A DNA stretch of 40,249 nt from assembly GCA_018333535.1 (NCBI GenBank), contig JAGXTA010000060.1, positions 1 to 40,249 of the forward strand. The letters are read 5' to 3'. Shown one piece after another: positions 1-40,249 of the stretch. Every line of letters begins with the position of its first letter. The first letter of the stretch is position 1. The position numbers and the translations under genes were made by a program. The stretch is from Deltaproteobacteria bacterium. Its GTDB lineage: Bacteria > Desulfobacterota > BSN033 > UBA1163. A model generated the notes under the pieces. The model saw nothing but the letters and a program-made list of their open reading frames with translations. It had not been told where the DNA came from and made no database searches.

Positions 1-2
1 TG

Positions 3-68
3 ATTGCCTACAACATCCGGGTGATGACTGGTTTCATGCTGGGGAAGTTAATGCCGCAGCCTCAATAA
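3..68 (+). CDS. possible C-terminal fragment of a transposase (5' end outside window)
   Basis: An open frame enters from the left edge and stops with TAA at 66-68. The 21 visible residues begin IAYNIRVMTGFML. An 'AYN-R' stretch near the C-terminus is common in DDE transposases of the IS4/IS1380 type, but this is too short to assign. A second frame (from position 2) also stays open to about 150, so even the reading frame is uncertain. No inverted repeat was recognised just downstream. Confidence 0.25.
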   Translation: MAYNIRVMTGFMLGKLMPQPQ

Positions 69-384
69 TTGTATCTCGAATGCGACAGAGAGAGAATCGG
101 ACAGGAGAGGTGCATTTAAATCCGGGGGTTTTTCGCCTCAGGACTCATTGAAGCCGTTCCTGGATATAAGAAATTGACAACTTATCTGAGCCGGCACATT
201 CGTCACGCTGGCTTATCCAAAAAATCGGCAGTTTATAAACAGACTCTAATTAGAAATCTCTGCCCTCTTCAAACCCATTATTCCAGTATTCCATCATTCC
301 AGTATCACGGTTTGAATAAACCTCATTTTCCTTCCGTCTAAATATACAAAAGTATGAAAAATGATCCGAAAGGAGGGATCTTTT
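69..384. other. intergenic region upstream of the secreted repeat protein
   Basis: No gene was recognised here. The stretch 276-306 contains short tandem ATTCCAGT/ATTCCATC units that recur, often inverted, at 16887-16996 and 27828-27860. No convincing consensus promoter was found, although an A+T-rich segment at about 337-350 could hold a -10 element for the gene starting at 385. Confidence 0.5.
276..306. repeat. ATTCC-unit interspersed repeat
   Basis: Tandem 8-9-bp units (ATTCCAGT, ATTCCATC, ATTCCAGT) end in a TATC. The inverse form GGAATAATG occurs at 16887-16923 and 27828-27855, and the same orientation at 16970-16996, so this is a dispersed intergenic repeat family in this genome. Confidence 0.55.
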
Positions 385-813
385 ATGTGGAAAAAATTAG
401 GAATAACGATCTTGATCCTGACTTTAGTCTCCCTTTTCACGCTCGCTCCTGCTGAGGCTGGCTCAAAAACCCGCCATCGGTGGCAAGGGGCGGCCATCGC
501 CCTTGGAGCCGTTGCATTGGGGGGTCTTCTGGCCCATCAAATCCATGCTCATACTCCACCTCCGGTAGTTTATTACCCGCCTCCGCCTCCTCCTCAACCG
601 GAACCATACTATTACCGACATCAGTCTGAATATGTTCCCGGTCATTGGGAAATGGTTCGAGAATGGGTTCCAGGAGAATGGGAAAGGGTCTGGGTGCCTG
701 GCCATTATGATCGGTGGGGAAATTGGGTAGCGGGCCATTATGTGGAACGTCAGACCCCCGGACGATATGTAGAGAGAAGGGTCTGGGTTGAAGGTCATTA
801 CCGCCGGTATTAA
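385..813 (+). CDS. secreted protein with Gly-His-Trp/Tyr repeats
   Basis: This is a 142-residue exported protein of unknown function. The ATG at 385 is chosen because AAAGGAGG lies 8 bases upstream. An in-frame ATG at 361 would place that ribosome site inside the gene. Residues 1-25 form a signal peptide (MWKK, hydrophobic core, then AEA). A proline-rich linker follows (PPPVVYYPPPPPPQPEP). The C-terminal half has about six short repeats of the form VPGHW / VPGEW / VPGHY / VAGHY / TPGRY / VEGHY, separated by charged residues. It resembles YXWGXW-type repeat proteins found in proteobacterial envelopes, though the motif here is GHW/GHY. A GC-rich hairpin follows the stop. The periplasmic or surface location is inferred. 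Confidence 0.75.
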   Translation: MWKKLGITILILTLVSLFTLAPAEAGSKTRHRWQGAAIALGAVALGGLLAHQIHAHTPPPVVYYPPPPPPQPEPYYYRHQSEYVPGHWEMVREWVPGEWERVWVPGHYDRWGNWVAGHYVERQTPGRYVERRVWVEGHYRRY

Positions 814-830
814 CCAACCTGGTACACTCT

Positions 831-866
831 ATGGGCGGGGGCTTCCCCCGCCCGTTTGTAGTTTAA
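831..866 (+). terminator. hairpin terminator after secreted repeat protein
   Basis: A perfect 9-bp stem (GGGCGGGGG / CCCCCGCCC) with a CTT loop starts 19 bases after the stop codon. It is followed by GTTTGTAGTTT, a weak T-tract. It also lies between convergent genes and may act in both directions. Confidence 0.6.
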
Positions 867-907
867 TCCTGCCTATCGCTTAACACCTATCATGAAAATT
901 TGTTAAT

Positions 908-1120
908 CTAATCCTTGTGTTTTCCCTTGCCTCTACCTTTGCCCTTCCCCTCTTGATGCTCCCGCTTATCATCTCCGTGCCATCCTTTCCCTCCGTGCTT
1001 TTCCCAGTACTTCTTTTTCTCCCAGGCGCTCCAGTTCTTTTTTAGATTGTGATCAATAGGGTTTTTCTCATAAAAGAACTCCCCTTGTGGGTCTACCAAG
1101 ATCTCTATGTTACGAATCAT
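908..1120 (-). CDS. small charged hypothetical protein
   Basis: This is a 70-residue protein that I do not recognise. The N-terminal third looks globular (MIRNIEILVDPQGEFFYEKN), and the tail is strongly basic and glycine-rich (HGGKGWHGDD, then KGKGRGKGKHKD). It has no signal peptide. It begins 9 bases after the stop of the exported protein encoded at 1130-1471, so the two are probably one transcript, and its ribosome site is weak. The low-complexity tail might bind nucleic acid or polyanions, but that is speculation. The ORF could also be spurious. Confidence 0.45.
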   Translation of the reverse strand: MIRNIEILVDPQGEFFYEKNPIDHNLKKNWSAWEKKKYWEKHGGKGWHGDDKREHQEGKGKGRGKGKHKD

Positions 1121-1129
1121 TTTACAGTT

Positions 1130-1471
1130 CTAACGACTTTTCGGGAACATGTTTAGAAAGAGGTCGAAGGGTTCCTCCTTTTTTTTACATTTAAAAAGCG
1201 CTTCGATTTCAAGGAGGTCAAATCCAGAATAAGTTTTCGGGTCGAGTGTGATCCCAAAGTGTTTGTTAATCCGATAGACCATATAATCCCGTAAAGCTAA
1301 ATCGTAGTTGAGATAAGATGGGTCTTGAGCTCCAATATAAGATTTTCCAGCATGATCTAAAGGAGGAGATTTGAATGAACTGTTCTTGGCATGGACTGAT
1401 GTTCCATTCATACAGAACAGTGGGACCATGATAAGAATCGGAAACAACCATTTAATCTTTTTTATTAACAT
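1130..1471 (-). CDS. exported small hypothetical protein
   Basis: This 113-residue protein has an N-terminal signal sequence (MLIKKIKWLFPILIMVPLF, then a likely cleavage after VHA at about residue 28). The mature part is mixed-charge with no recognised domain. It ends in a segment rich in Lys/Glu (CKKKEEPFDLFLNMF). AAAGGGGG is placed 8 bases before the ATG at 1471. The gene converges with the secreted repeat protein and is followed closely by the small basic gene 908-1120. Function is unknown, and periplasmic location is inferred from the leader. Confidence 0.65.
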   Translation of the reverse strand: MLIKKIKWLFPILIMVPLFCMNGTSVHAKNSSFKSPPLDHAGKSYIGAQDPSYLNYDLALRDYMVYRINKHFGITLDPKTYSGFDLLEIEALFKCKKKEEPFDLFLNMFPKSR

Positions 1472-1693
1472 GTTCTATTCCCCCTTTCTCTATTTTAAAT
1501 ATAGTCAAGTTTATACCCTTTTAGATTTAAAAGCAAATATAATGCCAACTTCCAACTAATCTAACTATTTAATTTTTCTGGTAATTACTAAAAAAAGCTT
1601 CTTTAGGACTCGAGTTATGACAATTTCTTTAACTATTTTGACAATTAGTGAACACATCGACGACATAAAACCGGGGGCAGTATAAAATGTAAA

Positions 1694-1721
1694 TTGACAA
1701 ACATGGTGTTTTTGGTATGGT
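1694..1721 (+). promoter_or_regulatory. sigma70-type promoter for first AOR gene
   Basis: TTGACA (1694-1699), 16-bp spacer, TATGGT (1716-1721). Transcription would begin near 1728, leaving a short leader containing the ribosome site GGAGAG before the ATG at 1746. A second TTGACA upstream at about 1638 lacks a well-spaced -10. Confidence 0.55.
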
Positions 1722-1745
1722 ATTAAAAAATTCCGGAGAGAACCT

Positions 1746-3608
1746 ATGGCAGGATATCAAAACCGAATTTTAGAAGTTGATTTATCCATCTCTCAAATGA
1801 ATATCATTGATGTCCCTGTTGAAGACAAGAGACGATTCATCGGAGGAAGTGGGGTTGCGGCAAAGCTTTTTCTCGACCGGTTCAATCCGAAGGTTGATCC
1901 ACTCTCTCCGGACAACCCACTCATCGTGATGAATGGCCCCCTCACCGGCACGACCTTACCCGGCACATCGAGGTTTGCAGTCTGTGGAAAGTCGCCATTG
2001 ACAGGGATCTGGGGAGAAGGAACCTGTGGCGGGAATTTCGGACCGGAGCTGAAATTCGCCGGAATAGATGGGATCATCTTCAAAGGTGTATCGCCCACCC
2101 CGGTCTATCTCTCAATTGAGGATGACGAGATTGAGCTCAGGGATGCTAGTGAGCTCTGGGGTATGGATAACTATATACTTACCGATTTTCTAAAACAGCG
2201 ACATGGTAAAGATAAGAACCCAAAGGTCCTGTCCATCGGTCCGGCCGGAGAAAATCTGGTTAAATTCGCGGCGATCTGTAATGACAAAGGTGATTTCATC
2301 GGCAGGACAGGGATGGGGGCCGTGATGGGCTCGAAGAGATTAAAGGCCGTAGTTGTGAAAGGAACAAAAAAAGTAGAGGTTTCTCATCCAGAGGAATATG
2401 CCGCTCTACGAAAGCTTTTAATCACCAAGTCCCGTGAAGCGATGGTAGCCCAGTCTTTTCGGTCTATGGGAACAGATGCTGGAATGGATCTTGGCATGAT
2501 GACAGGCGATGTCCCCATAAAAAACTGGATGATCGGGGAAGATCTTGAACTGTCTGCAAACCTGGGTGGTCCCGCGATGACTGAGAGGTACCTCACAAGA
2601 AATCATGCCTGCTCTTTCTGCCCGATCGCGTGCAAAAGGATAGTTAAGGTTGATGATGGACCTTTCAAGACAGAGGAGGGGCCAGGGCCTGAATACGAGA
2701 CCTGCTGCACCTTCGGGACCCTGATTATGAATAATGATCTCGCAGGTGTAATCAAGGCCAATGAGTGGTGTAATCGATACGGCATGGACACTATCAGCTG
2801 TGGTGCCACAATCGCCTTTGCCATGGAGGCTTTTGAGAAAGGGCTGATCACCAGAAAAGATACCGATGGAATTGATCTCACATGGGGAAATATGACAGGG
2901 GTCATCGAGTTACTCCACAAGATAGCTAAACAAGAAGGGATCGGGGCAGTTCTATCTGAGGGGAGCAGGAAGGCAGCGAAGAGGTTAGGGAAAGAGGCCG
3001 AGGAGCTTACCGTTGAGGTGAAAGGGTTGGAGGCTCCGATGCACGATCCACGAGGCTTCCACGGAATGGGTCTTGCTTATATGATGTCCATCAGGGGCGC
3101 CTGTCATCTCATGCACCTCAGTCTCGGCGTGGAACAGGGGATTACTACGTACCCAGAAGCCGGGTTTCAGGAAAACTATACAGGTCAAACAAGCGAAGGG
3201 AAAGCCGAGATGATAAAGCTATGTGAAGACCTTGGTCTTCCATTTAACTCCCTCGCGATCTGTGAATTCGTGGCATGGACTCTTTCGGCAAATGAGCTGG
3301 CAGAAATGGTAAGGTTAACCACGGGATTTGATTTTAGATTGAAAAATCTCCTCGCTTGCGGAGAGAGAACATGGCTCTTAAAGAGAGGGCTTGGGAATAT
3401 GATGGGAATAAGCGCAAAGGATGATAGATTGCCAAAAAGAATCCTTACTCCATTGAAAGACGGGGCTGCAGCTGGTTCTGTACCAGATGTCGAAAAATTA
3501 CTTCGAGAATATTACGAGATCAGGGGATTGGACGAAGAGGGTAAACCCAAGAGAGAGGTGTTAATCAAGGCTGGGCTTGAGGATCTGGCAGAAAAGTTAC
3601 ATGGGTAA
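1746..3608 (+). CDS. aldehyde ferredoxin oxidoreductase (tungsten-dependent AOR family)
   Basis: This 620-residue protein is full length for the AOR family. These enzymes interconvert aldehydes and carboxylates using a tungsten bis-pterin centre and one [4Fe-4S] cluster, with ferredoxin as electron partner. The N-terminus (GYQNRILEVDLS, FIGGSGVAAKLF, NGPLTGT) is typical. Cluster ligands are visible as C289-x2-C292-x3-C296 and a fourth Cys at C506 in NSLAICEF, equivalent to P. furiosus C494. No signal peptide, so it should be cytoplasmic. It has its own promoter and is followed by SCP2-like, Fe-ADH and SCP2-like genes on the same strand, suggesting coupled acid/aldehyde/alcohol chemistry. The substrate cannot be read from sequence. 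A second AOR lies at 37590-39431; the two are clearly diverged paralogues. Confidence 0.93.
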   Translation: MAGYQNRILEVDLSISQMNIIDVPVEDKRRFIGGSGVAAKLFLDRFNPKVDPLSPDNPLIVMNGPLTGTTLPGTSRFAVCGKSPLTGIWGEGTCGGNFGPELKFAGIDGIIFKGVSPTPVYLSIEDDEIELRDASELWGMDNYILTDFLKQRHGKDKNPKVLSIGPAGENLVKFAAICNDKGDFIGRTGMGAVMGSKRLKAVVVKGTKKVEVSHPEEYAALRKLLITKSREAMVAQSFRSMGTDAGMDLGMMTGDVPIKNWMIGEDLELSANLGGPAMTERYLTRNHACSFCPIACKRIVKVDDGPFKTEEGPGPEYETCCTFGTLIMNNDLAGVIKANEWCNRYGMDTISCGATIAFAMEAFEKGLITRKDTDGIDLTWGNMTGVIELLHKIAKQEGIGAVLSEGSRKAAKRLGKEAEELTVEVKGLEAPMHDPRGFHGMGLAYMMSIRGACHLMHLSLGVEQGITTYPEAGFQENYTGQTSEGKAEMIKLCEDLGLPFNSLAICEFVAWTLSANELAEMVRLTTGFDFRLKNLLACGERTWLLKRGLGNMMGISAKDDRLPKRILTPLKDGAAAGSVPDVEKLLREYYEIRGLDEEGKPKREVLIKAGLEDLAEKLHG

Positions 3609-3620
3609 AAGATGATGTTC

Positions 3621-3747
3621 TCGTAAATAGTCTGAAAATACATTCTTCTGTCATTCCGGCGAAAGCCGGAATCCAGGCTTTTCAAATAGTTATAAATTTT
3701 CTGGACTCCGGTTCCTGCCGCAGGACCGGAGTGACGACTTTTTACGA
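3621..3747. repeat. MITE-like palindromic element with TCGTAAA-AGTC ends
   Basis: A 127-bp element lies between the AOR and the SCP2-like gene. Its ends are inverted copies (TCGTAAATAGTC at left, GACTTTTTACGA at right). Inside are two hairpins: CATTCCGGC/GCCGGAATCC at left and CTCCGGTTCCTGCC/GGACCGGAG at right. Related copies lie at 14118-14188 and 15264-15400, with a decayed one near 11274-11300. There is no coding capacity, so it is a non-autonomous mobile element or REP-like sequence. Confidence 0.7.
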
Positions 3748-3786
3748 ATCCGTCAAAGGTAAATAATATAGAAAGGGGGGTATGTT

Positions 3787-4209
3787 ATGGCCTTATCATT
3801 CCCGAGCATAGAGTGGGTTGAGGAGTTTAAGAGACAGATTAACTCCAGCGAGGGATACAAGAAAGCAGGTGCAACCTGGACCGCCGGAGTTGTGGCCTTG
3901 GTCACATCAGCGAAACCGGAGATTGGCATTAAGGAAGATGTCGGTATATGGCTCGATCTTCATCAGGGGGTTTGCAGGGATGCGAAGATAGTTACCGCTG
4001 AAGATGCCCAAAAAGCCCCTTTTTGTATCACCGGTGATTATGCTCGATGGAAACAGGTCATCAAGAAAGAATTGGAACCGGTGAAAGGGATGATGCAGGG
4101 AAAACTCAAATTAAAAGGAGACCTGCCAACGATCGTCCGTTATGTCAAGGCCTCCCAGGAACTCGTTGAATGTACCACGCGGATTGATACCAAATTTCTC
4201 GATGAGTAA
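3787..4209 (+). CDS. SCP2 sterol/lipid-carrier domain protein
   Basis: This 140-residue single-domain protein has the SCP2-like pattern: an N-terminal helix pair, then a beta-sheet region with a hydrophobic pocket (VGIWLDLHQGVCRDAKIV, FCITGDYARWKQVI) and a C-terminal helix after MMQGKLKLKGDL, the usual signature turn of the family. SCP2 domains bind fatty acyl groups or other hydrophobic ligands. AGAAAGGGGGG precedes the ATG. It sits between the AOR and an Fe-ADH, with a second SCP2-like protein further on, so a role in handling a hydrophobic acid or aldehyde is plausible but inferred. Confidence 0.75.
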   Translation: MALSFPSIEWVEEFKRQINSSEGYKKAGATWTAGVVALVTSAKPEIGIKEDVGIWLDLHQGVCRDAKIVTAEDAQKAPFCITGDYARWKQVIKKELEPVKGMMQGKLKLKGDLPTIVRYVKASQELVECTTRIDTKFLDE

Positions 4210-4210
4210 A

Positions 4211-4314
4211 CCCCGTTAGAAGGGGTGGAACTTTAAACCCCACCCTCAATAAGGAATGAACATTTTTTTCTTTATCCCCACCATAAATGGTGGGGCTTTC
4301 TACGGGGTAAATAA
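4211..4314. repeat. CCCCGTTAGAA-bounded palindromic element, possible terminator
   Basis: The element begins CCCCGTTAGAA just after the SCP2 stop and ends TTCTACGGGGT, an imperfect inverted copy. Inside is a perfect hairpin, CCCCACCAT-AA-ATGGTGGGG, followed by CTTTCT, which could terminate transcription. The CCCCGTTAGAA end recurs at 8082-8092 and inverted at 21939-21949. Confidence 0.55.
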
Positions 4315-4360
4315 GTACTGAACAAGGTTTCTTCTTGTTGGAGGAGAGGAGGACAGAACC

Positions 4361-5527
4361 ATGCCCTATGATACCAACCTCAATTTTATTTTCTGGAGTC
4401 CTACTAAGATAATCTTTGGTAAAAATACTGCTCTCGATGTGGCTATTGAAGTGGAGAACCTCAAATGCAAGAAGGCCTTCATCGTTACCGATAGAGAGCT
4501 TGCCAAAAATACAGATATCCCAGAAAGGATAAAAAAGGTTCTTAGCAATTTGTGCATAGGAATTTTCTCAGAGGTAGAACCTGACTCAGGCATCCACATT
4601 GTCAACCAGGGGGCGAAGCTCGGCAAAGAACTGGGAGCCGATTGCATTGTTAGCGTAGGGGGTGGAAGTGCTATCGATACAGCAAAGGGAATCGCAATCG
4701 TCTTGAAGGAAGGAGGAAAACTTCAAGATTACGCAGGGTTTCAGGTTCTCACAAGACCACAGACGCCGCATATCGTCATTCCGACGACTGCCGGGACAGG
4801 AAGCGAGGTAACTTATGTAGCGGTGATCAAGGATCATGAGGAAGGAAGGAAGTTGCTCTTCGGGGATTACAATATCCTTCCCAATGTGGCTATCCTTGAT
4901 CCAAAAATGACAGAAGGGTTGCCTCCCAGGCTGACAGCAGCTACAGGAATGGATGCCATGTGTCATGCCATCGAAGCATTACATTCCTTGCAGAGGGAAC
5001 CTATCGCTGATGGGATGGCCCTCCATGCCATAAGGCTTATCAAGGAGTTTCTTCCCAAGGCTGTAGAAAATGGGACGGATATGATGGCAAGGGGACAAAT
5101 GCTCATCGCAGCGAACATGGCAGGGGCTGCATTCTCTAATGCTCAGGTAGGAATAGTCCATGCCCTTGCCCATTCTGTAGGGGCAAGATTTAAGGTGCAC
5201 CATGGGCTGGCGAATAGCATCCTCCTACCTGCCTGCCTCAGGTATAATGCCGATGCGTGCGGTGAGGTTTATCTGGACGTCCTATTGGCGTTAGGAGTGA
5301 ACATTGAAGGGATTCAACCTGATAAAGCTGGAGAGGTGGTTGCAGATAAGATCATCGAATTTACTAAGAAGTTGGGTCTTCCTCAGAGGCTAAGGGACGT
5401 TGGGGTTCCTGAGGAAGGTCTTAAGGAATGTTCCGAACTCGCCCTCTCCGATGGGGCGATCGTTTACAATCCAAAACCGATCTTCGATCCGGATGAGATC
5501 TTAAAAGTCTATCAGAAGGCGTTTTGA
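4361..5527 (+). CDS. iron-containing alcohol dehydrogenase (group III)
   Basis: This 388-residue protein is a normal-length Fe-ADH, catalysing NAD(P)-dependent alcohol/aldehyde interconversion. The N-terminal nucleotide domain contains GGGSAIDTAKG (100-110) and TTAGTGSEVT (142-151). The metal-binding helical domain has D198, H202, H267 and H281 (TGMDAMCHAIEA, then VHALAH and HHGLAN), matching the four ligands of E. coli FucO. The ribosome site GGAGGAGAGGAGG is strong. It sits downstream of AOR and an SCP2-like gene and 10 bases before a second SCP2-like gene. Together they could run acid to aldehyde to alcohol, or the reverse. Substrate unknown. Confidence 0.92.
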   Translation: MPYDTNLNFIFWSPTKIIFGKNTALDVAIEVENLKCKKAFIVTDRELAKNTDIPERIKKVLSNLCIGIFSEVEPDSGIHIVNQGAKLGKELGADCIVSVGGGSAIDTAKGIAIVLKEGGKLQDYAGFQVLTRPQTPHIVIPTTAGTGSEVTYVAVIKDHEEGRKLLFGDYNILPNVAILDPKMTEGLPPRLTAATGMDAMCHAIEALHSLQREPIADGMALHAIRLIKEFLPKAVENGTDMMARGQMLIAANMAGAAFSNAQVGIVHALAHSVGARFKVHHGLANSILLPACLRYNADACGEVYLDVLLALGVNIEGIQPDKAGEVVADKIIEFTKKLGLPQRLRDVGVPEEGLKECSELALSDGAIVYNPKPIFDPDEILKVYQKAF

Positions 5528-5537
5528 ATTAACGCTA

Positions 5538-5957
5538 ATGCCAGAAATAACGGTTCTAAAAGAAGCAAGCGAAATAGGTCTGGCCGTTATGCTTTCCGAC
5601 CTCATCCGGCAGAACCTGGATCAGGACCCGGAAAAAAGAAAGCACTTCAACTCATTAGATGCAAGGGTGCTGATAGAAGCCCGTGACATTCGGATAACTG
5701 TTGGGCTGGAATTCAAGCAAGGAAGGCTCACTGTTTCGGAGGGTTTCTCTGTTAAACCCGACTTACATATCATCGCCGGTTCTTCAACGATTCTCGATTT
5801 ATGCCTCCTGAAGATCAAATTTGGCCTTCCTTACTTCTTTGATGGGGCAGGTTTTAAGGTTCTCAAAAAGCTTTTAGCCAGGAAACTCATCATCAAAGGG
5901 TTGTTCCGCCACTTTTCCACCCTTGTCAAACTAACGGAATTGTTCTCCGTCATATGA
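5538..5957 (+). CDS. SCP2-like lipid-carrier domain protein
   Basis: This 139-residue protein shares the pattern of SCP2-like domains: a central strand region (ARDIRITVGLEFKQGRLTVSEG, given here in overview) followed by KPDLHIIAGSSTILDL and a C-terminal amphipathic tail KLLARKLIIKGLFRH. It differs from the SCP2 gene at 3787, so these are not recent duplicates. It begins 10 bases after the Fe-ADH stop with only a weak ribosome site, suggesting translational coupling. A carrier for a hydrophobic substrate or product is the simplest guess. Confidence 0.6.
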   Translation: MPEITVLKEASEIGLAVMLSDLIRQNLDQDPEKRKHFNSLDARVLIEARDIRITVGLEFKQGRLTVSEGFSVKPDLHIIAGSSTILDLCLLKIKFGLPYFFDGAGFKVLKKLLARKLIIKGLFRHFSTLVKLTELFSVI

Positions 5958-6306
5958 GCTCGCAATAAATCTTTACAGGGTTATAGACAAACGGGCTGTT
6001 ACCCAAATCGATTTCATGCTTCGATAAAATCAACATGACTGGAAAAGTTACATGATTTCAACAAATCACCGTTTGCCCTGAGCCTGTCGAAGGGTAAACA
6101 AGTGGCAAGATATGTTCATCGTCAGAATCTCGATACCACAGAAATCTGAGACGGCGGAGTTCTTCCTGAAATCTTCTATTCCCTATTTTTCGAAAAGAGT
6201 GTATATTACAATCGCAATCGAAAAGTGGTGGAAGGGATATGCTTCAACCCAGAAGAATTGAACGACAACATTGAAATAGAGACAAGTTTATGATATTGAA
6301 AAAAGC
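5958..6306. other. intergenic region before the restriction-modification pair
   Basis: No gene was found. It contains a palindromic repeat at 6071-6099 (described separately). The final 100 bp before the methyltransferase are A+T-rich (for example GTGTATATTACAATC around 6200), and a promoter there is possible but not assignable to a consensus. Confidence 0.5.
6071..6099. repeat. CCCTGAGCCTGTCGAAGGG palindromic repeat
   Basis: A 19-bp core CCCTGAGCCTGTCGAAGGG (6076-6094) is framed by GTTTG and TAAAC, forming a 9-bp stem. The exact inverse of the core occurs at 21438-21456. This core is a widespread intergenic palindrome in many bacterial genomes. Confidence 0.7.
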
Positions 6307-7170
6307 ATGAGAAAGATTGAATGCATTACCAGATGCGGAGATTGTGCGGAAGTCCTTTTGGACTACCCTGACAACTTTTTCGACTTGATTGTTACGTCTC
6401 CTCCGTATGCGGATTCACGTGCTAAAACCTATGGCGGGATAAGGCCGGATGACTATGTGGAGTGGTTCCTCCCACGCAGTGAACAATTTTTCCGCGTGCT
6501 CAAACCCACTGGCACTTTCATCCTCAATATAAAGGAAAAAGTTGTTGACGGGGAGAGGCATACCTATATCATAGAGCTTATCCTTGCTCTCCGCAAACAA
6601 GGATGGCTTTGGACAGAGGAATTCATTTGGCACAAACGAAATTGTCACCCTGGCAAGTGGCCCAACAGATTTAGGGACGCATGGGAGCGCTGCCTCCAAT
6701 TCAACAAATCAAAACGTTTCCAGATGTTTCAAGAAAACGTCATGGTTCCTATGGGAAAATGGGCGGAAACACGCTTAAAACATCTTGGAAAACACGATGT
6801 CATTCGTTTCGACTCTCAAGTTGGAAGCGGGTTCGGAAAGAACATTGCGAACTGGATCGGAAGGGATAAAGCGTATCCCTCGAACGTCCTCCATTTACCC
6901 ACAGAGACGGACAACCGTAATCATAGCGCCACGTTCCCGCGAGCGCTTCCCGAATGGTTCATAAAACTTTTTACAAAAGAAGGCGATTGGGTGCTTGATC
7001 CTTTTGTTGGTTGCGGAACAACATGCGAAGTTGCGCAGAAACTCGGCAGGAATTCCATCGGGATTGATATTGTCCGACAGTACATCGATCTTGCCCAAGA
7101 GAAAATTAACCCTGTCGAAATGATGCTGTTTGAGAAAAGGGTAAAATATGGGAAACGTATCAAAAAGTGA
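6307..7170 (+). CDS. type II DNA methyltransferase (beta class, TSPPY)
   Basis: This 287-residue protein methylates an exocyclic amino group in DNA, protecting the host from the partner nuclease. The catalytic motif TSPPY (30-34) comes before the SAM-binding motif DPFVGCGTT (231-239), the order of the beta class. The serine form S/T-SPPY is more usual in N4-cytosine enzymes, but N6-adenine cannot be excluded. The central target-recognition region is 110-190. The ribosome site is weak (GAAAAAA before the ATG). The stop overlaps the downstream nuclease gene by 23 bases, as expected of a paired restriction-modification unit. Recognition sequence unknown. Confidence 0.88.
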   Translation: MRKIECITRCGDCAEVLLDYPDNFFDLIVTSPPYADSRAKTYGGIRPDDYVEWFLPRSEQFFRVLKPTGTFILNIKEKVVDGERHTYIIELILALRKQGWLWTEEFIWHKRNCHPGKWPNRFRDAWERCLQFNKSKRFQMFQENVMVPMGKWAETRLKHLGKHDVIRFDSQVGSGFGKNIANWIGRDKAYPSNVLHLPTETDNRNHSATFPRALPEWFIKLFTKEGDWVLDPFVGCGTTCEVAQKLGRNSIGIDIVRQYIDLAQEKINPVEMMLFEKRVKYGKRIKK

Positions 7171-7888
7171 AATAATCCAGTTTATCGAACCGAACATCCA
7201 GCAGTTTCATACCCGCCGCCTCGAAAATCTTCTGGCGCTTCAACTCAAGAAAATTCTGTCTCGAAAGAATCCCTATCTTTTCAAGGCAAAGGATCAGAAC
7301 ACTGCCCATGATTTGGTGAAGACCATTCTTGATGCCCACCTATCATCTCAAGAAGAAGGAATTTTCGGTGGATTTCTTGAGGAACTCGCCGTGTTCATTT
7401 GCGGTCGCGTTTATAGAGGTAAGAAATCATCAGCGGAGGGCATAGACCTGGAATTCGAGAAGGATGCGACCTCCTATCTTGTTTCCATCAAGTCTGGTCC
7501 AAATTGGGGCAACAGTCGCCAAATAGCACGAATGAAAGACGACTTCAGGAGGGCAAAGAGAATACGAGGAACCAATACAAAAGGCATCAGGACGGTTGCT
7601 GTGAATGGCTGTTGTTATGGCAAAGACGATAACCCCGACAAAGGGGATTATTTGAAATTCTGTGGACAGCGATTCTGGGAATTCATCTCTGGTGACGAAA
7701 ATCTCTATACCGACATTATCGAGCCACTTGGCCACAAGGCTAAAGAAAAGAATGAGCAGTTCCAAGGTGAGTATGCGAAAGTGATCAATAAGTTTACCCT
7801 TGAATTTTCCAAAGAGTACTGTGCTCCTGACGGTTCAATATTGTGGCCCAAACTCGTCCGGTTCAACTCAGGAAAGAATCCAAAATAA
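7148..7888 (+). CDS. type II restriction endonuclease, PmeII-like
   Basis: This 246-residue protein starts inside the methyltransferase gene. A PD-(D/E)xK-type active site is visible: E98-x-D100 (EGIDLEF), a 12-residue gap, then S113-I-K115 followed by SGPNWGNS, a stretch I associate with PmeII-family restriction enzymes. An upstream acidic helix (FLEELAVF, 76-83) fits the fold. It should cut the DNA sequence protected by the overlapping methyltransferase. The family name is from memory and unverified; the nuclease role rests on the active-site pattern and the gene overlap. Confidence 0.8.
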   Translation: MGNVSKSEIIQFIEPNIQQFHTRRLENLLALQLKKILSRKNPYLFKAKDQNTAHDLVKTILDAHLSSQEEGIFGGFLEELAVFICGRVYRGKKSSAEGIDLEFEKDATSYLVSIKSGPNWGNSRQIARMKDDFRRAKRIRGTNTKGIRTVAVNGCCYGKDDNPDKGDYLKFCGQRFWEFISGDENLYTDIIEPLGHKAKEKNEQFQGEYAKVINKFTLEFSKEYCAPDGSILWPKLVRFNSGKNPK

Positions 7889-8228
7889 GAGCCCATCCAG
7901 TCACTCCAGTGGATGGCTTAAAACCATCGTTGATTTCACTTTTTATACACCTTTGAACTGGTAATCATCAACTCCCAGGTCGACCTGCTATTGGAGATAA
8001 GTAGGTGCACTCGGCATTTTTAAATCGATTTGATAATTTCTAATATCTATCATCCAGTGCTGCTGTACCGTACAGGTTTTACCCCGTTAGAAATTCGAGT
8101 CGTTGCGACTCGCCTGCCTGCCGGCAGGCAGGAAACCGAGCGGTCCATTATTTCTTATGGGGCGAACTTCTGATATTTTTTTTGGGCTGGAAAGATTGAA
8201 ATGAATAAGATAGGAATACCAAACCCTT
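7889..8228. other. intergenic region after restriction-modification genes
   Basis: No gene was found. Right after the nuclease stop is a hairpin, CCATCCA/TGGATGG (about 7893-7917), that may end the operon, though without a T-tract. At 8081-8165 lies a repeat element described separately. Confidence 0.5.
8081..8165. repeat. CCCCGTTAGAA-bounded palindromic element
   Basis: The left end ACCCCGTTAGAAAT and right end ATTTCTTATGGGGC are imperfect inverted copies. Inside are a CGAGTC/GACTCG hairpin and a perfect 20-bp palindrome CCTGCCTGCCGGCAGGCAGG (8113-8132). It is structured like the element at 4211-4314 and shares its outer end. Confidence 0.6.
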
Positions 8229-8624
8229 CTATCCAATTGGCCAGACTTCTACTTTTAACCCTTCAATGTTTTCGAAATGTCTTTTGTTTGCTGTAACAAG
8301 AATGGCTTCATGAGCTAAAGCGGTGGCGGCGATCAGTGCATCTACTTCACCGGTTGGTTTCCCTAAACTCCGAAGCCTGCTTTTGATCGTTCCGAAAGCC
8401 TTAGCACATTCGATATCAAATGGGACGACCTGAACAATATCCACAAACCGATATAGCTTCTCTAAATTTTCTTTCGCTTTATGAGATACTTTTGCACCGT
8501 AATCAAGCTCCGCTATTACCAAAGGGCTTAAGGCAATTCTATCAATTTCATCCTTTATTCTTTTTAGGACAGACCCTTCGCCATTTAAAAAAGCCACAAC
8601 CACATTGGTATCCAAAAGAATCAT
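8229..8624 (-). CDS. vapC: PIN-domain toxin, VapC family
   Basis: This 131-residue PIN-domain ribonuclease is the toxin of a type II toxin-antitoxin pair. Acidic active-site residues are visible at D5 (LLDTNV), E39 (VIAELDYG) and D95 (GEVDALIAA), with TANKRHF near 111-117 where many PIN proteins have a fourth acidic residue; here it is N113. These proteins cleave RNA, often tRNA or rRNA. Its ATG overlaps the antitoxin stop codon by 4 bases (ATGA), so translation is coupled. Target unknown. Confidence 0.88.
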   Translation of the reverse strand: MILLDTNVVVAFLNGEGSVLKRIKDEIDRIALSPLVIAELDYGAKVSHKAKENLEKLYRFVDIVQVVPFDIECAKAFGTIKSRLRSLGKPTGEVDALIAATALAHEAILVTANKRHFENIEGLKVEVWPIG

Positions 8625-8863
8625 CCTAAACTTACCTCTCGGCCATAATAAGTGTGGCGTTCTTGCTCTATTGCCTTGAAAATTGAAATGATGGTTGGAT
8701 CATCTGCCCACGCTCCAGAAAGGTCCGAAATGATCTTTAATTTTTCTTTGGTTTTTAGGATAGGTTCGATACTTACAACAACCTTTGTTCCATCCGGAAG
8801 ACCTACCTTTTTGGGAAGTCGGATCGAACCTTTTTCTATCTTACTTTTGATTGTAATTGTCAT
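8621..8863 (-). CDS. antitoxin of PIN toxin, AF2212/DUF104-like
   Basis: This 80-residue antitoxin partner of the adjacent PIN toxin has an N-terminal beta-rich DNA-binding/dimer segment (TITIKSKIEKGSIRLPKKV, then LPDGTKVVVSI). It resembles the AF2212/DUF104 antitoxin pattern, with 'LPEGTKV' as its hallmark, more than classical VapB. The C-terminal half (KIISDLSGAW, IFKAIEQER) is helical and would wrap the toxin. The ribosome site GGAGG is 6 bases before the ATG. It is likely to autoregulate from the promoter just upstream. Confidence 0.75.
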   Translation of the reverse strand: MTITIKSKIEKGSIRLPKKVGLPDGTKVVVSIEPILKTKEKLKIISDLSGAWADDPTIISIFKAIEQERHTYYGREVSLG

Positions 8864-8886
8864 TGATTACCTCCACTTCTGGCTCA

Positions 8887-8915
8887 AATATATACTATTC
8901 TAAATCCCTTTACAA
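8887..8915 (-). promoter_or_regulatory. promoter of toxin-antitoxin operon
   Basis: Reading the minus strand: TTGTAA (8915-8910), 17-bp spacer, TATATT (8892-8887). It lies 24 bases before the antitoxin ATG at 8863, leaving a short leader with GGAGG. Confidence 0.5.
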
Positions 8916-8966
8916 TAGATTCTTACACATTGAAGCCTGAGAATTTATCTCTAACATTTACATGAG

Positions 8967-9017
8967 CCCCCTCACCCCCTCCCTCTCCCCGCTGGGGAGA
9001 GGGGAAGGGTGAGGGGC
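8967..9017. repeat. C-rich inverted repeat (CCCCTCACCC / GGGTGAGGGG)
   Basis: This is an inverted repeat of about 50 bp, CCCCTCACCC...CTCTCCCC-GCT-GGGGAGAG...GGGTGAGGGG. It lies just downstream of the CheR-like gene (minus strand) and may end its transcript. Related G/C-rich hairpins occur at 10374-10462, 14679-14787, 16129-16152 and 21880-21926. Confidence 0.65.
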
Positions 9018-9023
9018 AAAATT

Positions 9024-9848
9024 TCAAATATCTTTGGCTAGATTTAATGCGCCACTAAACCTTTGATAAAATTTTTGGGCTGGAAAGATTGGAATGAATA
9101 AGGTAGGAAAAGTAAGAGGCAGGGATTCATCCCTTCCGATCACCAGATACCCCTTCTCTTTTAAACTGGAGAAAATCTTCTTGAGCACCTTCATCTGAGA
9201 CTCTTTTGAGAAATAAGTAAAGGCTAAATTCCGACAGAAGATGATATCCATTCCGGGAAAGGGTTCTTCACGGAGAATATCATGCCTTTTGAACTCAACG
9301 CCCTTCCTGACAGACGGATTGAGGATAAAAAAACCATCCTCTTTATTAAAAGATTTTTCCAAAATCTCCTGGGGCGTCTCTCTCAAACTGCTCTTTTTAT
9401 ATCTCCCCTCTTCCGCCCTTCGAAGCATCTTCTCATCAATATCCGTCGCTAAAACGGAAAGACGGACCTCCGGAAAATCCTTTCCAAACTTTTCTTTCCA
9501 TAATAGAGAAACGCTGTATGGTTCCTCACCACTGGCACAACCGATCGACCAGACATTCAAATCTCCTTTTTCTCTGTTTTTAATGATCGCCGGAAGGGCA
9601 GAGGTTTCAAGGGTATCAAAGACTTCTTTATCCCTGAAAAATCGAGAAATGGTGACGGTAAGGATTTTGGAGAGATGACTCTTTTCCTCAGGGTCCTTTT
9701 GAACCCTTAAGAGATATTCATCAAAACGAGAAAATCCAAGTTCAATGATTCTCCGCTCAATTTTTCGTTTGACCCCTCTCCTCTGAAAGGGCCGCCACTG
9801 AAGGCCAAGGCAAGGAGCAACTTCTTTGAGAAACTCATCAAAGTGCAT
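9024..9848 (-). CDS. CheR-type SAM-dependent methyltransferase
   Basis: This is a 274-residue methyltransferase of the CheR family, which normally methylates glutamates of chemoreceptors. The ATG at 9848 (MHFDEFL) is preferred over an upstream in-frame start that would run back into the Ogt gene. Motifs include TISRFFRD (near the CheR 'T-FFRD' site), the SAM-binding GCASGEEPYS, ATDIDEKML, and CRNLAFTYFS where CheR has CRN-LIYF. It overlaps the Ogt stop by 11 bases. No chemotaxis gene is nearby, so the substrate need not be a chemoreceptor. The C-terminus is shorter than classical CheR. Confidence 0.85.
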   Translation of the reverse strand: MHFDEFLKEVAPCLGLQWRPFQRRGVKRKIERRIIELGFSRFDEYLLRVQKDPEEKSHLSKILTVTISRFFRDKEVFDTLETSALPAIIKNREKGDLNVWSIGCASGEEPYSVSLLWKEKFGKDFPEVRLSVLATDIDEKMLRRAEEGRYKKSSLRETPQEILEKSFNKEDGFFILNPSVRKGVEFKRHDILREEPFPGMDIIFCRNLAFTYFSKESQMKVLKKIFSSLKEKGYLVIGRDESLPLTFPTLFIPIFPAQKFYQRFSGALNLAKDI

Positions 9849-10344
9849 GGGTTTTTTCGAAGTCCAGCAACTCCTTCTTGACTTTGAGCCCATGGCCAAA
9901 ACCACCCAGTCCACCATTGGTCTCAATCACTCTGTGACAGGGAATGATTAAGGGGATGGGGTTGTTTCCGTTTGCATTTCCAACAGCCCGGAAAGCTTTG
10001 GGATGGCCGATGGCCCGAGCAACATCCTGATAGGATCGTGTTTCGCCATAGGGTATCTTGGCCAGTGCTGACCAGACCTTTTTTTGAAAAGGCGTCCCTT
10101 TCATATCCAGTTTGCAATCAAAACGCCGGAGCTTGCCTTTGAGATACTTCTCCAGTTGAGAAAGGACCTTTTGGTTCTTTCGATTATCTCGGATAATCTC
10201 CCCGGGAAAGCACCTTTTCAACTCTTTTAAAAAGGTTTTCTCCTGGGCTAAAAAGTCCACCATGCAAACACCCTTCTCAGTCGAAGCAACAAAAACCTTC
10301 TTCAGCCATGTTGAGTCAAAAGACGAATAATAAACCTTTCCCAT
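9838..10344 (-). CDS. ogt: methylated-DNA--protein-cysteine methyltransferase
   Basis: This 168-residue suicide enzyme repairs O6-alkylguanine by moving the alkyl group to its own cysteine. The acceptor is in IIPCHRVI (C136 from the chosen start); GTPFQKKVW, YGETRSYQ and RAVGNANGNNP form the DNA-binding helix-turn-helix and active-site frame. ATG at 10344 is chosen because AGGAGG lies 6 bases before it; a TTG two codons upstream would abut the ribosome site. It overlaps the CheR-like gene by 11 bases, so the two are cotranscribed, an unexpected pairing. Confidence 0.93.
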   Translation of the reverse strand: MGKVYYSSFDSTWLKKVFVASTEKGVCMVDFLAQEKTFLKELKRCFPGEIIRDNRKNQKVLSQLEKYLKGKLRRFDCKLDMKGTPFQKKVWSALAKIPYGETRSYQDVARAIGHPKAFRAVGNANGNNPIPLIIPCHRVIETNGGLGGFGHGLKVKKELLDFEKTHAL

Positions 10345-10373
10345 TTTCAACCTCCTAATTTTTGGCGGCCTTA

Positions 10374-10462
10374 TCCTCTCCCCTGTTGGGAGAGGGAGGG
10401 CGTGAGAGGGGACATGTAGGTCTGCACCCCCACCTCAATCCTCCCCCATCAATGGGGAGGAG
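10374..10462. repeat. G/C-rich hairpin pair upstream of ogt
   Basis: Two hairpins, CCTCTCCCC-TGTT-GGGAGAGG and CCTCCCC-CATCAAT-GGGGAGG, are separated by about 45 bp. They belong to the same loose class as the repeats at 8967-9017 and 14679-14787. The rest of the 10345-10571 gap shows no gene. Confidence 0.55.
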
Positions 10463-10571
10463 GACTGTTGGTTATTTTCATCGTTCGAGGGTGCCCTCTG
10501 GGCATGTGGTATTATGGACTCATTATGAACTACCGTTCGGCAATCCATCATTCCATTTTGATGGACACAAA

Positions 10572-10958
10572 CTAATGCGCGGCTTGCTTTTTACCCAATG
10601 GAAGATGGCGCACGCGATGACGTGATTCTTCGACAACTACAACTGCCCCGTCTACCAATGCATTGGCGGAATCCTTCAGAACTGTAGATAACCGGCGGAT
10701 GAGATGAGGCGTTCGGGTATTATGTAAACGGAATAGAACAACGCTCGCTTTTTTGCCTTCCGAAAGGGCAACGATTTCCCCAAAGTCAAGGTCAAATGTT
10801 ATGATGATGCGGTTTTCATTGAGCGCTTTTGTAAAGATCTCACCATTCGGCATCCGGTGCAGTCCTTCTTCGCGTAAGTGTTTCGCATCATGACCATTAT
10901 TGCTCAGCCATTCAACAACTCTGATATTTACGCCCATATCAGCGAGAAATCGCATCAT
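10572..10958 (-). CDS. DUF5615 PIN-like protein (probable toxin)
   Basis: This 128-residue protein matches the DUF5615 pattern: MRFLADMGV at the start, WLSNNGHDAKHLRE, then IITFDLDFGEI. The acidic residues D7, D57 and D59 could form a PIN-like nuclease site. Partners of this family are usually DUF433 proteins, and one lies directly upstream (stop 7 bases before this start). A Met-Met start lets either ATG follow the GAGG at 10962-10966. Toxin activity is inferred from the family. Confidence 0.75.
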   Translation of the reverse strand: MMRFLADMGVNIRVVEWLSNNGHDAKHLREEGLHRMPNGEIFTKALNENRIIITFDLDFGEIVALSEGKKASVVLFRLHNTRTPHLIRRLSTVLKDSANALVDGAVVVVEESRHRVRHLPLGKKQAAH

Positions 10959-10964
10959 TGGCCC

Positions 10965-11180
10965 TCAAAGGCTGTAAACCTGTTCTTGGGTCAGCCATGC
11001 TGCATATTCAATCGCTTGCTGGATATCCTCCCTTTCAAGATCCGGATATCCCTCAAGGATTTCCTCAAAGTTTGCACCATGTGCGATCTGGCCCACAATG
11101 ACGGAAACGGGAATCCGCATCCCCCGAATACATGCACGGCCTCCCATGATCTGCGGATCAAAGGTAATTCGGTCAAACAT
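10965..11180 (-). CDS. DUF433 protein (probable antitoxin)
   Basis: This 71-residue protein matches the DUF433 antitoxin pattern: DPQIMGGRACIRGMRIPV, then a helix-turn-helix-like segment and LEREDIQQAIEYAAWL. The ribosome site AGGAGG is 8 bases before the ATG. It precedes a DUF5615 gene by 7 bases, the standard order of this pair. Members bind DNA and neutralise the PIN-like partner; this is known of the family and not shown here. Confidence 0.8.
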   Translation of the reverse strand: MFDRITFDPQIMGGRACIRGMRIPVSVIVGQIAHGANFEEILEGYPDLEREDIQQAIEYAAWLTQEQVYSL

Positions 11181-11273
11181 CTCTTACACCTCCTGATCTT
11201 CCAAGTAGATTCTACCCTAATTAATTCCACGAATCAAAGGACCCCTTCCAAAAACCATTCTTTTATTCAGTGC

Positions 11274-11300
11274 GTCACCCTGGTGAAAATCGGAGTCCAG
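11274..11300. repeat. decayed copy of the CATTCCGG palindromic element
   Basis: GTCACCCTGGTGAAAATCGG followed by AGTCCAGGCTTTTTG resembles the left half of the elements at 3621-3747 and 14118-14188 with several mismatches. The rest of the 11181-11438 gap has no recognised feature. Confidence 0.35.
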
Positions 11301-11438
11301 GCTTTTTGTTTTTTCTGGGGAACCACAAGCCTTCTCCGTGCTGTTTAAATCACCCCTCCCAAGGTTGATCCAGTTATACCAAAAATTTGATTTTATGGCA
11401 ATTTTTTGAAAAACCTGAGATCGGAAGGTGTTTCTATG

Positions 11439-12485
11439 CTAAAGCTTTGGAGGGTGTGAATTGCTAAATCTGTATTGGGCGGCTTTTATGAGGCCCATGG
11501 GGCCGGTCATCATCGTATTTCCGCCCGGAGCCGCATAAGTGAATATCAGTTTGGTTCCATTGAAAAGATCGCGGTTGGGACCGGTGACCCATACGGGTAC
11601 ATCTCCGAAAAATGGAGTTAATGTGATGACTCCATGGCCATTATCTTCAAAGACCTTCTGCCTGTCCAATTCACCCCGAAAGAAGAGGCGAAGGTGATTC
11701 TCCAATTTCTCCGGAGTCAACTCATGGGTATGGTGTTCATAGAGCCCTTCAAGCTTCCCATTGATCAGGAGGGCGGCAATGGTATGTCCGTTTCCGACAT
11801 TGACGGCCAGAGATGGCCCTTCCATTTTGTCCATGCACCCCAGAATAGCAGAAAAAGAGGTGTCCATCATCAGGATAGGCGATGAGGAGATTCTCCTCGC
11901 CGCCTTTACGGCCGATCTCATCCGGAGATAATAGTCCGGGATGGAACCTTCTATGAAGTGAAATGACTCCGGCCTGTTATCTTTTCGGAGCATCGCCTCC
12001 ATCTGGTCAAAACGGAAAGTCCGGTCTGAAATCCCTTTAGGGGCCACGCCGTGGTCCTGAACGGCTACTGCAATGACATCAAAGTTGAAATCCTCTCCGA
12101 ACTGGGTAAGGAATTGGCGAAGGAGGTCCAGATTGATCTCACAGATCTCCAATTCCTTAAAATGGCCGGACGAAGGCTTCCCTCCCACTTCGATCCCCAT
12201 TGACCTGACCTCATCTAAGTCATTGCGAATCGAATAAGCGGCGGATTCCTCCATCACCACCCGATAACCCTTCTTGAGGTGGCTTAGAATGGCCCGTGTG
12301 AACGATCCCCCTCCGATGGTATCACCATAGACATAGAGATCGCCTTCTATTTTTTTCAACCTTTCTGCAAGGATTCTCGAAGGGGTCGGCAGAACGAGAC
12401 TGGTGCAATTTTCGATCTTCTTCTCGGAGTCGAAAAGGAGAATGTCCTGTGTCCCCGCCCCAATATCAATCGCCAGTATTTTCAT
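11439..12485 (-). CDS. DUF1786 family protein (ASKHA fold)
   Basis: This 348-residue protein opens with an ASKHA phosphate-binding motif (ILAIDIGAGTQDILLFD) and has a second glycine-rich loop, NVGNGHTIAALL, and YAAPGGNTMMTGP near the end. This matches DUF1786, a family found mostly in anaerobes and methanogens whose function I do not know. ATP binding is likely from the fold. GGAAAG precedes the ATG at 12485. It is the last gene of a minus-strand run after rtcB, separated from it by a repeat. Confidence 0.8.
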   Translation of the reverse strand: MKILAIDIGAGTQDILLFDSEKKIENCTSLVLPTPSRILAERLKKIEGDLYVYGDTIGGGSFTRAILSHLKKGYRVVMEESAAYSIRNDLDEVRSMGIEVGGKPSSGHFKELEICEINLDLLRQFLTQFGEDFNFDVIAVAVQDHGVAPKGISDRTFRFDQMEAMLRKDNRPESFHFIEGSIPDYYLRMRSAVKAARRISSSPILMMDTSFSAILGCMDKMEGPSLAVNVGNGHTIAALLINGKLEGLYEHHTHELTPEKLENHLRLFFRGELDRQKVFEDNGHGVITLTPFFGDVPVWVTGPNRDLFNGTKLIFTYAAPGGNTMMTGPMGLIKAAQYRFSNSHPPKL

Positions 12486-12498
12486 CTTTCCAATTATT

Positions 12499-12562
12499 AG
12501 GGGGACAGTCCCGAATCTACGACTCCGCTACGCTCCGTCCGTAATTCTGGGACAGTCCCCTA
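12499..12562. repeat. GGGGACAGTCCC inverted repeat
   Basis: The ends are AGGGGGACAGTCCCGAAT and ATTCTGGGACAGTCCCCT, forming a long imperfect stem around a central segment of about 27 bases. It lies between rtcB and the DUF1786 gene, and might act as a terminator after rtcB. The same type of repeat is common in genomes of this kind. Confidence 0.6.
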
Positions 12563-12590
12563 TTGCCTACTGATAACTGTTTACTGATTA

Positions 12591-14042
12591 TTATCCCTTA
12601 ATCACTCCCATCGGCACCAGTTTGACCACCTTCAGGCTGATGCCTGCATGGTGAACCACATTCACCACATCATTGACATCTTTATAGGCCTCGGGAATCT
12701 CTTCCTCTATTGTCCCCCGGCTTGCTCCCTTCACGATGATCCCCTTATCCTCCATCTCCCTCACAACCGCCCTTCCCTTTGCCGTTTTGATGGCCTGATG
12801 GCGGCTCATCACCCTTCCTGCTCCGTGACAGGTGGAGCCGAAAGTCTCTTTCATCGCCCTTTCCGTCCCGATCAAAACATAGGAACACCTGCCCATGTCA
12901 CCGGGGATGAGGACAGGCTGACCGATGGACCGGTAATCTTCCGGAATATCTCGATGGTCTGGAGAAAAGGCTCTTGTCGCTCCTTTTCTGTGGACACAGA
13001 GTTTCTTCTTCTCCCCGCTGACCGTATGTGTTTCGATCTTGGCAATATTATGACAGACATCGTAGACTAAATCGAGCTTAAGATCCCTTGGACTCTTCTG
13101 AAGGACCTGTTCGAATGTTTCCCTCACCCAGTGTGAAATCATCTGCCGGTTCGTGAAAGCATAATTGGCTGCACAGGCCATGGCTTCCAGATACCGGCTT
13201 CCCTCAGGTGAAGAGATCGGAGCGCAGCAGAGTTGAGGGTCCGGAAGTTCAATTTGATACTTCCGGGCAGCATCCATCATGACCCTTATATAATCGTCAC
13301 ATACCTGGTGCCCAAAACCCCTTGAACCCGTGTGGACGAGGACGGTCACCTGATCCTTCCATAACCCCAATACCCGGGCAACATCATTATCAAATACCTC
13401 AGCCACATAACCCACTTCAACGAAATGGTTTCCGGAACCTAACGTCCCTAATTGCGCCTTTCCCCTTTCCATCGCCCTCTCTGAGACGCGGTCCGGATCA
13501 GCGCCTTCGATGCAACCCAGTTCTTCGATATGCTCGATATCCTTTGCTGTGCCGAACCCCTTCTCAACTGCCCACCTCGCCCCTTTTTTCAAGACCTGCC
13601 TCTGCTCCTCTCTATTCAGCTTCAGGTCCTTTCGATGGGAACCCACGCCCGAAGGGATGTTGATGAAAAGGGTATCCACCAGATCCTTCATCCTTCCCTG
13701 AATGTCCTTGCGGCTCAAACCTGAGCGCATCAATCTCACGCCTCAGTTGATATCATATCCGACCCCTCCTGGGGAGACGATCCCATCATTCAAATCGAAG
13801 GCGGCCACACCGCCGATGGGAAAACCATATCCCCAGTGGATATCCGGCATGGCCAGGGAATAACCCACGATGCCCGGAAGCCAGGCGACATTGGCCACCT
13901 GGGCGAGGCTTTGATCTTTTCGGATATTGTTAAACATCTGTTCATCGGCATAGACGATGCCATCGGTTTTCATCTTCCCCTCACGAGGGATCCTCCACCG
14001 ATAATCATCTATTTTCTGGATTTTAATCTTTTCTTCTGCCAT
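12591..14042 (-). CDS. rtcB: RNA ligase RtcB with in-frame TGA (selenocysteine) at the metal-binding Cys position
   Basis: This is a 483-residue RtcB, which joins RNA 2',3'-cyclic-phosphate and 5'-OH ends using GTP and a divalent metal. The frame is continuous except for TGA at 13743-13745 (codon 100) in GYDIN-TGA-GVRL, where the family has the metal-ligand Cys (P. horikoshii C98). Other ligands are intact: D97, H206, H237, H331 and the guanylylated H406 (STCHGAGR), each offset by 2-3 from P. horikoshii. The start at 14042 follows GGAGGAAG. The product before the TGA alone would be 99 residues, and no ribosome site exists for a second start. A SECIS-like hairpin follows. Selenocysteine is my reading; archease lies just upstream in the same orientation. 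Confidence 0.88.
13709..13729 (-). promoter_or_regulatory. SECIS-like stem-loop directing UGA to selenocysteine in rtcB
   Basis: Counting from the base after UGA, nucleotides +14 to +34 fold as UGCG-CUC / GAG-C(C)GCA: seven stem pairs with one bulged C, plus a possible A-U pair that would shorten the six-base loop AGGUUU to GGUU. The GGU sits at +22 to +24. In E. coli fdhF the SECIS loop AGGUCU has GGU at +19 to +21. Size, loop and distance agree with bacterial SECIS elements; binding by SelB is inferred. Confidence 0.7.
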
Positions 14043-14117
14043 GAAACTTCCTCCAAAATTAATAACCCCACTTTTCATAAAAGTGAAGAACATAAACTAA
14101 CTTTTTTCGAGAAGGTT

Positions 14118-14188
14118 GTCATTCCGGCGAAAGCCGGAATCCAGTGTTTTCAAAAATCATGGATGCCGGATCGGGTCCGGCATGACGG
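14118..14188. repeat. CATTCCGGCGAAAGCCGG palindromic element
   Basis: GTCATTCCGGCGAAAGCCGG at left is identical to the copy at 3650, and the right half GGATGCCGGATCGGGTCCGG is followed by CATGAC. It is a shortened relative of the elements at 3621-3747 and 15264-15400, lying between rtcB and archease. Confidence 0.7.
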
Positions 14189-14191
14189 ACT

Positions 14192-14638
14192 TCAAATATC
14201 CAGAATAACCCGCGCCCTCCAGCCTCCGTCCTCCCTTTTTACCTGAATCTGATGATGGGTGACCGCTTTCACCCCGGTTTTGATCACATGGGCTCCCTCA
14301 CGGAATAGTTCTCCCTTTGCCTTTGCCCTTAATCCTTCTTCTCCAATGACCTCTACCTTAAATTTCTTAAATAAAAGATTCTCCACATCGTGAAGATAGA
14401 GAAGCTCGTTTAACCAATCAACCATCAGCCGCTCCAGGCTCTCTCCCTTAAGTTCAACCTGTCTCTCTTCCTTTTGCCTTACTCTCCTTAAATCGGTGAT
14501 GAGGTGGAAGAAGGCTTCGGCGGCATTTTCAAAAAGCTCCTTGAGATCCTCGCCATACACGATCAGCCCTATATCTGCTGTGTGATCCAGGATTTCAAAA
14601 CGCTTTCTTCTCTTTTTGGCCTTTGCTCCCGCATCCAT
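14192..14638 (-). CDS. archease
   Basis: This 148-residue archease activates RtcB for multiple turnovers by promoting guanylylation. ILDHTADIGL near the N-terminus is the family signature, and VKAVTHHQIQVK near the C-terminus is also characteristic. ATG at 14638 is chosen: family length is about 140, and a longer frame would run into a palindromic repeat (14679-14787). The ribosome site AAGG is weak and about 10 bases away. It precedes rtcB on the same strand, the common pairing. Confidence 0.9.
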   Translation of the reverse strand: MDAGAKAKKRRKRFEILDHTADIGLIVYGEDLKELFENAAEAFFHLITDLRRVRQKEERQVELKGESLERLMVDWLNELLYLHDVENLLFKKFKVEVIGEEGLRAKAKGELFREGAHVIKTGVKAVTHHQIQVKREDGGWRARVILDI

Positions 14639-14678
14639 ATATATTGACAACCTTAAAAAGGTAATGACATCGATTTTT

Positions 14679-14787
14679 AAAATCCCTCCTGGCCTCCCTT
14701 TGCCAAAGGGAGGGATTACCCCTCTTTGGCCGCCGGCCCATAGGGCCTCTGGCCCGGAGGGCAAAGAGGGGGGAGGGGAGATTTTCT
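14679..14787. repeat. compound G/C-rich palindromic repeat upstream of archease
   Basis: The left half has CTCCCTTTGCCAAAGGGAG, the middle has GGCCGCCGGCC and GGCCCATAGGGCC hairpins, and the right half ends GCAAAGAGGGGGGAGGGGAG. AAAATCCC at the left edge and GAGATTTT at the right edge are near-inverse ends. It has no coding role and should not be read as an archease N-terminus. Confidence 0.6.
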
Positions 14788-14832
14788 AATGGTCATGTCT
14801 ACTCAATTTTGAGACTGCTCTTGAACTGCAGA

Positions 14833-15219
14833 TCACACGGACCTCTTTTTTTCAACCTTCTGTCTGAAATGTTCTTTCGAAACAAAAACCCGTTCATGTT
14901 CCCCCTCGGCGACCTTCTCCTTCTCGTCATAGGCATCCACCAGAAAGAGAAGCCGATTCTTATGAACCTCCTTCAGGATGGCATTCCCCGTCACTTTCAT
15001 GCCAAGAGGCGTAGCGGACAGGTGTTTGATTTTCACCTGCGTTCCGAGACTCAATTGGTCCGGAGGGATAATATCCTGAATGGCGTCGATTGCCGCTTCC
15101 TCCATCAGTTGAATCAGCCTCGGGGTTGAGAGGACATTGATGGGTAGATCGCCCAACCGGCTCACCAGATCCTCTTCCGTCACAATCATCTCAGCTTTTC
15201 CCATCAATCCCGGTATCAT
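14833..15219 (-). CDS. hotdog-fold thioesterase, FlK type
   Basis: This 128-residue protein hydrolyses an acyl-CoA. The pattern STPRLIQLMEEAA, LGTQVKIKHLSATPLG, FLVDAYDE, AEGEHERVFV matches the fluoroacetyl-CoA thioesterase FlK and its relatives. The catalytic triad of FlK (T42, E50, H76) is reproduced with the same spacing as T32, E40 and H66. GGGGAG is 5 bases before the ATG. Most relatives of FlK do not act on fluoroacetate, so the substrate is unknown. It is first of the minus-strand run leading to archease and rtcB. Confidence 0.8.
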   Translation of the reverse strand: MIPGLMGKAEMIVTEEDLVSRLGDLPINVLSTPRLIQLMEEAAIDAIQDIIPPDQLSLGTQVKIKHLSATPLGMKVTGNAILKEVHKNRLLFLVDAYDEKEKVAEGEHERVFVSKEHFRQKVEKKRSV

Positions 15220-15263
15220 CTCGACTCCCCTTAAATTAACCTATCCTTCAATTTAATATTTGA

Positions 15264-15400
15264 TGGTCTAGTAAAAAGTCTGAAGAGGAGATTTTTGTCA
15301 TTCCTGCGCAAGTCCCGCTCTTAGCGGGATATTTTCATATAGTTGGAATTCTCTGGATTCCCGTTTTCGCGGGAATGACGGCTTTTTACGATTCCACCAT
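15264..15400. repeat. MITE-like palindromic element, copy 3
   Basis: The left end has TAGTAAAAAGTCTGAA and the right end GACGGCTTTTTACGATTCC, inverse of each other apart from a few bases. Internal hairpins include CCCGCTCTTAGCGGG and ATTCCCGTTTTCGCGGGAAT. It is the same architecture as 3621-3747. Confidence 0.7.
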
Positions 15401-15402
15401 AT

Positions 15403-15852
15403 TTAGAACTCAGTCAAAATCTCATCATCATAAATCTTTTCCAGTCTCGCCTTATGGGTTGACTCTTCCTGGGCGAGAATCAACAATAATTTCTTCAGGT
15501 TTGAATCCGTAACCAGTTTTGAGGTCGAGGTGTAAAGATTCTGGGACTTCTCCTCATTCTTAATCGCCATTCGGAGAAGTTCCTCATAGGTCAGTTCCGG
15601 GCCGAAGGGGATATCATCCATTCTTTCACTCATTCCCAGTCCTTGGGTCTCTTTCAATTTCACCCGGCCGATCTTCTTTAAATCGAACGCCTCAAGCTTC
15701 TTCTTATGCTTTTCCTCTTCTTCAGCCAACTCTTCAAAGAATTTCTTGACCCCGGGTTGCGCCCGGTCTGCGGCAATTCGGTAAGCGGTTGCCGCATCTG
15801 CCTCCTTCCGTATCGCAAATCTTAAAATCTCTTCCAGGCTATTCAATCTCAT
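15403..15852 (-). CDS. ferritin-like / rubrerythrin-type diiron protein
   Basis: This 149-residue four-helix protein has two E-x2-H metal motifs, EEEKH (44-48) and QEESTH (127-132), each paired with an earlier helix glutamate (RKEADAATAY, KNEEKSQNLY). That matches the diiron site of rubrerythrin-type ferritin-like proteins. It lacks the rubredoxin-like C-terminal domain. Likely cytoplasmic and involved in oxygen or peroxide defence or iron handling, as known for the family. It overlaps the DUF2007 gene by 14 bases and is cotranscribed with it. Confidence 0.8.
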   Translation of the reverse strand: MRLNSLEEILRFAIRKEADAATAYRIAADRAQPGVKKFFEELAEEEEKHKKKLEAFDLKKIGRVKLKETQGLGMSERMDDIPFGPELTYEELLRMAIKNEEKSQNLYTSTSKLVTDSNLKKLLLILAQEESTHKARLEKIYDDEILTEF

Positions 15853-16090
15853 CTTTTCCCTCCTTCTGGAAAAACATCTTCACTTCAGTTACAATTCGCT
15901 CTGCTTGATTGTAAAACTCTTCCGGAACCATCACTCTTCCCCATCCTTTCTGGAGAACGTAAAGCCCGTCATAGGCTGTGTCGAGAAAGGACTTGATCAT
16001 ATAAGGAATCTCTGCTTCTTCCAATGCCCGAGAAACCCGGTCTCCTTCAAACCGGTTATCGATCGCTCCAGCCTGAACCCAGCGTGACAT
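15839..16090 (-). CDS. DUF2007 domain protein
   Basis: This 83-residue protein has the DUF2007 (putative signal-transducing) pattern: RVSRALEEAEIPYMIKS, then VMVPEEFYNQAERIV. ATG at 16090 is chosen because AAAAAGGAG lies 6 bases upstream, within the codons of a longer alternative start. The end overlaps the ferritin-like gene by 14 bases. DUF2007 is a ferredoxin-fold-like domain of unknown ligand; its fusion or pairing with stress proteins elsewhere suggests a regulatory role. Confidence 0.7.
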   Translation of the reverse strand: MSRWVQAGAIDNRFEGDRVSRALEEAEIPYMIKSFLDTAYDGLYVLQKGWGRVMVPEEFYNQAERIVTEVKMFFQKEGKDEIE

Positions 16091-16128
16091 TCTGAACTCC
16101 TTTTTCATTATTCATAACTCCCCCTCAC

Positions 16129-16152
16129 CCCCTCTTACTCTTAAGAGGGGGG
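16129..16152. repeat. CCCCTCTTA/TAAGAGGGG hairpin
   Basis: A 9-bp stem (CCCCTCTTA / TAAGAGGGG) with a 4-base loop lies just upstream of the DUF2007 gene (minus strand). It belongs to the same class of G/C-rich hairpins as 21880-21926. Confidence 0.55.
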
Positions 16153-16262
16153 ATATACCCACACAAAAGCCGGCAGTATTTTATTATATAATGAAAGAGC
16201 CATAACCCAAAGCATATTTTTTTATTTTTTCTTTTATACCTCAGGTGGCATGAAAAATTCAG

Positions 16263-16290
16263 TTGAAAAATGTATAATTGAGATTATAAT
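16263..16290 (+). promoter_or_regulatory. promoter of XRE-cupin regulator
   Basis: TTGAAA (16263-16268), 16-bp spacer, TATAAT (16285-16290). Start of transcription is expected near 16297, leaving a leader with AAGGAGG before the ATG at 16329. Confidence 0.65.
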
Positions 16291-16328
16291 GGAAGAGCAT
16301 AAATCCAATCCGGTAGCAAGGAGGCGAT

Positions 16329-16883
16329 ATGGTCACGAAGAAGGTGGATGAAAAATCTTTTGGGGCGAAGATGAAACAGCTCCGGCAACTGAGAAAGCTT
16401 TCGTTTGAAACCCTTGCCAATAAAACCGGGCTTTCACACCGTTATCTCCGTGAGATTGAAGAGGGAAAAACCATCCCTCCCGTTGCAGCGGTCATTCAGA
16501 TATCGAAAGCCCTTTCAATCGACTCCGGTTCTTTCCTCTCTGCCGAGGAACAGGAAGCCTTAGCCAAAAAAAGGAGAGAAAGTTTTTACAAACGGACCCA
16601 GACTTACTCATACAAGACTCTCACTCCCGATGCAGAGTCTAAACACATGAAGGCTTTTCTCGTCACTATCGACCCCCGGCAGGACCATCGGATGGTAGAT
16701 TACCGCCATGAGGGAGAGGAATTTGTTTATGTCTTAAAAGGAGAGGTCGAGGTCAGGGTGGGCGAAAATCAGAATCATCTCAAGAAAGGGGAGACCCTCC
16801 ATTTCGATTCAGGCATTCCCCACAAACTCCGCAATCTCGGAGATGACGAGGCCAAACTCCTGGTGGTGCTGTATACCCCATAA
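16329..16883 (+). CDS. XRE-family regulator with C-terminal cupin
   Basis: This 184-residue regulator has an N-terminal XRE helix-turn-helix (about 11-66: MKQLRQLRKLSFETLANKTG, HRYLREIEEGK) and a C-terminal cupin_2 barrel (about 105-184: HEGEEFVYVLKGEVEVRVG, HFDSGIPHKLRN). H-x-GEE and H-x3-N positions could bind metal or a small ligand. Proteins of this design usually repress or activate a nearby metabolic operon on sensing a small molecule. AAGGAGG precedes the ATG. The target here is not evident; the neighbours are divergent. Confidence 0.88.
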   Translation: MVTKKVDEKSFGAKMKQLRQLRKLSFETLANKTGLSHRYLREIEEGKTIPPVAAVIQISKALSIDSGSFLSAEEQEALAKKRRESFYKRTQTYSYKTLTPDAESKHMKAFLVTIDPRQDHRMVDYRHEGEEFVYVLKGEVEVRVGENQNHLKKGETLHFDSGIPHKLRNLGDDEAKLLVVLYTP

Positions 16884-16886
16884 ACA

Positions 16887-16996
16887 TTATGGAATAATGG
16901 AAAAATGGAATGGTGGAATAATGGCTTTTAAAAGCAAAAACCATGTTCTATTTCTTCTTATCAATTTTCCAATATTCCATCATTCCAATATTCCAA
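16887..16996. repeat. inverted pair of GGAATAATG / ATTCCATC repeats
   Basis: The left arm (ATGGAATAATGG, then AATGGAATGGTGGAATAATG) and right arm (CCAATATTCCATCATTCC) are inverse forms of the 8-9-bp unit also found at 276-306 and 27828-27860. The arms could form a long hairpin between the convergent genes. Confidence 0.6.
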
Positions 16997-17000
16997 GCTT

Positions 17001-17882
17001 TTATTCTCTCCAGTTCCTGGGGACGCCTGCGAAAGAGGCCTTCCGTTCCAATTCACTCAATTGACCCTCAAAATATCGGATCGCATTATTAATCCGGTTC
17101 AGTTCCGCCCGCGACCCCCGGCTTTCATAATTTGCCTTTAGCCTTCTTAACTCTTCCAGATTCCGGTTATAAAACCTGAACTGACCGATCCAGTAATCCC
17201 GGCTATATCCGCCGGGCCGGTCGGGTGACGGTGTTCCCTGCATGGAAAAGAGCGTCATCTTTCCGTTGAGGGAATCGATCACGACCTTGAATTTATTCAG
17301 AAAGGAGTTTCCCAGAAGGCCGGAATAGGAAGGCATGTTATAGACGAGGGTATCCACATTTTCCACCTCCGCCTTTCCCACCTGGACCGATCTCAAGGTC
17401 ACCAGTGGGGTGAGCATAATATCGCTGGCACTTGCCACACGAATAAAAGGGGTGGTTTCGTTAATCGGGATGCTTAATTCATTGGCTATTTGCCGGCTGA
17501 TGAGAGTAAAGCTTGCCCCTGTATCCACAATAAAATATTGCTTCGACCTTCCGTTCAGGATAACCTCTGTCAGCCATAGTTCATGTCTCCTGAAGAGATT
17601 CACCTCATATCCCTGAGTGTCGGCCGTCCCTGGAAGAGAAGTGATGCCGGGAGATGCCTTGGGCCTCTCCTGAGTCTCTGGCGCAGGGGGCTCTCTCATC
17701 TCCTTTGGAGCCTTTCGCATCTCAGCATCGGAACGGTATTTCTCCGGAACCTTTGAAAGATCATCGGCAAAATGGAGCGTCCCCTTCTCATCCACCCACT
17801 TATACATTTCTCCGTAGCAAGGGGTGACAAATAGAATTAAAATGATGAGGGAGGGGATAAAGCCTTTCGCTCTCGTTTTCAT
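17001..17882 (-). CDS. exported retropepsin-like aspartyl protease with DUF4124 domain
   Basis: This 293-residue protein has a signal peptide (1-24, ending CYG). Residues 25-50 form a DUF4124 segment (EMYKWVDEKGTLHFADDL) followed by a proline-rich linker. Residues 95-205 form a single retropepsin-like domain with the active-site triad FIVDTGAS (D120-T121-G122) and, later, YSGLLGNSFL, the usual second hydrophobic-Gly motif. The C-terminal 60 residues are helical. One active-site motif means it must dimerise. It acts in the envelope, with substrate unknown. No clear ribosome site precedes the ATG. Confidence 0.85.
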   Translation of the reverse strand: MKTRAKGFIPSLIILILFVTPCYGEMYKWVDEKGTLHFADDLSKVPEKYRSDAEMRKAPKEMREPPAPETQERPKASPGITSLPGTADTQGYEVNLFRRHELWLTEVILNGRSKQYFIVDTGASFTLISRQIANELSIPINETTPFIRVASASDIMLTPLVTLRSVQVGKAEVENVDTLVYNMPSYSGLLGNSFLNKFKVVIDSLNGKMTLFSMQGTPSPDRPGGYSRDYWIGQFRFYNRNLEELRRLKANYESRGSRAELNRINNAIRYFEGQLSELERKASFAGVPRNWRE

Positions 17883-17924
17883 AATTATTTAAAACATTTT
17901 ACTTTTTGTAAAAAGAGTTGTCAA

Positions 17925-17953
17925 TTGCCCTCTTTAAACTCTTCTGCTATAAT
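17925..17953 (+). promoter_or_regulatory. promoter placing transcription start at the ubiE ATG (leaderless)
   Basis: TTGCCC (17925-17930), 17-bp spacer, perfect TATAAT (17948-17953). The expected start is about 17960, two bases before the ATG at 17962, and there is no Shine-Dalgarno sequence. The message would be essentially leaderless. Confidence 0.55.
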
Positions 17954-17961
17954 TTTTTTAA

Positions 17962-18675
17962 ATGAAAACCTACTCGCTCCATCCCGAATCTATTCGAAAC
18001 CTCTTTAACAACATCGCTCCCACTTACGATCTTCTCAATCACCTTCTCAGCCTCCGGAGAGACTTCTACTGGAGAAAGATGGCGGCCCTGGAATTCAAAG
18101 AATGCAATGGCTGGATGCTTGACGTTGCTACTGGCACAGGAGATGTTTTGATTGAAATGATCCGGCAGGTGGATAGCGAACGAAAGGTCTTCGGAATAGA
18201 CTTCTCAGAATCAATGATCATAAGGGCCCGGGAAAAACTTTCGAGGAAGGGACTTCTTAAAAAAGTCGGTCTCGGACTTGGAGATGCCTTATCCCTTCCT
18301 TTCAGGGAAAACACCTTCAGCGGTTCGATGATCGCTTTTGGGTTGAGAAATATTGTGGACAAACAGCAGTCTCTCTCCGAGATGGTCCGTGTGGTGGGAC
18401 CAGGCGGAAAGGTCGTGATCCTTGAATTTACCTTTCCACAAAAAGGGCTGATGAAAAAGCTCTACCCCATCTATTTTAAAAAGATTCTTCCCCGGATTGG
18501 CGGGATGATCTCTGGTGACAGAAGCGCCTATGCTTACCTTCCCGAATCCGTCCTCCATTTTCGATATGCCGAAGAATATGAGGAATTGATGAGGAAATCC
18601 GGATTGACCAACGTGCACTCCCGGCCGCTGACAGGAGGGGTTGCCTCCATTATATCCGGAATAAAAAAAGAGTGA
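17962..18675 (+). CDS. ubiE: demethylmenaquinone methyltransferase
   Basis: This 237-residue SAM-dependent C-methyltransferase carries out the last step of menaquinone (and in some bacteria ubiquinone) synthesis. FNNIAPTYDLLNHLLS is the family N-terminal signature. LDVATGTGD (53-61) binds SAM, and FGLRNI and LEFTFP are further UbiE motifs. In an anaerobe the product is menaquinone. A perfect -10 box lies 9 bases before the ATG with no ribosome site. The stop overlaps the acetyltransferase start (TGATG). Confidence 0.93.
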   Translation: MKTYSLHPESIRNLFNNIAPTYDLLNHLLSLRRDFYWRKMAALEFKECNGWMLDVATGTGDVLIEMIRQVDSERKVFGIDFSESMIIRAREKLSRKGLLKKVGLGLGDALSLPFRENTFSGSMIAFGLRNIVDKQQSLSEMVRVVGPGGKVVILEFTFPQKGLMKKLYPIYFKKILPRIGGMISGDRSAYAYLPESVLHFRYAEEYEELMRKSGLTNVHSRPLTGGVASIISGIKKE

Positions 18676-19118
18676 TGATCCGGCCCTTCTCTCTCTCAGA
18701 CCTGAACGCTATTCTCAAAATCGAACGAGAGTCCTTCCCGAAATCCCCCTACGACCGGATGACCTTCGTCCACCTCCACTCCCTTTATCCTGAACATTTT
18801 CTTGTCTATACCGGAACCACCGGTGACAAAGAGGACCGGATCTGGGGTTACATCATCTTCTCTCCGGAAGAACATATCATCTCTCTTGCCGTTCTTACCC
18901 CGCAGAGAAAAAAGGGGGTCGGGAAAGAACTTCTCCAGAAGGCCATGGAGACTCCTCGTCTGAAAGGGTTGCAGGCGGAAGTGAGAAGAAGCAATCTCGG
19001 AGCACAGGCTTTTTACTTACGCATGGGATTCCGGATCGTCGGCGCCGTCCCGAATTATTACGGGAACGAGGATGCCCTCATTATTCAATGGACGCCCTCC
19101 ATCTCCGGGAGAGCCTAA
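18675..19118 (+). CDS. GNAT acetyltransferase, RimI-like
   Basis: This 147-residue N-acetyltransferase has the acetyl-CoA pyrophosphate-binding motif (TPQRKKGVGKELL, R/K-x2-G-x-G) and a C-terminal LGAQAFYLRMGFRIVG, both typical of RimI-like enzymes that acetylate protein N-termini. The ATG at 18675 shares a base with the ubiE stop (TGATG); a GTG at 18672 is an alternative. Translation is coupled to ubiE. The substrate is not known. Confidence 0.85.
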   Translation: MIRPFSLSDLNAILKIERESFPKSPYDRMTFVHLHSLYPEHFLVYTGTTGDKEDRIWGYIIFSPEEHIISLAVLTPQRKKGVGKELLQKAMETPRLKGLQAEVRRSNLGAQAFYLRMGFRIVGAVPNYYGNEDALIIQWTPSISGRA

Positions 19119-19205
19119 TGACACCGATTGTTCTTCATTGATCAATGTATGTCTAATCTGTGTAATCGGTCTCTAATCGATGTAATCAGATATCTCCAAA
19201 TCACA

Positions 19206-19234
19206 TTGACAAGAGTGGGACTCTCTGTTATTGG
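19206..19234 (+). promoter_or_regulatory. possible promoter of the PurF paralogue
   Basis: TTGACA (19206-19211), 17-bp spacer, TATTGG (19229-19234), a weak -10. Just upstream (19151-19186) are two direct repeats of the form CTAATC-N-TGTAATC. The ribosome site AGGAGG is at 19257-19262. Confidence 0.4.
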
Positions 19235-19266
19235 GTTTATGGAAAATTGAACACATAGGAGGATCT

Positions 19267-20664
19267 ATGAGCGGAATTTTTGGTATCGTCTCGAAAAAAA
19301 ACTGCGCTGACATGCTCCTTTACGGGATTGATTATCATTCCCACATGGGGACCGAATACGGAGGCATGGCAGTCATGGGCAGACAGTTCCACCGCTCCAT
19401 CCATGACATCAGTAAGAGTCAGTTCAAATCCAAGTTTTATGATGACTATAAAACGATGAGAGGCCCTATGGGGATTGGGGTGATCAGCGATAGGGATCCC
19501 CAGCCCCTGATCATCGCATCCAGGTTCGGCAATTTCGCCATTGTCGTGGCAGGGCTGATAGAGAATGTGAATGAATTGGGCTCAGAAATTCTTAAAGACG
19601 GGGAGACCTTTGGCGAGATGTCAAGCCGCGGAATTAACTCCGTGGAATTGATCGCCAAACTCATCACCCGGGGCCGCACCCTCCTCGAAGGGATCGAGGG
19701 AGTCTATGACCGGATCAAAGGCTCTGCCTCCATCCTCCTTCTTAAAAAAGAGGGTATCTATGCCGCCCGTGACCGTTTGGGTCGAACCCCTCTCGTGCTC
19801 GGAGAAAAAGATGGGGAGTATGCGGTTGCCACCGAAACCTGTTCCTTTCTCAATCTCGGGTTCAAGGTCAAAAAGTATCTCGACCCCGGAGAGATCATCC
19901 TCATCGGAAGAAAGGGGCTCGTAGAAAAATCACCTGGCCAAAAAAGGAATCATATCTGTGCCTTTTTATGGATCTATACGGGTTACCCTGCCTCAAGCTA
20001 TGAAGACATCAGCGTGGAGCTTGTCAGGGAACGCTGTGGAAGGGCTCTGGCTCGAAAAGACGGCGTGAAGGCGGACCTGGTAGCAGGCGTTCCGGATTCA
20101 GGTGTCGGCCATGCCATCGGTTATTCCATGGAGTCAGGCGTTCCTTATCGGAGACCATTGGTGAAATATACACCAGGCTACGGCCGGAGTTACACCCCTC
20201 CTTCCCAGGAAATCAGAGACCTGGTGGCAACGATGAAACTCATTCCCATTGGGTCGGTGATTCAAGGAAACCGGATCGTTCTCTGCGAAGACTCCATCGT
20301 CAGGGGGACCCAATTAAAGAACTACACGATCAAAAAACTTCGGGAGTGCGGAGCCAGGGAAGTTCATATCCGGCCCGCCTGTCCTCCTCTGATGTTCCCA
20401 TGCCGGTTCGCCCTTTCCACCCGCTCCACCAAGGAGCTGGCCGCTCGAAAGGCGATTCGGGCCCTCGAGGGGAAAGAGATCGAAGACGTCAGGGAATATA
20501 TTGATCAGCGATCAAAAAAATATAAACGAATGGTGGATTGGATACGCGAGGAACTTGGAGCAACCACTTTGAAATATCAGAAAATTGAAGATATGGTGGC
20601 AGCGATCGGTCTCCCCCGTGAAAACCTCTGTCTCTATTGCTGGACGGGAGACTACGATATTTAA
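19267..20664 (+). CDS. amidophosphoribosyltransferase (PurF) paralogue lacking the catalytic Cys
   Basis: This 465-residue protein has PurF architecture: Ntn amidotransferase domain (1-220), then phosphoribosyltransferase domain with PRPP loop EDSIVRGTQ (341-349). ATG at 19267 follows AGGAGG. In PurF the second residue is the Cys nucleophile (MCGI); here it is Ser (MSGIFGIVS). The HRGQ glutamine-binding motif is replaced by YHSHMGTEYGG, and the NG oxyanion motif by AGLIEN. The four Cys that hold the [4Fe-4S] cluster in B. subtilis PurF are kept (C231, C379, C455, C458). So the glutaminase half looks altered while the PRPP half looks intact. It may use ammonia, or do something else. Confidence 0.85.
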   Translation: MSGIFGIVSKKNCADMLLYGIDYHSHMGTEYGGMAVMGRQFHRSIHDISKSQFKSKFYDDYKTMRGPMGIGVISDRDPQPLIIASRFGNFAIVVAGLIENVNELGSEILKDGETFGEMSSRGINSVELIAKLITRGRTLLEGIEGVYDRIKGSASILLLKKEGIYAARDRLGRTPLVLGEKDGEYAVATETCSFLNLGFKVKKYLDPGEIILIGRKGLVEKSPGQKRNHICAFLWIYTGYPASSYEDISVELVRERCGRALARKDGVKADLVAGVPDSGVGHAIGYSMESGVPYRRPLVKYTPGYGRSYTPPSQEIRDLVATMKLIPIGSVIQGNRIVLCEDSIVRGTQLKNYTIKKLRECGAREVHIRPACPPLMFPCRFALSTRSTKELAARKAIRALEGKEIEDVREYIDQRSKKYKRMVDWIREELGATTLKYQKIEDMVAAIGLPRENLCLYCWTGDYDI

Positions 20665-20666
20665 AT

Positions 20667-20727
20667 TCGGATTTCGGATTGCGGATTTCGGAGTTTAATT
20701 CCGCACTCCGCATTCTGCATTCCGCAA
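20667..20727. repeat. CGGATTTCGGATT / CCGCATT repeat
   Basis: TTCGGATTTCGGATTGCGG and TTTCGGAG are followed by the near-inverse CCGCACTCCGCATTCTGC. This class (CCGAAATCC units) recurs at 29948-30000 and 39463-39480. Confidence 0.55.
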
Positions 20728-20732
20728 TTGTT

Positions 20733-21167
20733 TTATTTAGAAAACCTCACAATATCTCCTACTTTGATTCCGTTCTTCGAGAACCATCCCTGATTCATCT
20801 CCAGGGCGTAGAGGATCGGTTTGGGCGGCGGGTGAGAGGTCAGGGTCAAGGGTTTCATGTCCGTGATCTTTACAATCCGGCTCTCTCTGTCGATGAAGGC
20901 AATGCTAAGGGGGATGTAGGTGTCTTTCATCCAGAAACTGTGATGCCCCTCTTCTTCGAAGATAAAGAGCATCCCTTCTTCCTTCCCCAGATGCTTTCTC
21001 CCCATTAATCCGACGGCTCTCTCTCCCGGAGTCCTGGCCACCTCCACCTGGATCTCTCTTCCCTTGATGAAAAGGGGAATCTTCTGAAGGTTTTCAGAAT
21101 AAGCCATGGAGATCGGCAGGAGAAGAAAGATAAAGAGGACTGCTTTAATCCTTTGGCCCGGAGACAT
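20733..21167 (-). CDS. exported DUF192 protein
   Basis: This is a 144-residue protein of the DUF192 family. ATG at 21167 is chosen (AAAGGGG 5 bases upstream); it gives a signal peptide (MSPGQRIKAVLFIFLLLPIS, cut after AYS). The domain shows VARTPGERAVGLMGRK, FIFEEEGHHSFWMKDT and NGIKVGDIVRF. DUF192 proteins are small beta-barrels of unknown activity, usually periplasmic. The start overlaps a small membrane-protein gene by 23 bases. Confidence 0.85.
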   Translation of the reverse strand: MSPGQRIKAVLFIFLLLPISMAYSENLQKIPLFIKGREIQVEVARTPGERAVGLMGRKHLGKEEGMLFIFEEEGHHSFWMKDTYIPLSIAFIDRESRIVKITDMKPLTLTSHPPPKPILYALEMNQGWFSKNGIKVGDIVRFSK

Positions 21168-21375
21168 GTTTCCCCTTTCCACTTCCCTCCCTCTCCTCGA
21201 TCTGGTCAGCGAGCCTTCGGATCTCATCTCTGATCTTGCCAGTATTCCATTGGATGAATAATACCCAGAGGGGAAGGAGAAGCCAGATGATGAGAAGGAT
21301 TCCCAGAAAGACGAATATGGCGATACCAAGCCCGAAGGGAAGTTCCTTAAAAATCTGCTCAAAATAAGCTTCCAT
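21145..21375 (-). CDS. small single-span membrane protein
   Basis: This 76-residue protein has a transmembrane segment at about 14-42 (LPFGLGIAIFVFLGILLIIW), followed by a charged cytoplasmic helix (GKIRDEIRRLADQIEEREGS). It overlaps the DUF192 gene by 23 bases and shares its transcript. AAGGAGG is 12 bases before the ATG, which is longer than usual. It is not a family I recognise; it resembles small assembly or anchor proteins. Confidence 0.7.
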   Translation of the reverse strand: MEAYFEQIFKELPFGLGIAIFVFLGILLIIWLLLPLWVLFIQWNTGKIRDEIRRLADQIEEREGSGKGKHVSGPKD

Positions 21376-21425
21376 GCTGTTTTATGACCTCCTTCGTCTG
21401 CGGTAGTGTAGTGATTCAGTCATTC

Positions 21426-21461
21426 GTTCGTGGTGAGCCCTTCGACAGGCTCAGGGTGAAC
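21426..21461. repeat. CCCTTCGACAGGCTCAGGG palindromic repeat
   Basis: The 19-bp core at 21438-21456 is the exact inverse of 6076-6094, framed here by GTTCGTGGTGAG and TGAAC, an extended stem. It lies upstream of the small membrane-protein gene. Confidence 0.7.
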
Positions 21462-21547
21462 GGGTAAGTAAAGAAGTGATAGATTCGCTACCATAGGTTA
21501 TCTGTCGTCTTTTGCTCAAAGGCATCTCCTGTATTTACTGCTTTCTT

Positions 21548-21832
21548 CTATTTCTGCTGTTCACCACCCAATTTCTTCCTCAGCTTTTCATTGATTTTGA
21601 GGATCTCGTCCGCATCCGAACCGCTCAGCTCCCAGGAGTAGTTATCTTTTCCATCCCGCTTCAACTTGATCTTTACCTCGGGAGGAAGGGGCTCTGCCTT
21701 CTCCACCTTCTCTTTTTCAACAATCACCTTTGGAGCCGGTAAACCTTCCGATATTTTCTGTGAGGAAGATGGCTTGCCATCACAGGCCGCCATGAAGACC
21801 AGAAGGACAAAGACCGCCAATAACATTCTCAT
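21548..21832 (-). CDS. small lipoprotein
   Basis: This 94-residue protein has a lipobox MAAC (C17) after a hydrophobic leader MRMLLAVFVLLVF, so it is lipidated and membrane-anchored. The mature part is charged (KVIVEKEKVEKAEPLPPEVK), with a small C-terminal domain (NYSWELSGSDADEILKINEK). No known domain was recognised. GGAGGG is 11 bases upstream of the ATG. It converges with nothing and lies downstream of the histidine-kinase gene on the opposite side of a repeat. Confidence 0.75.
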   Translation of the reverse strand: MRMLLAVFVLLVFMAACDGKPSSSQKISEGLPAPKVIVEKEKVEKAEPLPPEVKIKLKRDGKDNYSWELSGSDADEILKINEKLRKKLGGEQQK

Positions 21833-21879
21833 AATAGGATGGACCCTCCTTGTAGATGTAACTTCTTCATCCCCCTATT

Positions 21880-21949
21880 AACCCCTCCCTCCCTCCCCTT
21901 AACTTAAGGGGAGGTGAGGTGGGGTTAGACCAAAGACCTTCTAACGGGG
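21880..21949. repeat. CCCCTTAA-C-TTAAGGGG hairpin with CCCCGTTAGAA end
   Basis: AACCCC...CCTCCCCTTAA-C-TTAAGGGGAGG...GGGGTT (21880-21926) is a long inverted repeat. It is followed at 21939-21949 by TTCTAACGGGG, the inverse of the outer end seen at 4211 and 8082. It lies downstream of the histidine-kinase stop and could terminate that transcript. Confidence 0.6.
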
Positions 21950-21950
21950 C

Positions 21951-23486
21951 CTACTCTATCTTAATGAGTTGCCTGCACCCTTTTAAAAACTCCTCTTTGG
22001 AACTGACTTCCTGGGGATAGGAATACGTTTTGAATTGGACCTCTGTCCCCTTTGGAACATATCCCCCCTGAGTCAACTTCACCTGAATCCTTTCGCCAAT
22101 CTCTCTGGCCAGTTTCTCATCGATGAATGAGAAGAGGTAAATCAGGCTGTTTGGGAAAGGGACGATGTTGTCGACAGAACGAACCATCTTCTGGATTGCA
22201 TATCTCACGTCCCCCCAGGAGTCGTGACTCAGCGCCATTTCCCGCTTCATCTTCGGGTCCCAGAACTTGATCCGAACCATCGAAAAAAAGAGCCCATCCT
22301 TTTCAGCCTCTTCCAGCATCGGCTGGATGAGAAGCTGGAAGATGTTACTCACGACAAGAAGGGGGAGCGTAAAGACGAAGGAGGTCCCGCTCCCCAGCCT
22401 GCTCTCTGCCTGGATAAAGCCTTTATGCCCTTCGATGATCTCTTTGGTGATGGCAAGTCCCAGGCCCGATCCCATGGAGATGCCTGTCTGCCCCTGATAG
22501 AACCGGTCAAATACTCTGGGCAAGTCTTCCGGTGGAATTCCAATGCCTGTATCGCTCAGCACCACCTTCAGGTAGTCCCGTTTTTCAGTCACCCCTCTCG
22601 TATCGATTGTGATCTTTCCTCCGGTTGGAGTGAACTTAATTCCATTGTTGATGAGATTGATCAACACCTCCACCAATCGGTTCCGGTCGATCAAGACCTG
22701 AGGCATATCCGGGTCGAGTTGGTTCTCAAGGGTAATCCTCTTCTCTTCGAGCGCATGAGCCAGTGTCATCGACGCATCTTCGACCACTTCCATCAGACGG
22801 GCGGGTTCAAACTTTAACTGCAACCCCTTTCCGGACTCGATTCTCGAAAAATCCAGAAGTGTATCGATGAGGTTCGTCAGCCGTAAAATGTTTTTGTGGG
22901 CGATGCCCAGATACTCCCTCTGGTCTTCGCTGAGAGTCCCTCCGTGTCCTTCAAGCATGAGGGAGATAAACTCTTTGATGACAGTCAGAGGGGTACGGAG
23001 TTCATGTGAAACGCTTGAGACGAAAATGGATTTTAGATTATCGAGCCTTTTAAGATCTTCATTCGCCTTTTCCAGTTCGACTGATTTCTGCTTCACATCC
23101 CTGAGGAGCCCTTTCTCACGGACCACCCGGTTCAGCTTGGCTGTCATCTCATCAAGGGAAAAAGGTTTGGGGACATAATCCGTTGCTCCGGATTCAACCA
23201 CATCGGTGAACGTATAGGATGCGCCATGGCCGGTCATGGCAATGATATGGATATCCGGGAATTCAGACCGGACGGCTTTCATCAACTCAAACCCGTCCAT
23301 CTCAGGCATCTTAATGTCGGTGATTAAAATGGTAAAAGGTTCACTTCTTAATCGCTCCAACGCCTCCCTGCCATTTTTGGCTGTCATCGCCTCATAACCG
23401 ATATGGCTCACATAAGAGGCGACCATGTCCAGAATGATGCTTTCATCATCCACGATTAAAATCCGTTCCGTTTCCACATCCACCAT
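21951..23486 (-). CDS. REC-histidine kinase hybrid with C-terminal degenerate GGDEF-like domain
   Basis: This 511-residue cytoplasmic protein has an N-terminal receiver (1-120; D14/D15, D57, T85, K107), a short coiled coil (126-155), HisKA with SVSHELRTPL (H161), and an ATPase domain (NLINNGIKFTP, DTGIGIPPEDL, GSGLGLAI). Residues about 385-500 (VRIKFWDPKM..., YAIQKMVRSVDNIVPFPNSL) look like a GGDEF fold whose signature is replaced by PFPNS, so it is unlikely to make c-di-GMP. The receiver comes first, so an upstream kinase may control it. There is no transmembrane segment and no partner regulator nearby. Confidence 0.88.
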   Translation of the reverse strand: MVDVETERILIVDDESIILDMVASYVSHIGYEAMTAKNGREALERLRSEPFTILITDIKMPEMDGFELMKAVRSEFPDIHIIAMTGHGASYTFTDVVESGATDYVPKPFSLDEMTAKLNRVVREKGLLRDVKQKSVELEKANEDLKRLDNLKSIFVSSVSHELRTPLTVIKEFISLMLEGHGGTLSEDQREYLGIAHKNILRLTNLIDTLLDFSRIESGKGLQLKFEPARLMEVVEDASMTLAHALEEKRITLENQLDPDMPQVLIDRNRLVEVLINLINNGIKFTPTGGKITIDTRGVTEKRDYLKVVLSDTGIGIPPEDLPRVFDRFYQGQTGISMGSGLGLAITKEIIEGHKGFIQAESRLGSGTSFVFTLPLLVVSNIFQLLIQPMLEEAEKDGLFFSMVRIKFWDPKMKREMALSHDSWGDVRYAIQKMVRSVDNIVPFPNSLIYLFSFIDEKLAREIGERIQVKLTQGGYVPKGTEVQFKTYSYPQEVSSKEEFLKGCRQLIKIE

Positions 23487-23727
23487 CCTTTGGCTTTTGA
23501 GTAAGGATATTCTTTTTATTGAACAATTTCAATAAAAATTAAAAGATTACCGTAATGCCTCAGTTACAAGGGTAATTTCATTTCATTGATAGGCCGAGTC
23601 GATAGGCGAGGCCTGCTGCAGGTCTAACCCCGCTTCCCCGATAGGCGGGACAAGAATGTCCCGCCTATCGGGCTGTAATTAAACTTTATCAGGAATGAGG
23701 TGACCCCCATAACCGAGGTATTACAGA
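23487..23727. other. gap between lytic transglycosylase and kinase genes
   Basis: No gene was found. It carries a strong hairpin at 23637-23672 and an imperfect GATAGGC-rich stretch upstream of it (23588-23625). The A+T-rich segment at 23490-23560 precedes the kinase start on the minus strand. Confidence 0.5.
23637..23672. repeat. perfect 15-bp hairpin CCCGATAGGCGGGAC
   Basis: CCCGATAGGCGGGAC / GTCCCGCCTATCGGG with loop AAGAAT is a perfect 15-bp stem. It lies between the lytic transglycosylase stop and the kinase start, both on the minus strand. It could terminate or stabilise the transcript; no T-tract follows. Confidence 0.65.
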
Positions 23728-24807
23728 CTACCTGCCCTCCGGCTCCCTCCTCCAGTGATTAAAAAAATTCCAGAATCGTTCCGAGGTCCCGGAAGGCAGA
23801 TTAAGAAATTGAACGCCGGCAGGAATCGTCTCCTCCGGGAGATGGAGGTTCATCTCTTTGATCTCCTTGTAATAACATCCAATGGCTCTGGCCACCTCCA
23901 TCAGGGGAAGGGGTTGTCTCAGTTCAATCTGGACCCTTTCCAATTGCAGGGGGTCATAGACCTCCCGATCCTCAAGATGAAACCCGAATTTTCCGGGATC
24001 GGAGAGGATGATCTTGGCCACCGCAATCTTATAGACATATCGCTCTGTTTCCATGGGGAGGTCGAGGTAGAAATAGCTCCGCGTTTTCTGGAAGTCGATC
24101 TCCCTTCTGATACGGTTTTCTCCCGCATTATAGGCCGCCATCGCCAGGCTCCAGCTTCCGAATTCTTCATAGAGGTTTTTCAGATAGGTCAGTGATCCTT
24201 CCGTTGCTTTTAAAAAGTCGAAACGCTCATCAAGAACTTTGCTCCTCCGCATCCCGTATTTTTCTCCCGTGGAAGGAATGAACTGCCAGATCCCTGCCGC
24301 TCCTGATGAGGAGACCGCATGAGGCCGCAGACCGCTTTCCGCAATAGCAACATACTTCAGATCATCAGGAAGGTTCAGCTCTTTCAGCCTCTTTTCGATA
24401 TGGGGGAAGTAGCGCCGCGCCCTTTTCATCCACAAGAGGATCTGAGCATGACTATCCAGGGTCACGATGAATTCCCGGTCCAGATTTTCCCAGACAGTTT
24501 TGTCCTCCAAGGGAAATCTCTCTCCGCATAAGGTCACCTCTTTGGGAAGTTTATAGGAGGAAAGAGGCGGACGAGCCTGAATATTTCTGAAATGCTTTTC
24601 GAGGAATACGATTTCTGAGCGAAGTTTGGAAATGGACTCTTCAAGTCTTTTAATCCTTTCCGCCAATGCCTCAATCTTCTCTGAGGACTCCCTTTCGATG
24701 ATGATCATCTGAGGTTCGGATTCTTTTTTGAGGGAAGAGTCGGTGGCACAACCGACAACCCATAAAGAAAACCATAGGATAAATCCGATCATTTCCAGAT
24801 GCTTCAT
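23728..24807 (-). CDS. MltD-like lytic transglycosylase lipoprotein
   Basis: This 359-residue lipoprotein has lipobox VVGC (C20), a coiled coil at about 40-78, and an SLT domain at 125-270 with catalytic E157 in YVAIAESGL and the SLT hallmarks SSSGAAGIWQF and MAAYNAGENRI. It cleaves peptidoglycan between MurNAc and GlcNAc, leaving 1,6-anhydro-MurNAc. The C-terminal part (PLPLMEVARAIGCYYKEI) resembles the segment preceding LysM repeats in MltD, but LysM repeats are absent. It is divergent from the chaN-like gene and near the muropeptide salvage genes at 27.8-31 kb. Confidence 0.9.
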   Translation of the reverse strand: MKHLEMIGFILWFSLWVVGCATDSSLKKESEPQMIIIERESSEKIEALAERIKRLEESISKLRSEIVFLEKHFRNIQARPPLSSYKLPKEVTLCGERFPLEDKTVWENLDREFIVTLDSHAQILLWMKRARRYFPHIEKRLKELNLPDDLKYVAIAESGLRPHAVSSSGAAGIWQFIPSTGEKYGMRRSKVLDERFDFLKATEGSLTYLKNLYEEFGSWSLAMAAYNAGENRIRREIDFQKTRSYFYLDLPMETERYVYKIAVAKIILSDPGKFGFHLEDREVYDPLQLERVQIELRQPLPLMEVARAIGCYYKEIKEMNLHLPEETIPAGVQFLNLPSGTSERFWNFFNHWRREPEGR

Positions 24808-24913
24808 CTCTCTCTAACCTCTTTTAAAAAACTGCCTTTCCCACAATGAATATCATAATTCTTCTTTAGGTTTCAAGGATCGCTTTCCCTTTCAACTCTT
24901 AACGCCGGAGTGT

Positions 24914-24919
24914 TATAAT
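24914..24919 (+). promoter_or_regulatory. -10 box placing transcription start at the chaN-like ATG
   Basis: A perfect TATAAT lies 7 bases before the ATG at 24927, so the first transcribed base would be at or next to the start codon. The -35 region (TTCAAC at about 24891) is weak. No ribosome site can lie in the message. Confidence 0.45.
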
Positions 24920-24926
24920 TGATTTC

Positions 24927-26117
24927 ATGAGACATCCTTTTCTCTGGATCATCATCGCATTTTTTCTCCTTACTTCTTTCGGCTGCATGAAAAGAGTTTC
25001 CCCTCCCTGGGTTTTAAAAATCTCCGCGGGCAGTCCCCCTCCTGGAGTAGACGAAGTTTTAAAACTCCCGGTCGGTGAAAAAATATCTTTTCAGCAACTT
25101 ATGAATGATCTCCAAGGAGCACGGGTGGTTTTTATTGGAGAATCCCATGATCAAATCGAGCACCACCAGATTCAGGTGAGAATTCTGAAAGATCTTCTGG
25201 CCAGGGGAAGAGAGGTAGCGGTTGGGATGGAAATGTTCGAGAGGTCGCAACAGCCCGTCCTCGACAGGTGGAGCAGGGGACTCTTAACCGAAGAAGAATT
25301 TCTAAAAGAAGTCCAATGGGAGAAGACCTGGAGCATGGATTATCAGCTCTACAGGCCCATCCTCGATGAGGCAAAGAGCCATCATCTCAAAGTGGTCGGC
25401 CTCAATGTCGAAAGGGACCTGGTTAGAAAAGTGGCCCAGAACGGGATCGAAAAGCTATCCCCGGAAGATAACGCAAAGCTTCCGGAAATCGGCCCGGTAG
25501 ATAAAGAACATCTTGCGTATATCAAAACCATCTATAAGGATCATCAGGGTGGATCCGCTGAAAAGTTTAAACATTTTTACCAAGCGCAAATCTTATGGGA
25601 CGAAGGCATGGCAGAAACGCTTTCACAATTTCTTAATTCTTCCGAGGGCGCCGGAAAGACGGTTGTTGTTATAGCCGGGAGCGGTCATATCGTTTTCGAT
25701 TTCGGAATCCCGAAAAGGTTTTATCGAAGAACCCCCCTCCCCTACCAGACCCTTGTTTTGAAAACATGGGAGAAAAACCTCGATGAGGGTCTCTCCATTT
25801 CAGGGGTTTCAAAACCCTTGGCCAATTATCTCTGGATCACCCAGCCAACTCCGTCCGAGAAGAAGAGACCGAGGATCGGTATTGTCTTGAAAGAGATGGA
25901 AGAACCCAAGGGGGTATGGATTGAGCGGGTTATCCCGCAGAGCCCCGCAGAAAAGGCGGGGTTACTTCCTGGAGACCAAATTCTTTCTGTCAACGAAAAG
26001 GAAATCATAACATTAAAGGATCTCCACCATGCGGTGGCCGGAAAAGATCCAGGAAAAGAGATCGCCATGACCATCCTCCGTAAAGGATCAAAAAAGGAAA
26101 TGACAGTGACCTTTTAA
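24927..26117 (+). CDS. ChaN-like (DUF399) lipoprotein with C-terminal PDZ domain
   Basis: This 396-residue lipoprotein has lipobox SFGC (C20). Residues 50-275 form a ChaN/DUF399 domain with FIGESHDQIEHHQIQ (71-80) and GMEMFERSQQP; in Campylobacter ChaN binds haem. Residues 305-396 form a PDZ domain (RVIPQSPAEKAGLLPGDQIL). The fusion of a haem-binding-type lipoprotein and a PDZ domain is notable. It is divergent from the lytic transglycosylase, and the ATG appears to be leaderless. Confidence 0.88.
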   Translation: MRHPFLWIIIAFFLLTSFGCMKRVSPPWVLKISAGSPPPGVDEVLKLPVGEKISFQQLMNDLQGARVVFIGESHDQIEHHQIQVRILKDLLARGREVAVGMEMFERSQQPVLDRWSRGLLTEEEFLKEVQWEKTWSMDYQLYRPILDEAKSHHLKVVGLNVERDLVRKVAQNGIEKLSPEDNAKLPEIGPVDKEHLAYIKTIYKDHQGGSAEKFKHFYQAQILWDEGMAETLSQFLNSSEGAGKTVVVIAGSGHIVFDFGIPKRFYRRTPLPYQTLVLKTWEKNLDEGLSISGVSKPLANYLWITQPTPSEKKRPRIGIVLKEMEEPKGVWIERVIPQSPAEKAGLLPGDQILSVNEKEIITLKDLHHAVAGKDPGKEIAMTILRKGSKKEMTVTF

Positions 26118-26396
26118 TAGAGTCGGGCCTGCAATCTTGCAATTAACTCTTTAACCCATATTCTTACCTTGCATTTCCTTCACCCTTTCCCTTGTAATCC
26201 CTCAGTTAAAGACAGGGAAAAGGGTCGGGAGGTTCTTCTGGAAAAGCCTTGAAGCGAAACCTCTATCCGTTCAAATGCGTAGGTTTGTTTCCTAAAATCA
26301 CAATGCAAAGGGCAGGATGGCTGGTTCGTATAACCTCTATGATCGCTTTACAAGGTTTTGGAGGGAGAACCTTCCGACCCTATTGGGTCAAATACC

Positions 26397-26425
26397 ACCC
26401 CATAACGGAGGGGTTCCCTTTTTCT
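26397..26425 (+). terminator. possible rho-independent terminator
   Basis: ACCCC (26397-26401) and GGGGT (26410-26414) form a short stem with an 8-base loop, followed by TCCCTTTTTCT. The stem is only 5 bp, so it is a weak candidate. It would close a transcript from the chaN-like gene. Confidence 0.4.
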
Positions 26426-26436
26426 AAACTCTCTAT

Positions 26437-26465
26437 TTGACAAAACCTTTGAAGAAGTAATAATT
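26437..26465 (+). promoter_or_regulatory. promoter of SpoIID-domain gene
   Basis: TTGACA (26437-26442), 16-17-bp spacer, AATAAT/ATAATT (26459-26465). It precedes the GAGGAGG ribosome site (26484-26490). Confidence 0.5.
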
Positions 26466-26507
26466 TAAAACCGATCATCTTTCTGAGGAGGACTTCTGCG
26501 CGCACAG

Positions 26508-27815
26508 GTGAAGAATCCATTGAAAATCACTGTGGGCATTATGGATAGGCAAGCCGAAATATCAGGCCATCTGGACGGGTGTTTCTTCGGAGAGGAATTT
26601 GGCCCTGTTTCGGGCAGGTTTACGGCAAAGGTCACGGAAGAAACGGTTGTCCTTTTTGATCAGGCTCATCGCCAAATTTTTCGCTCTCCATTGATCAAGC
26701 TCACCGCTGGAGAAGACTCTTTTTTTTCTCTCTTCAATGTCACCATCGGGAACCGCTTCCACTGGGAGAGGGCGGAAGACCAGACCTTTCAGGGAGACCT
26801 GATTCTCCGGCTCTGCAAGGATGCGACGATTTGCGCCATTAATGAAATCCCCCCGGAGAATTATCTGACAAGCGTGATCTCCTCGGAAATGAACCCTGAC
26901 ACACCGATGGAATTTTTGAAAGCCCACGCCATCCTGTCCCGGAGCTGGCTTCTGGCTGCGCTTAATCGAAAGAAAAAAGTAAACCAAATGTCCATTTCGA
27001 CGGAGAATATCTCTCCGGGAGAAGTGATCCGGTGGTATGACCGGCAGGATCACGTTCTCTTCGATGTTTGCGCTGATGATCACTGTCAACGCTATCAGGG
27101 CATTAAGAAGACCGTATCCACACAGACTGGAGAAGCGGTCCGGCAAACCGATGGAATGGTAATGATTTTTCAGGAGGAAGTCTGTGATGCCCGATATTCC
27201 AAGGCCTGCGGAGGGATTACGGAAAACTTTGACACCGCCTGGAATAACAAACAAGTCCCATATCTGACAAGCATTTCGGATGCCCCGTTCCTTCATCGGC
27301 AGATCAAAACAGAGGAAGAAGCTTCACGCTGGATACTCTCGAACCCGGAGGCCTACTGCGATACAACGGATGAAAGTCTTCTTAAAAAGATACTCCTGGG
27401 TTTTGACCGGGAGACAAAAACCTTTTTCCGATGGAGGATCGAATACTCGCGGACAGAGCTTGAAGAGATTCTTCGAGAAAAATCGGGGTTTGATTTCGGA
27501 ACCCTGAAAGAAATCATCCCCCTTCACCGTGGCCCTTCGGGCCGAATCTCCCGGTTAAAAATTGTTGGTTCGAAGAAAACTATGGTCGTGGGCAAGGAAC
27601 TCGAAATAAGGCGCTGGCTCTCCCGGACTCACCTTTACAGCAGCGCCTTCATTGTGACGGCTGATGCCGAGAGATTTATTTTTCACGGCGCTGGTTGGGG
27701 GCACGGCGTGGGACTCTGTCAGATCGGCGCCGCTGTCATGGCAATTCAGGGATTTTCAGCGGAGGAAATTCTCAGGCATTATTTCACAGGCGTGGAGATA
27801 AAGAAAATCTACTGA
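26508..27815 (+). CDS. SpoIID/LytB-domain protein
   Basis: This 435-residue protein contains the SpoIID/LytB domain. In SpoIID this is a lytic transglycosylase acting on denuded glycan strands. The catalytic-type glutamate sits in YLTSVISSEMNPDTP (E127), followed by LKAHAILSRSWLL, and the C-terminal AGWGHGVGLCQIGAAVMA is the standard family motif. The GTG start at 26508 is 17 bases from GAGGAGG, so the true start may be different; a CTG at 26496 is closer. No signal peptide is visible, odd for a peptidoglycan enzyme. It lies just upstream of the AmpG-like gene. Confidence 0.85.
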   Translation: MKNPLKITVGIMDRQAEISGHLDGCFFGEEFGPVSGRFTAKVTEETVVLFDQAHRQIFRSPLIKLTAGEDSFFSLFNVTIGNRFHWERAEDQTFQGDLILRLCKDATICAINEIPPENYLTSVISSEMNPDTPMEFLKAHAILSRSWLLAALNRKKKVNQMSISTENISPGEVIRWYDRQDHVLFDVCADDHCQRYQGIKKTVSTQTGEAVRQTDGMVMIFQEEVCDARYSKACGGITENFDTAWNNKQVPYLTSISDAPFLHRQIKTEEEASRWILSNPEAYCDTTDESLLKKILLGFDRETKTFFRWRIEYSRTELEEILREKSGFDFGTLKEIIPLHRGPSGRISRLKIVGSKKTMVVGKELEIRRWLSRTHLYSSAFIVTADAERFIFHGAGWGHGVGLCQIGAAVMAIQGFSAEEILRHYFTGVEIKKIY

Positions 27816-27827
27816 AGAAATGAAGTT

Positions 27828-27860
27828 GGAATAATGGAATAATGGAATGATGGACTATTG
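27828..27860. repeat. GGAATAATG tandem repeat at the start of the AmpG-like gene
   Basis: Units GGAATAATG, GGAATAATG, GGAATGATG, followed by GACTATTGG, form a tandem array that covers the start codon (27847) of the next gene. It is the inverse of the array at 276-306. Confidence 0.65.
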
Positions 27861-29151
27861 GAAGAATGGGAAGAAATCTAAACCAGCATCGCGAAATCCA
27901 TGGGCATGGGTTCCTTCTCTATACATAGCCGAGGGAATCCCTTATACCATGGCAATGACGGTCTCAGTCGTCCTTTACAAGCGACTGGGCATCTCAAACA
28001 CCGACATCGCTCTTTATACAAGCTGGCTCTATCTTCCCTGGGTCATCAAACCGCTTTGGAGTCCCTTGGTCGACCTTTTTAGAACGAAGCGCTACTGGAT
28101 TCTTCTGACACAACTGGCCATTGGAGCATCACTGGCTTCTGTTGCGTTCACCATTCCAACTTCACATTTCTTTCAATACACTCTCGCCTTCTTCTGGCTG
28201 ATGGCCTTCAGCTCGGCAACCCATGACATTGCGGCTGATGGCTTTTACATGCTGGGGCTTCGGGAGCAACACCAGGCCGCTTTTGTCGGAGTGCGAACGA
28301 CTTTCTACCGTATCTCCATGATCGCCACTCAGGGCGGGTTGGTCATTCTTGCGGGCACCCTCGAAGCAAGCGGTTACGATATTCCCGTAGCCTGGGCGAT
28401 TGCTCTCCTTGTAGCCGCTTGCGTCTTTTCGGCCCTTCTCTTCTATCATTCTCTTATTCTCCCCTCTCCAGCCTCGGATCGGCCGGTAAGTCGCATATCT
28501 TCATCATCCATCACGCTGGAGTTCCTTCACACCTTCGGTCTCTTCTTCAGAAAAAAGGGCATCCTCACCATTCTTGCCTTCCTCCTCTTCTACCGATTTG
28601 CAGAAACCCAGATCGTTAAGATCATCGCCCCCTTTCTGCTCGACCCTCGGACAGTGGGAGGGCTGGAACTCACCACGTCGGAAGTTGGAATCATCTATGG
28701 CACGGTGGGAATCATTTCACTTATGCTCGGAGGACTATTAGGCGGGTATGCCATTTACAGAAAAGGGCTCAAGTTCTGGATATGGATCATGGTCTGCGCC
28801 GTGCACCTGCCGGACCTCGTCTATGTCTATCTCTCGCAGGCATTGCCTGACAATCTCTATTTGATTAATCTCTGCATCGCCGTCGAGCAATTCGGTTATG
28901 GTTTTGGCTTTACAGCCTACACCATGTTCATGATCATGGTATCGGAGGGGGAGTATAAAACGGTTCATTACGCCATCGCCACAGGTATCATGGCTCTGGG
29001 AATGATGGTGCCCGCCATGTTCAGTGGCTGGTCGCAGGAACTGATGGGATATTCCAACTTCTTCCTCTGGGTCATGGTCGCAACTATCCCGGGTTTTATC
29101 GTAACAGGGCTCGTAAAGATTGATCCGGAGTTCGGAAAAAAGAAAGAATAG
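27847..29151 (+). CDS. AmpG-like muropeptide permease (MFS)
   Basis: This 434-residue inner-membrane protein has about 12 transmembrane segments. [19 protein letters not shown] at 18-36 is the AmpG-like signature, and [10 protein letters not shown] and [10 protein letters not shown] are also typical. AmpG imports GlcNAc-1,6-anhydroMurNAc peptides from cell-wall turnover. The first 15 codons come from a GGAATAATG repeat, so the N-terminus is recent; either ATG (27847, 27850) could start it. It is followed 17 bases later by the MurU-like gene, then AmgK-like, a salvage set. Confidence 0.87.
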
Positions 29152-29168
29152 GGAGTTGGGGTGATAGG

Positions 29169-29903
29169 GTGATGGGGAGAGACATAAAGAAACGACGATT
29201 CAAGACAGCCTTCGTTCTGGGCGCAGGCTTGGGAACGCGGCTCAGACCACTGACGGAGAAGTGCCCGAAGCCACTTCTGGAGATCGGAGGGCGTCCCCTC
29301 ATCACTTACGCAATGGATCATCTTATCAAAGTCGGTGTTGATCGCTTCATTGTGAACACCCACCATTTATCAGAAGTCTACCTGGAAAAGTTCCCTGACC
29401 AACGATGGCGCAAAGCGCCCATCCTCTTTCGCCATGAACCCATCCTTCTTGATACGGCAGGAGGATTGAAAAACATTGAAGATCTTCTGGACGAAGACGA
29501 AGCCATCCTCTGCTACAATGGCGATGTGATGACCGATATTCCGTTACAGAGACTTCTAAAGGCACACGAACAGAACCGCCCGGAGGTAACACTTGCCCTG
29601 CGAAGCAGCGGCCCTCTTCTTAATGTGAATATGAATGAGGCGGGTGAGATATGTGATCTCCGGCATACCCTCAGGAACCCAGGGGTTCAAAACTGTCAAT
29701 TTACAGGCATCCATGCTGTAGAGACCTCGTTTCTCCGTTTTCTTGAAGCCGGTAAAATAGAATCCGTTGTTACTGCATTTATTAGAAGAATCATACAAAG
29801 TCCTGGTTCGATCCTGGGGGTTGTCATTGATGAGGGGGAGTGGGATGACATTGGCTCCATAGAAGCTTACGAAGAGATGGCAAAGCGCATAGCGTTAAAA
29901 TAA
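29169..29903 (+). CDS. MurU-like sugar-1-phosphate nucleotidyltransferase
   Basis: This 244-residue enzyme has the NTP-transferase motif [20 protein letters not shown] (16-35), NGD (catalytic Asp with metal), and a late EGEWDDIGS. It matches the MurU type, which makes UDP-MurNAc from MurNAc-1-phosphate, rather than glucose-1-P thymidylyltransferases, mainly because it is short and followed by an AmgK-like kinase. GTG at 29169 or ATG at 29172 is the start. Substrate is inferred from the neighbour. Confidence 0.85.
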
Positions 29904-29941
29904 TCCAAACAAATTCCGTTCAAGAATGGGAATTTAGATAA

Positions 29942-31003
29942 ATGACTCCGCAATCCGAAATCCCTGCCCGTCCGACAGGCGGGCGAAATCCGAAATTTGA
30001 AGCGATCATTCTCTTTGTACGAGAGGCCTTTGGGCTTTCAGAGTCCGTCTACATAGAAATAACTCCCCTGGAAGGGAGGGGTTCTGATCGGATTTTTTTC
30101 AGGTTGACATGGAAACCGAATCACTCGGCCATTCTGATCTATTACGACCCGAGGCGTCTGGAGAACACTTATTACGCTGACATTGCCCTATTTCTCCGGG
30201 GCATTGATGTGCCGGCGACCAGGCTGATCCAGCACGATTCGGCCCGATGCCTTATCGCCATGGAAGACCTCGGAGATACTGATCTCTGGTCTCTAAGGAA
30301 CGCCCCCTGGGAAATTCGAAGAACTCTTTATCAAAAAACACTTTCCATCATTCACAAGCTCCACTGCTTCCCCGAAAAGGATTTCCCTTCGGCACGAGTG
30401 AAACTCATGGAAAGCTTTGGCCCTGATCTTTATCGATGGGAGCAGGATTACTTCAGAGACCATTTCGTCAGAAATGTCTGCGGGGTCGAGCTTGAGCCTT
30501 CTTTTGAGAAAGAACTTGAGGCAGAGCTTTCCGCTCTTGCGGAGAGGCTTAATGGAACAGAACGATGCCTCATCCACCGGGATCTGCAATCCCAGAATGT
30601 GATGATCCATGACGGAGAACCCTTTCTCATCGATTTTCAGGGCATGCGTTTCGGAAGTTTCTTCTACGACCTTGGCTCGCTTCTATGTGACCCTTATGTC
30701 GAATTTAGCAGTGACCAGAGGATGGACCTTCTTCTTTACTATTTCAACCTTTCCAAACAGGACTTGAGCTGGGAAGGTTTCCAGAAGATGTTCTGGGAGG
30801 CTTCGGCACAGCGCCTCATGCAAGCCCTCGGAGCCTATGGATTTTTAGGCCTCAAGAAAGGGCTTAAAACCTTCCTTGAGCATATCCCTACCGGAGTTCA
30901 AAATCTTCAACTTGCGTCTTCTCAGGTAGCCACCTTCCCCTGTCTCCAAGAACTTTCCATGGGGTGCCAGAGGGTAATCGAGCAAAAGGGAGGACATTCT
31001 TGA
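29942..31003 (+). CDS. AmgK-like sugar kinase (aminoglycoside phosphotransferase fold)
   Basis: This 353-residue kinase has the APH catalytic loop LIHRDLQSQNVMI (D214) and the metal-binding IDFQGMRFG (D231). In Pseudomonas AmgK phosphorylates the anomeric carbon of MurNAc (and GlcNAc), and MurU then forms UDP-MurNAc, bypassing de novo synthesis. The MurU-like gene is directly upstream. The first 18 codons lie in a CCGAAATC...GCCCGTCCGACAGGCGGGC repeat, so the N-terminus is repeat-derived. The stop overlaps the next gene by 4 bases. Confidence 0.85.
   Translation: MTPQSEIPARPTGGRNPKFEAIILFVREAFGLSESVYIEITPLEGRGSDRIFFRLTWKPNHSAILIYYDPRRLENTYYADIALFLRGIDVPATRLIQHDSARCLIAMEDLGDTDLWSLRNAPWEIRRTLYQKTLSIIHKLHCFPEKDFPSARVKLMESFGPDLYRWEQDYFRDHFVRNVCGVELEPSFEKELEAELSALAERLNGTERCLIHRDLQSQNVMIHDGEPFLIDFQGMRFGSFFYDLGSLLCDPYVEFSSDQRMDLLLYYFNLSKQDLSWEGFQKMFWEASAQRLMQALGAYGFLGLKKGLKTFLEHIPTGVQNLQLASSQVATFPCLQELSMGCQRVIEQKGGHS
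29948..30000. repeat. CCGAAATCC / GCCCGTCCGACAGGCGGGC repeat inside amgK-like gene start
   Basis: CGCAATCCGAAATCCCTGCC, then GCCCGTCCGACAGGCGGGC, then GAAATCCGAAAT. A GCCCGTC/GACAGGCGGGC hairpin sits between two direct CCGAAAT units. The same CGCAATCCGAAATC string recurs at 39463-39478, and its inverse near 20670. Confidence 0.6.
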
Positions 31004-32466
31004 AGCCTTTCACCATCGTCATCCCTTACAGGCCAGAACCTTTTTTCAAGAAGATCCTGCTTTCTCTAATGGAATCACGCTTGGTCGAGCGGATGATGAT
31101 TTTGGCTCAGGAACCGGTTCATTTCCATATGGATAAGTGCCATCTTCTTGTCACAAGCCCCCTCCCCTCTCACAAAACACTCGGCCTGATTATGGATGGA
31201 ATCCGAACGAAGTATCTTCTTCTTTTATTGGAGGCTCAGCAAATTTCGATCGAACCTAAAGCCTTGGAGAGATTTTTGGAGGTAGCTGAATCCACAAAAG
31301 CAGGCATGGTCTATTCCGATTTCTATGACCAAAGCGATCAAGGGAAAACCAACCATCCGCTCAATGACTATCAATTGGGAAGTGTGCGTGATGATTTTGA
31401 CTTTGGCGCCATCATCCTCTTCTCAGTCCCCGCCATCCAAAGAGCCCTCGAAAAATACGGCACCATACCTGAGGTGGAAATTTCCGGCCTCTACGATCTT
31501 CGCCTCAAGGTCTCCATCGACCACTCGATCTACCATCTGAAGGAGCCCCTCTACAGCGTTATTAAAACAGAGGGGCTTTCGAGCGATGGGAAATTATTCG
31601 CATACCTCGATCCTCAACATCGAGCTCTCCAGAAGGAGATGGAGACTATCTTCACCGAATACCTGAAGAACATTGGAGCCTATCTGCCACCTAACTTTAA
31701 GGAGATTGAACAGGTTACCAAATCCTTTCCGGTGGAAACCTCTGTAATCATCCCTGTCCGGAATCGTAAAGAGACTATTGGAGACGCCTTGAAAAGCGCT
31801 CTTTCTCAGGAAACCGATTTTCCATTCAACATCATTGTCGTGGACAACCACTCAAAAGATGGAACAACAACCATCCTTTCCGATTTCTCCAAGCAGTATT
31901 TTAACCTGAAGTACATTGTTCCAGAGAGGACTGATCTTGGGATAGGAGGTTGCTGGAACGAGGCCCTTCAGCATAAAGCCTGCGGCCGTTATGTCGTTCA
32001 GCTCGATTCGGACGATCTCTACAACGGCAACCGCACCCTCCAGAAGATGGTGGACATGCTGCGTCAGGGAAATTTCGCCATGGTGATCGGCTCCTATACA
32101 ATTGTCAATGAAAGGTTTGAAGAGATTCCGCCCGGCCTTATCGATCACCGTGAATGGACCGATGAGAATGGCCGCAACAATGCGTTGCGCATCAATGGTC
32201 TGGGCGCCCCGAGGGCTTTTGACACCAGTCTCATGCGGAAAATTGGATTTCTCAATGTGAGCTACGGTGAGGATTATGCGGCGGCATTGCGAATATGCAG
32301 GGAATATCGGATCGGACGAATCTATGAGAGCCTCTACCTCTGCCGGCGCTGGTCAGGCAATACAGACGCAGGGATTAGCCTCGAAGAATTAAACCGAAAC
32401 AATACCTTCAAAGACGCAATACGGACAGAGGAAATCCTTGCACGGCAAAAAATCGTTCAAAAATAA
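31000..32466 (+). CDS. two-domain GT2-type glycosyltransferase
   Basis: This 488-residue protein starts at TTG (31000) after GGGAGG, overlapping the kinase stop by 4 bases (TTGA). The N-terminal half begins FTIVIPYRPEP like a GT-A domain but lacks a clear DxD motif and may be degenerate. The C-terminal half is a full GT2 domain: TSVIIPVRNRKETIGDALKS, VVDNHSKDGT, and VQLDSDDLYNG with the DxD. It transfers a sugar from an NDP-sugar, acceptor unknown. It is in operon with the kinase and MurU-like enzyme, which could supply the donor. Confidence 0.85.
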   Translation: MKPFTIVIPYRPEPFFKKILLSLMESRLVERMMILAQEPVHFHMDKCHLLVTSPLPSHKTLGLIMDGIRTKYLLLLLEAQQISIEPKALERFLEVAESTKAGMVYSDFYDQSDQGKTNHPLNDYQLGSVRDDFDFGAIILFSVPAIQRALEKYGTIPEVEISGLYDLRLKVSIDHSIYHLKEPLYSVIKTEGLSSDGKLFAYLDPQHRALQKEMETIFTEYLKNIGAYLPPNFKEIEQVTKSFPVETSVIIPVRNRKETIGDALKSALSQETDFPFNIIVVDNHSKDGTTTILSDFSKQYFNLKYIVPERTDLGIGGCWNEALQHKACGRYVVQLDSDDLYNGNRTLQKMVDMLRQGNFAMVIGSYTIVNERFEEIPPGLIDHREWTDENGRNNALRINGLGAPRAFDTSLMRKIGFLNVSYGEDYAAALRICREYRIGRIYESLYLCRRWSGNTDAGISLEELNRNNTFKDAIRTEEILARQKIVQK

Positions 32467-32485
32467 GAGGAATAGGGACCGCCGA

Positions 32486-33691
32486 TTATTCACTGACCAA
32501 CTTCAGATATCTCACCAATAGGGAGCCTACAGCGACGATTCCTCCAAGAAGGATAAAGCCGAGAAAGAATAATCCTGCTTCACCGGCCACGCCAAGACCG
32601 GCAGTTCCCGCCCCTCCCCCTATGAGAAAACCCAGCGGTACGGTCAGCGAGATGGCTACGTTCTTGATATGAGGAGATCCTATCCTTGCAAGTGCGGCAA
32701 AACCCGCTGGGAAGAAAGCGGTGGCAAGAATGGGCTGCAGAAAGATGACCGGTAGGATCCATGACACAGGTGCGATTCCAATCATTGCCGTGGCCAGCCC
32801 CGTAGTTAAAAAGACGATCTTCAAAGTCTGTTTCACGCCCAGACGATCTGTCATCCATCCTGCAAGAAATGAGGTGGCCAGGGGCGATATTCTTGAAAGG
32901 GCAAGCAATGTGTTCGCCCAGGTCCGATCCATCCCTCTCTCCGAAACCAGATAGAGGGGAAGCATCGAATAGACGCCGAAACTCGCGCCCACACCTAATG
33001 AGAAGAAGACCATCATCAGCAACAACGAGGGTTCTTTCAGTAGGCTCTTTAGAGTCCTTAAATTAGGGGCTTCACCGGAGAAATTTCCTCCCTTTCCCCA
33101 AAGGGCAAAGACCGCTCCCGCCATCAAAGAAGCCACCCCGATGACGATCAATATGCCCTGCCATGAACACCGTCTCAGGAGAACCTCCGTGAGAAGGGGA
33201 GCCACGATAAAACCAAGATTGGGAGCCAGTTCATGAATAGCAATGGCCTTTCCCCAATGGCGCTGACTGACTAAACTCGTTAAGGTTGAAATTCCGGAGG
33301 GGAGATAGAATCCGGCCGCCAATCCCAAAAGGAAAAGCCCGGACCGGATCCCCCAGAAGTGATGGGTCGCGCTGACTAAAAAGAGAGCCCCGCCAACTGC
33401 GAACGAAGAGAAAATGATCGCCCGCCTGTGTTCGAGACGGGAAGAGACGAACCCCGAGAAAAATAATCCCACACAATATCCCAGCGTGATGAGAAAAAAG
33501 AAGGATCCAGCCTCATCATGTCCTATCTTCAGATCTCCCTCGACCGTGGGCATCAGGGGAGAGAGAATAACCCTCGAAAGAAAGTTGACGAAAAAGATAC
33601 CGACGAGAAAGAGGAGCGGCCCCACATAGGGCAGAAACGATTGGGAAGGCCCCTCCAGTTTTTTTGAATTCGGAACTTCACTCTCTGCCAT
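32486..33691 (-). CDS. MFS transporter
   Basis: This 401-residue protein has 12 predicted transmembrane segments. The first loop pattern is GYCVGLFFSGFVSSRLEHRR (an MFS G-x-LxDrxGRR-like motif), and the central loop has SERGMDRTWANTLLALSRIS. It resembles organic-acid or nitrate/nitrite-type MFS carriers, and the substrate is not evident. GAGG is 11 bases before the ATG. It is divergent from the TRAP transporter, with which it shares a promoter region. Confidence 0.88.
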   Translation of the reverse strand: MAESEVPNSKKLEGPSQSFLPYVGPLLFLVGIFFVNFLSRVILSPLMPTVEGDLKIGHDEAGSFFFLITLGYCVGLFFSGFVSSRLEHRRAIIFSSFAVGGALFLVSATHHFWGIRSGLFLLGLAAGFYLPSGISTLTSLVSQRHWGKAIAIHELAPNLGFIVAPLLTEVLLRRCSWQGILIVIGVASLMAGAVFALWGKGGNFSGEAPNLRTLKSLLKEPSLLLMMVFFSLGVGASFGVYSMLPLYLVSERGMDRTWANTLLALSRISPLATSFLAGWMTDRLGVKQTLKIVFLTTGLATAMIGIAPVSWILPVIFLQPILATAFFPAGFAALARIGSPHIKNVAISLTVPLGFLIGGGAGTAGLGVAGEAGLFFLGFILLGGIVAVGSLLVRYLKLVSE

Positions 33692-33791
33692 AATGATGAA
33701 TCCTCTTTTGCGACCGGATAGGGATGTCTGACCGATGATCTCTCAAGGCTGATCCTTCAGGTCCATCTTCGTCCCCTCGTTTCATTTAAAC

Positions 33792-33820
33792 CTTTTATTA
33801 GATTTACATCGTCAAGTCAA
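33792..33820 (-). promoter_or_regulatory. promoter of MFS gene
   Basis: On the minus strand: TTGACT (33820-33815), 17-bp spacer, TAAAAG (33797-33792). It lies about 100 bases upstream of the ATG at 33691. Confidence 0.45.
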
Positions 33821-33853
33821 CCCTCCAATCCATTCAGACATTACATTTTCCCT

Positions 33854-33882
33854 TTGACACCCGTTGTTCTCCTTCTTATAAT
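33854..33882 (+). promoter_or_regulatory. consensus sigma70 promoter of dctQM
   Basis: TTGACA (33854-33859), 17-bp spacer, TATAAT (33877-33882): a perfect match to the consensus in both boxes and spacing. Expected start about 33889. A TTG within the -35 box is in frame with dctQ but cannot be the start codon; the ATG at 33911 is. Confidence 0.8.
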
Positions 33883-33910
33883 GTTTCCGCCAGAAAGGAT
33901 TTTCGATCTT

Positions 33911-34426
33911 ATGAAAGTTAAGGATACCTTTAATCAAATCCACTTCTTCAGCGCTATTCTGGCATCCACCTTTTTAGCGTTCCAGCTCATCATCATCTCT
34001 GTTAATGTCATCCTGAGGTTTGGTTTTAATTCAGGCATCTCCTGGATGGAGGAAATCTCTAAAGATGTCCTGATGACAGCCTTCACCTTTTTAAGCATGG
34101 CGATCGGGGTTAAGCTTGATTTACATATCAATGTCAACCTCTTTCCTAAAAAGACTCCCCAATGGGTCGGCACCGCACTGTTGAAGCTTAAACACCTGAT
34201 TCTTGTCGCGGTCGGCTTTGTCCTCGCCTATTACGGTACCTTGCTGGTATTTGGAATCAAGGCAAGGATTGCCTCCATCCCAATATTACCGGCCTACCTT
34301 CAATTCATCATGATGCCTCTGGCGGGAGTATTGATCGCCTATGATTCGATCATGAATCTATTTGGTTTCGAAACAGATCATCTTTATCTCGATCGAAAAT
34401 TCATGAGCGCTGGAGAAGAGAGATGA
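33911..34426 (+). CDS. dctQ: TRAP transporter small membrane subunit DctQ
   Basis: This is a 171-residue four-span membrane protein, the DctQ subunit of a TRAP transporter. Segments: about 10-35 (IHFFSAILASTFLAF), 48-70, 91-113 and 130-150. ISWMEEISKDVLM after span 1 is the DctQ motif (W-x-EE-x-S). ATG at 33911 follows AAGGA by 11 bases. It joins the membrane subunit DctM by an ATGA overlap. It is driven by a perfect consensus promoter. Confidence 0.9.
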   Translation: MKVKDTFNQIHFFSAILASTFLAFQLIIISVNVILRFGFNSGISWMEEISKDVLMTAFTFLSMAIGVKLDLHINVNLFPKKTPQWVGTALLKLKHLILVAVGFVLAYYGTLLVFGIKARIASIPILPAYLQFIMMPLAGVLIAYDSIMNLFGFETDHLYLDRKFMSAGEER

Positions 34427-35760
34427 TGGTTGACCGTCCCGCCATTGCTCTTTTGCTGGGGACCTTTGCGGTTCTCGTTTTATTACGGGTACCGATCACG
34501 TTCTGCCTGGCGATGGCCGCCATCTTGACGGGTATCTATTTAAATATTCCCTTAGAAGCCATCGTCAAAGTGATGGCCGATGGGGTCATGAATTTCTCCC
34601 TCCTCGCTATCCCCTTCTTTATCATTATGGGAGAAATCATGAATGAAGGGGGCATCTCCCGTAGGATTGTCAATTTAGCCAACCTCTTTGTGGGAAGGCT
34701 CCCGGGCGGGCTTGCCCTGGTTAATATCCTTGACAGCATGTTCTTTGGAGGCATCTCCGGGTCTGCTGTTGCTGATGTCTCCTCCCTCGGTTCTATTGTG
34801 ATTCCAATGATGAAGAAACAGGGATACGATGATGGTTTTGCCGTAGGGTTGACCGTCTGCTCAGCTTGTCAGGGAATCATTATCCCACCCAGTCATAACA
34901 TGATCATCTATGCCTTTGCCGTTGGCACGGCCTCCCAGTTGGCAGGCGGGTCGTTGTTAGTCCTCTCCGTTGGTAAACTTTTCTTGGGAGGTTATATACC
35001 TGGAATACTGATGGGCCTCGCCATGCTTGTAATCGCTCTGGTCATTGCCATTAGAAGAAAATACCCGAGAGGAGAAGGCCATACGTTTAAAGAAGCCATG
35101 GTGATCCTGTTAGATGGGTTTCTGGCAATGTGCACAGCCCTTATTGTAGTGGGGGGTGTAGTGATTGGTGTTTTTACTGCTACCGAAGCGGCTGCCTTTG
35201 CGGTCATCTATGCCTTTATCATCACCTTCTTTGTCTACAGGGAAGCGCCCCTTCTCCGGTTTGTAAAGGTCCTTTACTCTTCTCTCAAGACCTTGGCCAT
35301 CGTCATGAGTCTCATCGCCGCAGCAAGCGCCTATGGATATCTACTCTCCCGTCTGCAGGTTCCGAGACTCACTACTGAGTGGCTGCTCTCGATTACCGAT
35401 AGCTATTATTTATTGCTTCTACTGGTCAATGTCATGCTTCTCATCCTGGGGTGCATTATGGATATGGCGCCCCTGATCCTCATCTGCACCCCAATCCTCT
35501 TCCCTGTTCTGGTTCTAAAGATGGGAATGGATCCAGTACATTTCGGGATCATGCTTCTGATGAATCTTTCCATAGGGCTCTGCACTCCTCCGGTGGGAGC
35601 AGCCCTCTTTGTGGGAAGCGCAGTGGGTAAAATCCCCATTGAAAGGGCGGCAAGAGGTTGCCTTCCTTTCTATATCTCAATGCTTATAGCATTGATGCTC
35701 GTGACCTACATCCCTGCCATTACGCTAACCCTGCCAAACCTGTTCATGCCCGGTAAATAA
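34423..35760 (+). CDS. dctM: TRAP transporter large membrane subunit DctM
   Basis: This 445-residue protein is the large DctM subunit (about 12 spans) of a TRAP transporter, which uses a sodium or proton gradient to import organic acids. The motifs FFGGISGSAVADVSSLGS, IIIPPSHNMIIYA and LCTPPVGAALF are characteristic. The start overlaps the dctQ stop (ATGA). The matching binding protein DctP is encoded convergently downstream. Confidence 0.93.
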   Translation: MMVDRPAIALLLGTFAVLVLLRVPITFCLAMAAILTGIYLNIPLEAIVKVMADGVMNFSLLAIPFFIIMGEIMNEGGISRRIVNLANLFVGRLPGGLALVNILDSMFFGGISGSAVADVSSLGSIVIPMMKKQGYDDGFAVGLTVCSACQGIIIPPSHNMIIYAFAVGTASQLAGGSLLVLSVGKLFLGGYIPGILMGLAMLVIALVIAIRRKYPRGEGHTFKEAMVILLDGFLAMCTALIVVGGVVIGVFTATEAAAFAVIYAFIITFFVYREAPLLRFVKVLYSSLKTLAIVMSLIAAASAYGYLLSRLQVPRLTTEWLLSITDSYYLLLLLVNVMLLILGCIMDMAPLILICTPILFPVLVLKMGMDPVHFGIMLLMNLSIGLCTPPVGAALFVGSAVGKIPIERAARGCLPFYISMLIALMLVTYIPAITLTLPNLFMPGK

Positions 35761-35793
35761 AAAAGGGGCGAGAGCCCAAAAAGCTCTTGCCCC
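35757..35793 (-). terminator. rho-independent terminator of dctP, between convergent genes
   Basis: On the minus strand: GGGGCAAGAGC, loop TTTTTGG, GCTCTCGCCCC, then TTTTTTATTTACC, that is, an 11-bp stem (one G-T pair) followed by a T6 tract. On the plus strand no T-tract follows, so it best ends dctP, though it may also slow dctM transcripts. Confidence 0.75.
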
Positions 35794-35815
35794 TTAGGGT
35801 AGGAGGAATGGGACT

Positions 35816-36802
35816 TCATTTAACGGCCCTGATTCTGTTAACAACAGCGATGATCTCGGGCGGCTGCTTGTCATAGAGAGGCTTCATGGCGTCCATAAAT
35901 TTCTGTTTTTCCTGTGAAGTCACTTCCGTGATCGTATTTCCTTTTTCGCGGACCGTTTTTTCAGCTACCTTTTCAAATTCATTCCATAATTTGATCTGGT
36001 AGGGCTGGGCATCTTGCATTGCCTTCTTGATGGTCGTTTGCTCCTCTTTCGATAATTTATCAAAGACCTTTTTGCTTGCAATCATAATCTCAGGAACTCT
36101 CGTATGCTCATCGGTGATAAAAAACTTTGCCACCTCGTAATGGCTTGTCGAGAGATAGCTTGGCCAGTTGTTCTCCGCACCATCAATCACACCTGTTTGA
36201 AGGGCAGAATAGACCTCGCCAAAGGCCAATGGTGTCGCCACAGCACCAAGAGCCTCCACCAAGCCTACCATCAAAGGCGCCTGCTGAACACGGATCTTCA
36301 TCCCCTTCAGATCAGCCACTGTTTTGACCTGCTTCTTGGTATAAAAATTCCTTGAGCCGGCCTCAAACCACCCAAGACCTATAAAATTGCTGGCTTCGAG
36401 TTTCTTGAAGATCTCTTGGCCGATTGGCCCATTCAAGACTTTCCACATATGCGTCGCATCACGATAGAGATAGGGAAGCTGGAAGGCATCGAGATCTCTG
36501 ACGAACGCAGACACCGGCGAAATACTCACTCGGGTAAAATCGATCGCTCCTAATTGCACCTGCTCAATCACTGCCTTCTCTTCTCCCAACTGCTTGTTGT
36601 GATAGACTTCGACCACCATTTTGCCATTGGAACGCTCTTTCACCAACCTCGCAAATTCATAGTCCCCTTTTGTGGTGGGATAGTCCTGTGGATGCGTTTC
36701 ACCAAGCTTCAATACCTTCTGTGCAAAAACTCCGGCGGGGCTGCCTGCGAGAATAAAAGTGGCTAACCAGACAGATAAAAGAACAATAAATAACTTTTTC
36801 AT
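35816..36802 (-). CDS. dctP: TRAP transporter substrate-binding protein DctP
   Basis: This is a 328-residue periplasmic binding protein with a signal peptide (1-27, ending VFA). DctP motifs: LKLGETHPQDYPTTKGDYEF at the N-terminus, LGEEKAVIEQVQLGAIDFT, VADLKGMKIRVQQAP (the arginine that binds carboxylates), and EVYSALQTGVIDGAENN. AAAGGAGG precedes the ATG. It is on the strand opposite to dctQM, which is unusual. Ligand probably a carboxylate. Confidence 0.92.
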   Translation of the reverse strand: MKKLFIVLLSVWLATFILAGSPAGVFAQKVLKLGETHPQDYPTTKGDYEFARLVKERSNGKMVVEVYHNKQLGEEKAVIEQVQLGAIDFTRVSISPVSAFVRDLDAFQLPYLYRDATHMWKVLNGPIGQEIFKKLEASNFIGLGWFEAGSRNFYTKKQVKTVADLKGMKIRVQQAPLMVGLVEALGAVATPLAFGEVYSALQTGVIDGAENNWPSYLSTSHYEVAKFFITDEHTRVPEIMIASKKVFDKLSKEEQTTIKKAMQDAQPYQIKLWNEFEKVAEKTVREKGNTITEVTSQEKQKFMDAMKPLYDKQPPEIIAVVNRIRAVK

Positions 36803-36841
36803 CTTTGCCTCCTTTCGTGAGTAGGTAATATTAATTCAAAA

Positions 36842-36869
36842 GTTATATCAATTCCTGTCCACTTGTCAA
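36842..36869 (-). promoter_or_regulatory. promoter of dctP
   Basis: On the minus strand: TTGACA (36869-36864), 16-bp spacer, TATAAC (36847-36842). Start of transcription about 36835, 33 bases before the ATG. Confidence 0.65.
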
Positions 36870-36919
36870 GAAACAAATTGAGTGGGGAGTAATTTCAAAA
36901 GGTGGAAGAATCCCTATCG

Positions 36920-37255
36920 CTACTTTAAAAATTCTTCACGGATCGGGGTGAAGGTATCCACCAGTCGTGCTTTTGGGGTAAGCGTTTGGATACTATGGGG
37001 CATATTGGACGGTACGGTAAAGATGTCTCCGGGACCCAAGCGGGTCACCTCATCCCCCAGGACGACATTGATTTCTCCGGAGGCCACATAGGAAATCTGC
37101 TCATGGGGATGGGAATGGGGTGGGTCAGGTTGAGCGGCTGGCCCATCTTCGAAATCGATGACCACCATCATCAGATTGGAGAGATGGGTAAGATACCGGG
37201 TCCGTCCTTGTGCAATGGCTGTTGGTGTCGCTTCCGAACTTATAATGATTCCCAT
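36920..37255 (-). CDS. cupin-domain protein
   Basis: This 111-residue single-domain cupin has the first metal motif PHSHPHEQ (H47, H49, H51, E52) and second motif PSNMPHSI (H87), so all usual metal ligands are present. It could be an enzyme or a small-molecule sensor. The ribosome site AAAGGA is 7 bases before the ATG. It has its own promoter and is upstream of dctP. Confidence 0.85.
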   Translation of the reverse strand: MGIIISSEATPTAIAQGRTRYLTHLSNLMMVVIDFEDGPAAQPDPPHSHPHEQISYVASGEINVVLGDEVTRLGPGDIFTVPSNMPHSIQTLTPKARLVDTFTPIREEFLK

Positions 37256-37285
37256 GTAAACATCCTTTCAAGGTGAATTTACCCC

Positions 37286-37313
37286 ATCATAAAACCAAGA
37301 GCCTGACTGTCAA
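37286..37313 (-). promoter_or_regulatory. promoter of cupin gene
   Basis: On the minus strand: TTGACA (37313-37308), 16-bp spacer, TATGAT (37291-37286). It follows immediately after the terminator of the 20-codon gene. Confidence 0.65.
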
Positions 37314-37315
37314 GG

Positions 37316-37350
37316 ACAATAAAAAGGCCGGCGAACAACGACCGGCCTTT
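37316..37350 (-). terminator. rho-independent terminator of the 20-codon gene
   Basis: On the minus strand: AAAGGCCGG, 10-base loop, CCGGCCTTT, then TTATTG: a 9-bp stem running into a T-rich tract (TTTTTATTG, which shares the last three T of the stem). It starts 42 bases after the 20-codon stop. Confidence 0.75.
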
Positions 37351-37391
37351 AAGGTTACGGACACATTCTGATGAGCGGTTTTATGTCATGC

Positions 37392-37454
37392 TCAGGACCG
37401 GCGTATCGATCCACAGGTCGAACAATGGGTTGCATGGGGAAACATCCATCTCAT
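37392..37454 (-). CDS. 20-residue CxxC peptide gene
   Basis: ATG at 37454 follows AAGGAGGTGA, the full anti-Shine-Dalgarno complement, with a 5-base spacer. The peptide is MRWMFPHATHCSTCGSIRRS, with C11-x2-C14 that could bind a metal or be crosslinked. It is too short for ordinary gene finding. A promoter (TTGACA, 17 bp, TAAAAT at 37509-37481) and a terminator (37350-37316) frame it as a single-gene unit divergent from the second AOR. No function is known to me. It could be a leader peptide, a metal peptide, or a small ribosomally made precursor; no radical-SAM partner is in the window. Confidence 0.6.
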   Translation of the reverse strand: MRWMFPHATHCSTCGSIRRS

Positions 37455-37480
37455 GGACCTCACCTCCTTTTCTTAAATTC

Positions 37481-37509
37481 ATTTTAAAGCGAACCTTCTC
37501 ACCTGTCAA
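37481..37509 (-). promoter_or_regulatory. promoter of the 20-codon gene
   Basis: On the minus strand: TTGACA (37509-37504), 17-bp spacer, TAAAAT (37486-37481). Expected start about 37474, 20 bases before the ATG, with the ribosome site between. Confidence 0.7.
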
Positions 37510-37531
37510 GGGAGAAAAAAGAAACCTTCAA

Positions 37532-37560
37532 TTGATTGGAACATGAAATTGTGGCATAGT
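37532..37560 (+). promoter_or_regulatory. promoter of second AOR gene
   Basis: TTGATT (37532-37537), 17-bp spacer, CATAGT (37555-37560). It is only about 23 bases from the -35 box of the divergent 20-codon gene, so one regulator could act on both. Confidence 0.5.
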
Positions 37561-37589
37561 GGAAAAAACGAGTGAGGAAGGGGAACTGG

Positions 37590-39431
37590 ATGAAACTGAA
37601 AGGTTATGCGGGCAAAATTCTGACGTTGGATCTCTCCAATTCCAAAGTTAAGGTTGAAGACCTTAATGAGCAATGGGCGACACAGTTTAGCGGAGGAAGT
37701 GGTCTTGGGGCAAAATATCTGTATGAGATGACCGATGAGAAAACAGACCCCCTGGGCCCTGAGAATCCTCTGATCTTTATGACCGGGCCCTTCACCGGAA
37801 CATCTGTCCCACTCTCCGGTAGACATGCGGTGGTCTCACGTTCCCCCCTCACCAATATCTTCGGAGAATCGGATGTAGGAGGCACCTGGGGCGCCCATCT
37901 TAAAAAAGCAGGGTTCGATGGAATCATCATCACCGGAAAATCTCCTAAGCCTGTTTATCTCTGGGGCATTGACGGAAAGGTTGAAATCCGTGATGCTTCC
38001 CATCTTCTGGGAAAAGATACCTATGAGGTCGACCCCCTCCTGAAGGCTGAAACCCATCCAAAGGCCGCCATCAGCGCTATCGGACAGGCCGGAGAGAACC
38101 AGGTCTTATTAGCTTCGATCATGACCGATGGCAACGACGGCCGTGCGGCAGGACGTTGCGGTTTGGGAGCGGTGATGGGATCAAAGAATTTGAAGGCCAT
38201 CGCCGTATATGGAACTCAGAAAGTGGAGGTCTCCCACCCGGAAGAAGTTGACCGTCTTCAAAAAGAATATGGTGCGATGATTATCAAGAATGCGGAGAAT
38301 TTTAAAAAATACGGAACGGCGGGCGCCCTCTCCACCTTTGAGGCGATGGGAACGCTTCCCCTTCAGAACTGGAAATATGTTGGACGGTGGGAAGAATCGG
38401 CGGAGAAGATCAATGGTTTCACCCTCTCCGAAACACTGTTGACAGGTCGATACTTCTGTGATGCCTGCATCCTTGGATGCGGGAGAAGGGTAAAGATCGA
38501 CCAGGGACCTTATGCCGGAGTTGATGGCGCAGGGCCGGAATATGAGACCCTTGCACTTCTCGGAAGCAACTGCCTGATCGATGATCTCGAAGCCCTCTGT
38601 TATGCCAATGAACTCTGTAACCGTTTCGGACTTGACACGATCTCCACAGGCGGAGTCATTGGTTTTGGAATGGAGGCATTTGAGAAGGGATTGATTGATC
38701 AGGAGGATACGGGCGGAATTGAACTACGCTGGGGAAAGATTGAGGCGCTCATCGAGATGATCAAAATGATCGCCCAAAAGAAGGGATTTGGAGAGGTCCT
38801 GGGAAAAGGGGTGAAAAAAGCCTCAGAAATAATCGGAAAGAATTCAGTAGAATTTGCACCCCATATCAAAGGCCTCGAACTCCCTGCCCATGACCCCAGA
38901 GGGTACAATGCAGGTGCAACAGGGTTTGCCACTTCCTCCAGGGGGGCATGCCATCTCGCCGGTCTCAGCCATACTTTTGAGAGACTGCTTAAGTCGCCTG
39001 AGATGGGTATCCCGGAGCCTATTGATCGATATGAGGTGAAAGGGAAAGGAATCCTCGCAGCCAAAAGCCAGAACCTGATGGGAATGATGGACTCCCTGAA
39101 ACTCTGCAAGTTCATCCTGTTCGGAGGGATCACCATCACCCACATCGTAGACTGGTATCGCTATGTGACAGGAAAAGAGATGTCCACGGATGATTTTATA
39201 AAAACGGGAGAGAGAATTTTCAACCTGAAGCGGCTCTACAATGTGAGATTGGGGATCAGCCGGAAAGACGACACCCTGCCCTACAGGCATCTTACTTTTA
39301 AAAGAATTGGCCAGGGGCTCACCCCAAACCTCCCCCCCCTCGGCCAGATGCTCAGCGAATACTATGAATATCGCGGTTGGTCAGAAGACGGAATCCCCAC
39401 TCCGCAAAAAATAGAAGAGTTGGGAATTTAG
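37590..39431 (+). CDS. aldehyde ferredoxin oxidoreductase (tungsten-dependent AOR family), second copy
   Basis: This is a 613-residue AOR homologue. ATG at 37590 (AAGGGG 6 bases upstream) is preferred over a GTG six codons earlier. Cluster ligands: C290-x2-C293-x3-C297 (FCDACILGCGRR) and C506 (SLKLCKF). The N-terminus GYAGKILTLDLS, the FSGGSGLGAKYL and the late TGERIFNLKRLYN are typical. It is clearly diverged from the AOR at 1746, so it likely has a different substrate. It is transcribed alone, divergent from the 20-codon peptide gene, with the cupin and TRAP genes beyond. Confidence 0.93.
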   Translation: MKLKGYAGKILTLDLSNSKVKVEDLNEQWATQFSGGSGLGAKYLYEMTDEKTDPLGPENPLIFMTGPFTGTSVPLSGRHAVVSRSPLTNIFGESDVGGTWGAHLKKAGFDGIIITGKSPKPVYLWGIDGKVEIRDASHLLGKDTYEVDPLLKAETHPKAAISAIGQAGENQVLLASIMTDGNDGRAAGRCGLGAVMGSKNLKAIAVYGTQKVEVSHPEEVDRLQKEYGAMIIKNAENFKKYGTAGALSTFEAMGTLPLQNWKYVGRWEESAEKINGFTLSETLLTGRYFCDACILGCGRRVKIDQGPYAGVDGAGPEYETLALLGSNCLIDDLEALCYANELCNRFGLDTISTGGVIGFGMEAFEKGLIDQEDTGGIELRWGKIEALIEMIKMIAQKKGFGEVLGKGVKKASEIIGKNSVEFAPHIKGLELPAHDPRGYNAGATGFATSSRGACHLAGLSHTFERLLKSPEMGIPEPIDRYEVKGKGILAAKSQNLMGMMDSLKLCKFILFGGITITHIVDWYRYVTGKEMSTDDFIKTGERIFNLKRLYNVRLGISRKDDTLPYRHLTFKRIGQGLTPNLPPLGQMLSEYYEYRGWSEDGIPTPQKIEELGI

Positions 39432-39462
39432 AATTCAGAAGTTAGCCTTCAGGATAGAAAAT

Positions 39463-39480
39463 TCCGCAATCCGAAATCTG
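39463..39480. repeat. CCGCAATCCGAAATC repeat
   Basis: CCGCAATCCGAAATCTGAAT near the end of the AOR intergenic gap shares CGCAATCCGAAATC with 29951-29964 and its inverse at about 20674. Confidence 0.5.
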
Positions 39481-39488
39481 AATGGTTG

Positions 39489-39884
39489 TCAGTCTTTGCC
39501 TTTTTTCTTCAGGAGGGTCAGAAAATCGGACTCTTTTGAAGTCCTGGCGTTCGATTGCACCGATTCAATTTCAGCTTTCAATTCTTCCCTTTTCCACTCT
39601 TTTTCTTTGATCAGATGTTTTTCGATCCAGTGGTCTAGGGTTTTGATATCGAAGAGAACCCGTGCTCCGATCTTGAGGTAGGGAAGTTTTTTCAGGGAAG
39701 CCATTTGATAGATGGTATCCGTTGAAAGGCTGAGGTACTGACCGGCCTCTTTGGCTGTGATCAGCCTCCGGAGTTCGGGAATTTTCTTTATCCGGTCGTC
39801 CACGCGCTCAAAATATTTTTCAGCCAGTATATCCGCCAGCATATCCAAAAATTCTTTCACGGCAGGTCTTTCCTCTCGCACCAT
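39489..39884 (-). CDS. excisionase-like HTH protein
   Basis: This is a 131-residue protein. ATG at 39884 is chosen because GGAGGAGGGAGAG lies directly upstream. The central part (RLITAKEAGQYLSLSTDTIY, then LPYLKIGARVLFDIKTLDHW) is the HTH_17/excisionase winged-helix fold seen in recombination directionality factors and phage regulators. Flanks are helical and charged. It lies next to an IS66 transposase remnant, so mobile-element association is possible, but no integrase is in the window. Confidence 0.8.
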   Translation of the reverse strand: MVREERPAVKEFLDMLADILAEKYFERVDDRIKKIPELRRLITAKEAGQYLSLSTDTIYQMASLKKLPYLKIGARVLFDIKTLDHWIEKHLIKEKEWKREELKAEIESVQSNARTSKESDFLTLLKKKGKD

Positions 39885-39980
39885 CTCTCTCCCTCCTCCT
39901 AAAAAGGCCGTCTTATTTAATACAAACGCATTAGACAGCGCAACAATAACCAAACACCAAATTCCAAAAACCGTATCACT

Positions 39981-40249
39981 TTAGCTCTTTGAAAAAAGAA
40001 TAAGCTGGCAATTTAAGATCTCGTCCGTTGACCGAGCTTTCAATGCCTCTTTTGCGGTAGAGAGGATGATTTCTACCGGGTTGTGACCTTGGAGTTGGGC
40101 GGATCGGAACAGGGTCATCAGGATCGACTGGGTTTGGGCACCCTGGTCGGACCGATTTTGTTGGGATACCTTTCGGGTGAGGACGGGAGATCTCATCTGT
40201 TGCTCCGCATGATTATTATAAGGGCTCACCCCTTCATACTCCAGAAAGG
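39981..40249 (-). CDS. IS66-family transposase, C-terminal part (5' end outside window)
   Basis: The open frame runs off the right edge. The visible residues contain the IS66 C-terminal motif FLEYEGVSPYNNHAEQQMR, with the last catalytic Glu of the DDE set, then SPVLTRKVSQQNRS and MTLFRSAQLQGHNPVEIIL, all characteristic of IS66 transposases. A GTG at 40229 is inside the domain and not the true start. The terminal repeat should lie left of 39981, but no clear inverted repeat was identified. Confidence 0.88.
   Translation of the reverse strand, partial: FLEYEGVSPYNNHAEQQMRSPVLTRKVSQQNRSDQGAQTQSILMTLFRSAQLQGHNPVEIILSTAKEALKARSTDEILNCQLILFSKS

Follow-up and report, generated by a model that had tools for sequence, protein, structure and literature searches.

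The window analyzed here (the whole stretch of 40,249 nucleotides [nt] of DNA from a Deltaproteobacteria bacterium) contains a compact unit on its minus strand (positions 37509 to 37318), which lies between a gene for a cupin protein and a divergently oriented gene for an AOR-family oxidoreductase (Table 1). An earlier note on this DNA had proposed that a miniature transcription unit is located here, and its promoter, Shine-Dalgarno sequence, 20-codon open reading frame (ORF), and hairpin with a T-tract were all located. The promoter is back-to-back with a promoter-like site of the AOR gene, as the note had stated, and this arrangement is kept in two relatives with an AOR gene, L002 (Deltaproteobacteria bacterium RBG_16_49_23) and L004, which contain the unit too, most of their differences from it being synonymous. 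One feature does not appear in the earlier note: a conserved H-type pseudoknot overlaps the end of the ORF, with the stop codon inside it. The ORF is homologous to MKRFMIPRVAHCSEGC of distant members of the family described below, and the element is present in one copy in its own genome.

TABLE 1 Features of the unit and of its neighbors in the window
Feature	Position	Strand	Remark or basis
Sigma-70-type promoter TTGACA-17-TAAAAT	37481..37509	−	11/12 match; −35 at 37509-37504, −10 ends at 37481
Shine-Dalgarno sequence AAGGAGGTGA	37460..37469	−	Sequence
20-codon ORF MRWMFPHATHCSTCGSIRRS, stop codon included	37392..37454	−	Translation
Conserved coding core, codons 1 to 16	37407..37454	−	Family alignment
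8-nt spacer from codon 16 to the pseudoknot	37399..37406	−	Spacing of 8 nt in 59/60 members
H-type pseudoknot GUCCUGAGCAUGACAUAAAACCGCUCA	37372..37398	−	S1 GUC/GAC, S2 UGAGC/GCUCA
Intrinsic terminator AAAGGCCGG...CCGGCCTTTTT	37318..37350	−	Stem 37350-37323, counted as 10 pairs, then T-tract
Divergent AOR promoter-like site TTGATT-17-CATAGT	37532..37560	+	TTGATT 37532-37537, CATAGT 37555-37560
AOR-family oxidoreductase (AFOR_N, AFOR_C)	37590..39431	+	Neighbor, outside the unit
Cupin protein	36920..37255	−	Downstream of the terminator; own promoter-like site at 37313-37286

Conservation of the unit and its gene neighborhood

In the taxonomic order of the window, the peptide pattern matched exactly once in each of 17 of 17 genomes, and it matched none of 6 genomes from elsewhere in the class; the presence of one copy of the unit in every order genome bears out the earlier view that the ordered signals are not due to chance. 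The promoter blocks (TTGACAG/TTTARAAT) are kept throughout the order, AGGAGGTGA in the Shine-Dalgarno region is invariant among 19 aligned sequences, the terminator keeps its position with base-pair changes, and the scanned order members carry both a promoter and a terminator. The order alignment also showed third-position variation in the codons and, 3′ of them, a second conserved block (GTCCTGAGCAnGACGTnAAACnGCTC), followed by the terminator. This block is not kept for coding, because the ORF of L007 stops two codons earlier (18 amino acids) and L024 has CGA instead of the stop codon. Among 60 members of the wider family, 39 have a sigma-70-type promoter upstream (4.8 in shuffled sequences) and 26 are followed by an intrinsic terminator (0.6 in shuffled sequences). 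A strong Shine-Dalgarno sequence is present in most members. No promoter of its own was recognized for the element in families f60, f54, and f45, where it is located between same-strand genes.

The link to a tungsten AOR that had been drawn from the window did not hold. An AOR gene is present in 5 of the 18 neighborhoods in the order; it is directly next to the element in 4 of the 18, all from a single genus, and in none of about 40 neighborhoods outside the order. The AOR gene is an incidental neighbor of the micro-gene, and an AOR-specific accessory peptide is rejected on the basis of this synteny. An HTH_17 protein, a major facilitator superfamily (MFS) transporter, and a cupin protein are commoner neighbors in the order, with the cupin near the element in 8 loci. 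In the window, the AOR gene sits between the element and a gene for an HTH_17 domain protein (39489-39953, minus strand), which is among the commonest upstream neighbors of the element in the order. A second AOR-family gene is located at 1746-3608 within the 40-kb window, and both AOR-family genes score below the equivalog cutoffs of the AOR models.

The short Cys-containing peptide beside the AOR gene had also been considered as the precursor of a peptide-derived cofactor, here a RiPP-type precursor for the tungsten AOR. We regard this as hardly credible: no maturase is conserved near the element, linkage to AOR or maturase genes is absent elsewhere, near-invariance is limited to a His-Cys pair, and NCBIfam and Pfam gave no matches above the cutoff, so that the proposal found no positive evidence. 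The leader-like anatomy of the element and its position upstream of same-strand genes in many genomes might instead suggest a leader or attenuator of an adjacent gene (AOR, cupin, or others). This very improbable reading is already largely refuted. The AOR gene is divergent and rarely adjacent, almost every family has another gene downstream (cupin, DUF445-like, GrdB-like, and hemerythrin genes), and no conserved partner gene was found across the family neighborhoods examined; the regulatory cis leader suggested earlier is unsupported because there is no common downstream gene and the window unit, like many other members, ends in its own terminator.

Redox and metal genes recur next to the element (rubrerythrin, hemerythrin, PDZ/heavy-metal-resistance protein, multicopper oxidase, heavy-metal ATPase with an RND pump, and AhpC/TSA-type protein), an impression formed without a background control. 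The gene order in family f60 (L120, L122, L124, L126, L130, and L132) is rubrerythrin-like protein, FAD-dependent reductase, PDZ/metal-resistance protein, element, and hemerythrin.

The coding core and its distribution

The peptide core follows the pattern M-K-R-[FY]-x-[IVL]-P-R-[VTI]-A-H-C-x-[ED]-G-[CH] among distant members, and M-[KR]-R-[FY]-x-[IV]-P-R-V-A-H-C-x-x-G-x as a looser description of the family. For codons 2 to 16 of 33 distant members, the entropies at codon positions 1, 2, and 3 were 0.55, 0.43, and 1.44 bits, respectively. The synonymous share of codon differences was 61% in frame versus 5% and 11% in the other frames, and the median dN was 0.19 versus a dS of 1.40 for the pairs with estimable dS only (dS was saturated in 389 of 528 pairs). 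Because the codon differences are mostly synonymous in this frame only, we count the 20-codon ORF as translated, judged by codon-level constraint. The earlier note had asked whether the peptide is conserved or whether there is constraint on the RNA only, and the comparison found codon-level constraint on the peptide. What stood of its interpretation is the genuine miniature unit, whose conserved Cys-containing peptide is subject to coding constraint, and the connection to the AOR was lost. A chance ORF over a purely structural RNA, for which the overlap of the ORF end with a conserved RNA structure might be taken to speak, has next to no probability in view of the strong codon signature with frame-specific synonymy over codons 2 to 16, and family f27 keeps the peptide though the RNA has been replaced (see below). 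Antisense pairing to the 16S 3′ end beyond the Shine-Dalgarno sequence was also rejected, as the GUUCCCC similarity varies in the manner of synonymous Phe-Pro codons.

The near-invariant residues across the members are a His-Cys pair. A second Cys is common and not invariant; the His/Cys arrangements include HCxxxC, HCxxxH, HCC, HCxC, and a single Cys, and the second Cys or His is shifted or lost in some members (e.g., HCFNGA). The window form MRWMFPHATHCSTCGS is derived, with two one-codon indels that compensate each other, and L045 (MRWQFPHATHCSNSGC) is an intermediate toward it; judged from these peptides, CxxC is a derived trait of the window's lineage. A fixed metal site is unsupported because the second Cys moves or is lost, and with a derived CxxC and a varying ligand set, no positive evidence came up for the metal-binding or metallochaperone peptide that had been suggested. 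A metallothionein or metallochaperone was rejected, as there is no invariant set of metal ligands and the His-Cys pair alone is near-invariant; metal binding by the peptide is a possibility. A selenoprotein with a bacterial SECIS element was rejected as well, since UGG, CGG, or CGA can take the place of the UGA codon and the ORF ends earlier in some members.

A covariance model derived from the order gave matches in 54 of 395 genomes of the phylum, and a model rebuilt from 38 diverse members gave matches in 62 of 395, which represent about 22 families, with a best E value of ∼1e-27 and mostly a single copy. Several families have the element in all of their sampled members (f60, 7/7; f47, 5/5; f58, 4/4; f23, 4/4). 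Since a more sensitive search of 39 match-free genomes of the phylum and one spirochaete found no element, the distribution is patchy between families and solid within many. In a second phylum, which contains the Spirochaetales and to which L006 (a Spirochaetales metagenome-assembled genome [MAG]) belongs, at least 6 of 256 genomes have convincing elements, with peptides such as MKRFSIPRVAHCCGGS or MKRFTLPRIAHCCNGA, in which the stop codon directly follows codon 16. A search for the peptide pattern alone, in which the RNA part was ignored, returned hardly any families besides these (43 genomes, with a few chance matches among them). The family of this micro-gene had not been catalogued before and is found in at least two bacterial phyla.

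Cargo of a mobile element or phage was rejected, as no copies were found among the viral contigs, plasmids, and phages searched. In genome G191, the element (L025/L042) and a cupin gene with an in-frame stop share a contig of 3.1 kb in a MAG whose contamination is 9%, and the element is absent from seven relatives; this copy may be due to a mis-binned contig or to transfer.

The pseudoknot and its fixed distance from codon 16

The RNA structure is a covarying 27-nt H-type pseudoknot with the consensus GUCC-YGRGCA-N-GAC-SYNAAAC-UGCYC. For the distant set, RNAalifold predicted the 3′ stem alone, with compensatory G-C/A-U exchanges, and the invariant GUC 5′ of this stem pairs with the GAC of the loop. 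A start-codon hairpin and a fold sequestering the Shine-Dalgarno sequence, which were predicted for the order, are absent in the distant members, where the 3′ stem alone was recovered. Pairing across the two helices of the pseudoknot is 91.5%, compared to ≤44% in slid controls, and four of the pairs covary. This is a fairer test than the counts from 62 distinct pseudoknots (GUC/GAC paired in 61, one compensatory GCC/GGC included; one stem pair exchanging G-C/A-U 34:27; and AAA of the A-rich loop invariant), which are partly built in because AAA and the majority of the GUC/GAC letters were prescribed in the extraction pattern. Genomes have essentially one occurrence of the motif each, at the ORF, and a reversed-pattern control gave 1 match in 48 genomes.

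In 59 of 60 members, the exception being L123, the distance from codon 16 (or its equivalent) to the start of the pseudoknot is exactly 8 nt; since the models were built on fixed-length alignments that favor members with the standard spacing, some ascertainment bias toward this spacing is possible. The position of the stop codon drifts from −4 to +35 nt relative to the pseudoknot start, and in six second-phylum elements the distance from the ATG to the pseudoknot is 56 nt. A distance of 8 nt falls within the spacing used by ribosome-stalling structures. In family f27, the peptide is kept (MWxERFRIRPVSHCKEGC), with an unrelated 10-bp hairpin in the place of the pseudoknot (the hairpin variant, with MW(I/T)xRFRIRPVSHCKEGC, occurs in L161, L162, L164, L165, and L169), and genome G217 has two hairpin copies of the f27 type and one pseudoknot copy. 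That a pseudoknot and an unrelated hairpin lie equally far from the same codon suggests a ribosome-directed role, that of a roadblock.

Frameshift and readthrough pseudoknots of the H type resemble this one in their placement 8 nt past a codon, the 1-nt loop 1, and the A-rich loop 3, but in the element no conserved slippery site was seen, there is no conserved extension frame, and the stop codons drift. Programmed frameshifting or readthrough was rejected, as the sequence 3′ of the pseudoknot is variable, is often a terminator, and contains no conserved coding extension.

Some loci have other combinations. L157 has the peptide without a pseudoknot. In family f27, L163 (4095-4195) has a pseudoknot without the peptide, just downstream of the apparent end of a PII-like (GlnB) gene. 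In family f23, L166 (4291-4375) and L168 (4364-4447) have a second pseudoknot copy with a Shine-Dalgarno sequence and another short ORF (MAHLCSS...), and the canonical peptide is absent. A second-phylum locus (L235, 1501-1614, minus strand) has tandem pseudoknots, GTCCCGGGCACGACGCTAAACTGCTCA and GTCCCGGGTATGACCATAAACTGCCCA, after MDITRRFMMRPVTHCKEGC.

Proposed function and comparison with known systems

We favor, with about even confidence, a stand-alone micropeptide gene in which the 3′ RNA structure would pause or control the ribosome as the 16-mer is completed, over the two alternatives considered next. From the observed anatomy and conservation, we infer each functional step. A ribosome translating the micro-ORF would, with codon 16 at the decoding site, meet the pseudoknot at the mRNA entry; this encounter may pause translation or condition termination, and the 16-mer would be completed and then released or held under control. 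The released His-Cys micropeptide would most likely be the functional product, perhaps binding to a host protein as a redox- or metal-reactive ligand, and its output would be tuned by the RNA structure; the effector could also be the RNA rather than the peptide. The uncoupling of the modules in a few elements (peptide alone in L157; pseudoknot alone in L163 and L166/L168) counts against this model, as do the families without a recognized promoter, the nonstandard spacing of L123, and the preference of the models for standard spacing.

Alternatively, the element could be a dual-function small RNA, in which the RNA part (the pseudoknot or 3′ region) acts in trans and the transcript also encodes the peptide, a reading that we consider unlikely. 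Like SgrS/SgrT and VcdRP, the element would give a short independent transcript (∼150 to 190 nt) with a small ORF, its own promoter and terminator, and coding and RNA-level constraint within one molecule, and VcdRP with its 29-amino-acid protein offers a precedent (PMC8672173). The element differs from these RNAs in its much shorter core of 16 amino acids, the pseudoknot 8 nt from the codons, and the conservation in two phyla, and no base-pairing seed was identified. Internal structure explains the conserved RNA, a fixed spacing to the codons would be unnecessary for an RNA acting in trans, and family f27 swaps the RNA part for an unrelated sequence.

Of similarly low probability, in our estimate, is a nascent-chain sensor, a self-contained arrest-peptide unit in which the ribosome-held 16-mer would sense a metal or redox ligand, and arrest and the pseudoknot would decide the fate of the transcript. 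Arrest and leader peptides of the ErmCL and TnaC type have ∼16 to 24 codons, with key residues near the C-terminal end and an RNA structure just downstream. The element shares these three traits; its near-invariant His-Cys pair is close to the end of the core and would be four to five residues from the peptidyl-transferase center, the distance to the pseudoknot is fixed, and the C-terminal tail is unconserved, a geometry that is no more than suggestive of arrest at a defined codon. It differs from that type in lacking a regulated gene in cis and in having its own terminator in many members. A precedent for sensing is CruR, in which the CXXC of the nascent upstream ORF (uORF) product senses copper (PMC9426467), and some loci adjoin genes for a multicopper oxidase, a heavy-metal P-type ATPase with an RND pump, rubrerythrin, or hemerythrin. 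These neighbor themes are, however, anecdotal and without a background control, and there is no consistent downstream gene to regulate. The metal-sensing uORFs CruR and CutF (DUF2946) likewise combine a small Cys-containing ORF with downstream RNA control, but CruR stands at the head of an operon whose downstream genes it controls, whereas the element has no conserved downstream gene and its peptide of 16 to 24 amino acids is not a DUF2946 protein. Dual-function RNAs and metal-sensing uORFs are the nearest kinds, and each has a defining feature that is missing or not established here.

Library searches added one partial likeness. Residues 2 to 16 of the window peptide resemble one zinc knuckle of zf-ChsH2 (PF12172, a rubredoxin-like zinc ribbon; E = 0.0039), but this is half a ribbon only, it scores below the Pfam cutoff (17.4 versus 23.2 bits), and a distant peptide that was tested did not match. 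The peptide had no match in NCBIfam, none above the cutoff in Pfam, and none among PDB sequences, all of which serve peptides of such length poorly. The window and 14 distant loci had no Rfam match at the gathering score, and a permissive Rfam search gave chance matches in the terminator region and nothing else; a match to a betaproteobacterial toxic small RNA was rejected, as it covered the terminator only and was far below the cutoff, and PMC4603805 offers nothing relevant. A literature text search for the peptide returned nothing relevant, and one for small RNAs with a conserved pseudoknot and small ORF found no match by title or abstract.

More tentatively, the 16-codon ORF and the 27-nt pseudoknot, with their fixed 8-nt spacing, may together form a self-contained switch of nascent peptide and RNA, an ancient ribosome-borne sensor or modulator with nothing regulated in cis and with the micropeptide, the stalled ribosome, or the transcript as its output. 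If true, this would be a kind of gene without a described counterpart that is common to at least two phyla. With 16 conserved codons, the micro-gene is below the limits of gene finders and gave no match in the searched family libraries. It is mostly single copy and is retained by entire families of at least two phyla under codon and RNA-structure constraint; covariance models can recover such deeply conserved micro-genes. A nascent micropeptide coupled to an RNA pseudoknot would be a compact and testable system, and experiments in cultured species may be possible, since some members are located in single-contig, nearly complete genomes.
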